From assembly GCF_021631985.1 (NCBI RefSeq), contig NZ_CP070225.1:2108001-2172000 (forward strand): DNA of 64,000 nucleotides, read 5' to 3'. Both the position numbers and the translations under genes were made by a program. The first letter of the stretch is position 1. Every line of letters starts with the position of its first letter. The notes beneath the pieces were generated by a model. It was not told where the DNA came from and did no database searches. It worked only from the letters and a program-made list of their open reading frames with translations. Origin of the DNA: Sandaracinus amylolyticus (GTDB taxonomy: Bacteria; Myxococcota_A; Polyangia; Polyangiales; Sandaracinaceae). Of the stretch, positions 1 through 64,000 are shown piece after piece.

Positions 1-578
1 GGCACGTCGACGCGCGTGCGGCTCACGCTCTTGTGCGAGTCGATCGTGCGCTCGCGGATGGTCGCGGACTCGGCTGCCGCTCGGTCAGCACAGAAGTCGT
101 CGGTGCAGATGAGGTCGCAGCGGAACCCGGTCGCCGTGCCGCCACCGAGGCCCGAGGCGAGCACGTAACCGCGCCCGCCGAGCACTCGGAAGAAGCCGGC
201 GCTCCGCTGCGTCGGGTCGATGGAGCGGCCCGTGTGCTCGGCGACGAGCTGCCGGATGTCGTAGACGTGCGAGCGAGCGAGGCGAGCGGAGTAGCTGCGG
301 AGGATGGTGCGGAAGCCCTCGTCGGACCGCTGCGAGCACCACGCCGCGAAGCGCTTCGCGATCGTCGACTTGCCGAAGCCGGGCGGCATCGTGACGACGA
401 TCGAAGAGCACTCGCCAGCGTCGCGGCGATCAGCGGCCTCCTGCAGCTCGTCCACGAGCCCGTCGAGATGTGGCGGCACGGGTCGCCCATCGAGGCGCTC
501 GTTGAACGCGCGGAACGTCTCGGCGGCGCGCTGGCGCCGCGCGAGCTCGGCGCGAGCGGCGGCTCGACCGACCAGCAT
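1..578 (-). CDS. terL: phage terminase large subunit, N-terminal part (cut by window edge)
   Basis: The reading frame starts at ATG 578 and stays open to base 1, giving 192 residues of the N-terminal ATPase domain. A Walker A loop, MPPGFGKST, lies near residues 64-72. A Walker B-like segment, CDLICTDDF, lies near 154-162 and follows a Gly-rich stretch (SGLGGGTATGF), the order typical of terminase_6-type large subunits. In that family the protein is the motor that packages DNA into the prohead. The C-terminal nuclease would lie outside the window. Its ATG shares one base with the TGA of the upstream terS gene (TGATG), so the two are probably translationally coupled. The family call rests on motif order, without a database search. 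Confidence 0.82.
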   Translation of the reverse strand, partial: MLVGRAAARAELARRQRAAETFRAFNERLDGRPVPPHLDGLVDELQEAADRRDAGECSSIVVTMPPGFGKSTIAKRFAAWCSQRSDEGFRTILRSYSARLARSHVYDIRQLVAEHTGRSIDPTQRSAGFFRVLGGRGYVLASGLGGGTATGFRCDLICTDDFCADRAAAESATIRERTIDSHKSVSRTRVDV

Positions 579-1156
579 CACGGCTCCCCCGCGAGCGCGA
601 GAAGCTCGGCGTCGGTCATCGCACGCAGCACGCGCGCCTCGCCCGCATCGAGGTGCTCGAGCACGCGCTCGCGAACGTCGGCCGGGAGCTGCGAGAGCAG
701 GAGGGCCCTGGCGCGTGCCCGCTGCGTCTCGCTCGGCGGCGCGCCCGCGGCGATCACCAGCTTCGCAGCCGCCATCACGACGGCCTCGGCGACCGGCTCG
801 CCGCCCTCGTTGAAGCGCCGGAGGACCGCGCGGGCGGCCTTCACCGCCTCGACGCGTCCCGCCTCGGCCTCGAGCAGTGCCTCGGCCCGCAGTGCCTCGC
901 GAGCGGCGACGACGGCCGCGGCGAAGCCGGGGTGAGCGCGCAGCCATCGCACCTGGCGCTCGCTCCGATCGACCTTCGCGCCGATCTCGGCGTTGGTGTG
1001 CCCGAGGGCCGCGAGCCTCGCGATCTGCTCCGCGAGACGCGCCTGGGTGGGCGTGAGAGGCGAAACCTTGCCGCCCCGGGGCGGTAAGGTTTCCGACTCG
1101 CCGCCGACGTCGTTCCGGTCCACTGCCGCCCCCTCGGGGCGCCGTGTCGCCGTCAT
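578..1156 (-). CDS. terS: phage terminase small subunit-like, HTH DNA-binding protein
   Basis: A 192-residue protein with a helix-turn-helix-like segment at about residues 33-75 (TPTQARLAEQIARLAALGHT, then AEIGAKV and RQVRWL), followed by a long Ala/Arg-rich helical region. Small terminase subunits recognise the packaging site and recruit TerL. The position directly before terL, with a one-base overlap, is the main support for the name. The start ATG at 1156 overlaps a candidate upstream ORF as ATGA. A GTG at codon 12 is an alternative start. Codons for residues about 22-31 contain a 32-bp near-perfect palindrome. The alternative is another phage HTH protein. Confidence 0.62.
   Translation of the reverse strand: MTATRRPEGAAVDRNDVGGESETLPPRGGKVSPLTPTQARLAEQIARLAALGHTNAEIGAKVDRSERQVRWLRAHPGFAAAVVAAREALRAEALLEAEAGRVEAVKAARAVLRRFNEGGEPVAEAVVMAAAKLVIAAGAPPSETQRARARALLLSQLPADVRERVLEHLDAGEARVLRAMTDAELLALAGEP
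1062..1093. repeat. 32-bp near-perfect inverted repeat inside terS
   Basis: The left arm GAAACCTTGCCGCCCC (1062-1077) and the right arm GGGGCGGTAAGGTTTC (1078-1093) pair at 15 of 16 positions with no loop. It is in frame in the 5' part of terS, where it encodes ETLPPRGGKV. It could be a protein-binding site, a cruciform or RNA hairpin affecting terS translation, or a palindromic insertion that coding has tolerated. Confidence 0.75.
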
Positions 1157-1431
1157 CGCGACTTCTCCGGGGCGATCGAGGGCGAGGGAGCCTCTCGCAG
1201 ATCCAGATCAGGGGTGCGATCGTGCGAGGGGGAAGTCGCACCGCGGATCGACCCGTCATCTTTTTCCGCCCCCACCCGGGCGGGCACACGCTCGGCTGCG
1301 ACGGCCGCCGACACCGTGTGCCGTGATCCGTGTGCCCCCCTAAGGGGGCGGGCACACGGGCACACGCTCACACGACCGTGTGCCGGGCACACGGTGGGAA
1401 CACGCTGGGCACACGCTGCCGAGAGCATCAC
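1153..1431 (-). CDS. small unrecognised ORF between the ATPase gene and terS
   Basis: A frame of about 92 codons (GTG 1431 or ATG 1428) exactly fills the gap between the ATPase gene and terS. Its start overlaps the ATPase stop (GTGATG) and its stop overlaps the terS start (ATGA). These double overlaps match the rest of this operon and are the main argument that it is translated. The product is rich in Arg, Pro, Ala and Cys, and its first half is built from the repeated GTGTGCC sequence (VCP-type peptides), so the DNA repeats may be the functional part instead. No family is recognised. Confidence 0.35.
   Translation of the reverse strand: MMLSAACAQRVPTVCPAHGRVSVCPCARPLRGAHGSRHTVSAAVAAERVPARVGAEKDDGSIRGATSPSHDRTPDLDLREAPSPSIAPEKSR
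1283..1417. repeat. cluster of GGCACACG / CGTGTGCC motifs upstream of terS
   Basis: Five forward copies of GGCACACG (at 1283, 1351, 1359, 1386, 1408) and three reverse copies CGTGTGCC (at 1315, 1329, 1377) lie within 135 bp. Several continue as GGCACACGCT. Bases 1330-1357 also form a hairpin (GTGTGCCC pairing with GGGCACAC around a C-run/G-run core). Clustered short repeats next to terminase genes can be packaging (pac/cos) or replication sites, but here they overlap a possible ORF. The copies are directly visible; the function is inference. Confidence 0.7.
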
Positions 1432-2660
1432 GCCGCCCCCTCGTCCGAGTCGTCACCGCGCGCTGCGACTGCCCGGTAGGGCTCGCGCCCTCCGCCGGTG
1501 ATCCGGCCGTGAGCGAGCAACCACGCGATGGCGTCTTGCTTCACCGCGTCGCGACCACGCACCAGGGCGCGGAGTTGTCGTTGACCGACGACGTCGGAGG
1601 GGTGACGCGCGAGGGCGAGCAGGAGAGCCCGGCCCACCTCCTCGACGCGTGCGGCGTGCACCGCGTCTCGGTCGTCGTCCCCATCCCCCTCGTCGTCCGG
1701 CACGTCGACCTCGCTCACGCTGGCGCGGGCGTGATCGATCTCGAGGCGGAACGTGGTGCCCGTGCCGCCGAGCCGGCTCTTGGGCACCAGTGCGTCGATG
1801 GTGGATGGCTTGCCCTTCGGCGTCGTGAGGGCGAGCAGCACGTCGCACTGGTATTCGATCGCGCCGGTCTCCTTCCCCGACGCGAGCGGGTCGGAGTTGG
1901 GCACGCCGCCCCCGCGGTAGCCCGAGCGCGCCATCTCGCTCGTCGCGAGGATGAGCAGCCCGTGTGCGCGAGCGGCGTTGCGCAGCGTGTCGATCACCGC
2001 GTTGACCTTCTCGCGCGGGCTCTCGGCCGCCTCGCTGGTGATCGAGCGCGCGGTCTGGAGTGAGTCGACGATCAGCAGCCCCGGCCGCCCCGTGTCCTTC
2101 GCGAGCGCGGCGAGTCGCTCGGCCACCGCGTCAACGGTCGCGTCACGTTCCTCGGCCGCGTCCACGAGAACGAGCCGATCGGAGTCCACCGCTTCGGCGA
2201 GGACAGTGCGGGCGTCGTCGTCAGCGCGCTCGAGGTCCTCGCGCCGGATGCCGAGACTCTGGCCCCACCTGATCAGCAGTCCGTTTGCGCTCTCGTCGGC
2301 CGCGAGGATGGCCACGGCGTGACCGTCGGCGAAGCGCTCGCGGGCGACCTGCACCACGAGCGTCGTCTTCCCCGCGCCAGGTGCGCCGATGACGATGACG
2401 AACGAGCCGGGCACGAGGCCGCCTCGGATCGCAACGTCGAGCGTCGTGATGCCGAAGGGCACGCGCTCGCCCGCGTAGCCGAGAGACAGCGCCCGGGCCG
2501 CTGGCGTTCGCCACGCCTTCGGGGGCTGCACCTTCGCCGGTGGCGCGAGCAGTCGCTTCGCGTGCGGCGCGAAGCCGTCGGAGTCGGTCGGCCACGGCAC
2601 GTCATCGATCGCGCTCGCGGAGACCTGCTGTCCCGCTGGGCGGAAGGGATCTTCGATCAC
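1428..2660 (-). CDS. phage RecA/DnaB-superfamily ATPase (replication helicase or RadA-like)
   Basis: A 410-residue P-loop ATPase. Walker A is GAPGAGKTT near residues 92-100, preceded by the FGITTLDVAIRGG segment seen in RadA, KaiC and DnaB-like ATPases. Walker B is GLLIVDS, and a later block reads QCDVLLALTTPKG. The C-terminal about 90 residues are charged and may form a winged-helix-like domain. The start chosen is GTG 2660, which overlaps the upstream stop as GTGA. The frame continues upstream, but that part is a shadow of the zinc-finger gene. It is most likely an early replication or recombination function of the prophage. Strict helicase activity cannot be shown from sequence alone. Confidence 0.7.
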   Translation of the reverse strand: MIEDPFRPAGQQVSASAIDDVPWPTDSDGFAPHAKRLLAPPAKVQPPKAWRTPAARALSLGYAGERVPFGITTLDVAIRGGLVPGSFVIVIGAPGAGKTTLVVQVARERFADGHAVAILAADESANGLLIRWGQSLGIRREDLERADDDARTVLAEAVDSDRLVLVDAAEERDATVDAVAERLAALAKDTGRPGLLIVDSLQTARSITSEAAESPREKVNAVIDTLRNAARAHGLLILATSEMARSGYRGGGVPNSDPLASGKETGAIEYQCDVLLALTTPKGKPSTIDALVPKSRLGGTGTTFRLEIDHARASVSEVDVPDDEGDGDDDRDAVHAARVEEVGRALLLALARHPSDVVGQRQLRALVRGRDAVKQDAIAWLLAHGRITGGGREPYRAVAARGDDSDEGAA

Positions 2661-3103
2661 GCTGCGCTCCTCGCGCTCGGGACGCGGCGGGCGCAGTAGG
2701 CGCGCAGCGCGTCGAGGTGTCGGTAGTCGGCGGCGCTCGCCGGCTCGATGGGGTTCAGCGCCGTGATGCGGTCTCGCAGGCGCCGGTGATCGGGATCGAG
2801 CTGCTCGCCGGTGATCAGCGACAGCGCGATCGTGCGCTTCGCAGCGCTGCGCATCCGAGCGATGCAGGTCCGCCAACGCTCGAGGTCGCAGCCGATCGCG
2901 CGAATCAGGTAGATGCTGCGGATGACGTCGCTCTCAGCCTCGGCGAGCCGCTCCGCTGCGATCTCGCGCTCGGCGTCGTGGGCGTGCTCCTCGCAGAAGC
3001 CACCGCACACCGCGGGCGCAGTGCACACGAGCTCGTCGTCAGGATGGGTGTCCGCGCTGCACCACGAGCAGCGTCCGGTGTCGGTCACATCGGTGGCGGA
3101 CAC
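2657..3103 (-). CDS. phage protein with N-terminal zinc-binding motif
   Basis: A 148-residue protein starting at GTG 3103. Near the N-terminus are CSWC, then C, CGGFC and EEH, a Cys/His pattern that can bind zinc. The rest is mainly helical and charged (EREIAAERLAEAESDVIRSI). Its stop overlaps the GTG of the ATPase gene, indicating coupled translation. It may be an accessory replication protein, but no family is recognised. The longer frame back to 3316 is rejected because it would overlap the 54-aa ORF and the Cro-like gene. Confidence 0.6.
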   Translation of the reverse strand: MSATDVTDTGRCSWCSADTHPDDELVCTAPAVCGGFCEEHAHDAEREIAAERLAEAESDVIRSIYLIRAIGCDLERWRTCIARMRSAAKRTIALSLITGEQLDPDHRRLRDRITALNPIEPASAADYRHLDALRAYCARRVPSARSAA

Positions 3104-3249
3104 GGGTGCTCCTTGACGAGCGCGCCCGAGTCGATCAGAACGACGAGCGCGCGGTTGCTCTTGCTGGGGCGGCCGTGGTGGTGGGCACCACGATTCAGAC
3201 GGCCGGGGCTTTGGCGAGCTCCGGCCGTCGCATTTCCGTCGACCTGCAT
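3085..3249 (-). CDS. 54-residue phage ORF, unrecognised
   Basis: ATG 3249 lies 5 nt after the stop of the Cro-like gene. The frame ends at TGA 3087-3085, overlapping the start of the zinc-finger gene by 19 nt. The product contains RPSKSNRALVVLIDSGAL, a plausible short folded segment. No strong Shine-Dalgarno sequence is visible. Operon position is the main support. Confidence 0.4.
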   Translation of the reverse strand: MQVDGNATAGARQSPGRLNRGAHHHGRPSKSNRALVVLIDSGALVKEHPCPPPM

Positions 3250-3254
3250 CGAGA

Positions 3255-3485
3255 TCACGCCGCCTGCGGGCCCTGGTCGACCGCGACTGCCCAGTCGATG
3301 GCGCGCACGAAGCCACCGGTCGCGAGCTCGATCCGAGCGGCAGTCGCGAGCCCTGGCGTCCGCGCGCCGGTCGTCCAGAGGCTCACGGTCGCCGCGTGGC
3401 GCACCCCGACCCGCTCGGCGAACGCTGCCGTCGTCATGCCCCGCGTCGACAGGAACGCCCGGAGCTTCTCTCGATTGCTCGCCAT
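3255..3485 (-). CDS. Cro/CI-type HTH regulator, 76 aa
   Basis: A single-domain helix-turn-helix protein (TTAAFAERVGVRHAATVSLW, then a wing-like PGLATAARIELAT), as small as Cro-family regulators. It is the first gene of the leftward operon that leads to terL and is divergent from the 3575 regulator gene, the usual layout of a lysogeny switch. A promoter TTGCGG (3550-3545), 17 nt, GATAGT (3527-3522) fits it, with the -10 lying in an operator-like repeat. Confidence 0.72.
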   Translation of the reverse strand: MASNREKLRAFLSTRGMTTAAFAERVGVRHAATVSLWTTGARTPGLATAARIELATGGFVRAIDWAVAVDQGPQAA

Positions 3486-3574
3486 GATGTAGACCTCCGC
3501 CAGCCGAAACCGGACTGGTCTACTATCCGATCCAGCGTGTCGCGCCGCAAGCCGGACCAGGCTATTGTCCGGCC
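3486..3574. promoter_or_regulatory. divergent phage switch region with two operator-like repeats
   Basis: Two related sites are present: 3510-3529 (core GGACTGGTCTACTATCC) and 3552-3572 (arms CCGGAC and GTCCGG around 9 nt). Read on the minus strand the second contains AGCCTGGTCC, so both share CTGGTC. The leftward promoter TTGCGG-17-GATAGT overlaps the first site. The second sits just before the GTG of the rightward regulator at 3575. This fits mutual repression by the two HTH proteins; binding is inferred. Confidence 0.6.
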
Positions 3575-4222
3575 GTGCGCCCGAACCTCCCGTCAGAGCG
3601 CTATGCGCTCCTGGTCCAGCAGCTCGGAGAGGAGCGCAATTTCGCCCACGGTTGGAAGGTCGAAGTCGCCACGTTGCTGGACGTTCACCCCACCTACGTC
3701 GCCAAGGTCCACGCTGGAGAGCGGACGAACATCGGGAACGGCGTCATCGAGCGAGCGATCCAAGGCTTGCGGCTGGATCCGGCGTTCTTCACCCGCGAGT
3801 CGGTCGGCGGCTCGTATCGGGAGCACGTCAGACCCGACCACCCCGCCCACGTGTCGCAGGTCGGTCGGGCCGAGGCATTCGCGTCGCTCTTCGTGCGGGA
3901 CATCCAGGACGATCTCCAGGAGATGCAGCGGCTGATCCGCGCCTCTGAGCGAAGCGAGAGCGACCCCAACGGCCTGCACAACGCGAGGCCGCTCGCTGAG
4001 TTTCTCGTGTTCCAGAGCCGCATGGCCCGCTACGCCCAGCGCGCGCTTGCAGAGGGCGCGTCCGTGGGCGACCTCGTCTCCATGCTGATGTACGCGGACG
4101 AGCTCGTGCAGCTCTGCGTCAGCGGGATGGAACACAGAGCCGAGCTGCACGAAAAGCGCGCTCGCGCTCTGCGAGAGCAGCTGCGAGACCCGAAGGCGGG
4201 AGACCCGGACAAACGAGACTAG
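3575..4222 (+). CDS. phage repressor-like regulator with N-terminal HTH
   Basis: A 215-residue protein from GTG 3575. The N-terminal about 70 residues look like a DNA-binding domain (EVATLLDVHPTYVAKVHAGE). The remainder is helical, charged and unrecognised. It is divergent from the Cro-like gene and begins right after an operator-like palindrome, so it is probably autoregulated and may maintain lysogeny. No peptidase motif of a LexA/CI-type cleavable repressor is evident. Confidence 0.55.
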   Translation: MRPNLPSERYALLVQQLGEERNFAHGWKVEVATLLDVHPTYVAKVHAGERTNIGNGVIERAIQGLRLDPAFFTRESVGGSYREHVRPDHPAHVSQVGRAEAFASLFVRDIQDDLQEMQRLIRASERSESDPNGLHNARPLAEFLVFQSRMARYAQRALAEGASVGDLVSMLMYADELVQLCVSGMEHRAELHEKRARALREQLRDPKAGDPDKRD

Positions 4223-4224
4223 GC

Positions 4225-4256
4225 TTGCGTCAAGACAGACTGGTCTGCTACAACCT
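4225..4256 (+). promoter_or_regulatory. promoter of the int operon with embedded operator
   Basis: TTGCGT (4225-4230), a 17-nt spacer and CTACAA (4248-4253) form a plausible promoter. The spacer holds GACTGGTCTGCTA, matching the switch-region site GACTGGTCTACTA at 12 of 13 positions. Expression of the downstream operon is therefore probably repressed by the same regulator. The first gene has a strong Shine-Dalgarno, AGGAGGT, before ATG 4284. Confidence 0.5.
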
Positions 4257-4283
4257 CTTCGTGCCCTGAGCACAGGAGGTCCG

Positions 4284-4715
4284 ATGGAGCGCCGCTTCCA
4301 AGTCAATGAGGGCGTGCCCCCTGGGATGACGCTCATCCCCCGCGGGGTCTGGGAGCGCCGCGAGCAGCTCCGAGAGAGCAACGGTGACGAGCCAGCGGTC
4401 TTCGTCTCCGCCGCGATCGCAGGCGCGGCGCACGAACTCGATCGTCCGGTGAGCTTCGGCGAGGTCGTGGACACGCTCGCACGGTGGGCGGGACGACGAG
4501 GTCGGCACGACGTGGCCGCGCGCGCTCTCACGCCCGAGGATCTCGCCGCCATCGAGGCGATCGTCGTCCGCGTGCTTGAGACGCGCGCGACGCGCCGTCG
4601 ACGCGAGCGTCCCGATCGCGCGGAGACGATCGAGGTGAGCGAGCACGACCGCGCCGCCGCCCGCGCCGCTGCTCGTCGGATGGGTCTCGTTGTCCGCGGG
4701 AGGGCAGGGCGATGA
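4284..4715 (+). CDS. unrecognised phage protein, first gene of the int operon
   Basis: A 143-residue protein preceded by an ideal Shine-Dalgarno sequence (AGGAGGT). It has no recognised domain. The N-terminal half (FQVNEGVPPGMTLIPRGVWE) is mixed and the C-terminal half is Arg/Ala-rich and helical, so nucleic-acid binding is possible. Its TGA overlaps the next ATG (ATGA). Its place directly before the integrase could suit an excisionase-type accessory protein, but the sequence does not show this. Confidence 0.6.
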   Translation: MERRFQVNEGVPPGMTLIPRGVWERREQLRESNGDEPAVFVSAAIAGAAHELDRPVSFGEVVDTLARWAGRRGRHDVAARALTPEDLAAIEAIVVRVLETRATRRRRERPDRAETIEVSEHDRAAARAAARRMGLVVRGRAGR

Positions 4716-5020
4716 CTATGCAGTCACGTCAAAGTCAGGGGCCCACGGCCGAGCAGCGCGCCGACCGGGCGCGGCGCGAAGCGGAGGGGCGTCGCGTCTA
4801 CTTCACCGAGCGCGCCGGTAAGGTCGTAGTTCTCGACACCACGAACATCGGTCGCCACGACAACAGGCCCACGCGGCGGGACCCGGCGACCGCGCTTGCG
4901 CGTCACCTCGGCGGCCACCTTCATCGCTGGTGGAGTGAGCGCCGCCCCGACGCGACGCGCGAAGAGGTGGTGCACGCGCTTCGGTGGATGGCTGACACGA
5001 TCGAGAGGAGTGAGCCGTGA
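4712..5020 (+). CDS. unrecognised 102-aa phage protein in the int operon
   Basis: A 102-residue charged protein with no recognised domain. It contains YFTERAGKVVVLDTTNIG, which could form a small beta unit, and a helical C-terminus (HLHRWWSERRPDATREEVVH). It overlaps the preceding gene by ATGA and the integrase start by GTGA, so the three genes form one coupled translational unit. Confidence 0.58.
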   Translation: MTMQSRQSQGPTAEQRADRARREAEGRRVYFTERAGKVVVLDTTNIGRHDNRPTRRDPATALARHLGGHLHRWWSERRPDATREEVVHALRWMADTIERSEP

Positions 5021-6423
5021 TCCCCGAGGGCTCGATCGAGATGCTCCCGTCGGGCCGCTGGCGTGTGCGCGTGACCGTCGAGGGCAAGCGGCGCACGGTC
5101 GGCATCTACACGACGCGCCCCCTCGCGGAGGCCGGTCTACGCGGCTGGCGCGCCGAGGTCGCGGCCGGCGTCATCGTCGCGCCGAGCTCGGTCACGTTCG
5201 GGCCCTACGGCCTCGAGAAGATCGACGATCGCGAGGTGAGCGGCTCCGAGCACCGCGTCACGGTGAAGAACGCCGGCAACGAGCGCTCGCTCTGGCGCCA
5301 GCACGTGATGACGTCGGCGCTCGCCGCGCTCGCGATCGACGCGGTCGACCTGCAACACCTGCAGCGCTTCCGCGTGTGGCTGCGGGCGCGCGAGTCGGTG
5401 CGCGCCATCTCGATCAAGCCGCGTGCGATCTGGTCGCGCGTGCTCGAGCAGCGGCCCGCCAACGCGGGCGCGCGCTACCGGCGGCGCTCACTGTCACAAA
5501 GTGATAGTGAGACCCCGATCGAGCCCGAGGACGGCCGGAAGACGATCCAGCGTCCGACCGGCAAGCCCATCTCGAGGCAGACGCAGAAGCACGTCCTCCG
5601 CATCGTCAAGGCGGTGCTCGCGTGCGCGGTGAGCGAGGGCATCATCCCCAGCAACCCCGCCGCGACGTTGAAGCCCGCCCCGAGCGCATCGGGCGCGCGC
5701 GACCTCTCCGACGACTGGCTGCGCGCCGACGAGATCGATCGGCTGCTCGCGTGCGAGGAGATCGCTCGCGTCGATCGACGCGCATACGCGTGTGCCATCG
5801 GGCTCGCACTGCGGCTGAACGACATCCTCGACATCGAGCGCGAGCACGTCGATCTCGACTGCGAGATCCCGGGGCCGCACGTGCGCGCCTGGATCAGCAA
5901 GGCCGACGGGAAGTCCCACCGCGTGCCGGTGATGCCGTGGCTCGCGCCGATCCTCCGCGAGCAGCTCGCAGCATCGAAGGGCGCCCGATGGCTGTTCCCG
6001 ACGCGCGAGCGGCTCCGCTACAACAAGCACCACGATTTCGGGTGGGCGGAGAAGCGCGAGACCGGGCGCCCGCTGCGGGCCTCTGCGCTCGCCCGCGCCG
6101 GCATCGCTCGCCGCATCCGGTTCCACGACCTCCGCGGCACGACGGCGACGCACCTCGCGCTGGGCACCTGGGGCCGCACGTGGTCGCTCCACGAGATCCA
6201 GACGATGCTCGCGCACTCCGACCAGCGCGTCACCGAGCGCTACGTCAAGCGGGCGATGGACATGCTCGCGGAGGCTGCGAGGGCGACGACCGACGGGCCC
6301 TCGATGGCCCCTGCCTCGGTCCACGTCGGTCCACGCTCGATCGCGAAAAACCGTGCGGGCTCTACAGGATTCGAACCTGTGACCTTCGGCTCCGGAGGCC
6401 GACGCTCTATCCAGCTGAGCTAA
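5017..6423 (+). CDS. int: tyrosine recombinase / phage integrase
   Basis: A 468-residue site-specific recombinase. The catalytic set is complete: Arg266 (GLALRLNDIL), a candidate Lys295 (WISKADGK), His370-x-x-Arg373 (RFHDLRG), His400 (MLAHSD) and Tyr409 (TERYVK). The N-terminal about 60 residues form an arm-binding-type domain (GRWRVRVTVEGKRRTVG), followed by a core-binding region. The start is GTG 5017, overlapping the previous stop. The last 22 residues are encoded by the antisense strand of the tRNA-Arg gene, so the gene runs into the attachment site. The family integrates phage or island DNA at tRNA 3' ends, which matches the location. Confidence 0.9.
   Translation: MIPEGSIEMLPSGRWRVRVTVEGKRRTVGIYTTRPLAEAGLRGWRAEVAAGVIVAPSSVTFGPYGLEKIDDREVSGSEHRVTVKNAGNERSLWRQHVMTSALAALAIDAVDLQHLQRFRVWLRARESVRAISIKPRAIWSRVLEQRPANAGARYRRRSLSQSDSETPIEPEDGRKTIQRPTGKPISRQTQKHVLRIVKAVLACAVSEGIIPSNPAATLKPAPSASGARDLSDDWLRADEIDRLLACEEIARVDRRAYACAIGLALRLNDILDIEREHVDLDCEIPGPHVRAWISKADGKSHRVPVMPWLAPILREQLAASKGARWLFPTRERLRYNKHHDFGWAEKRETGRPLRASALARAGIARRIRFHDLRGTTATHLALGTWGRTWSLHEIQTMLAHSDQRVTERYVKRAMDMLAEAARATTDGPSMAPASVHVGPRSIAKNRAGSTGFEPVTFGSGGRRSIQLS
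6356..6400. other. presumed prophage attachment core (attR) in the 3' half of tRNA-Arg
   Basis: The integrase gene ends inside this tRNA and the phage genes lie on its 3' side, so the recombination core should fall in the 3' half of the tRNA. The matching copy (attL) would be left of the window and is not visible, so the exact limits are unknown. Bases 6430-6558 beyond it hold only the tRNA promoter region and the start region of the next gene. Confidence 0.55.
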
Positions 6424-6429
6424 GAGCCC
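6356..6429 (-). tRNA. tRNA-Arg (anticodon CCG)
   Basis: On the minus strand a full cloverleaf can be drawn. The acceptor stem is GGGCTCT/AGAGCCC, the D arm GCTC/GAGC, and the anticodon stem TCGGC/GCCGA with loop CTCCGGA (anticodon CCG). The T arm is ACAGG/CCTGT with loop TTCGAAT, and the discriminator is G. CCA is not encoded. The 3' end faces the prophage, as expected when an element integrates at a tRNA 3' end and leaves the gene intact. Confidence 0.95.
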
Positions 6430-6558
6430 GAGGACGAGCGGTGTACTGCGCGGTGCGTCGCGACGCAAGACGCAACGCGGGTGAGGTCGCGTCGATGTGG
6501 GGCTCGCGGTTGCCCGCATCCACTCACGATCTCACACAGTCCCTCACGGAGACTCGTC

Positions 6559-8868
6559 ATGCGTCAGCGTCCGGGTTCGATCTGCCCACTGCTCCTGCTC
6601 GCGATGAGCGCCTTGGCCGGCGGGTGCGAGACACCGCTCGAGTGCGGAGAGCTGCTTCGCCAAGCACCCGACCGCCGCATCTGCGTGTGCCCCAACGGCG
6701 GCGAGTACCGCGACGGGCTCTGCCATCTCGATGGCAGCGCCGCTCCGCTCGACGGAATGACGTGGGGCGACGCGGGTCCGGATGATGCCGAAGCGCCCGA
6801 CGCGGGGAGCTGCGCGGAGCGCACCTTCTATCGTGACGCGGACGGCGATGGCTTCGGCGATCGCGCGAGCTCGACGAGCGCATGTGAAGCGCCCGACGGC
6901 TACGTCGAAGACGATCGCGACTGCGACGACGACTGCGAGTCGTGCGGCCCCGAGGGCACCGAGGTTTGTGATGCCGAGCTGAAGGACGAGGACTGCGACG
7001 GCTCGAGCAACGAGGCCGAAGCTGGATGCACGTGCGTTCCCGGCTCCGAGCCCGTGCAGTGCGGGGCCACGGACGTCGGCGAGTGCCGCTACGGCACGCA
7101 AACCTGCGTGGACGGCGTGTACGGTGAGTGCGAGGGCGCAGTCTTGGCGGCCGACGAGACCTGCAACGGGCTCGATGACGATTGCGACGGTCACACCGAC
7201 GAGTCGGTAACGACGACGTTCTATCGTGACGCCGACGGAGACATGTACGGCAGTCCCAGCGTGACGCTGCACGCCTGCGCTGCGCCGCTTGGCTATGTCG
7301 CGCGCGGGATGGATTGCGACGATTCCTGCGCAGCCTGTCGTCCGGGCGGCACGGAAGTGTGCGACGGCAGCCGCGATGAAGACTGCCGCGACGGGGTCGA
7401 TGATGGATGTGAATGTGTCGCGGGGACCTCCCGCGCGTGCGAGGGGGGCTTTTCGGCGGGCGAGTGTCGACGAGGGACGCAGATGTGCTCGTCCGCAGGA
7501 ACGTGGGCGCCGTGCTCTGGTCGCGTCGACCCGATCGCCGAACGCTGCAATGGTCGCGACGACGACTGCAACGGTGCGGCTGATGACGGTTCCGCGGCCA
7601 TGTCTTGCGGCACGGCGTCGCGCGCCACTCTGGGCTGCAGTGCGGGGTCATGCGTGGTGACCTCGTGCACGAGCGGCTATCGCGATTGTGATTCGGTCTC
7701 GACGAATGGCTGCGAGACTCGTCTCGGAACTGCCAATCACTGTCTCGCTTGCAACGACGTCTGCGGCTGGGCGTGCGCCGAATCCGGGTGCAACGACGGC
7801 GTCGTCGTCGACGGCGGCCACTTCCATACCTGCGTGCTGCGTGAGGCCGGCGACGTCGCGTGCTGGGGCGCCGATTCAGCCGGACAGCTCGGGAACGACC
7901 TCGCCACCGCGACTCAAACCGCGCCCGCCGCCGTGAGTGCCCTCGGAGCGGTCACCTCCATCGTCGCGGGTTACCAACACACTTGCGCGCTGGTTGCGGG
8001 TGGGACGGTCTACTGTTGGGGCCTCGATCGGAGCGGACAGCTCGGCGACGACACCGTAGCGTCCGATCGGGCCGTGCCGGTCGTGGTGTCCGGATTACCC
8101 AACGCGATCGCTATCGCCGCCGGCGGCGATCACACGTGCGCGCTGCTGTCGAGTGGCACCGTGCGTTGCTGGGGAGACGATACGTACGGGCAGCTCGGGA
8201 ACGATTCTGCGAACACGCGCCAGTTCTCTCCGGTACCTGTCGCCGGCCTGAGTGGCGTCACCGCGATTGCGACGGGGTACGCGCACACGTGTGCGCTGCT
8301 TTCGAACCGCACCGTTCGATGTTGGGGGCATGACGAGCTGGGCCAGCTGGGGAACGACGCTCTGCTGTCGAACCGACCCACGCCGGTCGCTGTTGCTGGG
8401 CTGGCGGACGTCGTGGCGCTTGCCGCGGGCGCGTCTCACACGTGCGCGCTTCTCGCGTCGGGCGCAGTCCGTTGCTGGGGCGCGGACGATACTGGACAGC
8501 TCGGAAACGATGTCGCGCGCGCGCATCAAGCGGTCCCCGTGGCCGTGCAGGGGCTCACTGGCGTTGCCGCGCTTGCGCTTGGGTCGAATCACTCGTGCGC
8601 GCTGATGTCGAACGGGCGTGCCCAGTGTTGGGGCTCGGACCACTACGGCCAGCTGGGGAATGACAGCGACGAGCTCGACCAAGCGATGCCCGTCGCGGTG
8701 CTGGATCTCGGCGACATCCGATCACTCGGCGCAGGAGGCAATCACACGTGTGCCGTGCTCGAGTCCGGCGCCGTACGCTGCTGGGGGTCGAATTACGTGA
8801 GTCAGCTGGGGAACGGTGGCACTCGGGACGAGGCGACGTCGGTGCCCACGCTCGCTCCCGGGACGTGA
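6559..8868 (+). CDS. secreted lipoprotein with MopE-like metal-binding motifs and seven RCC1 repeats
   Basis: A 769-residue protein starting at ATG 6559, with a signal peptide and lipobox (ALAGGC). Residues about 90-400 carry Asp/Cys-rich MopE-type motifs (FYRDADGDGFGD, then DCDDDC, EVCD, DEDCDG), which in that family are putative calcium- or metal-binding. Residues about 419-769 hold seven RCC1 repeats (HTCALLSSGTVRCWG, then GQLGND), likely a seven-bladed propeller. Each blade has a Cys pair, suggesting disulfides outside the cytoplasm. The function is unknown; surface binding is plausible. Its TGA abuts the stop of the next, opposite gene as TGATCA. Confidence 0.85.
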   Translation: MRQRPGSICPLLLLAMSALAGGCETPLECGELLRQAPDRRICVCPNGGEYRDGLCHLDGSAAPLDGMTWGDAGPDDAEAPDAGSCAERTFYRDADGDGFGDRASSTSACEAPDGYVEDDRDCDDDCESCGPEGTEVCDAELKDEDCDGSSNEAEAGCTCVPGSEPVQCGATDVGECRYGTQTCVDGVYGECEGAVLAADETCNGLDDDCDGHTDESVTTTFYRDADGDMYGSPSVTLHACAAPLGYVARGMDCDDSCAACRPGGTEVCDGSRDEDCRDGVDDGCECVAGTSRACEGGFSAGECRRGTQMCSSAGTWAPCSGRVDPIAERCNGRDDDCNGAADDGSAAMSCGTASRATLGCSAGSCVVTSCTSGYRDCDSVSTNGCETRLGTANHCLACNDVCGWACAESGCNDGVVVDGGHFHTCVLREAGDVACWGADSAGQLGNDLATATQTAPAAVSALGAVTSIVAGYQHTCALVAGGTVYCWGLDRSGQLGDDTVASDRAVPVVVSGLPNAIAIAAGGDHTCALLSSGTVRCWGDDTYGQLGNDSANTRQFSPVPVAGLSGVTAIATGYAHTCALLSNRTVRCWGHDELGQLGNDALLSNRPTPVAVAGLADVVALAAGASHTCALLASGAVRCWGADDTGQLGNDVARAHQAVPVAVQGLTGVAALALGSNHSCALMSNGRAQCWGSDHYGQLGNDSDELDQAMPVAVLDLGDIRSLGAGGNHTCAVLESGAVRCWGSNYVSQLGNGGTRDEATSVPTLAPGT

Positions 8869-9390
8869 TCAGCCGCCGGACTTCGTCTTCGTCACGTACT
8901 CGTCGGCCATCGTGCCGACGAACTGGGCGAGGATGCCGTCTGCAACGCGCAGTCTGCGGCTGAGCTCTCTCGCGATGTTCATCACGAACAGCGAGTACGC
9001 CTTCAGGTCGCGGCGGTAGAGCAGGCGATCGACGCTCTCGGCGCTGAGCCGCATCACGCGGCTCGGCGCCAAGGCGCGCACGCTCGCGCTGCGCGGCTGG
9101 ACGTCGAGGATCGACATCTCGCCGAACCAGCCGCCGGGGCCGAGCATCGCGACGCGGATCTCGCTGCCGGTCCGCGTGCGCTTGAGCACCTCGAGCTCAC
9201 CGTCGAGCACCACGAACATCTCGCGCGCCGGGTCACCCTCCGACACCACGCGCGTGCCCACGTGGACCCGCTCGACCGGGAGCTCGCGACACAGCACGCC
9301 CAGCGTCTCGTCGTCGAGCCCGCCGAACAGGCCGACCTCTCGGAGCATCGCGGGGTCCACCCGATCCATCGAGGCGCGCGTGTCGCTCAT
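8869..9390 (-). CDS. cyclic-nucleotide-binding-domain protein
   Basis: About 173 residues from ATG 9390 (an upstream ATG at 9447 would add 19). It has the cNMP-binding beta-roll: VSEGDPAREMFVVLDGELEV, then GPGGWFGEMSIL and PRSASVRALAPSRVMRLS. No helix-turn-helix follows, so it is probably not a Crp-type activator. The C-terminal helix (SLFVMNIARELSRRLRVAD) resembles the dimer helix of the family. It may sense cAMP or cGMP and act on a partner, perhaps the kinase encoded divergently at 9492. It is convergent with, and abuts, the RCC1 gene. Confidence 0.8.
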   Translation of the reverse strand: MSDTRASMDRVDPAMLREVGLFGGLDDETLGVLCRELPVERVHVGTRVVSEGDPAREMFVVLDGELEVLKRTRTGSEIRVAMLGPGGWFGEMSILDVQPRSASVRALAPSRVMRLSAESVDRLLYRRDLKAYSLFVMNIARELSRRLRVADGILAQFVGTMADEYVTKTKSGG

Positions 9391-9491
9391 GGTCGGCATC
9401 CTCTCACCGGCATCGAGGTGCGGCAAGCATCGTGGGCGTAGCATCACGCTTCCGCCGGACGTCTCGCTCCCGGTAGACTCCGTCCGTTCCG

Positions 9492-11768
9492 TTGGCGATC
9501 GACGAAGAGCTCGACCTGCCTCGCCCGTTCGGGCCCTACACGCTCACGCGGCGACTCGCCGTCGGCGGAATGGCCGAGGTGTACGTCGCGAAGACCAAGG
9601 GCCTCGGAGGCTTCGAGAAGGTCGTCGCGATCAAGGTCATCCATCCGCGCTACTCGGAGGACGAGCACTTCGTGCAGATGCTCGTCGAGGAGGCGAAGAT
9701 CTCCGTCCTCCTCACGCACGTGAACATCGCGCAGACGTTCGATCTCGGCTGCATCGACGACACGTACTACATCGTGATGGAGCTCATCGAGGGCGCCGAT
9801 GCGTATCGCGTGATGCGCCGGACGACCGAGATGAAGCGCGCGATGCCGATCGATCTCTGCGCGCACATCGCGGCGGAGATGTGCAACGGGCTCGACTACG
9901 CGCACCGCAAGCGCGACGCGGAGGGCCAGTCGCTCGGCATCGTGCACCGCGACATCTCTCCGCAGAACGTCCTGATCTCGTACGCGGGCGAGGTGAAGAT
10001 CGTCGACTTCGGGATCGCGAAGGCCGCACTGCGCAGCGGTCAGACCGAAGCCGGTGTGATCAAGGGCAAGTACTACTACATGTCCCCGGAGCAGGCGTGG
10101 GGCGATCCGATGGATCACCGCTCCGACATCTTCTCGACGGGCGTCGTGCTCTACGAGCTGCTCACGGGACGGATGCTGTACCAGGAGGACAACGTCCCGC
10201 TGCTCCTCGACAAGGTGCGCAAGGTCGAGGTCGCGCCGCCCGAGACGCGCCGTCGCAGCATCCCGAAGGCGCTCTCCGACATCGTGATGAAGGCGCTCTC
10301 GAAGGAGCCGCAGGATCGCTATCAGTCCGCGCAGGAGATGGCGCAGGCGCTCACGCAGTTCCTCTATCAGTCGAGCCCGACGTTCACCGCCGCGCGCCTC
10401 GCGGAGCTGATGGGGACGCTCTTCCCGAACGAAGTGCAGCGCCACAGCGCGATCATGAAGCTGCCGTCGGTCGAGGAGTCGCTCCCGCCCGAGGCGCAGT
10501 CGAAGAGCGTGCTCTTCGAGCTCGGCGAGGAAGAGGACGAGGACGCGACGCGCAACGACGTGCTGCCGTTCCGCCGAGCGCAGCGGGTGACCAAGCCGGC
10601 CGAGGAACCGGGACGGCCCACGCTGCGCCCGCCCCGCCGTCGCAACGTCGAGGGTGAGCCGACGCGCGCTGCATCGCCGCGTGCGGCGGGTGGGGGCAGC
10701 GATCAGGTCACGGCGCCGCTCGTCGATCCGAGCGGCGCGTGGGTGTCGCCCGTGCGCGAGATGGGGACGACGTCGCCGCGGCAGGTGCCCGACGACTCGA
10801 CGGATGACACGCACTCCGCGCCCGAGTGGGACGATCCCACGCGCCTCAAGGACGAGGACTGGAGCGAGCAGGACGCGACGCTCGTCGACGGCGGCGATCT
10901 CGCGGCGGCGCTGCTCGCGGTCGCGCCGAAGCCGGAGGGCGCGCAGCTCGCGCAGAGCGAGCGCGGGAAGGTCAACGTGCAGTGGGCCGCGAAGGTCCCG
11001 CAGAACGCTGCGCCGCCGCAGGCCGCGAGCGCGCAACGAGCCGCGCCGCCGCCACCGCGACCGCCCCCGCCGGTCGCGAAGATCGAGCCTCTACCCTCGC
11101 CGAGCGCGGTGCCGCGCGCGCCGTGGGAGGCGCCTCCGAGCGTCGCGGCCTCGCCGCCGGTGTTCACCGCGCCGACGGGCAGCGTCGATCCGTTCGCGTC
11201 GCCGCCGCCGAGCCCGCCGAGCGCGACCGGTGGCTTCGAGCCGCCGGATGGGGCGCGACGATCGGCGATGCTCGCGATCGCGGCGATCGCGGTCGTCGTC
11301 CTCGGCGTGCTCGCGGTCATCGCGGTGCTGGGGACGCCTCCGCCGCCTGCGATCGAGGTGATCTCCTCGCCGACCGGCGCGAGCGTCTCGATCGACGGCC
11401 GGCCCGTCGATGGCGTGACGCCGATCGTGATCGCCGATGGGATCGAGAGCGGACGCTCGTATCGCGTCGAGGTCGCGATGGCGGGCTATCAGCCGTGGGC
11501 GGCGCAGCTCGCGCCCACCGAGGGTCCACTGCGGCAATTCGTCGTGCTCGCGCCGCTGCCCGCGACGCTGCGGGTCGAGACCGATCCGCCAGGCGCCGAG
11601 GTGATGGTGAACGGCGTGATGCGCGGCGCCGCGCCGATCGAGGTGACGGGCCTGCAGGTCGGTCAGGAGGTCGAGGTCCGCGCGAGCATCGCGGGACGCG
11701 CGCCGGTGATCCGTCGCGTGCGGCTCGCCGAGGGAACGACCTCGGAGCGCATCCTCGTCACGCCGTGA
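9492..11768 (+). CDS. membrane-anchored Ser/Thr protein kinase with PEGA-type sensor domain
   Basis: A 758-residue Pkn-type kinase. The glycine loop is AVGGMAEVYVAK, with Lys48 (AIKVI), catalytic HRDISPQN (Asp154), DFG at 172-174 and the APE-like SPEQA. A Pro/Ala-rich linker follows, then one membrane helix (AIAAIAVVVLGVLAVIAVLG). Outside there are two PEGA-like beta repeats (SPTGASVSIDGRPVDGVTP and DPPGAEVMVNGVMRGAAP). The start appears to be TTG 9492. Such kinases phosphorylate cytoplasmic FHA or regulator proteins; the substrate is unknown here. The stop abuts the convergent DUF3467 gene as TGATCA. Confidence 0.88.
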   Translation: MAIDEELDLPRPFGPYTLTRRLAVGGMAEVYVAKTKGLGGFEKVVAIKVIHPRYSEDEHFVQMLVEEAKISVLLTHVNIAQTFDLGCIDDTYYIVMELIEGADAYRVMRRTTEMKRAMPIDLCAHIAAEMCNGLDYAHRKRDAEGQSLGIVHRDISPQNVLISYAGEVKIVDFGIAKAALRSGQTEAGVIKGKYYYMSPEQAWGDPMDHRSDIFSTGVVLYELLTGRMLYQEDNVPLLLDKVRKVEVAPPETRRRSIPKALSDIVMKALSKEPQDRYQSAQEMAQALTQFLYQSSPTFTAARLAELMGTLFPNEVQRHSAIMKLPSVEESLPPEAQSKSVLFELGEEEDEDATRNDVLPFRRAQRVTKPAEEPGRPTLRPPRRRNVEGEPTRAASPRAAGGGSDQVTAPLVDPSGAWVSPVREMGTTSPRQVPDDSTDDTHSAPEWDDPTRLKDEDWSEQDATLVDGGDLAAALLAVAPKPEGAQLAQSERGKVNVQWAAKVPQNAAPPQAASAQRAAPPPPRPPPPVAKIEPLPSPSAVPRAPWEAPPSVAASPPVFTAPTGSVDPFASPPPSPPSATGGFEPPDGARRSAMLAIAAIAVVVLGVLAVIAVLGTPPPPAIEVISSPTGASVSIDGRPVDGVTPIVIADGIESGRSYRVEVAMAGYQPWAAQLAPTEGPLRQFVVLAPLPATLRVETDPPGAEVMVNGVMRGAAPIEVTGLQVGQEVEVRASIAGRAPVIRRVRLAEGTTSERILVTP

Positions 11769-12050
11769 TCACTGGATCGTCGGCGGAGGCTCGATCGGGC
11801 CGAAGCGCGCCTCGTGTCGCGCGAGCGTCTCGCCGAGCGCCGCGTGGAAGCGCTTCGCGTGCGCCGGTGAGAGCAGGATGCGGCTGAGGAGCCACCCCGC
11901 GCGACCCTGCACGAATGCGAAGTCGAGCACGAAGCTGTCGAAGCTCGAGCCGACCTGCGCGAGGTTCGAGAATCGACCCTTGGCGACCTCGTCCTCGGCC
12001 TTGATGGTGATGTCCGCGGGCGGTGCGTTCGGCGGATTCTGCTGATCCAT
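11769..12050 (-). CDS. DUF3467 family protein
   Basis: A 93-residue protein matching the DUF3467 layout: an N-terminal hydrophilic segment, then NLAQVGSSFDSFVLDFAFVQ, LLSRILLSPAHAKRFHAAL and a terminal acidic/Pro tail. The family is small, cytoplasmic and of unknown function. The gene is convergent with the kinase gene at zero spacing (TGATCA at 11766-11771) and divergent from the membrane protein gene at 12121. Confidence 0.75.
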   Translation of the reverse strand: MDQQNPPNAPPADITIKAEDEVAKGRFSNLAQVGSSFDSFVLDFAFVQGRAGWLLSRILLSPAHAKRFHAALGETLARHEARFGPIEPPPTIQ

Positions 12051-12120
12051 CGTGAGCTCTCCGCGCGACTATAACAGGGGCCATGGGAACCGCGTCGCCG
12101 GGGCGGTGTCCAGCACGGCG

Positions 12121-12843
12121 ATGAGCGCCTCCACCGCACCGGCAGCACCGCCTCTCTCGATGCCCGAACGCGACGCGCCGCCCGATCCCACGAAGCAGCA
12201 GCCGCTGCTCTTCTGCCCGTTCTGCCGCGAGTGCTTCGAAGGCGAACGCGAGTGCCCGGAGCACGAGCTCGCGCTCGTCCCTTTCGATCAGCTCCCGCGC
12301 GATCCCGAGCTCGAGGGGAGCGACCTGCCTTCGCACGACGAGCCGGTTTCGATCTTCGATCCGCGCTTCGGGCGTGGGCTCGTGATGGCGGGCGTCGCGC
12401 TCTCGGCAATCGGGTTCGCACTGCCGCTGCTCACGATCACGACCGCGACGCAGACGCGCACGTTCAGCGGCTTCGAGACCGCGACCGGACCGGCGCCGAG
12501 CGTGTGGACGATCCCCTTCGTCGCCGCGATGTTCGTGTGGATCCTCGCACGCCGTCGCACGCCGCTCGAGATGCTCGGCGCGCGCCTCGTCGGCGTGGTG
12601 TTCGCGCTCGCGCCCTTGGTCTCGCTCGTCTACACGGTGCTCAAGGTCACGAAGAGCGCCGAGGAACAGGCGGCGCAGACGGGACGCCTGCTCGAGGTCG
12701 GCGTGGAGTACGGCGCGGGTGTGCTCGCGATCGCCGCGCTCTTGCTCCTCGTGGGAAGCGCGCGGCTCGGCGTGATCCCGGTGCCGCGCGGTGGACCCTC
12801 GAGCCCCGAGCCCGCGAGCGAGCAGCCGAAGAAGAAGCGCTGA
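12121..12843 (+). CDS. membrane protein with N-terminal zinc-ribbon motif
   Basis: About 240 residues from ATG 12121; an earlier in-frame start at 12052 gives a poor N-terminus. Near residues 30-45 is CPFCRECFEGERECPEH, a rubredoxin/zinc-ribbon-like Cys cluster. Four probable membrane helices follow (GLVMAGVALSAIGFALPLL, WTIPFVAAMFVWIL, VFALAPLVSLVYTVL, AGVLAIAALLLLV), then a Lys-rich tail. The function is unknown. It precedes an ABC ATPase gene by 45 bp in the same direction and might be its membrane partner, although it does not look like a classical permease. Confidence 0.65.
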   Translation: MSASTAPAAPPLSMPERDAPPDPTKQQPLLFCPFCRECFEGERECPEHELALVPFDQLPRDPELEGSDLPSHDEPVSIFDPRFGRGLVMAGVALSAIGFALPLLTITTATQTRTFSGFETATGPAPSVWTIPFVAAMFVWILARRRTPLEMLGARLVGVVFALAPLVSLVYTVLKVTKSAEEQAAQTGRLLEVGVEYGAGVLAIAALLLLVGSARLGVIPVPRGGPSSPEPASEQPKKKR

Positions 12844-12888
12844 TCTCGATTTGCCCGCGTCGTCGCGGCCGTCTACGTTCGCGCCGCG

Positions 12889-13830
12889 ATGGCGCTCATC
12901 GAGCTCGAGGGGGTCGAGAAACGCTACGGCGAGCTGCGCGCGCTCAAGGGCGTGACGCTGAAGCTCGAGCCAGGGCGCATCGGGCTCCTCGGGCCGAACG
13001 GCGCGGGCAAGTCGACGCTGCTCAAGACGCTGCTCGGGCTGCTCACGCCCGATCACGGCAGCGTGAAGGTGCTCGACATCGACGTCGCGCGGAGCCCCTT
13101 CGAGGTGCGCGCGCGCATCGGGTACATGCCCGAGGGCGACTCGGTGATCCCCGAGCTCACCGCGCTGCAGTTCACGTCGCTCGCGGGCGAGCTCTGCGGG
13201 CTGCCCCGGCGCGAGGCGATCGGACGGGCGCACCAGGTGCTGCACTACGTCGGGCTCGGCGAGGCGCGTTATCGCAAGCTCGGCTCGTTCTCGACCGGCA
13301 TGCGCCAGCGCGCGCGGCTCGCGCAGGCACTGGTCGGCGATCCCAAGCTGCTGCTCCTCGACGAGCCCACGAGCGGTCTCGATCCGCGCGGTCGCGACGA
13401 GATGCTCGCGCTGATCGTCGACATCCCGCAGCGCACCGGCGCGAGCGTGATCCTCTCGACGCACATCCTCCCGGACGTCGAGAAGACGTGCGATCAGGTG
13501 ATGGTGATCGCGGGCGGCGAGGTGCTCTACGCGGGCGCGCTCGCGCCGCTGGTCACCAGCGAAGAGGGCGTGTTCGAGGTGCGCGGGAAGGGCGAGCCCG
13601 ACTCGCTCAAGACCGCGCTCGAGGTGGGCGGCTGCGTGGTCACGCGCGACGGGAGCACGCTCGCGGTACGCGTTCCTTCGGGCAAGGACGCGCGCTTCAT
13701 CCTCGAGCTCGCGATCTCGTCGGGGCAGCAGGTGCGCCACGTCGCGCCGCTGACGAAGACGCTCGAGCGCGCGTTCATGCAGACGCTCGAGAAGGCCGGC
13801 GCAGCGGCCGCGGAGGGCGCGAGCGCCTAG
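12889..13830 (+). CDS. ABC transporter ATP-binding protein
   Basis: A 313-residue ATPase with Walker A GPNGAGKST, signature FSTGMRQR (degenerate from LSGGQ), Walker B LLLLDEPTSGLDP and switch His (STHILPD). The C-terminal about 90 residues after the nucleotide domain are typical of CcmA/NatA-type export ATPases. No obvious permease gene follows; the four-helix membrane protein at 12121 is the only neighbouring candidate. Its TAG abuts the opposite gene's stop as TAGCTA (13828-13833). Confidence 0.85.
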   Translation: MALIELEGVEKRYGELRALKGVTLKLEPGRIGLLGPNGAGKSTLLKTLLGLLTPDHGSVKVLDIDVARSPFEVRARIGYMPEGDSVIPELTALQFTSLAGELCGLPRREAIGRAHQVLHYVGLGEARYRKLGSFSTGMRQRARLAQALVGDPKLLLLDEPTSGLDPRGRDEMLALIVDIPQRTGASVILSTHILPDVEKTCDQVMVIAGGEVLYAGALAPLVTSEEGVFEVRGKGEPDSLKTALEVGGCVVTRDGSTLAVRVPSGKDARFILELAISSGQQVRHVAPLTKTLERAFMQTLEKAGAAAAEGASA

Positions 13831-14811
13831 CTAGCCCGTCTTCCCAGGAGCGAACAGGTAGCCCTGCTCCTGGTAGACGCAGATGCGATCGCGGCCCTCG
13901 TCCTTCGCGCGGTAGAGCGCGCGATCGGCGGAGCGCAGCAGCTCTTCCTTCGAGTGCACGCCGCGGCTCGGGAACAGCGCGAGCCCGATCGACGCGGTCA
14001 CCGGGATCTTCGTGCCGGCCACGTCGAAGGGCTCGTCGCGCAGCGTGCGCGCCACGCGATCCGCGACGACGAGCGCGCCCGCGAGGTGCGTGCTGGGGAG
14101 CAGCACGACGAACTCCTCGCCGCCGTAGCGCGTGACCACGTCGATCTCGCGAACCGACTTCTTGAGGCGCACGCCGACCTCGCGGAGCACCGCATCGCCC
14201 GCCTCGTGCCCGAAGCGATCGTTCACCTGCTTGAAGTGATCGACGTCGATCATCGCGAGCGCGAGCGGATCGCGATGGCGCTCGGCGCGCTTGTACTCCT
14301 CGGTCAAGCGCGAGTTGAGATAGCGGACGTTGTAGAGCCCGGTGAGCTCGTCCTGCACCGCGAGGCGCTGCAGTCGCTCGCGCGCGGCGCCGAGGTCGTC
14401 GTGGGAGCGCTTGATGCGCAGCATCGCCTCGATGCGCGCGAGCAGCTCGCGCTCGTCGAACGGCTTCGTCACGTAGTCGTCGGCGCCGATGCGCAGGCCC
14501 TCGATGCGGCTCTCGGGATCGGTGCGGCCGGTCACGAGGATCACCGGCACGAAGATCTCGGGCGGCGTCGTCGACTTCAGGATCCGGCAGCAGTCGACGC
14601 CGCTCAGGCCCTCCATCATCACGTCGAGCAGCACGAGATCGACCTGCCCCTGACGATGCAGATCCAGGAGCTTCTGCGCGCCGTCGACCGCGATGACGCG
14701 ATATCCGTGGCCGCGCAGAAGACCGGCGACGTACTCGCGCGTGACGCGATCGTCGTCGACGACGGCGATGCGCGCAGGCGGCGGCGGGGCGCTCCCGCGG
14801 GCGGTCTCCAC
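13831..14811 (-). CDS. response regulator with GGDEF domain (PleD-like diguanylate cyclase)
   Basis: A 326-residue protein from GTG 14811. The receiver domain (residues about 13-133) has the acidic pocket DDD 19-21, phosphoacceptor Asp63 (LLDVMM) and Lys117 (TKPF). The GGDEF domain carries GGEEF at 230-234, the active-site signature, and an RxxD inhibitory site REID at 221-224 with the usual five-residue spacing. It should make cyclic-di-GMP when phosphorylated and be product-inhibited. No kinase is adjacent. Convergent with the ABC ATPase gene at zero spacing. Confidence 0.92.
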   Translation of the reverse strand: METARGSAPPPPARIAVVDDDRVTREYVAGLLRGHGYRVIAVDGAQKLLDLHRQGQVDLVLLDVMMEGLSGVDCCRILKSTTPPEIFVPVILVTGRTDPESRIEGLRIGADDYVTKPFDERELLARIEAMLRIKRSHDDLGAARERLQRLAVQDELTGLYNVRYLNSRLTEEYKRAERHRDPLALAMIDVDHFKQVNDRFGHEAGDAVLREVGVRLKKSVREIDVVTRYGGEEFVVLLPSTHLAGALVVADRVARTLRDEPFDVAGTKIPVTASIGLALFPSRGVHSKEELLRSADRALYRAKDEGRDRICVYQEQGYLFAPGKTG

Positions 14812-14878
14812 AGGACTGATGGTACAGCTCTGGGGCGTCCCCGTCGACGCTCTCGAGATCCGCTACGCTGCGCCTCGG

Positions 14879-17692
14879 ATGAGCATTTTCGACCGCGCCG
14901 TGGGGCGGGCGGCCCGCTTCATCGACGACGTGCTCCTCTTGCCCGAGGAAGTGCGCGATCGCATCGAGCGCGCCGAGCAGCTGCTCGACGCGGGGCGCGG
15001 TGCCGAGGCGGAGAAGCTGCTTCGTGGTGTGCTCGAGGAACGTCCCGGGCTGCTGCGCGCGCTGATCGGATGGGCGCGCGCCCTCGAGATGACGGGCGAC
15101 GTCTCGGGCGCGCGGCTCGCGCTCGCGGAGGCGCGACAGCAGGAGCCCGACGACCCGCAGCTCTCGCTGCTCGCCGCGAAGCTCGCGCTCGCGTCGCACG
15201 ATCCCGGCGCGGCGGTGACGGCGGCGCGCGAGGCGGCACGGCGGCTCGCGGCGCAGGGCGGTCCCGCGTTCGCCGAGGCGTGTGTGATCCGTGCGCGTGC
15301 CGAGTGGATGCGGGGGCGCCCCGACCGCGCGGCGCGCGAGCTGCGCAAGGCGATCGCGGCGCGCCCCGACGACGTCGACGCGCGCATCGCGCTCGTGGAA
15401 GCGCTGGTCGACTCCGACGAGCGGCTCGCGGCGCGACGTGCGGCGCGCGGGCTCGAGGGCGCCGGGCTCGACGATGCCCGCACGACGCGGCTCGGCCTCG
15501 CGCTGCACCGCGCGGGGGACGCTGCGAGCGCGCGCCCGCTGCTCGAGCGCGCCGCGCAGATCGGCAACACGCAGGCGCTCGAGGCGCTCGCGCGGCAGTC
15601 GCTGGCGCGCGGCGATCACGCGGCCGCGGAAGGTCACGCGCGCATGGCGGTGGCGCGTGGTGGAGGCGCGGACGCGCTCTCGACGCTCGCCGACGTGCTC
15701 GCCGCGGCGGGGCGCGACGGAGAGGCCGCGCAGGCGCTCCTCGCGGCCTCGGAGACGCGCCAGGGCGGCGATCGTGATCTGCTGCGGCGTGCGGCGCGCG
15801 TGGTGCCGCTCCGCGATGCGCGCGAGCTGGTGCGGGTCGCGGACGCCCTCGAGGCGACCTCGCCGAACGATCCCGCGGCGCGCGCCCTCCGCGCTCATGC
15901 GTTGCTCCTTCGCGGAGAGCGCGACGCGTGCCGCATTCTGCTCGCGGGCGAGATGGTCGAGCCCCGCGAGGTGCTCGCCCACGCGCGGCTCGCGCTCGAC
16001 GAGCGTCGACCGCAGGACGCGCTCGCGGTGATGGATCGCGGCGAGGCGAGCGAGCAGCTGCGCCCTCGCAACGCCGACGCGCAGCTCGCGCGCACGCTCC
16101 GCCGCGACGCGCTGCGCACGCTGTGGCGTGGCCCGCGCGAAGAGGTCGATCTCGCGGCCGCGATCGACGGCGTGCTCGCGTTCGCGGAAGAGCGTCGGCT
16201 GACCGACGCGGTCGCGCGCGCCCGCGCGCTGCGCGACGAGCTCGATCGCCCGCTCTTGCTCACGATCCTCGGCGAATTCAACGCGGGCAAGAGCACGCTC
16301 GTGAACGCGTTCGTCGGTGCCGACGTCGCACCCACCGGGATCCTGCCGACCACCGCGACGCTCAACGTGCTGCGCGGCGGCGCGGAGCGACGCGTGCGCG
16401 TGGTGCGCAAGGACGGCACCACGCGCGAGGGCGACTGGGACGACCTCAAGCGCCTGCTCGGCGACGCGGAGCGCGAGGGCGCGGTCGTCGACCACGTCGA
16501 GATCGTGCTCCCGTCCGAGCTGCTCGAGCGCGTGTGGATCCTCGATACGCCGGGCAGCAACGCGCCGAACCCCGAGCACGAGGCGCTCGCGAAGGAAGCG
16601 ATGCGCCGCGCCGATGCCGCGCTCTGGGTCTTCGACGCCGGTCAGGCGGGCAAGGCGAGCGAGGGACGCATCCTCGCGAGCGTGCGCGCGAGCAAGCGCA
16701 CCGTGATCGCCGCGCTCAACAAGGTCGATCGCCTCAAGCCCGAGCAGCTCGCGCAGGTGAAGGCCTCGCTCGCGCGCGAGATGCCCGAGATCGGGCCCGA
16801 GCCGGTCGCGCTCTCGGCGCGCGCGGCGCTGCGCGCGCGGGTCGCGAACGACGACGCTGCGTTCGAGGCGAGCGGCTTCCCCGCGCTGGTGCGGCGGCTC
16901 GAGAGCGACGTGTTCTCGCAGTCGCGTCTCCTCAAGCGTCGTGCGTGCGCCGGACGTCTGCTCGAGCTGCTCCGCGATGCGCTCGCCACCGAGGCCGAGG
17001 TCGAGGGCACGTTCGAGGCGCGCCGCACGAAGCTCGAGCGCGCCGCGACGACGCTCGCGAGCGTGGGTGGCCCGGTGCAGGCCGCGATCGAGCGCGCGAT
17101 CGAGGAGCTCGAGTCCGCGCAGTCGCGCGCGTTCGACGACGCGGCGGCCGAGGTGCTCTCGTTCGTCCGCCCGCGCACCAATCGGTTCGCGACCCACGGC
17201 GCCGATCCCGAGGACCGCGCGTTCCTCGCCGAGGTCATCCAGAACCGGCTCGACCAGGCGAGCGAGTCCACGGCCGCGCGCCTCGGCGAAGCGCTGGTCG
17301 CCGCGCTGGCGCCCGCGCTCGGCGGCACCGAGCTCGAGGCTGCGATCGCGGTGCGCATCGAGGCGGCGATCGCTCCGCCGGTCGCGGCGTTCGGTGGCTT
17401 CCAGGCAGGCCTGCTGAGCGGCGGTGCGCTGCGTCGCTTCTTCGACGAGGTGCTCCCCACCGCGACCCTCAGCGTGAAGCCGATCGCCGACGCGCTCGGT
17501 CAGGCGCGCGCCTTCCCGCGCGAGTCGCTGCGGCCTGCGCTCGAGCACGCGACCGCCGAGCTGCTGCGCGAGCTGGAGCGCGACGTGACCGCCACGGGTG
17601 AGGCCGCGCGCCGCGACTGGGAGCGCCTGCGCGCCCGCACCTACGAGCCGCTGCGCGCGCTGCACGAGGTGCTCGAAGAGCTCGTTGGCTGA
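14879..17692 (+). CDS. dynamin-like GTPase with N-terminal TPR domain
   Basis: A 937-residue protein starting at ATG 14879. The N-terminal about 400 residues are TPR-like Ala-rich helical repeats (EAEKLLRGVLEERPGLLRAL, ALARQSLARGDHAAAEGHA). The GTPase domain has G1 GEFNAGKST (about 465-473), a TTATLN G2, G3 DTPGSN (about 556-561) and G4 NKVD (about 613). The last about 280 residues are helical and may act as the dynamin stalk or paddle. Bacterial dynamins remodel or sense membranes. The TPR-dynamin fusion is uncommon. The frame continues upstream to 14693, but that part overlaps the PleD gene and is rejected. Confidence 0.82.
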   Translation: MSIFDRAVGRAARFIDDVLLLPEEVRDRIERAEQLLDAGRGAEAEKLLRGVLEERPGLLRALIGWARALEMTGDVSGARLALAEARQQEPDDPQLSLLAAKLALASHDPGAAVTAAREAARRLAAQGGPAFAEACVIRARAEWMRGRPDRAARELRKAIAARPDDVDARIALVEALVDSDERLAARRAARGLEGAGLDDARTTRLGLALHRAGDAASARPLLERAAQIGNTQALEALARQSLARGDHAAAEGHARMAVARGGGADALSTLADVLAAAGRDGEAAQALLAASETRQGGDRDLLRRAARVVPLRDARELVRVADALEATSPNDPAARALRAHALLLRGERDACRILLAGEMVEPREVLAHARLALDERRPQDALAVMDRGEASEQLRPRNADAQLARTLRRDALRTLWRGPREEVDLAAAIDGVLAFAEERRLTDAVARARALRDELDRPLLLTILGEFNAGKSTLVNAFVGADVAPTGILPTTATLNVLRGGAERRVRVVRKDGTTREGDWDDLKRLLGDAEREGAVVDHVEIVLPSELLERVWILDTPGSNAPNPEHEALAKEAMRRADAALWVFDAGQAGKASEGRILASVRASKRTVIAALNKVDRLKPEQLAQVKASLAREMPEIGPEPVALSARAALRARVANDDAAFEASGFPALVRRLESDVFSQSRLLKRRACAGRLLELLRDALATEAEVEGTFEARRTKLERAATTLASVGGPVQAAIERAIEELESAQSRAFDDAAAEVLSFVRPRTNRFATHGADPEDRAFLAEVIQNRLDQASESTAARLGEALVAALAPALGGTELEAAIAVRIEAAIAPPVAAFGGFQAGLLSGGALRRFFDEVLPTATLSVKPIADALGQARAFPRESLRPALEHATAELLRELERDVTATGEAARRDWERLRARTYEPLRALHEVLEELVG

Positions 17693-17926
17693 TCACCCCG
17701 TGGGCCGTCTCGGGGGTGCGTCGGATAATCGCGGACGCGAACGACCGCCACGAGCTACCTCACAAGATGCAAAAGCGATTCCCTCTCGGCATCACGGGGG
17801 CTATAGTCGAGACCAACTTCACGATCGGAGGAGACTGGGCGCGCTGGGGCACTTCCCCCCGCCTTCGTTTCCCGGTCCCGGGACTCACCCGTCGGCCGCT
17901 GCGAGATCGTGAGGAGCCGGAGCCCG
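17693..17926. other. intergenic region upstream of rpoN
   Basis: A 234-bp gap with no convincing ORF. It must hold the rpoN promoter and perhaps the terminator of the dynamin gene. No clear hairpin or conserved promoter could be picked by eye. Confidence 0.4.
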
Positions 17927-19405
17927 ATGGAGATCAAGCAGCAACTCCGCCAGACGCAGCAGCTCGTGATGACGCCGCAGCTCCAGCAGGCGATCAAGCT
18001 GCTGCAGATGTCGCGCATGGAGCTGGTCGACCTCGTTCGCGAGGAGATGCTCGAGAACCCGGTCCTCGAGGACCAGGTCGAGACCGGCGAGGTGAACGCC
18101 CAGGGCGTCGAGGTGCAGGCACCGCCCGAGGCCGCGACGTCGATCGATCGCGCCGTCGAAGCCGACGATCGCGCGTCCGAAGCGTCGGTGAAGGGCGAAG
18201 AGAAGAAGACCGACGAGATCGACTGGGAGCGCTACCTCGAGAACCACGCGATGCAGGCGCCGATGCCGAGCTCCGGTCGCATGAGCGACGAGGAGATGCC
18301 CGGTGTCGAGGCGACGCTCACGAAGAGCGAGGACCTCGCCGATCATCTCGCGTGGCAGATCCGCCTGACCGACTTCACCGACGACGAGATGCGCTTCGTC
18401 GCGCTCGTGGTCGGCAACCTCGACGAGAACGGCTACCTGAAGCTCGAGGACACGCCGCCCGAAGAGGTCGTGCCGAGGCTCGCCGCCGAAGCGGAGATCG
18501 ATCCCGAGGACGCCGAAGAAGTCCTCAAGATGATCCAGAAGCTCGACCCGGTCGGCGCCGCGTCGCGTGACCTGCGCGAGTGCCTCCTGGTGCAGGCCGA
18601 GCACCACGGGATGGACGAGCTGGTGATCAGCGTGCTGCGCGATCACCTGACGAACCTCGAGAAGAAGAACTACGCGGCGATCGCGCGCGATCTGAAGGTG
18701 ACGGTCGAGGAGATCTACGACGTCGCGCAGGTGATCGCGGAGCTCGAGCCGCGGCCGGGGCGCGACTACGTCAGCGAAGAGCCGCGCTACATCGTGCCGG
18801 ACGTCTACGTCACGAAGGTCGGCGACAAGTACTACGTCCAGGCCAACGACGACGGCATGCCGCGCCTGAAGATCAGCGGCTTCTATCGCGCTGCGATGGC
18901 CGGCGATCCCAAGGCGAAGGAGTACATCCAGGGCAAGCTGCGCAGCGCGCAGTGGCTCATCCGCTCGATCGACCAGCGCCGCAAGACGATCGTCAAGGTC
19001 ACCGAATGCATCGTCGAGAAGCAGCGCGACTTCTTCGACAAGGGCATCGAGTACCTCAAGCCGATGATCCTGCGCGACGTCGCGGAGACGGTCGGGATGC
19101 ACGAGAGCACCATCTCGCGCGTCACGAGCAACAAGTACGTGGCGACGCCCCGCGGCGTGTTCGAGCTGAAGTACTTCTTCAACAGTGCGATCCGCCGCGA
19201 CAACGCCGACGACATCGCGAGCGAGTCGGTCAAGCAGGCGATCAAGAAGATCATCTCCGAGGAAGACGAGCGGAACCCTCACAGCGATCAGAAGATCGTG
19301 GAGATCCTCGCGCAGGACGGCGTGGTCATCGCGCGCCGCACGGTCGCGAAGTACCGCGAGATGCTGGGCATCCTCAGCTCCAGCAAGCGCAAGAAGTACT
19401 TCTGA
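17927..19405 (+). CDS. rpoN: RNA polymerase sigma-54 factor
   Basis: About 492 residues from ATG 17927 (the frame begins six codons earlier). The N-terminal activator-interacting region is Gln-rich (EIKQQLRQTQQLVMTPQLQQ), followed by an acidic linker. The core-binding region and the HTH (ETVGMHESTISRVTSNKYVA) precede the RpoN box ARRTVAKYREM near the C-terminus, which reads the -24 element. The protein directs transcription from -24/-12 promoters and depends on enhancer-binding ATPases. It leads the conserved rpoN-hpf-ptsN order. Confidence 0.97.
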   Translation: MEIKQQLRQTQQLVMTPQLQQAIKLLQMSRMELVDLVREEMLENPVLEDQVETGEVNAQGVEVQAPPEAATSIDRAVEADDRASEASVKGEEKKTDEIDWERYLENHAMQAPMPSSGRMSDEEMPGVEATLTKSEDLADHLAWQIRLTDFTDDEMRFVALVVGNLDENGYLKLEDTPPEEVVPRLAAEAEIDPEDAEEVLKMIQKLDPVGAASRDLRECLLVQAEHHGMDELVISVLRDHLTNLEKKNYAAIARDLKVTVEEIYDVAQVIAELEPRPGRDYVSEEPRYIVPDVYVTKVGDKYYVQANDDGMPRLKISGFYRAAMAGDPKAKEYIQGKLRSAQWLIRSIDQRRKTIVKVTECIVEKQRDFFDKGIEYLKPMILRDVAETVGMHESTISRVTSNKYVATPRGVFELKYFFNSAIRRDNADDIASESVKQAIKKIISEEDERNPHSDQKIVEILAQDGVVIARRTVAKYREMLGILSSSKRKKYF

Positions 19406-19511
19406 TGGGGGACGTCACTCGGACGTCGCCGAGTCGGCCCCGAGTGCGGTAGCGTAGACCTCGAGCGGCGCACCTCGGCTTCAACAGAGGGCGCCACGGG
19501 AGGAGAGACGC

Positions 19512-19847
19512 ATGGAGGTCTCGTTCACGTTCCGTCAGGTGGAGCCCTCGGAGGGCGTGAAGAACTACGCTCGCGAGAAGATCTCGAAGCTCCAGAAGTA
19601 CCTACGCGCGCCGCTGACGGCGGACGTGATCCTCTCGGTCGAGAGGCATCTGCAGACGGTCGAGGTGATGGTGCACGGCGACGGTCATCGGTTCGCCGGG
19701 ACCCACCAGTCGGAAGACATGTACGCGTCGATCGACCTCGTGATCGACAAGATCGATCGCCAGATCCGAGACGACAAGGATGCGAGCGCCGACCGACGCA
19801 AGCACTCGGGTGGCATCTCGCAGATGAGCGGGAAGACCGAGAAGTAG
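19512..19847 (+). CDS. hpf: ribosome hibernation promoting factor (HPF/RaiA family)
   Basis: A 111-residue protein with a strong Shine-Dalgarno (GGAGGAG) before ATG 19512. It shows the family pattern: SFTFRQVEPSEGVKNYAREKISKL, the central VILSVERHLQTVEVMVHGDG and EDMYASIDLVIDKIDRQIR. Members bind the 30S decoding region and inactivate ribosomes in stationary phase. It is of the short type, without the long-HPF dimerisation tail. Located 106 bp after rpoN. Confidence 0.93.
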   Translation: MEVSFTFRQVEPSEGVKNYAREKISKLQKYLRAPLTADVILSVERHLQTVEVMVHGDGHRFAGTHQSEDMYASIDLVIDKIDRQIRDDKDASADRRKHSGGISQMSGKTEK

Positions 19848-19942
19848 CAGGCGCGATCGTCTCGACGAAGGTCGCGCGGGGGCTCGGGCGCGCGACCTAC
19901 GTCGAGACCGCAGCGCAGCAGCTCCGAGAGAGCAAGAGAACG

Positions 19943-20419
19943 ATGCGCCTGGCCGAGCTCCTCACCGTCGACCGCATCGACACCGACCTCGACGCTCGCG
20001 ACAAGGGCGACGCGATCCGCGCGATGGCGAAGCTCCTCGCGTCCGGGCTCTATCCGAGCGCGGGCGGGAGCGCTCCAAGCGTCGACGAGGTCGAGCGCGT
20101 GCTCCGCGAGCGCGAAGCCGTCGCGAGCACGGGCGTCGGTGACGGCGTCGCGATCCCGCACGGACGCCTGCCCGGTCTGACGCGCTTCGTGGGCGCGCTC
20201 GGGATCCAGCGGGGCGGCGTCGCGTTCGACGCCATCGACGGGCGTCCCGCGTCGATCCTGTTCGCGCTGATCGGCCCCGATCGCGCGGCGGGCGAGCACC
20301 TCAAGTGCCTCGCGCGGATCTCGCGCGTGCTGCGCGACGACGCGCTGCGCGCGAGGCTGCTCGGCGCCGACGCGCCGCAGCGCGCGCTCGACATCGTGCT
20401 CGAGGTCGACGGGGCCTAG
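19943..20419 (+). CDS. ptsN: nitrogen-type PTS EIIA component
   Basis: A 158-residue EIIA-Ntr protein. The phosphorylatable His73 sits in GVAIPHGRL, with family signatures RVLREREAVASTGVGDGVA and the C-terminal RARLLGADAPQRAL. In other bacteria PtsN is phosphorylated by the EI-Ntr/NPr chain and modulates potassium uptake and sigma-54-linked functions. It follows rpoN and hpf. The hprK and rapZ genes common in some of these clusters are absent. Confidence 0.93.
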   Translation: MRLAELLTVDRIDTDLDARDKGDAIRAMAKLLASGLYPSAGGSAPSVDEVERVLREREAVASTGVGDGVAIPHGRLPGLTRFVGALGIQRGGVAFDAIDGRPASILFALIGPDRAAGEHLKCLARISRVLRDDALRARLLGADAPQRALDIVLEVDGA

Positions 20420-20469
20420 GTCGCTGGTGATCGGACGGTCGCGCGACCGTCTCGATCGAGCGATCGACC

Positions 20470-21417
20470 GTGCGGCGCTGGAGAGACCGAGCCCTGAAGG
20501 CCCTCGCGTTCGCCGCGACGGTCCTCGCTGCGAGCGCGTACTTCGTGCGCTGGAAGCCCGACGCGTTGGGCCCGGTGCCCTCGATCGAGGCGAGCGCGCC
20601 ACCGCTGCGGGAGGGCGAGCTCGCGGTGATGACGATCAACGCGTGGCGCCTCTCGCAGCCCGCGCGCGTCCCTGCGCTCGTCGCGGCGATCGATCGCGAA
20701 GGCGAGGCGCTCGCCGGCGGGCGTCCTGCGCTCGTGGGCATCCAGGAGATCCAGTCGCGCGAGGCGATCTCCGCGCTCTCGCGCGAGCTCGAGGACGACG
20801 GCTTCTTCGGCGCGTGCGAGTGCTCGATCCGGACCGATGGGTCGCTGCGCAGCGCGGTCGCGGCGGCGGTGCGCGATCCCTACGTCGTTCGCGGGCACGA
20901 GTGCATCGAGCTCGAGCGGCTCTTCCCCGATCAGCGTCGCTGCGCGCTTCTCGCGCGCGTCGACGATCCCGAGGGCCGGAGCATCGTGCTCGTGGTGGTG
21001 CACCTCGCGTGGCATCCGTCGAACGGCGCGATGGCAGCGTGGCTGCGGCAGGAGCTCGTGGAGCGCGACGCGCTCGGGCCGCACACGATCCTGCTCGGGG
21101 ATCTCAACGCGTGGCCGGGGACCGAGGGCTACGATCGCATCGTCGCGCCGCCGCTGCGCGACGCGGTGCCCGGCGCGCCTGCGACCCACTACTTCGGCTG
21201 GACGATCGATCACGTGGCGATCGGCGATGCGCTCGAGACGGTGCGCTCGCTCGATCGCCGCGCGTCGTACGAGCGGATGCAGCCCGCTGCCGCGCTCGTC
21301 ATGCCGCTCGCGTGCGACGAGGGCGGGCCGCCGGGCTGTCCGGTGAGCGATCACCTGCCCGAGGGTGTCGTGCTGCGTTGGCGCGACGGTGATCGCGTCT
21401 CAGCGACGCAGCGGTAG
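20470..21417 (+). CDS. endonuclease/exonuclease/phosphatase-fold protein
   Basis: A 315-residue protein from GTG 20470 with an N-terminal hydrophobic signal or anchor (ALKALAFAATVLAASAYFV). EEP-fold motifs occur in order: MTINAW, GIQEIQS (metal Glu), VVVHLAWHPSN, LGDLNAWPGT (catalytic Asp-x-Asn), IDHV and SDHLPEGV (catalytic His). Exported EEP proteins include DNases and phosphodiesterases; the substrate cannot be told. Its 3' end overlaps the convergent hydrolase gene by 18 bp. Confidence 0.85.
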   Translation: MRRWRDRALKALAFAATVLAASAYFVRWKPDALGPVPSIEASAPPLREGELAVMTINAWRLSQPARVPALVAAIDREGEALAGGRPALVGIQEIQSREAISALSRELEDDGFFGACECSIRTDGSLRSAVAAAVRDPYVVRGHECIELERLFPDQRRCALLARVDDPEGRSIVLVVVHLAWHPSNGAMAAWLRQELVERDALGPHTILLGDLNAWPGTEGYDRIVAPPLRDAVPGAPATHYFGWTIDHVAIGDALETVRSLDRRASYERMQPAAALVMPLACDEGGPPGCPVSDHLPEGVVLRWRDGDRVSATQR

Positions 21418-22248
21418 GCCGAGCGCGCGCAGTGTCTCGGCGATGTGGCGCGCCGGGATGTCGGCGTGGGGCGCGTCGCTCTCGACGATGACGACGCGTC
21501 GATCGCGCGCGTGCTCGAGGCGGGCATCGCGACCGACCGAGGCGCGCGCGCCGAGCGCACGGCGCGCGCGTCGCGCGAGATCGCGGTTGCGCTCGCGCGT
21601 GGTCCCGCGTCCGCCGTGGAACGAGAGCAGCGTGCGTGCGCCGTCTGCCGCGGCCCAAGCGAGGAACGCAGGCCCGCCGCTGTAGAGCGCGTCGAAGAGC
21701 ACGAGGTGCCGCAGTCGATCGTCGATGCGCCCGGCGCGCAGGATCGCGAGGCTCGTCTCGAACGCGGCGCTGTGCGCGAGGATCGTGATGCCCGCGAGAT
21801 CGTCGACGCGACGGCGCGCGCCGAGATCGGGCTCGAGCGCGGCGAGGAGCTCGTCGAGGAACGTGCGGAACGCGCCCTCGCGCCCGAAGCGCCCCGGGCT
21901 CCCTTCGCGCTGCCAGAGCGCGAGCTGCACCACGACGAAGAGCGTCTGCGTCCCCGCTTCGTCGTGACGCGCGGCGAGGCCCCAGCCGGGGTGCGGCGGA
22001 TCGCCGGGACGACAACGCGCGTCGGGCGCGTCGGAGACGAGCACCTGCGTGCAGCCGCGATAACCGTGCAGGAACACCACGAGGTGCAGCGGCGCGCGCG
22101 CGTCGAACCCGGGTGGTGCATGGACGATCGCGTCGGGCGCGCCCTCGTGATCGAACGCGCCGTGCGCGACGTCGATCGCGCGCGTCCACTGCGCGCTCGC
22201 GGTCGCCGGGATCAGCGCGATCACGAAGACGATCGCGATGCGGCTCAC
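21400..22248 (-). CDS. secreted alpha/beta-hydrolase-like protein
   Basis: A 282-residue protein from GTG 22248 with a signal peptide (IAIVFVIALIPATASAQ). Alpha/beta hydrolase features are the oxyanion segment VVFLHGYRGC, a nucleophile elbow-like ILAHSAAFETS (Ser) and a late His (APHADIPARH). It is probably an exported esterase or a peptidase-like enzyme. It starts one nt after the stop of the FHA gene, so the two are co-transcribed. Confidence 0.7.
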   Translation of the reverse strand: MSRIAIVFVIALIPATASAQWTRAIDVAHGAFDHEGAPDAIVHAPPGFDARAPLHLVVFLHGYRGCTQVLVSDAPDARCRPGDPPHPGWGLAARHDEAGTQTLFVVVQLALWQREGSPGRFGREGAFRTFLDELLAALEPDLGARRRVDDLAGITILAHSAAFETSLAILRAGRIDDRLRHLVLFDALYSGGPAFLAWAAADGARTLLSFHGGRGTTRERNRDLARRARRALGARASVGRDARLEHARDRRVVIVESDAPHADIPARHIAETLRALGLPLRR

Positions 22249-22249
22249 G

Positions 22250-23200
22250 TCAGGCCGAGACCATGCGCTCGATGCCCTCGAGCCGCGAGAGCAGGAAGCG
22301 CTCGGACGCCGAGAAGCCCTCGGCGCGCGCGCGCATCGCGATCACGTAGCGACGCACCGGGCCGGCGCCCGTGTAGCGCAGCTTCCGCACGAGCTCGTGC
22401 ACGCGCTCGATGTCGTCCGCGCCGAGGAGACGCCCCGTCGCCTCGTGCAGCTCGAACACCCAGTCGAGCCACGACGTGCGCTTCGTGCCTTCGGCGAGGC
22501 GCAGCGCGTATCGCGTCGCCTCCGCGATGCGCGGCGGAGGGGGCACCGAGCCGGTCTTCGCGCGCGCCAGGATCTCGTGCAGCGACTTGCCGAGCACGCG
22601 CTCCGCCTCGTCGAAGCGCCCGAGCGCGAGCGCCTTGTCGGCGATGCCCACGAGCAGCGCGCGCCCGGTGCTCTCCTCCGAGCCGACTCCCGCGGCCGAG
22701 GGGGGACGCGCGGCGTCGAGGCGCACTCCGTCGAGCCGCAGCGCCTCGTGCTTCGCGGTCTGCATCGCGTCGGGACGCACTGCGGGGATCTCGAGCGTCA
22801 TGCCCGCGAGCGTCGGGTTGCCCTTGTGCTGCAGGTGCCCGCACTTCTGGCAGAACGCCATGTCCATCGTGATGGCGGCGCCGCACGACTCGCACGCGGA
22901 CTCGAGCATCGGGCGATCGGGGATCTCGACGAGCACGAGCTCGTGCGAGCCGATCGTCACGCGATCGAGGTGCACGATCTTGCGACGCCCCGGGATGCGC
23001 TCGCCGTTGACCAGCACGCCGTTGCGGCTGCCGAGGTCGTCGACGAACACGCCGTCGGGCTGGACGTGGATCGCGGCATGCCGGCGCGAGACGAGCGCGT
23101 CGTCGAGCGCGAGGTGGCAGGCCGAGCTACGCCCGACGACGAACTCGCCGGGAGGCATCTCCAGGTCCGTGCCCTGGTACCGGATCCGGTAGCGAGGCAA
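22250..23200 (-). CDS. FHA-domain protein with zinc-ribbon motif
   Basis: A 316-residue protein, apparently from TTG 23200. The N-terminal FHA domain (residues about 1-95) has VVGRSSACHLALDD, SRRHA and GSRNGVLVNG, the phosphothreonine-binding loops. A CESCGAAITM / CQKCGHLQ zinc ribbon follows at about 102-122. The C-terminal half is helical and unrecognised. FHA proteins read Ser/Thr kinase signals, and two such kinases lie in this window. It forms an operon with the downstream hydrolase. Confidence 0.85.
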   Translation of the reverse strand: MPRYRIRYQGTDLEMPPGEFVVGRSSACHLALDDALVSRRHAAIHVQPDGVFVDDLGSRNGVLVNGERIPGRRKIVHLDRVTIGSHELVLVEIPDRPMLESACESCGAAITMDMAFCQKCGHLQHKGNPTLAGMTLEIPAVRPDAMQTAKHEALRLDGVRLDAARPPSAAGVGSEESTGRALLVGIADKALALGRFDEAERVLGKSLHEILARAKTGSVPPPPRIAEATRYALRLAEGTKRTSWLDWVFELHEATGRLLGADDIERVHELVRKLRYTGAGPVRRYVIAMRARAEGFSASERFLLSRLEGIERMVSA

Positions 23201-23241
23201 GCGCTGCGGATCGTGCCAGAGCGCGCGCGCGGACGGAAGAG

Positions 23242-23271
23242 AAACGGGCGCTCCCGTCGTCCGGGGCGCCC
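23242..23271 (-). terminator. intrinsic terminator after the 23310-24551 gene
   Basis: ACGGGCGC (23242-23249) pairs with GCGCCCGT (23264-23271). On the minus strand the hairpin is followed by TTTCTCTTCC. A second perfect stem, GGGGAGCC/GGCTCCCC (23287-23304), lies just before it. Both fall between the stop of the 23310 gene and the FHA gene. Confidence 0.6.
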
Positions 23272-23309
23272 GTCGTGGTCTTCGTCGGGGAGCCGAGGCT
23301 CCCCGGGGA

Positions 23310-24551
23310 TCACATCGCGAAGACTTCCTGGAGACGCGCGATCTCGCCGAGCGACGTGGTCAGACGGCCCTGGATCTCGACCGTCTGGTCCATCATCCGC
23401 TTGAGCTCGGTGATGTCCTGCACGTACTGGCGGAACGCGCCGAGCTGCTCCGAGAGCACGCCCGCGCTCTGCGCGCCGTCGACGATGAGCACCGTGGCCG
23501 GCGTGGTGCCGATCTCGGTGTCCGCGACGAAGCGCTCGAGCTCGCGGCCCGGGCCACCACGACGCGCGCGCGCCATCAGCTTGGTCTGGCCCTCGATGGG
23601 CTCGAGGAGCACGAGGCTGCCGACGATGCCGCCCGCTTCCTCGTTCGAGACGGGCACGACGCCGTAGAGCGCGGTCGCCGACTCCGCCGCCGCAGCCGCG
23701 GTGCGATCGAGCTCGGCGCGACGCGTCTCGTTCAGCGTCGTCGCCGCGAGGCGCCCGATGCGCTCCCAGATCAGCTGGACGTTGTTGTAGTACGCGAAGA
23801 GATCGTCGACGGTCCCGGGCTGGAACGCGCCGTAGTTCTTCCGCGCGAACGCGCCCGCGCTGATCGGCACTTCCATGCCGCGCAGCTCGGTGATCGTGTC
23901 GTAGTCGACGCCCGCGGCCTGACCGCCGTGGCCGGCCGCGCGCTCCACGAGACGGTCGATCTTCGTCTGCGCGTCGAGCACGCGCGCCGAGGCCTCGGTG
24001 ACCGTCTGGTAGATCTCGTGGCCGTCGCGGACGGTCACGTTGTAGAGCACGTTGCGGCCGTTCATCGAGCCGAAGCCGCCGCCGAGGAGGGCGCCGACGA
24101 CGAGGCCGATGCCGAGCAGCAGGAAGTTGCGGCCGCGCTGCTTGCGACCCACCTCCGAGTCGTCGACCGGCTTGTCGTCGATGACGAGGCGGACTTCCTG
24201 CGGGCCCGCCGCGACGGCGGGACCGGCAGCGAACGGATCCACCGGCGCCTTCGGGCGCACCGACTCCGGCGCCTTCGGCTGTGCGAAGGGCGGAGGCGCG
24301 ACGTCCGGGCCGCCGAAGGGCAGCTTCGGTCCTGCGATCGCAGCCGGCGGCGCGACCACCGGCGGCGCGACGACCGGCGCGATCGCGGGCGGCGGAACCG
24401 CGGCAGCAGCAGCGGCCGCGGCAGGAGCGGCGGCGGGGGCGGCGCCTGCGACGTTCGGCGTCGCGATGGGAGCGGCTCCAGGGGTGTTCGGGGAGATCGT
24501 GCGACCGAGCCGGGCTCGCAGATCCTTCTTCGGCTTCTTGTCGTCGGACAT
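23310..24551 (-). CDS. Ala/Pro-rich membrane protein, unrecognised
   Basis: A 413-residue protein. The N-terminal about 140 residues are low-complexity Ala/Pro with Lys at the start, likely disordered and cytoplasmic. One membrane helix follows (FLLLGIGLVVGALLGGGFG). The C-terminal about 240 residues are a helical external domain with heptad-like stretches (VLDAQTKIDRLVERA, ALYGVVPVSNEEAGGIVGSL). It has no Cys, no recognised enzyme motif and no TPR. It could be an envelope structural or sensor protein. Its own terminator follows. Confidence 0.7.
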   Translation of the reverse strand: MSDDKKPKKDLRARLGRTISPNTPGAAPIATPNVAGAAPAAAPAAAAAAAAVPPPAIAPVVAPPVVAPPAAIAGPKLPFGGPDVAPPPFAQPKAPESVRPKAPVDPFAAGPAVAAGPQEVRLVIDDKPVDDSEVGRKQRGRNFLLLGIGLVVGALLGGGFGSMNGRNVLYNVTVRDGHEIYQTVTEASARVLDAQTKIDRLVERAAGHGGQAAGVDYDTITELRGMEVPISAGAFARKNYGAFQPGTVDDLFAYYNNVQLIWERIGRLAATTLNETRRAELDRTAAAAAESATALYGVVPVSNEEAGGIVGSLVLLEPIEGQTKLMARARRGGPGRELERFVADTEIGTTPATVLIVDGAQSAGVLSEQLGAFRQYVQDITELKRMMDQTVEIQGRLTTSLGEIARLQEVFAM

Positions 24552-24924
24552 GTGCGGGCCTCGCCCTCCTGATCGAACCCTGAGTGGCTCCTCGTTTGGG
24601 AAGGAAACTTCCCTCCGCGTCCTTGGGCCTTTCCCCCCGGACGAATCCCGTGTTTCTTCGAGGAAACACGAGCACGCGGGGGTCGCAGGAGGCCGGAAGG
24701 TATCCAGCGCGAGCGACGGGTGTCAAGCGAAGCAGACCTATCGGAAGAGCTGGGAACCCCGAGAGGTTCGCGAGGTCTGGCGGCTCTGGCGGCGGTGGCG
24801 CCGGCCAAGTCGCGATGGCACCCTGACGGTCCCGCGCGCGGGCCCCAGGTACGCAGTCCACTCGGATCCGAGTGGGGTTCTCGGAGACGGCGGCGAGCAG
24901 AGCGCGAAGGGCCCGACCGGAGGC
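24552..24924. other. 373-bp divergent intergenic region with inverted repeat
   Basis: No convincing gene. A long plus-strand frame runs through it into the DUF58 gene, but it is a shadow. Inverted repeats are visible: CGTGTTTC / GAAACACG (24649-24670, a ten-pair stem including one G-T) and GGAAGG / TTCC near 24600. The region must contain promoters for both flanking genes; the inverted repeats are candidate operators. Confidence 0.4.
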
Positions 24925-26256
24925 ATGACGAGCGAGCGCGGAATCGAGCGGTGGAGGCGTGCCTTCGGAGGGCTGTCGCGCGGTGTGCGGCGCGTCACCG
25001 ACCTGGTACCGATCACGCCGCTCGGGCTGATCGTCGCGGTCGTCGGATGGGCGGCGCTCACGCGCATCGGGCTGGCGGAGCGCGATCTCGTGCTCGTCGT
25101 CGCGGCCGGGGGCGCGCTCGGGCTCGTCGGGGTGGCGCTGGTGCTGGTGATCCTCGGGGCGATCCGGATCAAGCACGCGTCGTTCGATCCGCGTGGGACG
25201 CGCGAGCGCACGCTCGAGACGGAGCGCTCCCTGCCGACGGGCTTCTCGCTGCCGGGGCTCTTCCTGGTGCCGATGCTGCAGGTCCGCTGGGAGTGGCTCG
25301 CGCCCGAGGCGCGGCTCGAGACGCGGCGTCGCGGGCTGCGCGTCGAGGAGGACGCATCGCTGCGGGCGCGCGGGATCGTGCCGGGGATCGAGCGGCGCAT
25401 CATCGTGCAGGACGCGTTCGGGCTGGCGCGCATCGCGGTGCGGCAGCGATCTCCGGAGCGTCTGACCGTGCTGCCGCATGCGGGCGCGATGCGCGATCTG
25501 CCGCTGCTCGTGTCGATGGCGGGCGGGGACGACGTACCGCACCCGATGGGGCTCGACGACGGGGACCGCGTGGAGCTGCGTCGCTACGCGCCCGGGGATC
25601 CGGCGCGACACATCCACTGGAAGGTGTTCGGGCGCACCCGGAAGCTGATGGTGAAGATGCCGGAGCGCGCGCTCTCGCGTGCGCGTCGAACGGTCTCGTA
25701 CCTGGTCGGTGGGCCCGACGACGAGGCGAGCGCGGCCGCGGCACGCGTCGCGATCGAGGGTGGTGCCTTCGGCGCGGAGTGGATCTTCGGCGCGGACGGC
25801 TCGGACGGCGAGGCGAGCGCGATCGGTGATGCAGTGCAGCGCGTCGTGACGTCGGCGGGCATCGGAGAGCGCGGCGGCAGCGGGCTGCGCGCGTTCGTGG
25901 ATCGTGCCGAGCGCACGGGGCCCGCGTCGTTGGTGCTCTTCGCGCCGCCGCGTCCCGGGCCGTGGCTCGCGCGGGTGCTCGCGGTGCTGCGCGGTCGCGC
26001 GGGGCGGGCGAGGGTGGTGATCGGCGTCGACGGGATCGACTCGTCGTCGAAGGCGACGTGGTGGCAGCGCGTGATCGCGCGTGAAGCACCTCGAGTGGGA
26101 ACGCCGATCGACGAGCTCGATGCGGTGCTCGGCGCGCTCGCGGCGACGCGCTGCGAGGTGGTCGTGATCGATCGGCGCAGCGGGCGTCGGCTCGGCACCG
26201 CGCATCGTGGTGCGGCGCGCGCGCTCGCCGCGGACGGCAAGCAGGTGGCGGCGTGA
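24925..26256 (+). CDS. DUF58 domain membrane protein
   Basis: A 443-residue protein from ATG 24925. Two membrane helices near the N-terminus (LGLIVAVVGWAALTRIG and VLVVAAGGALGLVGVALVLVI) precede a soluble domain bearing the DUF58 signature LRRYAPGDPARHIHWK. DUF58 proteins occur with MoxR ATPases and transglutaminases, as here. The next gene overlaps its stop by 4 nt (GTGA), so translation is coupled. A longer upstream frame (from 24052) is antisense to the Ala/Pro-rich gene and is rejected. Confidence 0.85.
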   Translation: MTSERGIERWRRAFGGLSRGVRRVTDLVPITPLGLIVAVVGWAALTRIGLAERDLVLVVAAGGALGLVGVALVLVILGAIRIKHASFDPRGTRERTLETERSLPTGFSLPGLFLVPMLQVRWEWLAPEARLETRRRGLRVEEDASLRARGIVPGIERRIIVQDAFGLARIAVRQRSPERLTVLPHAGAMRDLPLLVSMAGGDDVPHPMGLDDGDRVELRRYAPGDPARHIHWKVFGRTRKLMVKMPERALSRARRTVSYLVGGPDDEASAAAARVAIEGGAFGAEWIFGADGSDGEASAIGDAVQRVVTSAGIGERGGSGLRAFVDRAERTGPASLVLFAPPRPGPWLARVLAVLRGRAGRARVVIGVDGIDSSSKATWWQRVIAREAPRVGTPIDELDAVLGALAATRCEVVVIDRRSGRRLGTAHRGAARALAADGKQVAA

Positions 26257-28415
26257 GCGAGATGCGCGACGTGCGCGAGCCCGCGCTCTCGACGATGCTG
26301 CGCATGATCGTCTACGCGCTCACCGCGGGCGTGTTCGCGTGGCCGCTCTCGGTCGCCGAGGGCGTGATCGCGGCGGCGATCGGCGGGGGCCTGGGTTCGT
26401 TGGTCGGGCGCCGTCTCGCGAGCACGCGCGTGCGCACGCCGGTGGTGATGCTCGGCGCGCTCGTCGCGCTGGGGGTGTCGCTCGCGTTCGCCGATCTCGT
26501 GGTCGGCAGCGGGTCGGTCGCGTCGATGCTGGGGCCCTCGCTCGCGCTGCGCGCCGGCGAGGCCGCGGCGTTCGGGCTCGGCGCGCTCGTGCTCGGCACC
26601 GCGGTGCGACTGCTCTCGGCGCGTCGTCGTTCGCTCGCGGTGATCGAGATCGCGCTGATCGCGACGTCGTTCGCGGCGCTCGTGGTCGCGCATCGCAACT
26701 ACGCGATCCATCGGCCCTTCGAGATCGCCGACTGGTTCCTGGTGCGTGGCGGCAACCCCGAGTACGGCATGCTCGGCATCGGCGCGCTCGCCGGGCTCGT
26801 GATCGGGCTGCTCCTGCTCAGCGAGCGCAGCTTCCTGCGCTCCGCGGTGCACCTCGGGGTCGCGGCGTGTCTGCTCGCGCTCATCCTCGGCACCACGGCG
26901 ATCGCCGGGCTGCCTCCGCCGCAGTCGGGCGGCGACGGGCTCAACCTGCGCAACGACACCGGGCGCGCGGAGCGCGAGGCGCAGGGCCAAGGACAGAGCC
27001 AGGGCGGCGCGGGCGGGCCGGACTTCCAGGACGAGTACGATCAATCGGGCTCGCAGACGCCGCTCGCGATCGCGCTCCTGCACGACGACTACTCGCCGCC
27101 GAGCGGCGTCTACTACTTCCGGCAGGAGTCGTTCAGCCAGTACAACGGGCGACGGCTGATCGCGGCGGGCATCTCGGGCGTCGACGACGATGTCGCGTCT
27201 GGTTTCCCGACGCGCACGATCGACATCCCGGGCGCGCCCGACACCGGCGCGTGGCGCACGACGGTCGAGACCACGGTCGGTCTGCTCGCCGAGCATCCGC
27301 GGCCGTTCGGGCTCGAGTCGCCGATCCAGCTGGTGCCCGTCGAGAACCCGGATCGCGGGCGATTCCGGCGCACCTATCGCGTGCGCTCGGCGGTGCTCAC
27401 GTCGGACGAGTGGGGCCTGCTCGGGCGCACCGCGGGGAGCCCCACGTGGAGCGAGGACATCCGCGCGCACTACACGCGCGGGCCGAGCGATCCGCGCTAC
27501 GGCGAGCTCGCGCAGCGCATCCTCGGCGAGGTGCCCGAGGACCTGCGCGTCGATCCGATCGTGCAGGCGTTCGCGATCACGCAGTGGCTCGGGCGCGAGG
27601 GCACGTACTCGCTGCGCAGCCGGCATGCGAGCGCGGACGATCCGACCGCGCACTTCTTGTTCGGCGATCTCACCGGGTACTGCGTGCACTTCGCGCACGC
27701 CGCCGTGTACCTGATGCGTGCCGCGGGATTGCCGGCGCGGGTGTCGACCGGATACATGGTGCCCGAGTCGTCGCGGCGGGGTGGCTCGGCGATCCTGATC
27801 GCCGGCGGCAACTCGCACGCGTGGCCCGAGGTCTATCTCGACGGCGTGGGATGGGTCGTGGTCGACGTGGTGCCGGAGCGCTCGCTCGATCCGCCGCCGG
27901 GCCCTGCCGACGAGGCGCTGCAGCAGCTGCTCGCGGAGATGCTGCGCGGGCTGCGACCTCTGCCGGAAGACGGCAGCGAGGCGCCGCGCGCGTTCGATCA
28001 GATCCTCGACGACGTGCGCGGTCCGCTGGCGATCGGGCTCGCTGCGCTGATCGGGACGCTCGTGCTGCTCGGCTACGCGATCAAGGTGTGGCGGCGCCTC
28101 TCGGGCAGCGTCTCGCCGTCGGCGCACACCATCTATCGCGCGGCGATCGATCAGCTCGCGTCGAGCGGCGTGGTGCGCGAGTGGGGCGAGTCGCGCGAGG
28201 CGTTCGCGTGGCGCGTGCGGCGCGAGCTGCCGAGCCTCGCGAAGCTCACGACGTCGCACGCCGCGGTGGCGTGGGGCAGCAAGAAGGCGCGCGACGATGC
28301 GCGCGGGCTGCTCGCGACGAAGAAGGAGCTCGGGCGCGAGCTCGCGAAGACGATCCCGTGGTGGAGGCGCGCGCTCGGCGCGCTGAACCCGTACTCGTGG
28401 CTGCTGTCTCGATGA
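26253..28415 (+). CDS. transglutaminase-like membrane protein (TgpA type)
   Basis: A 720-residue protein with about six N-terminal membrane helices, an external transglutaminase-core domain and a C-terminal membrane helix ([23 protein letters not shown]). The catalytic triad is visible: Cys477 ([10 protein letters not shown]), His522 (NSHAWPEV) and Asp538 (VVVDVVP). A DUF4129-like tail follows. The family may crosslink or cleave envelope proteins. It overlaps the DUF58 gene by 4 nt and precedes the MoxR gene. Confidence 0.88.
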
Positions 28416-28441
28416 TCGGCGCCGCACGGAGAGAGAACGAC

Positions 28442-29470
28442 ATGGACGCGACGACCAGCAGCGAGAACGTTCCGTCGACGAACGGAAGTGGGGGCCTCGA
28501 GAGCGCGCACGAGGTGGCGAACCGCCTGAAGGCGCGGCTCGGCGCGGTGGTGCGCGGGCGCGACGACGTGATCGAGCTCGTGCTCACCGCGCTGCTCGCC
28601 GACGGCCACGTGCTCCTCGAGGACTATCCGGGCTCGGGCAAGACCACGCTCGCGCGCGCGCTCGGTGGATCGATCCGCGAGGATCAGGGCGTCGTCGGGA
28701 TCGCGCCGTTCCGCCGCATCCAGTTCACGCCCGATCTGCTCCCGAGCGACATCACGGGCACCAACGTGTTCGAGCTCGAGCGCTCGAATTTCGTGTTCCG
28801 GCGCGGTCCGATCTTCGCGCACGTCGTGCTCGCGGACGAGATCAACCGCACGTCGCCGAAGGTGCAGGCCGCGATGCTCGAGGCGATGGCCGAGAAGCAG
28901 GTGACGGTCGACAACGACACCCACGCGCTCGACGATCTCTTCTTCGTCATCGCGACGCAGAACCCGCTCGATCTCGCGGGCACGTACCCGCTGCCGACGC
29001 CGCAGCTCGATCGCTTCCTCTTCAAGATCAAGATGGAGCACATCTCGCGCGACGCGGAGCTCGAGGTGCTCGCGGCGTATCCCGCGCCGCACCTCTCGCT
29101 CGCCGACGAGGTGCCCGGTGTGACGCGCCACGATCTGCTCGCGGCGCGTCGCGCGCTGCGCGCGAACGTCGCGCTCGATGCGGCGTTCCGCGAGGCGCTG
29201 GTCGATCTCGCGCGCTCGCTGCGCGACGACAAGCGCGTGCTCCAGGGCGCGTCGACGCGCTCGCTCGTGCTGATGATGCCCGCGCTCCAGGCGCGCGCGC
29301 TGGTGTCGGGCCGCGATCACGTCACGCCGCACGATCTCGAGGTGCTCGCGCCCTACGTGTTCACGCACCGCCTCGAGTGCGCGCCGGGTGTCGACGATGC
29401 CGCCGCGGTCGTGCGCGAGCACGCGAAGGCGCAGGTCGAGAAGCTCGCGCGCCGCAGCCTCAAGCGTTGA
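28442..29470 (+). CDS. MoxR-family AAA+ ATPase
   Basis: A 342-residue ATPase with Walker [12 protein letters not shown], Walker [14 protein letters not shown], sensor 1 IATQNPLD and the MoxR segment [14 protein letters not shown]. MoxR proteins act as chaperones for VWA or DUF58 partners. The chosen start ATG 28442 has GGAGAG upstream. ATG 28412 overlaps the transglutaminase stop as ATGA and is an alternative. The downstream TPR gene starts 5 nt after its stop. Confidence 0.92.
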
Positions 29471-29475
29471 TCACG

Positions 29476-31530
29476 ATGCGCGCACGTCGCCTGCTCCTGC
29501 TCGTCTCGCTGTCCGCGCTCGCGGCGACCGGCGTCGTGCACGCGCAGGACGACGAGGGCGGCGACGAGGATCTCGGCGAGCTGCTCGGACCCGAGGCGCT
29601 CGGCGCGATCGAGCGCTTCGTCCCGCCCGGGATGGAGGCGTCGCCCGAGGAGCTCGCGGCGTGGCAGGAGGCCGATCAGGGCCACCACATCAAGGCGCGC
29701 GAGCTCGCGGAGCGCATCATCGCGCGCAATCCGAGCTCGTACGTCGGGCACTTCGTGCTCGGCTACGTGCACCACCAGGGCGAGGCGAACTTCCCGCGCG
29801 CGCTCTTCCACCTCGATCGCGCGTACCGGCTCTACAGCGCGCGCTGGGGCGAGCCGCCGAATCCGTCGGCGCCGTGGCGCTGGCACTCGATGATGCTGCG
29901 CTTCCTCGTCTACGCGCACGCCGACCTCGAGCACTACGAGGAGCAGATCGCGTGGATGCGCCGGTTCAACGAGGTCTACGACCCCGACATGATCGGCGAG
30001 ATGGCGTGGCCGCTGATGAAGCTGCGCCGCTTCGACGAGGCGCGGCAGGTCGCGCGCGCCGCGCAGGCGAGCGACTCGCCGTGGCAGGTCGAGGTCGCGC
30101 TCAACGCGCTCTGCGCGGTCGAGTTCGAGGCGGGCGACGATCGCGCGAGCTACGAGGCGTGCCGCGCCGCGATGGAGCTGCGCGGCGGCGATCCGCGCTC
30201 GCAGAGCGCGGTGGACTTCACGAACTTCGCGGAGGCCGCGCGCGCAGTCTTCCGGCTCGACGAGGCGGAGCGCGTCGATCAGCTCGCGACGCAGGCGCAG
30301 GTGAGCTGGTACGGCAACCCGCACGTCGAGCTCGGCGAGCTCTACGTGCGCGAGGGACGCTTCGTCGAGGCGCTCGATCAGCTCAAGCAGGTGCCGCGTT
30401 ATCGCGCGCGCCGTCCGCCGCACGTGCAGGACAGCGATCGCAACGAGGCGCGGCGCGCGCTCGCGGAGTTCTTCCTCGTGATCGGCCGCAGCCAGGACGC
30501 GGCGCGCATCGCGCATCGCGCGGTGGTCGCGCCCGATCGACGCGGGCACAACAGCCGCGATCCCGCGCAGGACGAGGCGATCGCCGCGCTGCTCGATCGG
30601 CGCGCGCGCGTGATGGAGGCGCAGCGGATCGTCGTCGAGTCGCTCGGCGCGCCGCTCCACGAGCGCATCTGGGCGACGCTCTCGTCGTGGAGTCTGCGAC
30701 TCGATGCGTGGAAGTCGGGACGTCAGGCAGCGCGCGCGCTGGCCGACGACACGCGGCTCGTCGGCACGTTCATGATCGGCACGTCGCGCAGCGCGGTGCT
30801 GCCGCCGTGGCTCGCGGGCGAGCTCGTGCAGGTGCTGGGGCCCGGCGTCGCGAACGAGGCGGTGCGTCGTGCGCGCGCCGAGGATCGACGCGAGGGCGCG
30901 GGCGCGTACTACGACGCGTTCGAGGCCGAGGCGGCGCTCGAGAGCGGCGACTCGGAGCGGGCGCGCGAGCTCGCGCTGCGGGCGCTCTCCGCGCTGCAGC
31001 CCGCGGAGACGCTGCTGCGCGCGCGCATGCACGCGATCGCGGCGGAGTCGGCGCGGCGCAGTGGCCAGATCCAGCGCGCGCTCGAGAGCTACGACGAGGC
31101 GTTCCAGACCGATCCCGGGATCTTCCCGCGGCTCGAGCTCGCGGTGCCGGTGCGCATCACGATGCGCGGCGGTGCGGCCGCGGAGCGCGCGGGCGACCTG
31201 ATCGCATCGAGCCCGCGCTTCGTCAGCTCGGACTCGGCGCTGCGCGTCGAGATCGAGTCGAGCGGGACGAACGGGCGCGCGTGTCTGATCGGCGCGAGCG
31301 GGTCCGTCCTCGCGTGCGCGGAGGAAGCGCGGCGCGCAGCCGAGAGCGACGACGACTACGGCGCGCGGATCGCGACGGCGTTCCACACGGCCGCCTTCGC
31401 GCCCCGGATCGATCTCAGTCAGGCCGATGCGAACGGGCTCGATGGGTCGAACGTCTCGGCGCGCGATCCGCTCCGGACGCTCTTCGGGAGCGACGGCGAC
31501 GGGACCGAGGTCGAGGTCGACGAGGAGTGA
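29476..31530 (+). CDS. exported TPR-rich protein, last gene of the MoxR operon
   Basis: A 684-residue protein from ATG 29476 with a signal peptide (LLLLVSLSALAATGVVHAQ). An acidic segment is followed by TPR-type helical repeats across most of the length (KARELAERIIARNPSSYVGHF, HVELGELYVREGRFVEAL, RALESYDEAFQTDPG). The C-terminal about 130 residues form a non-TPR domain with a Cys pair. It is probably a periplasmic scaffold for the DUF58-transglutaminase-MoxR system. Its TGA is followed by TCA (TGATCA) and then by a dispersed repeat. Confidence 0.8.
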   Translation: MRARRLLLLVSLSALAATGVVHAQDDEGGDEDLGELLGPEALGAIERFVPPGMEASPEELAAWQEADQGHHIKARELAERIIARNPSSYVGHFVLGYVHHQGEANFPRALFHLDRAYRLYSARWGEPPNPSAPWRWHSMMLRFLVYAHADLEHYEEQIAWMRRFNEVYDPDMIGEMAWPLMKLRRFDEARQVARAAQASDSPWQVEVALNALCAVEFEAGDDRASYEACRAAMELRGGDPRSQSAVDFTNFAEAARAVFRLDEAERVDQLATQAQVSWYGNPHVELGELYVREGRFVEALDQLKQVPRYRARRPPHVQDSDRNEARRALAEFFLVIGRSQDAARIAHRAVVAPDRRGHNSRDPAQDEAIAALLDRRARVMEAQRIVVESLGAPLHERIWATLSSWSLRLDAWKSGRQAARALADDTRLVGTFMIGTSRSAVLPPWLAGELVQVLGPGVANEAVRRARAEDRREGAGAYYDAFEAEAALESGDSERARELALRALSALQPAETLLRARMHAIAAESARRSGQIQRALESYDEAFQTDPGIFPRLELAVPVRITMRGGAAAERAGDLIASSPRFVSSDSALRVEIESSGTNGRACLIGASGSVLACAEEARRAAESDDDYGARIATAFHTAAFAPRIDLSQADANGLDGSNVSARDPLRTLFGSDGDGTEVEVDEE

Positions 31531-31534
31531 TCAA

Positions 31535-31602
31535 CTCCGGTCCCTGCCGTCCGTCCGCACGCTCCCGTACGGGCCCTGCGCGGGAGAGCACTCCCGCCGG
31601 CG
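31535..31602 (-). repeat. dispersed hairpin repeat, family A, copy 1 (reverse, diverged)
   Basis: This sequence lies between two convergent genes. Its reverse complement (GGAGTGCTCTCCCGCGCAGGG and so on to GGCAGGGACCGG) aligns with the copies at 35103, 48699 and 57604. It is the most diverged copy. It starts within 5 bp of the TPR gene's stop, so a terminator role is likely. Confidence 0.55.
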
Positions 31603-31603
31603 A

Positions 31604-32056
31604 TCACCACGCGAAGTGGCGCTCGCTCGCGATCACGATGTCGAGCGTGACGTCACCGCGCGGAGCGGGTCGCATCGCGAGCGACGGGAGCACCTCCGCG
31701 ACACACGCGCGGTAGCCGCTCTCGAGCGTGGTCTCGACGACGCTCGTCCGGGTCGGGAGCTCGCTGCGGTCGTAGCGCACGCGCGCGCGCACGATTCCCT
31801 GCGATCGCGGCCCCCCGTGATCGCGCACGCATCGCTCGACGCGCGGGAGGAACCCTGTCATCGCGCGGTGTACGTCGATGATCGCGCGGTCGCGATCCTC
31901 GGTCGGCGCGTGCGCCTCGACGACGCGCACCTCGCGCACCACGAGCACGTCGCGCGGTCGCGGGGGCGCGACGTCGGCGTGCGCGAGCGACGCGAGGGCG
32001 AGCAGCGCAGCGAGCCCCGCGAGGATCGCCGGCAGGACGGACGTACGTGCGTGCAT
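31604..32056 (-). CDS. small secreted protein, AgmX/TonB-like C-terminal segment
   Basis: 150 residues from ATG 32056 with a signal peptide (PAILAGLAALLALASLAHA). The mature part has two separated Cys residues (VERCVRDHG and YRACVAEVL) and ends in a beta-rich segment (GDVTLDIVIASERHF). The pattern of two Cys with a repeated-strand fold resembles the AgmX/PglI C-terminal family of myxobacteria, but this is tentative. The function is unknown. Confidence 0.6.
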   Translation of the reverse strand: MHARTSVLPAILAGLAALLALASLAHADVAPPRPRDVLVVREVRVVEAHAPTEDRDRAIIDVHRAMTGFLPRVERCVRDHGGPRSQGIVRARVRYDRSELPTRTSVVETTLESGYRACVAEVLPSLAMRPAPRGDVTLDIVIASERHFAW

Positions 32057-32094
32057 GGCGGATCGGACGTGCGACGCGCCCGAAGGTTCCGCGA

Positions 32095-32811
32095 TCACCC
32101 GAACCACCGTCGGACCTTGCCCGCGATCGAGCGGATCGCGGACGGATGCTCTGCGCTCGCGAGCTCGCCGGTGCGCGCGGAGATCGCGGCGTGGAAGAGG
32201 CCCTCCACACCCTCGGTCGCCTCGCCTGCGTAGCGATAGCGCACGACGTAGAGCGGGTAGTACACGAGCGCGGCTGCGCGGATGCGCACGTCGACCTTCG
32301 CGTAGAGCGCGGCGTGCGGCTCGCCGCGACGACGAAGATTCGCGCGCGCCGTCTCCTCCGCCTCCTCGCGAGGCACGTCGGGCAGCACGCGCTCGCCCTC
32401 GTCGATCGGGCTCTCGCTCAGCGCGACCATGTCGGAGCGCGCGATGCGCACTTTCGCGCTGGGATCGATCGCGAGATGCGCGCGCGCGAGCACGAGGATC
32501 TCTCCGTCGTGATGGCGAAACCCACCGGTCGGAAGCACCGCGGGTCGTCCTCGTCCGGCGGGCACGGTGGTGAGCCCCACGTGGAATCCGTCCGCCGAGC
32601 CCTCGAAGCGCCAGAGCGGCACGAACACGCGCTCGACCGGACCGATCTCGGCGCGATCGACGTCCGCGGGACGCGCCCAACCGTGCGTCACGGCGTCGCG
32701 CGCGCGTCCGTGCCCCGCCATCGTGCCGAACGTAGCGGGCACCACGAACGTGTCGCTCTCCGCGACCTCGCTCGGGCGCGACGGAGGTGTGACCAGCGGC
32801 GGAAACGGCAT
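32095..32811 (-). CDS. unrecognised 238-aa protein
   Basis: A likely cytoplasmic protein from ATG 32811; the frame extends to 33024, but that part overlaps the divergent PepSY gene. Two Tyr/Trp-rich segments (ERVFVPLWRFEG and LVYYPLYVVRYRYAG) flank a charged helical region. No Cys cluster or enzyme motif is seen. The terminal segment is basic (AGKVRRWFG). Confidence 0.55.
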   Translation of the reverse strand: MPFPPLVTPPSRPSEVAESDTFVVPATFGTMAGHGRARDAVTHGWARPADVDRAEIGPVERVFVPLWRFEGSADGFHVGLTTVPAGRGRPAVLPTGGFRHHDGEILVLARAHLAIDPSAKVRIARSDMVALSESPIDEGERVLPDVPREEAEETARANLRRRGEPHAALYAKVDVRIRAAALVYYPLYVVRYRYAGEATEGVEGLFHAAISARTGELASAEHPSAIRSIAGKVRRWFG

Positions 32812-32878
32812 GCCTCCATCGTACGTCGTCGCGCGTGGCTGACGTCCCCTCGCGCGCGGTGCACCATCGCTCGGCGCC

Positions 32879-33940
32879 ATGCGGATCGACCCGAAGCGCA
32901 CGTTCGCGCTGCACTCGTCGCTCGGCATGGTCGTCGGCGTCGCGATCGCGTTCGTGTGCGCGACCGGCGCGCTCGCCGCGCTCGCGCCCTCGATCGATCG
33001 CATGGTCGTTCCCGCGTCGCGCATCGACGACGCGCGTCCCGACGATCCGCGCGCTCGATGGAGCGAGCTGCTCGCCGCCGCGCAGGCCCACGCGAGCGGC
33101 GCGCAGGTGATCGTGCTCTCCGCGCCGCACGTGCCCGGCGTCGCGGCCGAGGCGATCCTCCGCCACGGCCCGGGACGCTTCGAGCGCCTCTATCTCGATC
33201 CCCGCGATGCGCGCGTGCGCGGGCGCGGCGCGTGGTGGAACGTGCAGCGCTTCGCGCGCGATCTGCATCGCTCGCTCTTCCTCGGCGAGAACGCCGGCAT
33301 CTTCGTCGTCGGTGCGCTCGCGACGCCGCTGCTGGTGTCGACGCTGAGCGGTCTCGTGCTCGCGCTACGCACCAAGCAGCGCTGGCGCGTTCGATGGCGC
33401 GCCGGCCGCGAGCGCGCGCTGCGCGACGGACATCGCGCGCTCGGTCTCGCGCTCGCGGTGATGGCCCTGCTCTGGGGCACGACGGGCGCGTGGTACTGGG
33501 CCGAGCTGATGCTCGGTTGGGCGCACGTCTCCGCGATCCCCGCGCTGCCGCGCGTCGAGGCGCGCAGCGACGCGGAGCATCGTGAGCTCGACGCGCTCGT
33601 CGCGATCGGTGAGGCCGCGTACCCCGAGCTCGTCGTCGACTCGATCGCGCTCCCGACCGCGCGCCGTCCGGTGCTCTCGCTGCTCGGCCACGACGGCAGC
33701 GTGCTCTCGCGCGACCAAGCCTCGCAGGTGTTCGTCGAGCCCTACGAGGGGCGCGTGCTCGGCGTGTGGAGACCGGATGCGATGGGCCCCGCAGAGCGCT
33801 GGGCCCACGCCGCGGATCCGCTGCACTTCGGTGAGCTCGGAGGTACGCCGACGCGCATCACGTGGGGCGTGCTCGGCCTCGGCCTCGCGATGGTCGCGGC
33901 GGTCGGTCCGTGGATCCGCTGGCGCCGCCGCCGCGCGTGA
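32879..33940 (+). CDS. PepSY-associated transmembrane protein
   Basis: 353 residues from ATG 32879. Typical PepSY_TM layout: helix 1 (HSSLGMVVGVAIAFVCATGALAA), a periplasmic PepSY-like region, the HRSLFLGENAGIFVVG segment, helix 2, the RDGHRALGLALAVMALLWGTTG helix, a second external region with VEPYEGRVLGVWRP, and a last helix before an Arg-rich end. Relatives work in iron-siderophore reduction or as flavin-linked electron carriers; no such partner is nearby. Convergent with the next gene at zero spacing (TGATCA 33938-33943). Confidence 0.8.
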   Translation: MRIDPKRTFALHSSLGMVVGVAIAFVCATGALAALAPSIDRMVVPASRIDDARPDDPRARWSELLAAAQAHASGAQVIVLSAPHVPGVAAEAILRHGPGRFERLYLDPRDARVRGRGAWWNVQRFARDLHRSLFLGENAGIFVVGALATPLLVSTLSGLVLALRTKQRWRVRWRAGRERALRDGHRALGLALAVMALLWGTTGAWYWAELMLGWAHVSAIPALPRVEARSDAEHRELDALVAIGEAAYPELVVDSIALPTARRPVLSLLGHDGSVLSRDQASQVFVEPYEGRVLGVWRPDAMGPAERWAHAADPLHFGELGGTPTRITWGVLGLGLAMVAAVGPWIRWRRRRA

Positions 33941-34453
33941 TCAGATCGCGCTCGCCGCGTGCACGGTCGCACGCGCGACGCGCGACGCGCCGCCCACCAC
34001 GAACGCGTCCTCGACGAGCCCGCGCACCCGATGCGGGCTGTCGGACGGATCACGGCCCACGCGGAATCGATGCGTGATCACCGCGCCCGCGTACGCCGCC
34101 GCGCCGCCGATCAGCGCGCCGGCGAGCATCGATCGACGGTCCGCGGCGAACGCCGTCGCGCCCGAGAGCGCGCCCGTGACGCAGCGCCCCGCGATGCTCG
34201 GGAGCGCGAGGCGGCTGGGCACGCCGGGCATCTTGTCGGCGATCAGCTCGGCCCACATCGAGAGCCGCAGGAGTCGCCTCAGCGTCGGGCGCTGCAGCGC
34301 GCGCCACGCTGCGCGATCCGACACGATCTCGGCCTTTCGCGCGTGCTTCGAGAGCTGCGCGAGCGGGGTCGCGGCGCGTCCGCCGCACAGCGCGCCGAGC
34401 AGAGCAGCGCGCATCACCGTGCGCGCGAAGGACCGGGTCGTCTCGGTGTCCAT
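33941..34453 (-). CDS. small membrane protein, DUF4126-like
   Basis: 170 residues with Ala/Gly-rich hydrophobic segments (RAALLGALCGGRAATPL, CVTGALSGATAF, SMLAGALIGGAAAYAGAVI), resembling DUF4126 proteins. The C-terminal part (RGLVEDAFVVGGASRVA) is typical of such proteins. The function is unknown. Its stop abuts that of the PepSY gene. Confidence 0.55.
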   Translation of the reverse strand: MDTETTRSFARTVMRAALLGALCGGRAATPLAQLSKHARKAEIVSDRAAWRALQRPTLRRLLRLSMWAELIADKMPGVPSRLALPSIAGRCVTGALSGATAFAADRRSMLAGALIGGAAAYAGAVITHRFRVGRDPSDSPHRVRGLVEDAFVVGGASRVARATVHAASAI

Positions 34454-34538
34454 GCACGAGCCCCGAGCAACCCACAGGCCGCAGGCCGGGGAAGGACGCG
34501 CGCTCGTCGAAGTACATCGGAGCTGCTGGAGGTCCTCG

Positions 34539-35099
34539 ATGCGTGAGCTGATCCCGATCTTGTTCCTCGGGGCGTTCGTCGCCGTTCCGATCGCGCTCGT
34601 CGTCGCGTTCGTTCAGCTCCGCGCGAAGGCGCGCCGCGCCGCGCAGGAGGGTCCGTGGAGCGCGCTGGCGCAGCAGCTCGGAGGACGCTTCGAGGGTGGC
34701 CGCATCTTCGTCGATCGCGGCGCGTATCAGCTCACGCTCGACACCAAGCTCGTCTCGGTGATGCAGGCCGCATCGAGCCCCTGGTACCCCGACGGCGGCA
34801 CGTTCACCGAGGCGCGCGTCGCGTTCGATCCGCGCGGCGCGACCTCGATCCTCCCCTCGCCCGACAATGTCCCGCTGCGCCTCTCGCTCGACGAGCTCCC
34901 GCGCATCCCCGCGCTCGCCGCGCTGTCCGAGCTCGCGCAGCTGCCGCGCGACGCGCGCCTCTTCTTCGGCCCGAAGGAGGCGCGTGTCGTGTTGCACGGC
35001 GCGATCGTCGACGCGAACGTGATCGGAGCCGCGATGCGCTCGCTCGACGCGCTCGCGCAGGGCGTCTCGACCAGCGGCCCGCTCGCGCGCGTTGCTTGA
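34539..35099 (+). CDS. single-pass membrane protein, unrecognised
   Basis: 186 residues from ATG 34539, preceded by GGAGGTCC. One N-terminal membrane helix (IPILFLGAFVAVPIALVVAFV) and a soluble domain (LGGRFEGGRIFVDRGAYQLTL, RVVLHGAIVDANVI). No family is recognised. A family A hairpin repeat begins just after the stop and separates it from the convergent amylase gene. Confidence 0.6.
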   Translation: MRELIPILFLGAFVAVPIALVVAFVQLRAKARRAAQEGPWSALAQQLGGRFEGGRIFVDRGAYQLTLDTKLVSVMQAASSPWYPDGGTFTEARVAFDPRGATSILPSPDNVPLRLSLDELPRIPALAALSELAQLPRDARLFFGPKEARVVLHGAIVDANVIGAAMRSLDALAQGVSTSGPLARVA

Positions 35100-35102
35100 G
35101 CC

Positions 35103-35186
35103 CTTGCCGGAGTGCTCGTCCCGCCGGTCCCGGACGGGAGCGCGCGAAGCGCGCGGACGGTAGGGACCGGCGGGCGAGCCGATTTC
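35103..35186. repeat. dispersed hairpin repeat, family A, copy 2
   Basis: The outer stem is GCTCG(T)CCCGCCGGTCCC (35114-35131) with GGGACCGGCGGGCGAGC (35163-35179), 17 pairs with one bulge. The inner stem is GCGCGC-GAA-GCGCGC. It fills the 90-bp gap between two convergent genes and could end transcription from both sides. Confidence 0.85.
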
Positions 35187-35189
35187 TCA

Positions 35190-37013
35190 TCACTCGTGCT
35201 GCTGGTCCTGGGGCACGAGGATGCGTGCCTGGTAGGGCCCGACGCCCACGTCGATCGCGCCGTCCGCGCCGACCGTGAACGTCGTCTCGGGCTCGAGCAG
35301 ATCGACGAGCACCGTGCCCACCTGCGCGTCGAGCGCGGTGCGCCGCGTCGCGTCGCTCATCGAGCTCGCGTGCCCGCCCTGCGCGTTGATCACGACGAGC
35401 GCGTAGTCGCCGTCGCCCGTCTCGCGCTCGAACGCGACCACACCCGCGTCGCTCGCGTCGCCGGTGGCGTTCGTCGTGTAGACGAGCTCGAAGTCACCGT
35501 GCGTCAGCGCGCGATATCCACGACGGATGCGCGTGAGTCGCGCGATCCACTGGAACGTCTCTCCGTCGGTCCGATATCCGCTCCACCAGAGCGGCTCTCG
35601 ATTCTGCGGGTCGTTGCCGCCCGCGTATTCCTGCTCGGTCCCGTAGTAGATGCAGGGAATGCCGTCCTCGGTGAGCAGGTAGGCGAGCGCAGCGCGCAGC
35701 GCGGCCGGGCCCTGCTCGTCGGGCCGGTCGTAGAGGAAGCGCGGCACGTCGTGGTTGTCCATGAAGTTCACGAGCACGTCGCGCGGCGCGACGCCGACGC
35801 CGCCGGGCTGCGGCTCGGTGCCGTAGTTCACGCCGCGCTGCTCGTAGAGCGCGCGGATGCGATCGGTCGGCCCACCGCGCTGGAACACGTCGCCGAACAC
35901 CTGGAACTTCTGCGAGAAGTAGAAGACGGAATCGAGACGCCCGGGGCGCGTGTAGCTCCCGATGAGCGCGTCGTCTCCGTCGAACGCCTCGCCGAACATG
36001 AAGAAGCTCTCCTTGCCCGCGGCGGCGAGACGCTCGCGCACGCGCGGTGCGAAGTCGTCCCAGAACTCGTATTCGACGTGCTTCAGCGTGTCGATGCGGA
36101 ATCCGTCGATGTCCGTCATCAGCACCCAGCGAACGTAGGAGTCCACCATCACGTCGCGCACTTCCTGACGCGTGGTGTCGAGATCCTTCAGGCCACCGGG
36201 GAAATCGCCGAAGAGCGTCATCTCGCGCACCCGCGACTGGCACGCTCCGTCGCCCGCCGGGCAGTCCCAGTGCGTCACTCGCCCGCGGCGGTTGTACATC
36301 GACGGATCCGCGAGCACCGGCGGGTTCGGGCGCACCCGGAAGATCTCCGGCATGTCGAAGAATCGAATCGTCGCCGGGCCGCTCTCGCCGAGCGACGTCC
36401 ACCCCTGGATGCCGCGAGGATCGTAGTCGGGATCGTACTCGCTGATGCGCGTCACCGGGCTCCCCGCGCCCGAGCCGGCGACGCTCTCGTCCGGCTGACC
36501 GTTGCCATTGATGTCGTAGTAGAAGACCTGGCCCATGTGGTTCGTGACGATGTCGAGGATCACGAGCATCCCGCGCTCGTGCGCCGCGTTCACGAACCCG
36601 CGCAGGCTGGCCAGATCACCGAAGTGCGGATTGAGGCGCTCGAGGTCGACCGCCCAATAGCCGTGATAGGCGTCGAACCCTGCGTCGTAGTCGACATTGA
36701 GCACGATCGGGCTGATCCACAGCGCCGTGACGCCGAGCTCCTCGAGGTAGTCGAGGCGATCGACGATTCCCTCCCAGTCGCCGCCCTGGTATCGCGCCAG
36801 CGCGCCGGGCTCGAGGCGGTAGTCCGTCGACGCGTCGCCGTTGGCGAATCGATCGGTCAGCAGTTGATAGATGATCTGATCGCGCCACTCGGTCGTGTTC
36901 GTGCGAACGACGACGTCGCGCACTCCGTCGAGCTCGCCTTGCACGCACGAGCTCGCGCAGAGCGAGGCAGTGAGCGCGGTGGCAGTCAGGAAGATCTTGT
37001 GTGCTGCGTTCAT
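35190..37013 (-). CDS. GH13 alpha-amylase-family enzyme, exported
   Basis: A 607-residue protein from ATG 37013 with a signal peptide. Cys23 sits in a weak lipobox (CASSC), so it may be a lipoprotein. GH13 regions are present in order: DIVTNHMG (I), GFRIDTLKH with nucleophile Asp308 (II), MFGEAFDG with acid/base Glu342 (III) and NFMDNHDVPR with Asp422 (IV). The C-terminal beta domain ends near the stop. It hydrolyses alpha-glucans such as starch; the exact specificity is unclear. It lies just downstream of a LamB-like porin gene on the same strand, suggesting joint starch breakdown and uptake. Confidence 0.93.
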   Translation of the reverse strand: MNAAHKIFLTATALTASLCASSCVQGELDGVRDVVVRTNTTEWRDQIIYQLLTDRFANGDASTDYRLEPGALARYQGGDWEGIVDRLDYLEELGVTALWISPIVLNVDYDAGFDAYHGYWAVDLERLNPHFGDLASLRGFVNAAHERGMLVILDIVTNHMGQVFYYDINGNGQPDESVAGSGAGSPVTRISEYDPDYDPRGIQGWTSLGESGPATIRFFDMPEIFRVRPNPPVLADPSMYNRRGRVTHWDCPAGDGACQSRVREMTLFGDFPGGLKDLDTTRQEVRDVMVDSYVRWVLMTDIDGFRIDTLKHVEYEFWDDFAPRVRERLAAAGKESFFMFGEAFDGDDALIGSYTRPGRLDSVFYFSQKFQVFGDVFQRGGPTDRIRALYEQRGVNYGTEPQPGGVGVAPRDVLVNFMDNHDVPRFLYDRPDEQGPAALRAALAYLLTEDGIPCIYYGTEQEYAGGNDPQNREPLWWSGYRTDGETFQWIARLTRIRRGYRALTHGDFELVYTTNATGDASDAGVVAFERETGDGDYALVVINAQGGHASSMSDATRRTALDAQVGTVLVDLLEPETTFTVGADGAIDVGVGPYQARILVPQDQQHE

Positions 37014-37030
37014 GATCGTTCCCCCTGATC

Positions 37031-38632
37031 TCAAGGCGCGTAGCTGGAGCTCGAGAACCACCACTCGACGGACACTCCGAGGAAGTGCTCGAGGTCCTGT
37101 CGGGAGCGGGGATCGGCGTCGTTGTAGAGGCGCTGGGCGCCCTCGTCGCGCGCGGTGAGCACGTAGTGCAGCCGGATGTGCGGGCGCGTGTAGCTGCCGC
37201 GGCCCCACGGCGAGACGAACGGGATGAACCCGAACTTGAACACCGCGCCGCCCTCGGGATCGCCGCTGATCTCGTTGAGCGCGGTGGTCTGCATCCCCTG
37301 GAAGCTCAGGTCCGCCTGCAGGCCCGCGAATCGTCCGAGCCACACGATCGGGCGCACCGAGATCGCGCCCTCGGAGATCGCGCTGCGATCGAACACCGAG
37401 GGATCCGCGTCGCGGAAGAGCCGCCACCACGCGCCGAGCATCACGCCGATGCCGATGTCGTTCGACTCGTTCCACTCCCAGTTCGCCGAGAGCGCGAGTC
37501 GGATCTCCTCGGCACGTCCGGTCGAGATCACGGTGCCGGTGCGGAACGGAACGCCGAGCGGGTCGTACGCGCCGAGCCCGCGACCGTAGCGGAAGAACAG
37601 GTTCGCGAACGTGCGCTGACTGCCGATGTACCCGCCGACCTGTGCTCCGAGCACATATCCCGAGTCCTCGGGCAGGCCCTCGATCGTTCCGTCGGGACGA
37701 CGGCGCTCACCGGCCGCGAGGAAGTGCTGCTCGCCGTAGAGCACCGTCTTGAGCCCCATGTCGGCGAAGCGCCCGAAGGGCCACCACGTCGCGCGTCCCG
37801 AGACCACGATGCGCGGGCGATCGAGCACGAACACTTCGTCGGGCAGGAAGCCCGCGCGCGCTGGGAAGAGATCGACCTGGCGCTGGAAGGGATTGTTCGG
37901 CTGCGACATGCCGACCTGCAGCGCGAATTCGAGGTCGTCCTCGAAGGCGTAACGAAGACCGCCGCCGACCATGTTGAGGTTGTCGAGCGGCCAGAAGTTC
38001 ATGAGGTAGACGTCGTCGCCGCGGACCATCCGCGAGCCGCCCCAGATCGCCAGGCCGTTCACCAGGATGTTGTTCGCCTCGGCGAAGAGGTTGCGGATCG
38101 CGATGCGCTCGTCGAACTCGCCGTCGTACTGGAAGAGCGGCCCGGCGTACGCGACGGTGGCGACGATGCGCGTGTCGATGCCGAACATGCGGTCCTCGCG
38201 GCGCAGCTCGATCTCGGCGTAGGTGTCGTCCTCGTCGACGCGCGGCGCGAACGCGACGATGCGCGACTGGCGACCGGTGCGGCCCTGGAGGTCCGACGCC
38301 GCGACCACGCGGCCGTACGAGCCGAACTGGAAGCCGCTCCAGAAGTCGTCGCCGTCCTCCTCGTCCTCGTCGTCGTCGTCCCCATCGCCCGCGTCGGACT
38401 CGGTCGAGCGCGCCTCCGCGAGCGCGCCCTCGGGCGGCGTCTCGGCGTCCTCGGCGGCGTCGATCACGGCCTCCGCGGCCGCGGCCTCCTCGCTCGGCTG
38501 GGTCTCCATGCCGCTCGGCTCGGCGGGCTCGACCGGCTCTCCTGGCGGCGGCGCGTCCTGCGCTCGGGCCGGAAATGCTGGCAAAACGAGCGTCAGAAGC
38601 GTGACGCAGACCAGGGAGACTACGTTGCGCAC
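37031..38632 (-). CDS. LamB-like maltoporin family outer-membrane protein
   Basis: About 533 residues from GTG 38632 with a signal peptide (LVCVTLLTLVLPAFPARAQ). Residues about 25-95 are an acidic, Pro/Ala-rich spacer with an Asp/Glu run. The rest is beta-barrel-like and recalls LamB: FQFGSYGRVVAASD, DDTYAEIELRRE, LAIWGGSRMVRGDDVYLMNF and a terminal strand ending in aromatic residues (VEWWFSSSS). In LamB this region forms the maltodextrin channel. It sits 17 nt before the amylase start, so they are probably one operon. The long frame back to 40306 is antisense to the ABC-F gene and is not used. Confidence 0.8.
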   Translation of the reverse strand: MRNVVSLVCVTLLTLVLPAFPARAQDAPPPGEPVEPAEPSGMETQPSEEAAAAEAVIDAAEDAETPPEGALAEARSTESDAGDGDDDDEDEEDGDDFWSGFQFGSYGRVVAASDLQGRTGRQSRIVAFAPRVDEDDTYAEIELRREDRMFGIDTRIVATVAYAGPLFQYDGEFDERIAIRNLFAEANNILVNGLAIWGGSRMVRGDDVYLMNFWPLDNLNMVGGGLRYAFEDDLEFALQVGMSQPNNPFQRQVDLFPARAGFLPDEVFVLDRPRIVVSGRATWWPFGRFADMGLKTVLYGEQHFLAAGERRRPDGTIEGLPEDSGYVLGAQVGGYIGSQRTFANLFFRYGRGLGAYDPLGVPFRTGTVISTGRAEEIRLALSANWEWNESNDIGIGVMLGAWWRLFRDADPSVFDRSAISEGAISVRPIVWLGRFAGLQADLSFQGMQTTALNEISGDPEGGAVFKFGFIPFVSPWGRGSYTRPHIRLHYVLTARDEGAQRLYNDADPRSRQDLEHFLGVSVEWWFSSSSYAP

Positions 38633-38815
38633 GGCGCGGACGATAGCCGATCGGAGAGCCGGTGGAAACGGGATCGAAACCGCGCTAAGTCGAAATCGCG
38701 CGCCGTCCGGGTGCGCGACGATGACCACCACCGCCTGAACCGAGCGCTCGAGCTTTCTCCCGTCCCGGCGATCCGCGTGATCGACGCGCGCCGGGCCCTC
38801 GGAACGGTGGTGTTC

Positions 38816-40327
38816 ATGTCTGGTTCGATGTCGTCGCGCCTCGTGGAGGCGCGCGGGCTCTCGTTCGCGTTCGGCGACGGAGCGCCGCTCTTCGAGTCGT
38901 TGGATCTCTCGCTCGCGCCCGGGTGGCACGGGCTCGTCGGCGAGAACGGCGCCGGCAAGACGACGCTCCTGCGTCTGATCGCGGGCGAGCTCGCGCCCGA
39001 TGCGGGTCGCGTGATCGTCGTGGATCACGCGCTGGTCGTGCTCTGTCCGCAGCGCGTCGACGAGATCGACGTGCACGTGCGCGAGCTCGCATCGCGCGAC
39101 GATGGCGACGCGCAGCGCCTGCGCGCGACGCTCTCGCTCGACGTCGCATCGCTCGCGCGCTGGGCCACGCTCTCGCCGGGCGAGCGCAAGCGATGGCAGG
39201 TCGCGGGCGCGCTCGCGCGCGAGCCCGACGTGCTCCTGCTCGACGAGCCGAGCAATCACCTCGACGCCGATGCGCAACGCGCGCTGACGCGTGCGCTCTC
39301 GCGCTTCCGCGGTGTGGGCGTGATCGTCTCGCACGATCGCGCGCTGCTCGACGCGATCACGACCCGCACGATCCGCCTCGAAGGGCGCGGTGCGCGGGTC
39401 TGGGAGGGCGCGTACTCCGACGCGCGCGAGGCGTGGATCGCGGAGGAGGACGCGCGCCGCACCGAGCGCGAGACGCTGCGCGATCGCGCGAAGAAGGAGG
39501 CGAAGAAGCTCGAGAGCGCGCGGCAGGAGAGGGCGCGCGCGGAGTCGATGCGATCGACCTCGAAGCGAATGCGCAATCCCGGCGACTCCGACTCGCGCGG
39601 GATCCTCGCGCAGACGCGCGCCGACTGGGCGGAGGCGCGGCTCGCGCGCAGCGCCGCGGTGCGTCGCGGCGCGGTCGAGCGCGCGGAGGAGCGCATCGAG
39701 GCGCTCGGGCCGGTCACGAAGACGAAGGGGCGCTCGGTGCTCTTCGCCTACGAGAGCTCGGCGAAGAACGTCGTGCTCACGATCGACGCCGAGGAGGTGC
39801 GCGCCGGCGAGCGCGTGCTCTTGCGCGAGGTCCGGCTCTCGCTCGGTCGTCACGATCGCGTGCGGCTCGAGGGACCGAACGGCGCGGGCAAGACGACGCT
39901 GCTCCACGCCCTGATGCGCGACGCGGGCACGCGCGTGCTCTTCGTGCCGCAGGAGATCGCGCGCGAGGAGACGGCGCGCACCATCGCGTCGCTGCGCGCG
40001 CTGCCCGGCGATGCGCGCGGTCGTGCGATGTCGCTGCTCGCGGCGCTGGGCGCGGATCCCGCGCGCGTGCTCGCCTCGCCCGAGCCTTCGCCGGGCGAGG
40101 CGCGCAAGCTCGCGATCGCGCTGGGCCTCGCGACGGAGGTCCACGCGGTGGTGCTCGACGAGCCCACGAATCATCTCGATCTGCCGTCGATCGAGCGGCT
40201 CGAGGACGCGCTCGAGCGTTATCCGGGCGCGCTGCTCGTGGTCACGCACGACGCGCGCTTCGCCGCGAAGGTCGCGAACGAAGCCTGGCGCATCGAGGGC
40301 GAGCACGTGATGCGCGCGCCGATGTGA
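38816..40327 (+). CDS. ABC-F type ATPase
   Basis: 503 residues from ATG 38816 (ATG 38828 also possible). Two nucleotide domains and no membrane helices. Domain 1: GENGAGKTTL, degenerate signature LSPGERKRW and LLLDEPSNHLD. Domain 2: GPNGAGKTTL, PSPGEARKLAIA and VVLDEPTNHLD. A basic, helical linker lies between (RAKKEAKKLESARQER). ABC-F proteins act on ribosomes in translation or antibiotic resistance. Convergent with the protoglobin gene at zero spacing (TGATCA 40325-40330). Confidence 0.9.
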   Translation: MSGSMSSRLVEARGLSFAFGDGAPLFESLDLSLAPGWHGLVGENGAGKTTLLRLIAGELAPDAGRVIVVDHALVVLCPQRVDEIDVHVRELASRDDGDAQRLRATLSLDVASLARWATLSPGERKRWQVAGALAREPDVLLLDEPSNHLDADAQRALTRALSRFRGVGVIVSHDRALLDAITTRTIRLEGRGARVWEGAYSDAREAWIAEEDARRTERETLRDRAKKEAKKLESARQERARAESMRSTSKRMRNPGDSDSRGILAQTRADWAEARLARSAAVRRGAVERAEERIEALGPVTKTKGRSVLFAYESSAKNVVLTIDAEEVRAGERVLLREVRLSLGRHDRVRLEGPNGAGKTTLLHALMRDAGTRVLFVPQEIAREETARTIASLRALPGDARGRAMSLLAALGADPARVLASPEPSPGEARKLAIALGLATEVHAVVLDEPTNHLDLPSIERLEDALERYPGALLVVTHDARFAAKVANEAWRIEGEHVMRAPM

Positions 40328-40885
40328 TCAGTAATCGCCTGCGTGCACGTACGGGTGGCTCCAGAGGGTCACCTGGAGCAGGCACGACTTCACCCACGCT
40401 TGGTGCATGCGCTCGACCTGGTCGGGCGCATCGCCCTTCTTCGCGAGGAACGGACGCAGCGTGTGCGTGACCGGGAACACGAGGAGGAAGAGATCGCGGA
40501 ACGGCACGATCGGCGCCGCGCTCACTCCGTCGGTCCTGTTCTTCTCGATGCGGTGGTGGCGCAGCCCGATCTCGTGCTGGTAGTCGAGCCACGCCTGGTC
40601 GTACTGCGCGCGCGCGGTGTCGAGGATCCACTGCCCGAAGCGCTTGCGCACCGCGGCCAGATAGCCAGGCAGCGGTGCGCCGGTGGTCGCGTCGGAGAAC
40701 GACGCGAGCAGGTGCGGTTGGCTGCCGACGAAGCCGTACCAGACGTCGAGGATCGCGTCGGTCTGATCGGCGAGCACACGCTCCGACGCGCGCAGCGCCG
40801 CGACGTCGTCGTCGCCGAAGAGGACCGAGCGCTTCATGCGCTCGAAGTCCTCGAGCGTGATCGGGCTGGAGCCGGGACTGGTCAT
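40328..40885 (-). CDS. protoglobin-family heme protein
   Basis: 185 residues from ATG 40885 (the frame starts at 40951, but this ATG fits the fold). It shows the protoglobin pattern: RMKRSVLFGDDDVAALR, DAILDVWYGFVGSQPHLL, AAVRKRFGQWILDT, YDQAWLDYQHEIGLRHH (proximal His110 or 111) and the MHQAWVKSCLLQVTLWSHPY end. Stand-alone protoglobins bind oxygen, NO or CO. No output domain is fused. It lies 84 bp downstream of the MarR gene on the same strand. A hairpin, CCGCGAGC/GCTCGCGG (40925-40945), sits between them and may attenuate or process the transcript. Confidence 0.87.
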   Translation of the reverse strand: MTSPGSSPITLEDFERMKRSVLFGDDDVAALRASERVLADQTDAILDVWYGFVGSQPHLLASFSDATTGAPLPGYLAAVRKRFGQWILDTARAQYDQAWLDYQHEIGLRHHRIEKNRTDGVSAAPIVPFRDLFLLVFPVTHTLRPFLAKKGDAPDQVERMHQAWVKSCLLQVTLWSHPYVHAGDY

Positions 40886-40969
40886 GACGTGCCTTCTCCC
40901 CGCGGGACGGAGCCCGCCCTTCGTCCGCGAGCGAGCCGCTCGCGGGAACACGTGTGCGTGGCGAGACGC

Positions 40970-41638
40970 TCAGCGCGCGCGCGTGAGCGCGTCCCAATTG
41001 CTCGCCGCGAGCTCGGGCGCGGCGGGGACCTGATCGGCGCAGTCGAGGCGCAGCTGATCGTTCGCGAGCGGCGCGTCGACGAGCGCGCAGTGATGCGGGC
41101 TCGGCTCACCCGGATGCGCGTTCGCGCGGAAGTGAGTGCACCCGAGGCACATCCGGCTCACCGGGATCTGCTCTCGCTCCTGGAGCGTGCGGATCATCTT
41201 CAGCAGACCGCGATAGAACGTCGCCTGCTCGTCGGGCTCGAGCGCCTCGACCGCGGTCGCGAGGAAGTCGGGCCAGCCTGCAGCGCGCTTGGCCTCGCGG
41301 CGCCCGCGCGCGGTGAGCGCGAGCAGCGTCGCGCGCGCGTCGTCGGGATCGACGAGCTTCTCGACGAGCTCCTTCTCGACCAGCGTGCGCGCCGACTCGC
41401 TCACACCGGGCAGGCGCAGCGCGAGCCGCGCCGCGAGCGCGGAAGGACGCATCGGCCCCGTCGTGAGCAGCGTCGCGAGGATCTGTCCCTGCGTGGGCGA
41501 GAGACCGCGCTCGCCCGCGGCCTGCGACGACTGGTGCTTGAGCGCGAGACCGATCTTCGCGAGCCCGCTCGCGATGCGCTGGTCGAGCGGCTCCGTGTGG
41601 TCGTCGAAGAACGAGCCGGGCGGGGGCGCTTGCTCCAT
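40970..41638 (-). CDS. MarR-family regulator with Cys/His-rich C-terminal tail
   Basis: 222 residues. A winged-helix domain (residues about 25-135: QGQILATLLTTGPMRPSALA, then the wing KLVDPDDARATLLALTARG). The tail has CLGCTHFR, HHCAL and LDCA, that is Cys-x2-Cys, His-His-Cys and a last Cys, a probable metal or Fe-S-type site. Two TTCGGA-N-TCCGAA palindromes precede its start, consistent with autoregulation. It probably co-transcribes with the protoglobin and could sense redox or diatomic gases; this is inference. Confidence 0.85.
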   Translation of the reverse strand: MEQAPPPGSFFDDHTEPLDQRIASGLAKIGLALKHQSSQAAGERGLSPTQGQILATLLTTGPMRPSALAARLALRLPGVSESARTLVEKELVEKLVDPDDARATLLALTARGRREAKRAAGWPDFLATAVEALEPDEQATFYRGLLKMIRTLQEREQIPVSRMCLGCTHFRANAHPGEPSPHHCALVDAPLANDQLRLDCADQVPAAPELAASNWDALTRAR

Positions 41639-41646
41639 GCGCCGAG

Positions 41647-41701
41647 AAGATGCTTCGGAGTCCGAACTACGTCAAGAGCAATGCTTCGGACTCCGAAGCA
41701 T
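41647..41701 (-). promoter_or_regulatory. MarR promoter with twin palindromic operators
   Basis: Operator 1 is TTCGGA-G-TCCGAA (41654-41666) and operator 2 is TTCGGA-C-TCCGAA (41685-41697). The latter lies inside the perfect 21-bp palindrome 41681-41701. Centres are 31 bp apart, about three helical turns. A minus-strand promoter TTGACG (41675-41670), 17 nt, CATCTT (41652-41647) places operator 1 between -35 and -10. The mRNA would be almost leaderless, as the ATG is at 41638. Confidence 0.7.
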
Positions 41702-41743
41702 CGCGCGCTGGAGAAGAGCGCGCCGCGCGACTAGATCGCGCAC

Positions 41744-42229
41744 ATGGACGTGTTCGTGGTGCGTCACGCGATCGCGGAGGACGCGGCGGCAGGGCAGGAC
41801 GATGCGGAGCGCGCGCTCACGCCCGATGGCATCCGTCGGTTCGAGCGTGCGGTGAAGGGCATGCGCGCGCTCGACCTCACGTTCGAGCGCGTGCTCCACA
41901 GCCCGTGGCGACGTGCGCGAGAGAGCGCGGAGCTGCTCGCGCCCATCGTGAGCGGCCCGCTCGAGGAGACGCCGCTCCTCGCGAAGGCGCCGTCGCCCGC
42001 GCTCTACGAGGCGCTCTCGCGACACACCGAGGAAGGCCCGATCGCGATCGTCGGCCATCAGCCGTGGCTCGGCGAGGCGATCGCGTGGCTCGCGCTCGGC
42101 GACGCGAAGCTCGGCGCGACGATCGATCTCAAGAAGGGCGGCGTGGTGTGGCTCGAGGGCGAGCCGAAGCGCGGGCAGATGCGCCTCCGCGCGCACCTGC
42201 CTCCGCGCGTGCTGCGCGCGCTGCGGTGA
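41744..42229 (+). CDS. sixA: SixA-like phosphohistidine phosphatase (histidine phosphatase superfamily)
   Basis: 161 residues. The catalytic RHG-type motif is VVRHAIAED (Arg7-His8). SixA features follow: ERVLHSPWRRARESAELL, and IVGHQPWLGEAI containing the second active-site His. The protein removes phosphate from phosphohistidine, acting on HPt domains or NPr-type proteins. It is divergent from the MarR gene and shares its operator region; its stop abuts the Ndh gene's stop as TGATCA (42227-42232). Confidence 0.85.
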   Translation: MDVFVVRHAIAEDAAAGQDDAERALTPDGIRRFERAVKGMRALDLTFERVLHSPWRRARESAELLAPIVSGPLEETPLLAKAPSPALYEALSRHTEEGPIAIVGHQPWLGEAIAWLALGDAKLGATIDLKKGGVVWLEGEPKRGQMRLRAHLPPRVLRALR

Positions 42230-43639
42230 TCACTCGGCGGGCGCGGGCGTCGGCAGGCGCGTGCTCGGCATCGACGACGCCGAGGGCATCGGCGCGACCC
42301 CGCCGGGGAGCTTCGCCGCGGGCTCTTGCCGCGGGCTCTCGGCGCGCGCGGGCGACGCGTCTCGCTCGCTCGTGCGGACGCTCGGCGCCGAGGGCGTCTC
42401 GAGGATCACGCGCGAGCTGCGCTGCCACGTGAGGTACGCCCACGCCCACTCGAAGAGCACCGCGAGCCGGTTGCGGAACTCGACGAGGAACATGACGTGG
42501 ATGAAGAGCCAGAGGACCCACGCGACGAACCCGGCGATCTTGATGCCGCCGATCTCCGCGATCGCCTTCGCGCGACCGATCGTCGCCATCGAGCCCTTGT
42601 CGCGATAGCGGAAGGGCAGGCGCTCCTGGCCCTTCACCGAGCGCACGATGTTCTTCGCGGCGTGGCGCCCGGTCTGCAGCGCGAGCTGCGCGACGCCGGG
42701 CAGCATCTTGCCGTCCTGCTCCTTCGAGATCAGGTCGCCGAGCACGAAGATCTCGGGGTGCGCGGGCACGGTGCAGTCCTCCGCGACCTTCACGCGGCCG
42801 GCGCGATCGAGCTCGGTGCCGAGGTCCTTCGTGAGCGGGCTCGCGCTCACGCCGGCGGCCCAGAGGATCGTGTTGCTGCGCACCAGGTCGTCGCCCATGT
42901 GCACGCAGCCCTCTTCGATCTTCGTGACCTTCGTCGAGAGGCGGACCTCGACGCCGAGCCGCTTCAGCTCGGCGAGCGCCTTGTCGGAGAGCTCGGGCGC
43001 GAACGTCGGAAGGATCCGCGGACCGGCCTCGACGAGCACCACGCGCGTCGTCGTGGGATCGAAGTGGCGGAAGTCCTTCGCGAGCGTTCGTCCCGCGATC
43101 TCGGCGAGCGCGCCCGCGAGCTCGACGCCGGTCGGGCCCGCGCCGATCACGACGAACGTGGTGTGCTCGCGGCGACGCGCAGGATCGGGCTCGCGCTCCG
43201 CGCGCTCGAACGAGCGGAGGATGTCGTTGCGGATCTCGATCGCCTCGCCGAGCGACTTGAGGCCGGGCGCGTGCGCGGCCCACTCGTCGTGGCCGAAGTA
43301 CGCGTTCGTCATCCCGGTCGCGACGACGAGGTAGTCGTACGCGAGCTTCGACCCGTCCTCGAGCCACACCTCGCGCGCGGCGACGTCGATGCGCGCGACC
43401 TCCGCCATGAGCACGGTCGCGTTGCGCTGGTGCGCGAGCAGGCGGCGGATCGGCGACGCGATGTCGGGCGCGGCGAGCGCGGCGGTCGCGACTTGATAGA
43501 GGAGCGGCTGGAAGAGGTGGTGGTTGCTGCGGTCCACCAACGTGACGCGCACCGGAGCGCGCCGGAGCGCGCGCGCCGTCGCGAGACCGCCGAAGCCTCC
43601 ACCGAGGACGACGACGTGAGGTTCTTCCTTGCGCAGCAT
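42230..43639 (-). CDS. ndh: type II NADH dehydrogenase
   Basis: 469 residues. An N-terminal FAD-binding GGGFGGLATA, the second dinucleotide fold VVIGAGPTGVELAG, the ATG motif VVATGMTNAYFG, and the FVLGD FAD-binding Asp near residue 300. The C-terminal membrane-associated segment (WVLWLFIHVMFLVEFRNRLAV) is typical of Ndh. A Pro/Ser-rich tail of about 60 residues is an extra. The enzyme moves electrons from NADH to quinone without pumping protons. A candidate promoter, TTGACG-17-CATTTA, lies upstream. Confidence 0.93.
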   Translation of the reverse strand: MLRKEEPHVVVLGGGFGGLATARALRRAPVRVTLVDRSNHHLFQPLLYQVATAALAAPDIASPIRRLLAHQRNATVLMAEVARIDVAAREVWLEDGSKLAYDYLVVATGMTNAYFGHDEWAAHAPGLKSLGEAIEIRNDILRSFERAEREPDPARRREHTTFVVIGAGPTGVELAGALAEIAGRTLAKDFRHFDPTTTRVVLVEAGPRILPTFAPELSDKALAELKRLGVEVRLSTKVTKIEEGCVHMGDDLVRSNTILWAAGVSASPLTKDLGTELDRAGRVKVAEDCTVPAHPEIFVLGDLISKEQDGKMLPGVAQLALQTGRHAAKNIVRSVKGQERLPFRYRDKGSMATIGRAKAIAEIGGIKIAGFVAWVLWLFIHVMFLVEFRNRLAVLFEWAWAYLTWQRSSRVILETPSAPSVRTSERDASPARAESPRQEPAAKLPGGVAPMPSASSMPSTRLPTPAPAE

Positions 43640-44079
43640 GGTTTCTCCTCGGTTTCGTAACGGTAAATGAATCTGTCGACGCAGTGCGTCAAGCGTGTGT
43701 CATCGCGGTCCTTCCGCAAATTGGGAAGCGGTCCGCGGGGCGGCGAATGCCTTGCGCGATCCGCGCCAGCTCGCGATGCGTGCGCGCACGGAGGATGAGC
43801 GCGGAGGGTCCCACGACACGTGTGCTCGTGCGCGAAGCGCCCGAATGGTCGTGTGGCCGCAACAAGAGCGTAGACGTGCAGTCGATCGCAAGAACGGACA
43901 AGCATCGCCCGCGTGCTCGTGGCACCTCGGGATGCGCGTCTGCCGGGGGGTCGATGCGCGAGCACAAGATCGAACAAGCGATGCGACGAGCGCGTGGCGA
44001 CTTGCCGGCGTGGACGACGCGGCGGGCGCCTCACGCTTGGAGCGAGGAGGAGCCCGTCTGCGCGAGCAGTGGGGGTGTC
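43640..44079. promoter_or_regulatory. 440-bp divergent region; candidate ndh promoter with palindrome
   Basis: No convincing gene; a frame entering the response regulator from 43684 is not supported. For ndh, TTGACG (43692-43687), 17 nt, CATTTA (43669-43664) is plausible, and the perfect palindrome GACGCA-G-TGCGTC (43678-43690) overlaps the -35 and the spacer. The stretch 43650-43680 is locally AT-rich. Nothing else is recognised up to 44079. Confidence 0.45.
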
Positions 44080-44565
44080 ATGAGCCAGCGGAACGCACGT
44101 GGACTGAGCGTCGCGCTCTCGCCGAGCGACGCTGCGACGAGCGAGGTGTCGTCGCCGCCGCGAGGCCTGACGCGCGCGACCGCGCGCCGGGCGCGCGTGA
44201 TGATCGTCGACGACAACGCGTGGCTCCTGCGGACGGTGGCGGAGGTGCTGGCGCGCGCGGGGCTCACGGTCGTGCCGCTGAGCGATGCGCGCGTGGCGCT
44301 CGAGCTCGCGTCGCGCGTGTCGTTCGACGTCGTGCTCTTCGATCTCGAGATGCCCGACGTCGACGGGGCGCGCGTGCTGCGCGAGCTCTGTCGCGTCGCG
44401 CCGTCGACGAAGCGGTTCCTGATGACGAGCTCGCACGACGAGGTGCGCATCGCCGAGCTCGCACCGCTGGTGAAGCGTGTGCTGCGCAAGCCGTTCACGC
44501 CGGATGCCCTCCTCGGGGCTCTTCACGAAGAGGGAGTGGTGCGGGAGGTCGGGACCAGGGCATGA
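44080..44565 (+). CDS. single-domain response regulator
   Basis: About 161 residues from ATG 44080. The receiver has MIVDDN, phosphoacceptor Asp in VVLFDLEMPDVDGA and the conserved Lys in VLRKPF. A Ser/Ala-rich stretch of about 35 residues precedes it. No output domain, so it is likely a relay or an allosteric partner, perhaps of the hybrid kinase encoded next. Confidence 0.82.
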   Translation: MSQRNARGLSVALSPSDAATSEVSSPPRGLTRATARRARVMIVDDNAWLLRTVAEVLARAGLTVVPLSDARVALELASRVSFDVVLFDLEMPDVDGARVLRELCRVAPSTKRFLMTSSHDEVRIAELAPLVKRVLRKPFTPDALLGALHEEGVVREVGTRA

Positions 44566-44900
44566 TGGGCCGAGCGAGGAGCGCGCGTCGGGGGGCGTCG
44601 CGGTCTTCGCGATCGACGAGGCAGAGAGAGACGAGACAGCGCGTACGGTCGTGATCGGGGGATCACGTCGCGGGACGCGAGAGCGCGGCGGGGGCGTGGG
44701 GGCGCACCCGCAGCGGACGTTCGGCGGTGCGAGCGAGGCGGGGCCTCGCGAGGATCGTCGGAGCGCGGTGCGGGCCGAGTCCTGGGGGGGAACCGGCCCG
44801 CGCCGCGGAGCGCAGGGACACGTACCAGGGGGACCTCCGCCACGGGCGCGGGAGCAGTGGCTCCCGCGCCCGTGCGCGGCGGATTGGACAGGAGAAGCAC
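44566..44900. other. 335-bp gap with a perfect 15-bp hairpin before the hybrid kinase gene
   Basis: No gene is recognised. Bases 44841-44855 (CACGGGCGCGGGAGC) pair fully with 44860-44874 across a 4-nt loop. The hairpin lies 26 bp before the GTG of the kinase gene and could terminate the response regulator transcript or control kinase expression. It is not followed by a T-run on the plus strand. Confidence 0.6.
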
Positions 44901-46730
44901 GTGCATCGATCCCGAACCGCGTCGAGCTCGTCGCTGCGCATCGTCGCGCGCGACGAGACGGAGCCGGTCGCACCGAGCGCGCCGGTCGCGCAGCTCGTGT
45001 CGGACGCCGTGCGGATCGAGCGCGCACCGAACGAGCGCGCGCGCGCGCTGAGCCGCATGCCGTGGATCACGTCGCCGGCGTTCGCGTCGGTGCGCCGCAA
45101 CCGGAGCTCGGCGCTCACGCGCAGCAGCGAGATCGAGATCGACGTGCGCATCGAGAAGACCGCGGTGTACCCGGTCTGTCCCGCGCCCACGTGCTCGCCG
45201 CGCGGCGAGCGCCGGCGCGTCGAGGCGATGGCGAGCGCAGGGATCGCGATCTTCGAATGGAGCGCGCACGGGGATCGCCTGCACATCGAGGGCGCGCTCC
45301 ACGGCGCGATCGAAGGCGCGACGTGCCGCGAGGAGCTGCTCTCCTGCATCGATCCCGCGCAGCGCGCGGCGCTCTTTCGCGCGCTCGAGGACGCGGCGCG
45401 CGGCGAGCAGCGCATCGAGATGGAGCTCCGCATGCACGGTCGCGACGAGTGGCTGCTCCTGCGCGGAGAGGGACGTGTCGATCCCACGCCGCGCGTGATC
45501 GGCGCGCTGGTCGACGTGACCGACGCGAAGCGACGCAGCGAGGCGCTCGCCCAGGCGCTCGAGGCCGAGCGCGCGTCGCGCCACGAGGCCGAGCGCGTGA
45601 ACCGCGCGCACGAGGAGTTCGTCGCGATGCTCTCGCACGAGCTGCGCGGCCCGCTCTCCGCGGTGCTCGGATGGGCGCAGATCCTGCGTTCGGGCGCGTG
45701 CGATCAGCCCACGCTCGCGAAGGCGATCGAGGTCATCGAGCGCAACGCGCGGGCGCAGGAGCGCATCGTGTCGGACCTGCTCGACGTGGCGCGTGCGCTC
45801 GCGGGCAAGCTGCTGCTCGATCGCGCGCGCATCCGCGTCGCCGATCCGGTGCGGGCGGTGGTCGAGGGCCTGCGGGGCGCGGCGGAGCGCGCGCAGGTGG
45901 AGCTCACGCTCGGGCCGCTCGCGCGCGACGCGTTCGTTCTCGCGGACGTGTCGCGCGTGGAGCAGATCGTGTCGAACCTCGTCTCGAACGCGCTGAAGTT
46001 CACGCCGCCGAAGGGACGCGTGCGTGTCTCGGTGGAGCGCACCGCGGAGGTCGCGCGCATCGTCGTGGAGGACACCGGCCGCGGGCTCGATGCGGACACG
46101 CTGCCGGTGCTCTTCGTGCGGTGGCGCCAGGTGCGGCGCAGCGACTCGAAGCGCGGAGGCCTCGGGCTCGGGCTCTCGATCGTGAAGCAGCTCGTGGAGC
46201 TCCACGAGGGACGGGTGAGCGCGACGAGCGAAGGCGTCGGGCGCGGCAGCACGTTCGTCGTCGAGCTCCCGCTGGTGGGCGTGACCGAGCGACCGGACGC
46301 GGTGCTCGCGCCGATCGAGGCGAGCATGGCGCTCGCGGGGCGGCGCGTGCTGGTGGTCGACGAGGATCGCGACGCGGTGGAGCTCGCATCGCGCGCGCTG
46401 CGCGCGTCGCACGCGGAGGTCGTGGCGACGTCGTCCGAGGACGATGCGTGGCGCGAGCTCGAGTGCGGTGGGCCCTGGGACGTGCTGGTCGCGGAGCTCG
46501 GTGGGCCCGACGAGCGCGGTCGCTCGCTCGTGCATCGGTGGCGGCTGCGCGAGCACGAGCTGGGCGCGCCGCGCCTGCCCGCGCTCTGCGCATCGGTGTA
46601 TGCGCGCGCGGTCGATCGACAGCGCGCGATCGAGGCGGGGTTCGACGAGCACGTGGTGAAGCCGGTCGCGCCGCACGCGCTCGTCGCGGCGGTCGCGTCG
46701 CTGGTGTCGGGAGGCCGAGTCCCTCGATGA
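44901..46730 (+). CDS. hybrid histidine kinase with PAS-like, kinase and degenerate receiver domains
   Basis: 609 residues from GTG 44901, with AGGAG upstream; the frame reaches back to 44727 but lacks support. A PAS-like region (residues about 105-210: GIAIFEWSAHGDRLHIEG) is followed by HisKA with His246 (MLSHELRGPLS), N box (NLVSNALKFTPP), G1 VEDTGRGL and G2 GLGLGLSIVKQL. The C-terminal receiver has VVDEDRD (acidic pocket 487-489) and Lys587 (VVKPVAP), but the phosphoacceptor is Glu532 (VLVAELGG). No membrane helix is seen, so it is cytoplasmic. Confidence 0.87.
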   Translation: MHRSRTASSSSLRIVARDETEPVAPSAPVAQLVSDAVRIERAPNERARALSRMPWITSPAFASVRRNRSSALTRSSEIEIDVRIEKTAVYPVCPAPTCSPRGERRRVEAMASAGIAIFEWSAHGDRLHIEGALHGAIEGATCREELLSCIDPAQRAALFRALEDAARGEQRIEMELRMHGRDEWLLLRGEGRVDPTPRVIGALVDVTDAKRRSEALAQALEAERASRHEAERVNRAHEEFVAMLSHELRGPLSAVLGWAQILRSGACDQPTLAKAIEVIERNARAQERIVSDLLDVARALAGKLLLDRARIRVADPVRAVVEGLRGAAERAQVELTLGPLARDAFVLADVSRVEQIVSNLVSNALKFTPPKGRVRVSVERTAEVARIVVEDTGRGLDADTLPVLFVRWRQVRRSDSKRGGLGLGLSIVKQLVELHEGRVSATSEGVGRGSTFVVELPLVGVTERPDAVLAPIEASMALAGRRVLVVDEDRDAVELASRALRASHAEVVATSSEDDAWRELECGGPWDVLVAELGGPDERGRSLVHRWRLREHELGAPRLPALCASVYARAVDRQRAIEAGFDEHVVKPVAPHALVAAVASLVSGGRVPR

Positions 46731-46796
46731 AAGCCCGCTTTTCGGGCCGTTTCGCCGCGCTCGGCGCGCATAGGTGCTGAGAGGCGCGAGGGAACG

Positions 46797-47678
46797 ATGC
46801 GACCGATCGGCAGTGTACGCGTCGAGTACGTGAGAGATGGGCGCGGCGTCGAGCTCGCACGGGTCGAGCTCGGTGCGCCGAGCTGGTGGGTCAGCATGGC
46901 CGAGGGGCTCGTGCTGCTCCTCGTCGTGCGCGGCGAGGGCACCGCGCGCTGTCGCGGCGAGCGTCTCGTGCTGCACGAGGGCCTCGCACGACTATGCATG
47001 CCGCACGAGGTCGCGGTCGTGGAGACGGAGCGCACGCCGATCGCGCTCGCGCTCTTCCAGGTCCCGCGGACGCTCTTGCGCACCGCGCCGGACGGCGTCG
47101 AGCGCTTCGAGGTGAGCCCTGCGCTCGCTTCGCTCGCGTCGGACGTCGCGTCGCGCTGGAAGCGCGAGGCGCGCGAGGGGATCGACGACGCGCTGACCGA
47201 GATGCTCGCGCTGCTCCCGAGCGCGCGGACCATCGCGGCGGAGCGACCGCGTCGCTCGGTGCTCGAGCCGGGCGCGGTGCGGCGCGCGCGGCTCTACCTC
47301 GAGAGCCGCTTCCGGACGACGCCGACCCTCGACGACCTCGTGGCCGAGAGCGGCGCGAGCAAGTTCCACCTCGCGCGCTCGTTCCGCGCGTACCACGGCG
47401 TGCCGCCCCACACGTACCTCAACTACTACCGGCTCGCGGTCGCGCGGACGCTCATCGCGAGCGGTGCGCGCGGCTCGGACGCCGCGGTCGCGACCGGGTT
47501 CGCGGATCAGAGCCACTTCAGTCGCTCGTTCCGCAAGCTGATCGGCGTCTCGCCGCTCGCCTACGCGCGGGTCGGTGATGCGCGCCCGACGGGTCGAGGC
47601 TCGTCGGTGCGACGGGTGCCCGACGTGCGCACCAGCGATGCCCCGGGGCCGCGCGCATCGTCGGACGAAGGCGCCTGA
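46797..47678 (+). CDS. AraC-family transcriptional regulator
   Basis: 293 residues. An N-terminal cupin-like half (SWWVSMAEGLVLLLVVRGEG, RLVLHEGLARLCMPHE). The C-terminal AraC DNA-binding domain is at residues about 160-260 (TLDDLVAESGASKFHLARSF, GVPPHTYLNYYRLAVARTLI, ATGFADQSHFSRSFRKLIGVSPL), followed by a Pro/Arg tail. It follows the hybrid kinase gene by 66 bp. Ligand and targets are unknown. Confidence 0.88.
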   Translation: MRPIGSVRVEYVRDGRGVELARVELGAPSWWVSMAEGLVLLLVVRGEGTARCRGERLVLHEGLARLCMPHEVAVVETERTPIALALFQVPRTLLRTAPDGVERFEVSPALASLASDVASRWKREAREGIDDALTEMLALLPSARTIAAERPRRSVLEPGAVRRARLYLESRFRTTPTLDDLVAESGASKFHLARSFRAYHGVPPHTYLNYYRLAVARTLIASGARGSDAAVATGFADQSHFSRSFRKLIGVSPLAYARVGDARPTGRGSSVRRVPDVRTSDAPGPRASSDEGA

Positions 47679-47684
47679 AAAGCG

Positions 47685-47716
47685 CGAAGGCCGCGCGGCG
47701 AACCGCGCGGCCTTCG
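47685..47716 (+). terminator. strong hairpin after the AraC gene
   Basis: CGAAGGCCGCGCGG (47685-47698) pairs fully with CCGCGCGGCCTTCG (47703-47716) over a CGAA loop, 6 bp after the stop. T-rich sequence follows (TCGTTCGTGTCGTG). It may be bidirectional, given the convergent DUF6159 gene. Confidence 0.75.
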
Positions 47717-47786
47717 TCGTTCGTGTCGTGTTGGTGCGCGCTGCTCGCAAGCGGGTGGGGACCCGCGCGCAGCCCGGGGGTCGACA

Positions 47787-47805
47787 GGGGGGCGCGCAGC
47801 CCCCC
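47787..47805 (-). terminator. possible hairpin after the DUF6159 gene
   Basis: GGGGGGC / GCCCCCC with a 5-nt loop, 13 bp beyond the minus-strand stop at 47819. There is no clear T-run, so support is modest. Confidence 0.4.
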
Positions 47806-47818
47806 GGGGAAGCTCAGC

Positions 47819-48667
47819 TCAGTACGCGCCGGCCTCGAGCCCGCCGATGACGTTGCGCAGCGGCGCGGGCGCGAGCTGCGGGCTCGCGCTGCGCTGGCGC
47901 TCGCACTCCACGGCCCAGAGATAGAAGCACGTGTAGTAGACGCCCTTGAGGTAGCCCGAGACCGCCCAGAACGTGTTCGTCAGCGTGAAGAACACGAGGA
48001 TGCCGGCCGCCGGGTGCACGTTCATCGCGAGCCACGAGTACGCGGCGTACGCCGGGACGATCGTCACCGCGCTCAGCAGCCACGACACGAGGCCCATGCC
48101 GACGATGCCCACGCCGACCTGCGTCGGGTCGTTCTCCATGAGCGCCTTGCTGCGCTTGAGCGCCGCGAAGAAGCCCTGCTGCTCGACCACGAGCGCCGGC
48201 ATGATCACGTAGGTCGCGGTCGTCCAGATCATCCGGATGACCCCGAGGATCATCGGACCGACGAGGCGCATGATCCCCTGGCGCTGCGACGCGAGGTTCG
48301 AGAGGAAGTCGAAGATCGCCGACACGACGGCGAACACGAGGATCCCGGGGCTCGCGCGGAGCGTGCGGCTGAACGCGGAGCCGATGCCCGCGGTGCCCGT
48401 CGTGACCTGGTCGTACACCATCGACGCGGTCAGGCCGCCGCAGAAGTAGTCGATGAAGTAGAGCGCCGTCAGGCCGACGATCGTGAAGAGGTAGCCGAGC
48501 GTCTGCTGCCACTCGATCGGCGTGAACGCGAGCACGATCGCGAAGAGGATGTTCACGGGAACGGCGATCGCGAGGTTCAGCGCGACGGGCGTCAGGAGCT
48601 TCGGGTTGTCCTTCACCATCCCGAGCACCTGGCCCATGAAGCCGAACACGCGGAAGAACGAGCCCAT
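47819..48667 (-). CDS. DUF6159-like multi-pass membrane protein
   Basis: About 282 residues from ATG 48667, preceded by GGGGGTGTGACG. Six or so membrane helices (PVALNLAIAVPVNILFAIVL, LGYLFTIVGLTALYFIDYFC, GILVFAVVSAIFDFL, VGVGIVGMGLVSWLL). The layout matches DUF6159. A short Pro-rich cytoplasmic tail ends the protein. The function is unknown. Confidence 0.7.
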   Translation of the reverse strand: MGSFFRVFGFMGQVLGMVKDNPKLLTPVALNLAIAVPVNILFAIVLAFTPIEWQQTLGYLFTIVGLTALYFIDYFCGGLTASMVYDQVTTGTAGIGSAFSRTLRASPGILVFAVVSAIFDFLSNLASQRQGIMRLVGPMILGVIRMIWTTATYVIMPALVVEQQGFFAALKRSKALMENDPTQVGVGIVGMGLVSWLLSAVTIVPAYAAYSWLAMNVHPAAGILVFFTLTNTFWAVSGYLKGVYYTCFYLWAVECERQRSASPQLAPAPLRNVIGGLEAGAY

Positions 48668-48698
48668 CGTCACACCCCCAATCGGTTGAATTCTCTGC

Positions 48699-48775
48699 GC
48701 GAGTGCTCGTCCCGTGGGTCCCGGACGGGAGCGCGCGAAGCGCGCGTACGGCAGGGACCTGCGGGCGAGCCGAAT
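48699..48775. repeat. dispersed hairpin repeat, family A, copy 3
   Basis: The stem runs from GCTCG (48705) to CGAGC (48770). At the two positions where copy 2 has C-G pairs, this copy has T-G and G-T, which still pair as RNA. It lies between the start of the DUF6159 gene and the 3' end of the FabF-like gene. Confidence 0.82.
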
Positions 48776-48836
48776 TCGCGGTGCGAGGCTATCACGATGG
48801 GCGGGACGGATGTCCAGCGTGTCCGTCGAAGGGTGG

Positions 48837-50072
48837 CTACGGCATCCCGGCGCCGCGCGGGAGGCGGCCCGGCTTCGCGAAGCACACCACGGCGTCGTAG
48901 CCGCCGAACGCGAGCGCGTTGTTGAGCACCACGTCGACGTCGTGCTCCTGCGCGACGTTCGCGACGACGTCGACGGGGCACTCGGGATCGGGCGTCTCGT
49001 AGTTCGTGGTCGGCGGGATGATGCCGGTCTGCAGCGTCATCACGCACGCGATGGACTCCATCGCGCTCGAGGCGCCCATGCAGTGCCCGATCATGCTCTT
49101 GATGCTCGTGACCGGGATGCGGCGCTCGCCGAACACCTTGCGGATCACCAGCGCCTCGACCGAGTCGTTGTTGGGCGTCGCGGTGCCGTGCGCGTTGATG
49201 TGATCGACGTCGTCGATCGTCAGCCCGCTCGACTCGATCGCCTGGCGCATCGCGGTGATCGAGCCCGCGCCGTCGGGGTGGGGGCGCGTGATGTGGTGCG
49301 CGTCGCACGCGAGCCCGTAGCCGCCGACCTCGGCGAGCGGCACCGCGCCGCGGCGCACCACGCTGCCCTCGCTCTCGAGCACCAGCATCGCCGCGCCCTC
49401 GCCGAGGATCAGGCCCTTGCGGTTCTTGTCGAAGGGCATGCACTTGTCGGGCGACATCGCGCCGAGGCGCGCGAACCCGGCGTACTCGAGCTTCTCGATG
49501 ATCTCGACCGCGCCGGTGATCGCGACGTCGGCGCGACCCGCGCGGATCTGATCGGCGGCGAACCCGATCGCGTAGTTGCCCGCGGCGCACGCGGCCGGGA
49601 GCGTCTGCACCATGCCCTTGCTGCCGAACGCGCGCGCGACGTGGATCGGCAGCAGCGTCGTGCCGTAGCGCGGCAGCTTCGCCGAGGGCAGGGCCTCGTT
49701 GCCCTCGTGGATCCACGCCTTCTGCAGCTCGCCGAGCACGTTCGCCTCGCCCATCGTGGTGCCGATGACGACGGCGGTGCGCTCGCCCGCGAGCGCCTGT
49801 CCCTTGAGCCCCGCGTCCTCCGCGGCCATGCGCGCGGCCGCGATCGCGAACGCCGAGCAGCGACCGGCGCGGCGCGACTCCGCGGCGTTCATGTAGTCGC
49901 GCGCGCGGAAGCCCTTCACCTCGCCCGCGAGGCTGCGCCCGATCGACGCGGTGTCGAAGAGCGTCACGTCGCTGATGCCCGAGCGACCTTCGACGAGCGC
50001 CTGCCAGTACGCCCTGCGGCCGAAGCCGAGCGAGCTGACGACGCCCATGCCCGTGACGTAGACGCGACCCAT
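48837..50072 (-). CDS. beta-ketoacyl-ACP synthase (FabF-like)
   Basis: 411 residues. Full thiolase-fold triad: Cys162 (LPAACAAGNY), His295 (INAHGTATPNND) and His330 (SMIGHCMGASS) with Lys325. The FabF gatekeeper region ends GGYDAVV. It condenses acyl chains with malonyl-ACP in fatty acid or related synthesis. It stands alone, without adjacent acpP or fabG, so it may serve a specialised pathway. It ends in TAG before a family A repeat. Confidence 0.9.
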   Translation of the reverse strand: MGRVYVTGMGVVSSLGFGRRAYWQALVEGRSGISDVTLFDTASIGRSLAGEVKGFRARDYMNAAESRRAGRCSAFAIAAARMAAEDAGLKGQALAGERTAVVIGTTMGEANVLGELQKAWIHEGNEALPSAKLPRYGTTLLPIHVARAFGSKGMVQTLPAACAAGNYAIGFAADQIRAGRADVAITGAVEIIEKLEYAGFARLGAMSPDKCMPFDKNRKGLILGEGAAMLVLESEGSVVRRGAVPLAEVGGYGLACDAHHITRPHPDGAGSITAMRQAIESSGLTIDDVDHINAHGTATPNNDSVEALVIRKVFGERRIPVTSIKSMIGHCMGASSAMESIACVMTLQTGIIPPTTNYETPDPECPVDVVANVAQEHDVDVVLNNALAFGGYDAVVCFAKPGRLPRGAGMP

Positions 50073-50174
50073 AGGGAGGCGCGATATTGGCGCTCGGGCT
50101 CCTCGCGTTCAAGCGCGAGCGCCGTGCGATTTCTCGTCGACGGCGGGCCACCCGGTGCGGGCTATGATGCTCGC

Positions 50175-51686
50175 GTGCTCGCGGTCGGCACACGGCTCGG
50201 CGCCTACGACATCCTCGCGAAGCTGAAGGCCGGTGGGATGGCGACGCTCTTCCTCGCGCGCCGCTCGGGCGCTGCGGGGTTCCGGAGGCACGTCGCGATC
50301 AAGGTGGTGCACGAGCACCTCGCGAGCGACCGCGCGTTCGTGCGGATGTTCGTCGACGAGGCGCTGCTGCAGGCGCGCATCCACCACCCGAACGTCGTGC
50401 ACGTCGAGGAGCTCGGCGAGCAGGACGGACAGCACTTCCTCGTCATGGAGTACGTGCACGGCTGCTCGCTCGCGCAGCTGATGGACGGGCTCGCTCGACG
50501 CGCGCGCAGGCTGACGCCGGAGATGGCGTGCAACGTCGCGGCGCAGGTGCTCGCGGGGCTCCACGCGGCGCACGAGCTGCGCGACGAGCAGAGCGCGCTG
50601 CTCGGCGTGGTGCATCGCGACGTGAGCCCACAGAACGTGCTGCTCGCCTACGAAGGGCACGTGAAGCTCATCGACTTCGGCGTCGCGAAGGCGAAGAACC
50701 GCCAGTCGACGGTCGGGGGATCGCTCAAGGGCAAGCTGCGCTACATGGCGCCCGAGCAGGCGTTCGGGCGCCCGGTGGATCGGCGCTGCGACGTCTACGC
50801 GATCGGCATCGTGCTCTGGGAGATGCTGACGATGCGCAAGCTCTTCCAGGCCGAGGAGGACCTCGCGCTGCTCGAGCTGGTGCGCCACCCGAAGGTCGAT
50901 CCGCCGAGCACGTACGCGCCGGAGATCTCGCCCGCGCTCGATGCGGTCGTGATGAAGGCGCTCGCGCCGAGCGCGGAGGATCGCTTCGCGACCGCGCACG
51001 ACATGCGCCGCGCGATCGCCGAGGCGCTCCCCGGCGCGCTGATGATCGACGCGGCGAACCTCGCCGAGCTGCTCGCGGCGGTGATGGACGCGACGATCGA
51101 GCGCGACCTGCGGCAGCTGCCGCCGAGCGTCTCCGCGGTGATCGAGAACGTGGAGCGTCGCGATGCGCTGGGCGCGCGCGGCGAGGAAGCGCTGAAGACG
51201 ATGACGATCAGCGCGGCGGGGATCGACTACGCGCCGGACGAGGACGCGATCGAGCGCGTCTCGATCCCGCCGACGATGGTGCGGACGAGCCCGACGCCCG
51301 CGATGCCGCAGCCCGCGCCGGCGCGAGCGCCGTGGATCGCGATCGCGGCGGTGGTGCTCGCGCTGCTCGTCGCGATCGGGGTCGGCGCGGCGGTGGTGAT
51401 GCGCCCGGCGAGCGATCCCGAGATGACCGTGACCCCGCTCGAGCCGATCGGCGGCGATGCGCCCGCGGCGACTCCGACGCCCGTGGTCACGCCCGTCGTC
51501 GTGGCGCCCGAGCCGGCGATCGCGGTGCCCACCGAGCCGACCGCGCCCACCGCCGAGGCGGTCCCGGAAGAGCGTCCCGCGCCACCGCGCGAGGCCACGA
51601 CACGCCCGCCGACCGAGCCCGCGCCGCGCCGCACGCGCGAGCGGCCCGCGCGCCGCGCACCGGTGCCGCTCGCCGACGAGTTCTGA
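50175..51686 (+). CDS. membrane-anchored Ser/Thr protein kinase
   Basis: 503 residues from GTG 50175; the frame is open far upstream, but that part is antisense to the FabF gene. Kinase motifs: AGGMATLFLAR loop, Lys43, HRDVSPQN (Asp149), DFG 167-169 and APEQA. One membrane helix at about 387-409 (WIAIAAVVLALLVAIGVGAAVV) is followed by a Pro/Thr-rich external tail with no recognised sensor domain. A small Cys-rich ORF starts 18 bp after the stop. Confidence 0.87.
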   Translation: MLAVGTRLGAYDILAKLKAGGMATLFLARRSGAAGFRRHVAIKVVHEHLASDRAFVRMFVDEALLQARIHHPNVVHVEELGEQDGQHFLVMEYVHGCSLAQLMDGLARRARRLTPEMACNVAAQVLAGLHAAHELRDEQSALLGVVHRDVSPQNVLLAYEGHVKLIDFGVAKAKNRQSTVGGSLKGKLRYMAPEQAFGRPVDRRCDVYAIGIVLWEMLTMRKLFQAEEDLALLELVRHPKVDPPSTYAPEISPALDAVVMKALAPSAEDRFATAHDMRRAIAEALPGALMIDAANLAELLAAVMDATIERDLRQLPPSVSAVIENVERRDALGARGEEALKTMTISAAGIDYAPDEDAIERVSIPPTMVRTSPTPAMPQPAPARAPWIAIAAVVLALLVAIGVGAAVVMRPASDPEMTVTPLEPIGGDAPAATPTPVVTPVVVAPEPAIAVPTEPTAPTAEAVPEERPAPPREATTRPPTEPAPRRTRERPARRAPVPLADEF

Positions 51687-51704
51687 TCGCGCCACGCTCG
51701 TCGC

Positions 51705-51848
51705 ATGGACGCGCTCCGTACCACGCGCACCGTTCGTCGCTGCGGGAGGATCTCGTTCCGCGTGCGCTGTCCGGAGTGCAGCTATCCCGTCGCGTCGTGG
51801 CGCGAGCACTGTTACGTCTGCGAGCACCCGGTCGGTCGCGCGACCTGA
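51705..51848 (+). CDS. 47-residue zinc-ribbon-like small protein
   Basis: ATG 51705 to TGA 51848. Arg-rich N-terminus, then CPEC and CYVC twelve residues apart from Cys to Cys, a four-Cys zinc-ribbon pattern, and EHP following. It is on the same strand right after the kinase gene and one nt from the stop of the convergent TPR/PEGA gene. Its size hides it from most callers; the metal-site spacing is the main support. Confidence 0.55.
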   Translation: MDALRTTRTVRRCGRISFRVRCPECSYPVASWREHCYVCEHPVGRAT

Positions 51849-51849
51849 C

Positions 51850-52623
51850 TCAGAAGCGCACCATGCCGTCGCCGAGGTTGCCGCTGTAGAGCGGCTCGCT
51901 CTCGCTGCTCGTCACCGCGACCGCGACGCCGATCGCGACGCCGATCACCACCGCGGCGCCCACGCCGATGCCGACCCAGAGCCAGGTGTCGCCATCGCCG
52001 CCGCGATCCTCCTCGCGCTCGACCACGAACGACGGCGCCGCCTCCGGTGCGGGCTCGGCGCGCGCGACGACGCGCGGTGCTTCGAGCGCGACGGTGCGGA
52101 CCTCGCCTTCGCCGAGCGCGATCGACTGCCGCGCGACCTCCTCGCCGTCGCGCACGATGCGCGCGACGTGCGCCCCCGGATCGACCGGGATCGGCGCTCC
52201 GAGCGACGTGATCGCGGCGCCGTCGAGCTGCACCTCGTCGCCGTCCTCGAGCCCCGCGGTCGCGATCGTCAGGCGCGCGAGGCGCGGCTCGAGCGCCGAG
52301 AGCGCGTCCTCCGCCTGCGATCGATAACGCGCCTCGCGACCGCTCGTCGCGAGCTCGAGGAAGCGTCGATAGCTCGCCACCGCGGCCACCAATCGGCCGG
52401 TCTGCGCCTGCGCGCCCGCGAGGTTCAGCAGCGTGTTCGGGCGCTCCGCGATCGCCAGCGATCGCTCGAACGCGTCGCGCGCCTCTTCCCACCGCGCGTC
52501 GTGCGCGGCCGCGAGGCCCTGCTGGAAGAGCGCGCGCGCCTGCTCCATGTCGCCGCCCTGCGCGCGCACCGGCGCCGCGAGCGCGAAGAGCACCAGTCCG
52601 ACGATCGCTGCCAGCGTCCGCAT
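51850..52623 (-). CDS. exported TPR protein with PEGA-like domain and C-terminal membrane helix
   Basis: 257 residues from ATG 52623 with a signal peptide (LAAIVGLVLFALAAPVRA). A TPR pair (ARALFQQGLAAAHDARWEEA, NLAGAQAQTGRLVAAV) is followed by a PEGA-like beta unit (DEVQLDGAAITSLGAPIPVDPG) and then a membrane helix (WLWVGIGVGAAVVIGVAIGVAV). Such proteins are common in Polyangia and of unknown role. It starts 8 nt after the stop of the upstream Cys-rich lipoprotein gene. Confidence 0.75.
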   Translation of the reverse strand: MRTLAAIVGLVLFALAAPVRAQGGDMEQARALFQQGLAAAHDARWEEARDAFERSLAIAERPNTLLNLAGAQAQTGRLVAAVASYRRFLELATSGREARYRSQAEDALSALEPRLARLTIATAGLEDGDEVQLDGAAITSLGAPIPVDPGAHVARIVRDGEEVARQSIALGEGEVRTVALEAPRVVARAEPAPEAAPSFVVEREEDRGGDGDTWLWVGIGVGAAVVIGVAIGVAVAVTSSESEPLYSGNLGDGMVRF

Positions 52624-52631
52624 CGTCGCCC

Positions 52632-54230
52632 TCACAGGTCGCAGATGATCGTGCTGCCCGGCGGCGCCCGGCACCCGGTCACGGTGCACGTGCAGCTCCC
52701 CGGGCAGTCGTCGCTGCCCGACCTGCACACGCCGCCGCTGCAGGTGTCGCCCGACGTGCAGAAGCGCCCGTCGTTGCACGGATTTCCCTCGGTGACGCGC
52801 GCGCACGCCTGGCTCTCGACGGCCGGCACGCGCCCGCACACGCCACCGCCGCACACACGATCGTCGCAGGTGCGCGTCTGGGTGCCGCTCGTCGCGCAGC
52901 CCGTGCCGGTGCACGCGCCCCACGTCGGCGGGCACTCGCGCGCACCGCAGGGCGTGCCGTCGGTGGTGCGTGCGCACGCCCGCGACTCCACGTACTCCGC
53001 GCCCAGCCCGCACGCTCCGTCGGCGCACAGCGCGGGACGGCAGGTGCGCGTCTCGGTGCCGCTCGTGTCGCACGTGTCCGGGAAGTCGCCGCACCCGCTC
53101 CACGCGCCGCACTGCGGATCGCCGCATCCCGCCGAGTCGGTGTCGCGGGTGCAGTCCTCCGTCTCCGTGATCGCGCGCGCCGTGCACGCGCCGCCGGCGC
53201 ACTCGCCGACGCTGCATGCGCGCGACCGCGTGCCGGTCTCGTCGCACGTCGCGTCGAACCCCGCGCACGCGCTCCAGTCGGCGCAGGTCGGGGCCGCGCA
53301 GCGGGTGCCCGCCGTGGTGCGGGTGCACGCCTGCGACTCCTCGCGATCGGTGGGCTCGCACGCGCCGTCGACGCACGCGAACGTGCGCGCGGTGCGGGTC
53401 TGCGTGCCGCTCTCCTCGCAGTCGGTCGCGAACGCGCACGCGCTCCACGCGCCTTCGGTGGGCGCGGGGCAGTCCGCGTCGCCGCTGCAGCCGGTGCAAC
53501 GATCGCTCGACTCGTCGCAGGTCGTCGCGCCGACGCAGGGCGGGCCGTCGTGCGCGGCGCAGCGCCCGTCTTCGCAGCGGTCGAGACCGTTGCAGAACAC
53601 TCCGTCGTCGCACGCGCCGTCGGCGGGCGCGTACACGCAGGCGCCGCCCTCGCAGGCGTCGGTGGTGCAGGGATCGTCGTCGTCGCAGTCGCTCGGTCCC
53701 CCGCAGGTCCGAGGGCCCGCGTCGGCCATGCCTCCGAACTCGTCGAGCCGCGGCGCCTGGCCCTGCCAGCGCGGGAGCGCGTCGCCCTCGACGTCGACCG
53801 CGACACAGCCCGCCTCGCCGCAGGTCTCGCCCGCCCGACACGCCGCACGTCCGAGGCAGCTGCGCGCGAGGTGCAGCGTCAGCACGCGCGTCTCGCCCCG
53901 CACCAGCGTCACCCGATGCTCGCGCGTCAGGACCGGCGAGCCATCGCGCAGCGCCGCGGCGATCACCGTCACCGGGCCCAGCGCGTCGCCGTGGGGCGCG
54001 ACGCCGAGCGTCAGCGGCAGGTGCGCGGCGTCGGCCTCGGCGGCCATCGAGGCGCGCTCGACCTCGGCCGTCCCCGAGGGGCCGGTCACCGTGACCGTCA
54101 CCTCGTCGAGGTCGCGCCCTGGCTGGAGGTCGGTGTCGACGACCACGACGAGCTGGGTCGGGCTCGTGCTGCATGCGACCAGCGCTGCGACGCACAACGC
54201 GACCGCGCCCGGAGGTACGACTCGGCGCAT
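52632..54230 (-). CDS. Cys-rich lipoprotein with thrombospondin-type-1-like repeats
   Basis: 532 residues from ATG 54230 with a signal peptide and lipobox (LVAC). After a beta-rich first domain come disulfide-rich modules (CDDDDPCTTDACEGG-type). Residues about 280-480 hold four repeats of the form W-x-x-C, C, SGTQTRT or TGTRSR, and C-x-x-GAC, resembling thrombospondin type 1 repeats. The protein is probably displayed on the cell surface; binding to polysaccharide or other cells is conceivable but not shown. It appears to form an operon with the downstream TPR/PEGA gene. Confidence 0.75.
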   Translation of the reverse strand: MRRVVPPGAVALCVAALVACSTSPTQLVVVVDTDLQPGRDLDEVTVTVTGPSGTAEVERASMAAEADAAHLPLTLGVAPHGDALGPVTVIAAALRDGSPVLTREHRVTLVRGETRVLTLHLARSCLGRAACRAGETCGEAGCVAVDVEGDALPRWQGQAPRLDEFGGMADAGPRTCGGPSDCDDDDPCTTDACEGGACVYAPADGACDDGVFCNGLDRCEDGRCAAHDGPPCVGATTCDESSDRCTGCSGDADCPAPTEGAWSACAFATDCEESGTQTRTARTFACVDGACEPTDREESQACTRTTAGTRCAAPTCADWSACAGFDATCDETGTRSRACSVGECAGGACTARAITETEDCTRDTDSAGCGDPQCGAWSGCGDFPDTCDTSGTETRTCRPALCADGACGLGAEYVESRACARTTDGTPCGARECPPTWGACTGTGCATSGTQTRTCDDRVCGGGVCGRVPAVESQACARVTEGNPCNDGRFCTSGDTCSGGVCRSGSDDCPGSCTCTVTGCRAPPGSTIICDL

Positions 54231-54312
54231 CCCATCGATGCTGCCCTCGCAGTGCGAGCGTCCGCAAGTGCAGGGTGGCGTCGCCGGGGGCGATCGGGTA
54301 TCCGCGCACTCC

Positions 54313-55515
54313 ATGAAGCCGCTCGCCATCACGGGTCTCGGCACCGTCTCGCCGGTCGCGCTCGATCACGCGGGGTTCCTCGCGGCCCTCGGTGCCCCTG
54401 CCGCCGCCCGCGCGCGCGCGTTCGGAGGCCCGTGCGCCGCGCTGCCCGCCGACAAGCTGCCGGGGGCGCGCGCCGCGGAGGTGCGCGGCTTCGACGCCAA
54501 CGCGTTCCTCGGGGACAAGGGCCACCGCAACTTCGACAAGCTCACGAAGTACCTGATCGTCGCGGCGAAGCAGGCGCTCGAGAGCGCGGGGCTCAAGCAG
54601 AACGGGCAGTTCGTCGGCAAGCTCGGGCCCGATCAGATCGGCATCTGCAGCTCGACGGCGTACGGATCGCTCGACTCGATCACCGAGCTCAACCTCGTCG
54701 CGGAGCTCGAGGATCCTCGCTACATCAACCCGGCGCGATTCCCGAACACGGTGATCAACGCGGCCGCGGGCTACGTGAGCATCTGGGAGGATCTGCGCGC
54801 GCCGAACGTGACGATCGTCGACGGCAACTGCGGCGCGCTCGACGCGGTGCTGACGTGCGAGACGCACCTCGCGCACCGTCGCGCGGACGCGTTCCTGGTG
54901 GGCGGCGGCGACGTGCTGAGCGAGCCGCTCTACGTCGCGATGCAGAAGCTCGGCGCGCTCGCGGAAGGCGACGACGACTGGGCGCCGGGCCAGGCGGAGA
55001 GCGCGGGCATGCACCTCGGCGAGGGCGCGGCGTACCTGTGCGTCGAGCGTCGCAGCGAGGCCGAGGCGCGCGGCGCGAACGTGCGGGCGCTGATCGCGGG
55101 CTACGGGACGGCGTTCGAGTCGCCGACGGAGGGCGCGTTCCTGCTGAACGCATCGCCGGTGGCGGTGGCGCGGGCGATCCGGCTGGCGCTCGACGACGCG
55201 GGGCTTCCGCCGTCGAGCGTGGACGCGGTGTGCGCGAGCTGCTCGGGGCTCAGCAAGTGGGACGTCGCGGAGCTCTACGCGATCGAGCAGGTGCTCGGAG
55301 CGGACGTGGCGGTGGCGGCGCCGAAGGCGATGTGGGGCGAGTGCTTCGCGGGCGCGGGGGCGCTCGGGATGGCTTCGGCGGTCGCGTGGATCTCGTCGGG
55401 GGCTCCGGTGGGGCCTCTGCTCTCGGGGCACGTCGAGGGGAGCTGTGACGTCGTGGTGGTGACGGCCGTGGGGTACTACGGGAACGTCAGCGCCGTGGTG
55501 ATCAAGCGAGCTTGA
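54313..55515 (+). CDS. ketosynthase-like protein lacking both catalytic histidines
   Basis: 400 residues from ATG 54313. The ketosynthase fold is clear: RFPNTVINAAAGYVSI, Cys173 in GNCGALDAV and the GYYGNVSAVVI end. The HGT motif position reads CASCSGLS (no His), and the GH motif reads KAMWGECFAG, with Glu343 for His and Lys338 retained. Normal decarboxylative condensation should therefore fail. Possible roles are acyl transfer, a chain-length-type partner of the FabF at 48837, or a Cys-only enzyme. Confidence 0.82.
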   Translation: MKPLAITGLGTVSPVALDHAGFLAALGAPAAARARAFGGPCAALPADKLPGARAAEVRGFDANAFLGDKGHRNFDKLTKYLIVAAKQALESAGLKQNGQFVGKLGPDQIGICSSTAYGSLDSITELNLVAELEDPRYINPARFPNTVINAAAGYVSIWEDLRAPNVTIVDGNCGALDAVLTCETHLAHRRADAFLVGGGDVLSEPLYVAMQKLGALAEGDDDWAPGQAESAGMHLGEGAAYLCVERRSEAEARGANVRALIAGYGTAFESPTEGAFLLNASPVAVARAIRLALDDAGLPPSSVDAVCASCSGLSKWDVAELYAIEQVLGADVAVAAPKAMWGECFAGAGALGMASAVAWISSGAPVGPLLSGHVEGSCDVVVVTAVGYYGNVSAVVIKRA

Positions 55516-55820
55516 TGAGGCCGCGCGGGGAAGGGCTTCGGCGGGGGCGCGTGGCATGGGGCCCTCGCTGAGCCTCGCGACCGGCGCGCGGGAGCGGTGA
55601 GGCGTCGGGAAGCGGGTTGTCGTCGCGCGCGCGAATGCGCGTGCGACGACCGGGCGGGTACGTGGCTGCCGTCGTGTGGGTCGCTGCGGAAGCGCTCGGG
55701 CCCCATGCCACGCGCCCTGCTGGTGAGGCTTCGGCCGCGCGCGGAGGGAGAACGCAGCGCGGTGTGGTGTGGAAAGAGCGCGTGATGACGCGAGCGCGCG
55801 AAGCGCTCTCGCGCCATCAC

Positions 55821-55888
55821 GCGCGGACCGACTCGCCCTTCGGGCATCGTGGAGCCGAATTGATCGGGCTCGCGCTTCGCGCCTCGCC
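55821..55888. repeat. dispersed repeat, family B, copy 1
   Basis: 68 bp matching 59153-59220 at 62 positions. It contains short hairpins (GCCC-TTC-GGGC) and the conserved block ATCGTGGAGCCGAATTG. A looser shared block (AGGCTTCGGCCGCGCG) lies before both copies. Both copies lie downstream of plus-strand biosynthetic genes. Confidence 0.85.
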
Positions 55889-55924
55889 CCGATTCGATGC
55901 GAGCGCCGAGTCCGGGTCCGAGTG

Positions 55925-55983
<59 letters not shown>

Positions 55984-56010
55984 CTACGGCTCCGCGCTCG
56001 GAATCGACTT

Positions 56011-56361
56011 TCAGGCGCCGCAGCGCCGACGCATCCGCCAGATCATCGCGAGCACCCGATCGAGATCACGGTCGATCTCCTCGCAGACCGCTGCATCGAG
56101 ATGTCGATACAAGCGTGCGAATCGCAGCGCGCTGCGCAGCTCGCTCGCGCTCCCCGCTGCAGTCTCGAGGCGCAGTCGTCGATTCCCACGCGCGTTGTGC
56201 CGCTGCTCTCCGAGATTGAGCAGCAGACTCCCCGCTGCGCGCTCCACCTGGTCCGCGAGCCATCGACTGCGCGTCCTCAGTCTCTCTGCATTCTCGCCCA
56301 GTCGAGCGACCGCGCGTTCGGCGACGACCTCGACGTCCAGCACACCTTCGTTCCCGCTCAT
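56011..56361 (-). CDS. four-helix-bundle protein (23S rRNA IVS-type family)
   Basis: 116 residues from ATG 56361. All-helical, with the family pattern VEVVAERAVARLGENAERL, SRWLADQVERAAGSLLLNLGE, ETAAGSASELRSALRFARL and a basic C-terminus (MIWRMRRRC). The family includes proteins from 23S rRNA intervening sequences and is structurally like Avd of diversity-generating retroelements, but no reverse transcriptase or rRNA is here. It is flanked by inverted hexamer arrays and preceded by a large inverted repeat. Confidence 0.75.
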   Translation of the reverse strand: MSGNEGVLDVEVVAERAVARLGENAERLRTRSRWLADQVERAAGSLLLNLGEQRHNARGNRRLRLETAAGSASELRSALRFARLYRHLDAAVCEEIDRDLDRVLAMIWRMRRRCGA

Positions 56362-56367
56362 TCTCGC

Positions 56368-56442
56368 CCTCCTCGCTGGCTCCCTCCGGAGCACGCACCG
56401 CGAGGGCGAAGCCCGGTGCTCCGGAGGGGGACGGCGAGGAGG
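56368..56442. repeat. imperfect inverted repeat upstream of the four-helix-bundle gene
   Basis: The left arm 56368-56394 (CCTCCTCGC, spacer, CCCTCCGGAGCAC) pairs with the right arm 56416-56442 (GTGCTCCGGAGGG, spacer, GCGAGGAGG), leaving an approximately 21-nt loop. It covers the probable promoter and leader of the minus-strand gene starting at 56361. Confidence 0.75.
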
Positions 56443-56576
56443 ACCGGGTCACATCCGTGCCCTTCCTCCGAAGAGCGCACACTCCGCCGACGAAGCGCGC
56501 ACCGCTCGTGACGCCCGTCGTTCGGCGGCGAGAGCGATGCGCGCCGGCGGCGCATCGAGCCTTCATCCACGTGCTC

Positions 56577-56667
56577 CGAGGCCTCGGACTCGGACTCGCC
56601 CTCGCCCTCGGCCTCGGACTCGGACTCGGCCTCGGACTCGGCCTCGGACTCGGACTCGGCCTCGCCC
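56577..56667. repeat. hexamer tandem array, CTCGGA / CTCGGC / CTCGCC
   Basis: About 15 hexamers in the 352-bp gap between the four-helix-bundle gene and the 56714 gene. Their unit ACTCGG is the reverse complement of the CCGAGT unit in the array at 55925. Apart from this array and the inverted repeat at 56368-56442, the gap holds nothing recognised. Confidence 0.9.
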
Positions 56668-56713
56668 CCCGCGCGCCCCTTGTCATCACGCTCGCGACGG
56701 TGAAGCTCTCGAC

Positions 56714-57601
56714 ATGACCGGGCCGCGTGCACCTCGGGATCTCCTCGCGTCGTCGCCCAGCGAGACCACGCCGTTCCTCCTCGAGCTCGCGCGCGCCCAG
56801 GCGTCACGGCGCACTCCGCGCGATCTCCTCGTGCAGCGCGAGCGCGACGGCTTCGTGCAGCCCTCCGCGCTCGACATGCGGCTCGCGAACCGGCTCGATG
56901 CCATCGCGCTCGATGCGGCGCCGGACTACGAGGCGCTGCTCCTCTCGCCGGTCGCGCCGCTCGGCGTGTGCTCGGTCGTCGCGCCGACCTCGCAGGACCG
57001 CACCATCTCCGCGTCGCGGGCGACCGAGGTGGTGAGCGATCCGACCAACGTGCTCGCGCTCGAGTGCGCGCGTCGCCTCGCGAAGGAGCCGCGCGCCGAC
57101 GTGCGGCTCTGCACCGTCCACCAGACGCTGCGCGCCCAGCCGCATCCGAAGCTGCCGGGGTTCTCGCCGCACTTCCGGTTGTTCGCGATGGTCGAGGCCG
57201 GCGCGGCGCGCGCCGACGACGGCTTCGAGGTCGACGCGTTCGAGCGCTCGGTGCGCACCATCGATCGCCTCTTCGACGCGTCGTCCGCGCTCGGCTGCGC
57301 GATGCCCGCGCGGCGCGCGATCGTCCGCGCGACCCCGGAGCGTGAGGTGATGGCGAGGCGCGTGATCGAGCGCCTCGAGGGCGCGCTGCCGCACGTCGAG
57401 ATCGTGCGCGAGCCGCTCGAGCACGCGTACTACGACGGCCTGCGCGTGCTCTTCGGCGCGCGCACCGCGACCGGCGCGACGCCGCCGCTCGCCGACGTCG
57501 GCCGCTTCGACTGGATGGCGAAGCTGACGTCGAACCGGAAGATGCGCTTCGTCGCGACCGGGCTCGGGATCCAGCTCCTGCCGATGCTGTTCGGCACCTG
57601 A
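56714..57601 (+). CDS. conserved-looking 295-aa protein, unrecognised
   Basis: From ATG 56714; the frame continues upstream through the hexamer array but is not coding there. Notable segments: TPFLLELARAQASRRTPRDL, SVVAPTSQDRTISASRATEVVSDPTN and KLPGFSPHFRLFAMVEAG. The regular mixed alpha/beta pattern, with conserved-looking Arg, Asp and Phe, could belong to a class II aminoacyl-tRNA-synthetase-like fold, but I do not recognise a family. A family A repeat follows its stop directly. Confidence 0.6.
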   Translation: MTGPRAPRDLLASSPSETTPFLLELARAQASRRTPRDLLVQRERDGFVQPSALDMRLANRLDAIALDAAPDYEALLLSPVAPLGVCSVVAPTSQDRTISASRATEVVSDPTNVLALECARRLAKEPRADVRLCTVHQTLRAQPHPKLPGFSPHFRLFAMVEAGAARADDGFEVDAFERSVRTIDRLFDASSALGCAMPARRAIVRATPEREVMARRVIERLEGALPHVEIVREPLEHAYYDGLRVLFGARTATGATPPLADVGRFDWMAKLTSNRKMRFVATGLGIQLLPMLFGT

Positions 57602-57603
57602 GC

Positions 57604-57687
57604 CCTCGCCGGAGTGCTCGTCCCGCGGGTCCCGGACGGGAGCGCGCTTCGCGCGCGGACGGTAGAGACCGGCGGGCGAGCCGATTA
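57604..57687. repeat. dispersed hairpin repeat, family A, copy 4
   Basis: Stem from GCTCG (57616) to CGAGC (57681), with the inner loop written as GCGCGC-TTC-GCGCGC, the complement of the GAA loop in copies 2 and 3. It begins 3 bp after the stop of the preceding gene. The remaining bases to 57848 hold only the start region of the next gene. Confidence 0.85.
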
Positions 57688-57848
57688 CCTCTGACCGTGC
57701 TCCCCGAACGGCCGGCGCGGGCTGCGCGACCGGGGGGCGAGGCCCTGGCCGCGTAGGGTCCGACGCACCGGTGCGTAGAGGTCGCGCACTTGAAACGGCT
57801 GCTCTCGAAGGGTACGAAGACCGGCCGTTTTCGCCGGGGAAGAACCGA

Positions 57849-59090
57849 ATGAGCTGGATCAAGGACAAGGCCCACGCCGAGCTCGCGCGCATCCGTGAGG
57901 CCAAGGAGAAGCAGGTCTATCCGTTCTTCCGCCCGTTCGAGACGGGAGGCCTGCACACGACGATCGCGGGTCAGCCGCTCGTCAACTTCAGCTCGAACGA
58001 CTACCTCGGGCTCACCACGCACCCGAAGGTGAAGGAAGCGGCGAAGGCCGCGGTCGATCGCTACGCGTGCGGCCTCTCGAGCTCGCGCGTGCAGGCGACG
58101 ACGGTGGCGCACGTCGAGCTCGAGGAGCGCCTCGCCAACTGGTTCAAGCTCCCGAAGTGCCTGGTCACGACGACGGGCTACCAGGCGATGGTCGGCACGA
58201 TCATGTCGCTCGCCGACATCGACACCACGCTGGTGCTCGATCAGCTCTCGCACGCGTGCATCCTCGACGGCTCGTTCCTCGCGGCGGGCGTGCCGAAGAG
58301 CGGCGCCGAGATCCGCTTCTTCAACCACAACAGCGCGAAGTCGCTCGACCGCGTGCTGCGCACGAAGGAGCGCAAGAACGCGCTCGTGTGCATCGAGGGC
58401 GTGTACTCGCTCGACGGCGATCAGGCGAAGATCGCGGAGCTGATCGAGGTGTGCGCGAAGCACGACGCGTGTCTCGTGCTCGACGACGCCCACGGCACCG
58501 GCACGCTCGGCGTGCACGGCCGCGGCATCCTCGAGGAGCACGGGCTGGAGGGGAAGTTCCCGAGCGAGAAGCTCGTCGTCGTCTCCACGTTCAGCAAGAC
58601 GTTCGGCGGCATCGGCGGGATCATCCTCGGCGACGAGGAAGTGGTCGATCACATCAAGCACCGCGCGCGCTCGTTCCTGTTCAGCGCGACCCTGCCGGTG
58701 CCGATCGTCGCAGCGGCGAGCACGATCCTCGACATGCTCGAGGAGAACGGCCCGCAGCTGGTCGGCGAGCTGCGCGAGAAGGCGGGCTACATGCGGAAGT
58801 CGCTGAAGGAGATCGGGTTCGATCTCGGGCACAGCGACACCCACATCATGCCGGTGATGTGCCGCGAGGAGCGCAAGGCGCTCTTCATGCACGTCGCGCT
58901 GATGGAGAACGGCGTGATGATGGTGCCGATCACGTACCCGGGCGTGAAGCACGGCGAGGAGCGGCTTCGTCTGAACGTGACGCGCGGGCACTCCCGTGAG
59001 GACATGGACAAGTGCCTCGATCTCCTGAAGACGTACGGCGAGGCGTTCTTCGTTCTCTCGGGGGAAGAGATCGGAGCGCTCGAGGTCTGA
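57849..59090 (+). CDS. alpha-oxoamine synthase family PLP enzyme
   Basis: 413 residues from ATG 57849. Family hallmarks: NFSSNDYLGLTTHPKV, LDQLSHACILDG, CIEGVYSLDGD, LDDAHGTGTLG and the PLP-lysine motif STFSKTFGGIGG. Members are 8-amino-7-oxononanoate synthase, glycine C-acetyltransferase, 5-aminolevulinate synthase and serine palmitoyltransferase. No biotin, threonine or heme genes are nearby, while two ketosynthase-type genes are, so a lipid (sphingoid-type) role is the favoured but unproven option. Confidence 0.88.
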   Translation: MSWIKDKAHAELARIREAKEKQVYPFFRPFETGGLHTTIAGQPLVNFSSNDYLGLTTHPKVKEAAKAAVDRYACGLSSSRVQATTVAHVELEERLANWFKLPKCLVTTTGYQAMVGTIMSLADIDTTLVLDQLSHACILDGSFLAAGVPKSGAEIRFFNHNSAKSLDRVLRTKERKNALVCIEGVYSLDGDQAKIAELIEVCAKHDACLVLDDAHGTGTLGVHGRGILEEHGLEGKFPSEKLVVVSTFSKTFGGIGGIILGDEEVVDHIKHRARSFLFSATLPVPIVAAASTILDMLEENGPQLVGELREKAGYMRKSLKEIGFDLGHSDTHIMPVMCREERKALFMHVALMENGVMMVPITYPGVKHGEERLRLNVTRGHSREDMDKCLDLLKTYGEAFFVLSGEEIGALEV

Positions 59091-59152
59091 GGGATCGGCC
59101 GCGCGCGGAGAGGCTTCGGCCGCGCGGGGGACGAGGTGCGCCGCTCGGTGTG

Positions 59153-59220
59153 GCGCGGACCGACTCGCCCTTTGGGCATCGTGGAGCCGAATTGTCCGGG
59201 CTCGCCCTTCGGGCGTCGCC
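59153..59220. repeat. dispersed repeat, family B, copy 2
   Basis: 68 bp, 62 identical to 55821-55888, in the 261-bp gap between the oxoamine synthase gene and the convergent lipoprotein gene. It contains GCCC-TTT-GGGC and GCCC-TTC-GGGC hairpins. Nothing else is recognised in the gap. Confidence 0.85.
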
Positions 59221-59351
59221 GAGCTCTTCCGCGACCACGAGCAGTGGGAGACCAAGCCGGTCGAGGCCGTGGAGGACGAGCTCTGCGGGTCTGTCTCGGC
59301 GCGCTCACGATCGCAGAGCGCTCACGCGAGCAGAGCGACTCGCGAGCGGCG

Positions 59352-60617
59352 TCAGCGATGGAAGGTGAGCACGGCGCCCGGGTCTTCGCGGTCGGACGCG
59401 CCGGTCGCCACCACCGCGAGCGTGCCGTCGGGCAGCGCGGCGACGAAGTAGTCGTTGTAGTGGTGGGTCGAGAGCGCGCGGGCCCACGCGGGCTCGAAGG
59501 TGATCGGATCGAGCCCCATCAGGAATCCGCTCCACTCGTCGTCGGAGAGCGTGGTCCCGGCGATCTCGAGCTCGCCGGTGAAGGGCCGCGCGATGACGAG
59601 CTCGTCGCCGCGGAACGTGGCCTCCGGGCCCCCAGCGTAACCGGTCCACACCCGGGGCCAGGTGTCGCCGACCTGGAGCTGGAGGATCGTGCCGCCCGTC
59701 GTCCCGAGCAGCACCGGGCGTCCGTCGGGATGCATCAACGCGCCGTATTGGTGGTGCCAGCGCCGCGACTCGATCGGCGTGAGCGCGCCGTCGTCGAGCG
59801 ACACCCACGACACGAACGATCCCGCTCGGTCCGCGAAGCCCCCGCCCTCGGCGTCCCGACCGAACAGGAGCGCGCGGTCGCCGTGGATCGCGGCGAAGCT
59901 CACTCCGACGTCGACGTACGGCTCGCCGGCGATCGGCGCGGGCGCGACGAGGTGCCGGGTCGCGAGGTCGTCGGGCGCGAGGATCGCGGCGAAGGGACCG
60001 TGCCGCACGTCGCTCGCTCCGACGCGCCCGGGGCGGCGCATCGATCCGCCGACGACCACCGCGTCGTCCGACGCCGCGATCGCGCGCACGTAGGGAGGCG
60101 GGGACTCGTCGCTCGTGATCGTCGTGCTCGCGAGGACCGTGAGCGCGCGGTCGAAGCGCACGACGGAGAAGGCGTCGGTCACGCAGCCGTCCTCCACCAG
60201 CGCGTACAGATCTCCGCCGGGGTGCGCGGCGAGGCCGTGCACTCCGAACGACGCGCCCGAGCAATCGATCGCGACGGCGCGGGTGCGGCCCTCGGGTGTG
60301 AAGCAGGCGATGAACGCGTCGCCCTGCATCACCTCGAGGAGCTCGTTGGACGCCTCGCGACCCCTGCGGATCCCGCCGAGGCACGCGTCTCCGTCGGCCG
60401 TGGCCACGAGATCCCACACCCCGAACCCGGGCGGCAGCTCGATCGCGCGCGGCACGGCCGGCCCCGCGTCACCCGGCGACGCGGCGTCCGCTTGCGCCCG
60501 CCCAGCGTCGACGTCGAGCTCGAGCGACGACCGGCTCCCGCATCCGAGCACGCACGACAAGAGCAGCCATCCGAGTGGCTGCAGCACGCGGTCCACCGAC
60601 CGCCAAACGGTGTGCAT
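59352..60617 (-). CDS. secreted lipoprotein of unknown function
   Basis: 421 residues from ATG 60617, with a signal peptide and lipobox (CVLGC). The frame extends further upstream into the 42-bp repeat array but is not coding there. The mature part is beta-rich with repeated segments such as VWDLVATADGDACLGGI, HGLAAHPGGDLYALVEDG, VRAIAASDDAVVVGGSM and YGALMHPDGRPVLLGTTGG, suggesting a beta-propeller. Several Cys residues could form disulfides. The function is unknown. Confidence 0.72.
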   Translation of the reverse strand: MHTVWRSVDRVLQPLGWLLLSCVLGCGSRSSLELDVDAGRAQADAASPGDAGPAVPRAIELPPGFGVWDLVATADGDACLGGIRRGREASNELLEVMQGDAFIACFTPEGRTRAVAIDCSGASFGVHGLAAHPGGDLYALVEDGCVTDAFSVVRFDRALTVLASTTITSDESPPPYVRAIAASDDAVVVGGSMRRPGRVGASDVRHGPFAAILAPDDLATRHLVAPAPIAGEPYVDVGVSFAAIHGDRALLFGRDAEGGGFADRAGSFVSWVSLDDGALTPIESRRWHHQYGALMHPDGRPVLLGTTGGTILQLQVGDTWPRVWTGYAGGPEATFRGDELVIARPFTGELEIAGTTLSDDEWSGFLMGLDPITFEPAWARALSTHHYNDYFVAALPDGTLAVVATGASDREDPGAVLTFHR

Positions 60618-60682
60618 CGCGCGGGAGGATACGCGGTGCACCGCCCGACCGGGTCCCCGATGCGAGCAGCGATTCCTCGCCG

Positions 60683-61050
60683 GAACGCTGATCTCGGCGG
60701 TCAGACCGACCCTCGATGCTCCTCCGTCGCCGAGGTCGGCGATCGAGCCGACCCTCGATGCTCCGCCCGAGCCGATCTCGACGATCACGGGACCGGCGGA
60801 GCTCGTCCACCGCTCACCTCAGCGACTACACCGACCCTCGAAGCGCGGCGGACGCTGATCGCAGCGTGCCGCTCGACCCTCGAAGCGCTGCCGTCGTCGA
60901 CCTCGGTGTCTCGCCCGACCCTCGAAGCAGCCGAACGCTGATCTCAGCGATCGCGCCAGCCTCGCGACGCCCCGAACGCTGACCTCAGCGATCCGGCGAC
61001 CCGCGAACCTGCCGATCGCTCAGGTCCGCGATCACCCCGACCCTATCGGG
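60683..61050. repeat. degenerate tandem repeat array with about 42-bp period
   Basis: CGACCCTCGA occurs exactly at 60707, 60749, 60832, 60874 and 60916, with diverged copies near 60791, 60958, 60997 and 61038, all 39-42 bp apart. Most units also hold a diverged version of GCTGATCTCAGC, a small inverted repeat clearest near 60686, 60853, 60936 and 60976. The array fills most of the 497-bp divergent gap between the lipoprotein gene and the 61115 gene. No cas genes or conserved spacers, so it is not CRISPR. Its function is unknown. Confidence 0.85.
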
Positions 61051-61114
61051 CGTCGCGCGCTCTTCTTCGTGCGCAACGCCCCTCGGCTCGCGCCGAAACC
61101 CTGGATCGTGCGGG

Positions 61115-61972
61115 GTGAGCGTCACCGACGTCGCTGCCGCGCTCCTCTCACCGACGAGCAGAGCGATGCCGCGCCCCGGATATCACCGTGCGATCCAGAT
61201 CCGGCCCGAGCCGATCACGTTCGGAAACTACTGCGACGGCGTCCGCCTGGGCGCGAGCCACGTCAAGCCGCTCGCCGGCTCGCTGCGCGCTGCGGCCCCC
61301 GGCGACCTCTCGCCGACCGCGCGGGCGCAGCTCGACACGATCGACGACATCGCGGTCGTGATCGACGACATCCGCACCGCACGCCACGGATCGGCCGCCG
61401 TGAAGCCGGCGTTCGACCTCCTCGGCGCCGCGTTCGGCGCCACGCACGACACGCTGCTCGCGAAGAGCCGACTCCCGGGGCCGAGCGATGGCATCGGTGC
61501 GCGCGCCGCAGCGCTCGACGCGTGTCTGTTCCCGAACGGCCTCGGGTTCATCCGCTGGGACGCGCACGCCGCGTGGTCCGAGGCCGATCGCATCCTGCGG
61601 GTGATCGCGCAGCTCGGCCTCGAGGCGGAGCTCGACGCGATGATCGGTCCCGAGCTCCGCGCCACGGCCATGACGTCGTGCGACGCGCTGCGCGAGGCGC
61701 TCGGGATCGGAAGCGCGCCCCGCGAGACGCCGCGCTCGAAGGCGCTCCAGCAGGCGATGCACGCGTTCTCGCGCGAGGTCAGCCGCTACGCGCGGATGCT
61801 CGCGGCCGACGTCGACACCACCGACACGACCTCCGTCGAGCGGTTCCGGGACGCGGTGATGATCCCGTTCGACACGTTCCGATCGCGCCGGGGCACGCGC
61901 AGGAAACGCACCGACGTCCGAGAGCAGCCCGCGCCCGGAGATCCGTCGACCCGCCCGATCGACGCGCGTTGA
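61115..61972 (+). CDS. unrecognised 285-aa protein
   Basis: From GTG 61115; ATG 61166 (MPRPGYHRAIQ) is an equally good start. Mostly helical and soluble, with no signal peptide. Segments of note are FGNYCDGVRLGASHVKPLAG, QLDTIDDIAVVIDDIRTA and LGFIRWDAHAAWSEADRIL. The tail is basic (RRGTRRKRTD). No family is recognised. It is divergent from the lipoprotein gene across the 42-bp repeat array. Confidence 0.55.
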   Translation: MSVTDVAAALLSPTSRAMPRPGYHRAIQIRPEPITFGNYCDGVRLGASHVKPLAGSLRAAAPGDLSPTARAQLDTIDDIAVVIDDIRTARHGSAAVKPAFDLLGAAFGATHDTLLAKSRLPGPSDGIGARAAALDACLFPNGLGFIRWDAHAAWSEADRILRVIAQLGLEAELDAMIGPELRATAMTSCDALREALGIGSAPRETPRSKALQQAMHAFSREVSRYARMLAADVDTTDTTSVERFRDAVMIPFDTFRSRRGTRRKRTDVREQPAPGDPSTRPIDAR

Positions 61973-61999
61973 GCGTCTCCGCCCACGCGCTGCGAGGGC

Positions 62000-63331
62000 T
62001 CAGATCGGAATCGACGTGCACCCGAAGATCACGTCGAGCCCTCCGCTCGTGTCCGCCGTCTCTTCACGCGCGAACTCGCACGTGCTGGGGCACAGGATCA
62101 CGCGCGTCGGGTCCGTCGCGTCGTCGTAGTGCCATCCGCCGCGCGTCGGATCACACGACGCCGCCGAGCCCGCGTACGGGATCGTCGTCGAGCCCGACGC
62201 GCCGCGGATCTGCACGTTCACGCGACGCGGATCGAGCAGCGTGCCCTCCGGCGGCTCGGGCATCGCGACCTCGCACTCGATGCGCGAGGTCTCCGCGACC
62301 GTGCTCGCGACGCTGTTCAGGAAGGGGCCCCACGCCGCCGCGCCGGCGCAGATCTGCGCGCGCACGCCGCCGGTGCGCGCGACGAGATCGGTGTACGTCC
62401 AGCCCGGGCTGTCGGGCGTTCCGCCGCCCGGGAACGTGCACGTCTCGTCCTCGTCGGTCTCGCTGCCCCAGCCGTAGATCGCGTTGAACGTGTAGCCCTC
62501 GAAGAGCGTCCCGTACGCCGCCGTGCGAAGCCCCGGCCCGAGCGTGCGCGTGCTGAACGGGTTCCCCGCAGGCCCCGGGAAGTCCTCGAGCGACGTGACC
62601 GTGAGCCGCGGATCACTCGCCTGACAGGTCGCGCCGTTGCTCCGCCCGGGATCGCAGGTGCGCGAGTTGTCGTCGCTCACCACGACGATCGTCTTCGTCG
62701 CGTCGTCGCGCAGCAGATTGCGCCACGGCGCCGAGCCGACGTCGGACGTCTCTCCGTAGCCATCCGTCTGCGCGAGCGTGCCGAGGATCTGCTCGACGGG
62801 CTGGGTGCTGCGGATGTCGACCTCGACGTGGAAGAAGCGCGGACCATCGCCGCAGTTCGCGTCGCCCGCGAGCGGCTGAGGAATGCAGACCTGATAGCGA
62901 TCCCCGCCGCCGACCGTCGTCGCGCCGCGACCGCGCAGGCTCAGCATGATCACGCGGTAGTCGAGATCGCGCCCCGCGATCAGATCGACGAAGTCGTTGA
63001 TGCCCGTCTGGACCTGCATGATCGCGTCGTCCATCGAGCTCGAGTTGTCGACCACCCAGATGATGTCGACCGGCCTTCGCTGCACCTCGACGAGCGAGCT
63101 GCCCATCGCGCAGCCGGCGTCGGGGTCGAAGATGATCGGCGCGTCGGTGGGCGGCGCGTCGACCGGCATCGTCGCGTCGACGGGACCGGCGTCGAATGGA
63201 GCCGCGTCGACGGCTGCGTCGACCAGCAGGCCCGATGCGTCGTAGCCCTCTGCGCGCTCGGTGCACGCAGGCAGGACGAAGGGAAGGGTGAGGGCGAGGA
63301 GCGCCGCGACGCGACCAGACGGCAAGTGCAC
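62000..63331 (-). CDS. VWA-domain lipoprotein
   Basis: 443 residues from ATG 63331 with a signal peptide and lipobox (VLPAC). An Asp/Ala/Pro-rich linker leads to a von Willebrand A domain: DIIWVVDNSSSMDDA contains the MIDAS DxSxS metal motif, and KTIVVVSDDNS provides a later acidic site. The C-terminal part has several Cys pairs (RTCDPG, ETCTF, SCDPTRGG, CPSTCEF). It may bind a protein or surface ligand through a metal ion. It is convergent with the 61115 gene, 27 bp away. Confidence 0.8.
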   Translation of the reverse strand: MHLPSGRVAALLALTLPFVLPACTERAEGYDASGLLVDAAVDAAPFDAGPVDATMPVDAPPTDAPIIFDPDAGCAMGSSLVEVQRRPVDIIWVVDNSSSMDDAIMQVQTGINDFVDLIAGRDLDYRVIMLSLRGRGATTVGGGDRYQVCIPQPLAGDANCGDGPRFFHVEVDIRSTQPVEQILGTLAQTDGYGETSDVGSAPWRNLLRDDATKTIVVVSDDNSRTCDPGRSNGATCQASDPRLTVTSLEDFPGPAGNPFSTRTLGPGLRTAAYGTLFEGYTFNAIYGWGSETDEDETCTFPGGGTPDSPGWTYTDLVARTGGVRAQICAGAAAWGPFLNSVASTVAETSRIECEVAMPEPPEGTLLDPRRVNVQIRGASGSTTIPYAGSAASCDPTRGGWHYDDATDPTRVILCPSTCEFAREETADTSGGLDVIFGCTSIPI

Positions 63332-63458
63332 CGATCGAGCTTATCACGGTGCCGCGACACCAAGCCGGTGACGCCCCGGCGACATCCGCGCCCCATCGGC
63401 TCGTCGGCCTCGGACCTCTCGACGCGCCCGCGCACTTTGTCTACACCGACGTCTCGTC

Positions 63459-64000
63459 GTGCTCCCGCGCCACGTGCTCGTCACGGTCGTCGTCTCGGCG
63501 CTGCTCGGCGCCGCGGTGATCGCGCGCGCGCAGGAGCTCGAGGCCGGCGTGCAGCGCGCGGGCGAGCCCTCGTGGGGCGACCACGCGCATCCCGAGCGAC
63601 GTCGCGCGCGACAGCTCCGGCGCCAGGGCCTCGTGAAGCTGCTCGACGCACAACAGGCCGATCCCGACTCGCTCGGCCCGCCGCCCGAGGTGCTCTTCGA
63701 GCAGGCGCTCCTGCGCTTCGAGCGCGCCCGTCGCGATCTCCCCGACGATCCCGATCTCCTCTACTTCACCGGCCTCGCGCTCGCGGGTTGGTTCCGCCGC
63801 GAGCCCGACGGTCGCGAGGAGCGACGCACCGAAGAAGCGGTCGCGGCGTTCGAGGATCTGCGCCGCGCCGATCCCGACTACCACGCCGATCGCGTCGCGT
63901 TCGAGCTCGCGATCCTGCACTCGCGACGCGGCGATCACCGCGCCGCCGTGACCGAGTACCGTCGCGCGCTCGACGCCGCGCTGCTGCCCGCCGCGCCCAT
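63459..64000 (+). CDS. exported TPR protein, N-terminal part (cut by window edge)
   Basis: From GTG 63459 (GTG 63474 also possible) open to the window end, at least 180 residues. An N-terminal hydrophobic signal (VLVTVVVSALLGAAVIARAQ) is followed by a basic segment and TPR-like repeats (EVLFEQALLRFERARRDLPD, FELAILHSRRGDHRAAVTEY). The frame is on the plus strand; the opposite-strand frame here is a shadow. The function is unknown. Confidence 0.72.
   Translation, partial: MLPRHVLVTVVVSALLGAAVIARAQELEAGVQRAGEPSWGDHAHPERRRARQLRRQGLVKLLDAQQADPDSLGPPPEVLFEQALLRFERARRDLPDDPDLLYFTGLALAGWFRREPDGREERRTEEAVAAFEDLRRADPDYHADRVAFELAILHSRRGDHRAAVTEYRRALDAALLPAAP

Follow-up and report, generated by a model that had tools for sequence, protein, structure and literature searches.

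Type III toxin-antitoxin systems (ToxIN, CptIN, TenpIN) are stand-alone loci formed by one protein gene and a tandem array of three to six structured units of fixed length, whose sequence varies from locus to locus (PMC8860590). TIGR-Tas loci pair a single helical protein with arrays located upstream and/or downstream, with locus-specific repeats, a unit of about 36-42 and stem-loop variants (PMC12045711). The locus described here, from Sandaracinus amylolyticus, resembles both. As in type III toxin-antitoxin systems, a short tandem array adjoins one protein gene, in this case at 46 of 76 loci in one homolog set and 10 of 20 in another. However, ToxN is an endoribonuclease, whereas the protein here is all-helical and has no ToxN/AbiQ-type match (none for ToxN in Pfam, NCBIfam or PADLOC). 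Also, the ToxI repeats precede the toxin gene in the same orientation, separated from it by a terminator, whereas here the arrays occur on either side and show no terminator pattern. With TIGR-Tas, the locus shares a unit in which two conserved blocks alternate with two variable stretches of 7-8 nt. Nonetheless, in TIGR arrays two repeats of 8-12 nt alternate with variable spacers of about 9 nt, an organization that the array studied here follows only superficially (13-14-nt blocks, 7-8-nt gaps), and most arrays of its family consist of near-identical units devoid of variable spacers. Tas proteins have a Nop domain, and none was detected here among the Pfam matches or the Foldseek/VIA lists, the missing fold match being compatible with Nop. 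Membership in either system is not supported, because neither a ToxN-type ribonuclease nor a Nop domain was detected and variable spacers are mostly absent; the resemblance is one of layout only.

CRISPR loci also present tandem palindromic repeats by a protein gene, but the arrays here have no unique spacers and the protein has no Pfam or PADLOC match. A cognate protein with locus-specific, regularly spaced repeats is likewise found in iterons and centromeres (parC, tubC), whereas the present ones reside on the chromosome, with many in each genome, frequently lie 3' of the gene and are built of 41-44-bp units; no fold known from Rep, ParR or TubR proteins was found. The open-licence literature yielded nothing relevant on such arrays in myxobacteria, and we conclude that the protein-plus-array module is previously undescribed.

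The window array and its flanking genes

The window, that is, the whole stretch of 64,000 nucleotides that was analyzed, contains at 60683-61050 an array of about nine degenerate units of 39-43 bp each, with no strand assigned. As the sequence-only reading had placed it, the array lies between two divergent genes. On the left it is bounded by a lipoprotein-like gene (59352-60617, minus strand, likely ATG at 60617), which serves as a synteny marker and stands outside the module, and on the right lies the gene of the all-helical protein that we propose as partner of the array (61163-61972, plus strand; 269 aa, or 285 aa with the GTG at 61115 as start). Five exact copies of CGACCCTCGA start at 60707, 60749, 60832, 60874 and 60916, with spacings of 42, 83, 42 and 42 bp, in agreement with the earlier claim of five copies at multiples of about 42 bp; elsewhere in the 64 kb, this motif appears exactly once on the plus strand (47323) and never on the minus strand. 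The proposed register of nine units is also confirmed, since a layout starting at 60683 places units of 43, 43, 41, 42, 41, 40, 41, 39 and 43 bp and each half contains a 42-bp array according to TRF (60693-60787 and 60831-60957). Self-alignment of the tract gives an identity that peaks at lag 42, being 0.47 for the whole tract and 0.57 for the best 160-bp stretch, compared with 0.46 for the best of the shuffled window.

The unit consensus is CGCTGATCTCAGCG-N7-CGACCCTCGAAGC-N7/8, where N stands for variable bases. Unit 1 (CGCTGATCTCGGCG and CGACCCTCGATGC; 60678-60719, 38.0 bits) is followed by unit 2 (60720-60761), whose palindrome CGCCGAGGTCGGCG carries a compensated change from T-A to C-G, and by unit 3 (60769-60809), the most degraded of all. 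Units 4 (60803-60844, 34.3 bits), 5 (60845-60886, 38.6 bits) and 6 (60887-60928, 34.4 bits) precede the two units with a perfect 14-bp palindrome, namely unit 7 (60928-60968), with CGCTGATCTCAGCG at 60936-60949, and unit 8 (60969-61009), with CGCTGACCTCAGCG at 60977-60990; the remaining units hold variants of it. Unit 9 (61009-61050) is degraded. All nine were read on the plus strand. The recurring mini-palindrome that had been described does recur, as the variants GCTGATCTCGGC, GCTGATCGCAGC, GCTGACCTCAGC and GCTCACCTCAGC, but its exact form GCTGATCTCAGC is present only once. Directly 3' of the array, a weak terminator-like stem with a T-rich tail (61048-61072, plus strand) is probably incidental, because other loci have no such pattern.

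A reading in which the tract encodes 14-residue repeats within a protein would be favored by the length of 42 bp, equal to 14 codons, and by the partial openness of the tract in some frames. Nevertheless, units of 39, 40, 41 and 43 bp shift the frame, and neither here nor in the orthologous array of the same-genus sister genome, Sandaracinus sp. (G001), is any frame open throughout. Because stops or frame-breaking unit lengths affect all six frames in both arrays, the array is taken as non-coding, as had been claimed before, and the coding reading is refuted with next to nothing left in its favor.

G001 retains both flanking genes with the array between them, so that the array persists in a close relative. 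Its array is the more regular of the two, with anchor spacings of 42, 42, 42, 41, 41 and 41 bp. The interior units are more alike than those of the window, as if homogenized, whereas the end units match between species, the degraded unit 9 keeping the same place. Retention together with the greater regularity in G001 therefore indicates an array kept with concerted turnover. The suggestion of a decaying minisatellite thus stands as regards the degenerate copy in the window, but not as mere decay. A separate observation concerns the G001 ortholog of the helical-protein gene (L038, G001:C1:5373253-5374055), which is split over two frames despite the regular array beside it; it is possibly a pseudogene or a sequencing error.

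Dispersal of the window repeat throughout the genome was considered and rejected: its own genome (G000) has one array, isolated 14-mers and one related three-unit array near a paralog. The latter (L039 3031-3138, G000:C1:10134030-10134137) resembles the window array, with the palindrome CGCTAACGTTAGCG and CGACCCTCGAAG, and lies some 1.7 kb 5' of a further paralog, which has a different 42-bp array of its own. In relatives, both a scan with a degenerate pattern and a sequence-only unit model gave chance-level matches. Rfam covariance models gave only a chance-level match in the window and none at gathering level in 16 array loci. Elsewhere in the window, tandem repeats of 6 and 12 bp (CCGAGT/CTCGGA type) occur at 55906-55983 and 56583-56664, just 5' of an aminotransferase gene (57771-59090).

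A helical-protein family and its arrays across Myxococcota

For the protein of the window branch and for the array, no explanatory match was found in Pfam, Rfam, PADLOC or PDB, and the protein does not reach the Pfam model PF19775 (DUF6261). Nonetheless, a few members of the family collected with its profile (A3) match DUF6261 weakly, and the PF19775 search recovered several of the more distant A3 loci as well as new ones. An hhalign comparison of the A3 set with a Myxococcota DUF6261 set (A6), in which eight of eight members match DUF6261, gives 97% and an E value of 2.8e-11. Moreover, AlphaFold models of both sets consist of helices throughout: one very long helix, then shorter ones in similar order. 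Profile homology and similar helix order therefore identify the window protein as a remote branch, and by this bridge it is best described as a divergent member of the uncharacterized DUF6261 superfamily. Fold searches returned a weak helical-bundle likeness to the sensor domains of TorS and McpS (Z below 8, best Foldseek E value 0.087); kinship with these was discarded, the scores being weak and the likeness taken as a common helical arrangement. The AlphaFold model shows no strands and no recognized DNA-binding fold, and family searches linked the protein to neither transposases nor nucleases. The search for phage or plasmid carriage gave no match to the window protein; in a contig search, closer alignment matched three Sandaracinaceae/Polyangia MAG loci.

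An autocorrelation scan of paralog and ortholog loci revealed tandem repetition at about 42 bp in most of them, with a sequence that differs at each locus. Among 76 homolog loci across Myxococcota (profile A3), a TRF array of 40-44 bp is located within 1.5 kb in 46, mostly at 3-400 bp. By comparison, such arrays were found in 13 of 298 control tiles of 3.8 kb (1.195 Mb from the same kinds of genomes) and the 395 kb of control sequence from outside G000 and G001 were devoid of any array. A test on 620-bp flanks that permitted every lag from 18 to 99 found periods of 40-44 or their doubles in 46 of 67 versus 22 of 956 (Fisher p 1.8e-46), a value that overstates independence because the homologs are mutually related, although repeat sequences are mostly unrelated between loci. 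The excess is confined to periods 40-44 and their doubles. Also, an independent search of Myxococcota genomes with PF19775 found an array of 41-44 bp within 650 bp in 10 of 20 loci, downstream in nine. The genes of this family and the arrays are associated, and we hold this with high confidence. The window array is thus a degenerate example of a recurrent two-part locus composed of a protein and an array of conserved unit length. This is the main point that the sequence-only reading overlooked: the array belongs with the adjacent gene at 61163-61972, because the homologs of that gene are accompanied by arrays that agree in period but differ in sequence.

The unit length is 41 bp in 13 loci, 42 in 22, 43 in 18 and 44 in three. 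Most arrays of the family are composed of near-identical head-to-tail units, copies often being 90-100% like the consensus. The repeat sequence is specific to the locus, with similarity above chance mainly among close protein relatives (e.g. L036/L043, L042/L047 and L205/L230). Even so, of 50 distinct units, 14 contain the core CGACCC/GGGTCG where 4.9 were expected, a level that no 6-mer reached in 150 shuffled sets. The array is almost always upstream of the gene in Sandaracinaceae and downstream in most other families. At several loci (L034, L021, L017, L022, L207, L025 and L273) it begins 2-17 bp 3' of the stop codon, where it should be transcribed and is poorly placed to control a promoter. 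The module is stand-alone and present in several copies per genome; neither a constant companion gene nor a defence island was found, the neighbors being mixed, unrelated housekeeping genes. PADLOC matches among them are mainly generic kinases, and no Cas family figures among the commonest Pfam/PADLOC matches.

The association is not universal: no array could be detected beside about 40% of homologs, and solo arrays exist with no neighboring homolog. At one locus (L222 1452-3312, G001:C1:1377051-1378911), a 1.86-kb segment holding a helical-protein gene, a 42-bp array and one further ORF, read as putatively acetyltransferase-like, is absent from G000, where the flanks adjoin within 16 bp; the ends of this indel show no evident target-site duplication. 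In G001, a solo array of about 10 units of 41-42 bp (CGTTGATCTCAGCGCTCGGCCAGCTTCGCCGAGCTCGCGAT; L095 1500-1910, G001:C1:4042490-4042900) has only the core TTGATCTCAGCG in common with the window repeat, and no helical-protein homolog lies within its 3.5-kb locus. Random samples of G000 and G001 contain arrays of 41-42 bp as well (L155 9220-9540, L187 3571-3769, L189 6134-6402 and L191 17970-18231). The respective 20-kb samples hold no helical-protein homolog, and these arrays perhaps have other partners or are solo. In the draft genome G048, near-identical 42-bp units (GACCTCAGCGCCCGATCGCGCCTCCTCAGCACAAAAAGAACC) are located at the ends of contigs C155, C445, C535 and C630 (L122, L131, L133 and L135), possibly as solo arrays that break the assembly.

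Folding, symmetry and the competing explanations

Compared with dinucleotide shuffles, the units show more stable folding (mean z -1.34 for 56 units, p 1e-7) and are also more palindromic (p 1e-5), both strands alike. The comparison of an orthologous pair of arrays, L026 in G000 and L009 in G001, reveals that one stem is identical and the other has changed on both sides, in five of six pairs, and still pairs. Pairing is conserved in 93.8% of cells, while all slid controls reach at most 41%. This is strong evidence for selection on pairing or on dyad symmetry, which the swap conserves around the same centre, and it may represent one event. Between the window array and its G001 ortholog, only slight support for compensated pairing is seen. 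Within arrays, copy-to-copy changes show compensation not beyond chance (11 of 34 versus 25%), and G-U and A-C are even (81 versus 79), with no RNA-strand signature. Within the window's branch, arrays 3' of the gene prefer the sense strand beyond composition (p 0.014); upstream arrays and the DUF6261 set (n = 9) show no such preference, and a strand difference in raw folding energy (p 0.002) disappears over all arrays once composition is controlled. Terminators follow no pattern at array ends, terminator-like sites being present in about five of 56 loci and split between strands.

The four-helical-turn period noted in the window is not general, as family arrays have periods of 41, 42, 43 and 44 bp and no sub-period of 10.5 or 21 bp. 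Together with the placement at the stop codon, the 41- and 43-bp periods lacking a sub-period argue against a phased operator array. Both a protein-binding array and a structured RNA remain live readings of the window array. Our best explanation, with a probability of about 0.42, is that the array and the helical-protein gene form one module in which transcripts of the array present hairpin units as ligands to the protein. Where the array begins a few bases past the stop codon, it would be co-transcribed with the gene, and where it is upstream it would have a start of its own. The transcript would be a chain of units of about 42 nt with one or two hairpins each, every unit acting as a ligand of the cognate helical protein, be it as RNA partner, inhibitor or scaffold. 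A fixed unit length with varying sequence would then reflect the size of an RNA-protein building block. This explanation is supported by the association (46 of 76 and 10 of 20 loci), the excess of folding and palindromes, the L026/L009 swap, the core motif, the arrays next to stop codons and the sense preference. It is weakened by the absence of compensation within arrays, the equality of G-U and A-C, the unreplicated sense preference, the acidic proteins (mean pI 6.2, and 4.7-5.3 in the DUF6261 branch) and the lack of consistent terminators. The roughly 40% of homologs with no array, the solo arrays, the swap being one event and the phylogenetic non-independence of the homologs weaken it further. 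The RNA mechanism as such, a transcribed array whose hairpin units partner the protein, would fall a little short of even odds.

The main rival, which we consider unlikely, is that the units act as DNA, bound in iteron or centromere fashion by the helical protein or by a partner to serve autoregulation, segregation or the anchoring of the nucleoid. Palindromes alike on both strands, copy variation devoid of an RNA-strand signature, sites particular to each locus and common to close relatives, the divergent arrangement in the window and the dyad symmetry kept about the same centre in the L026/L009 swap agree with such binding. However, most families other than Sandaracinaceae have the array downstream, as does the DUF6261 set, often 2-17 bp past the stop, and periods of 41, 43 and 44 bp with no sub-period drift from helical phase. 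Moreover, the protein model has no recognized DNA-binding fold, and the acidity of the proteins, mostly below neutral, is unusual for nucleic-acid binders and argues against simple RNA or DNA binding alike. Somewhat less probable still is that the arrays are passenger minisatellites, produced by slippage or recombination and enriched in tolerant, recently inserted or rearranged intergenic regions, with no function joint with the gene. Concerted evolution with unit turnover, the solo arrays, the presence or absence of the whole module at L222, the homologs devoid of an array and the absence of covariation within arrays are what passengers would show. Nonetheless, a period of 40-44 bp constant over many families, for which controls outside Sandaracinus have no preference, its replication with the independent PF19775 profile, the excess of hairpins and palindromes and the common core motif speak against them. 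Finally, it is improbable that the protein or a trans factor makes or mobilizes the repeats in a RAYT-REP-like way, the arrays marking its activity. Arrays beside the gene and also solo elsewhere, the small window-like array near another paralog and the indel carrying gene and array would fit, but the protein matches no transposase or nuclease family, the arrays are head-to-tail and not dispersed, and the indel ends bear no evident target duplication.

Significance of the pairing

The significance of the locus rests on the association and on the failure to match known families, not on demonstrated function. The pairing, across a phylum, of one uncharacterized superfamily with arrays of conserved length and diverse sequence has no match among the known systems tested, and pairings of protein and array of this kind led to the recognition of CRISPR, type III toxin-antitoxin and TIGR-Tas loci alike. 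Tentatively, and with doubt slightly outweighing belief, it may represent an RNA-protein module of a new class, present in Myxococcota in several independent copies per genome, in which an all-helical DUF6261-superfamily protein would act with a cis-encoded hairpin array of about 42-nt units that diversify in sequence between loci at a fixed length, possibly as a toxin-antitoxin, defence or guide-like system. One genome provides about 10 natural replicates that differ in their repeats and could serve for specificity tests. Moreover, the pairing gives a domain of unknown function a concrete, testable partner and accounts for a class of myxobacterial intergenic arrays.
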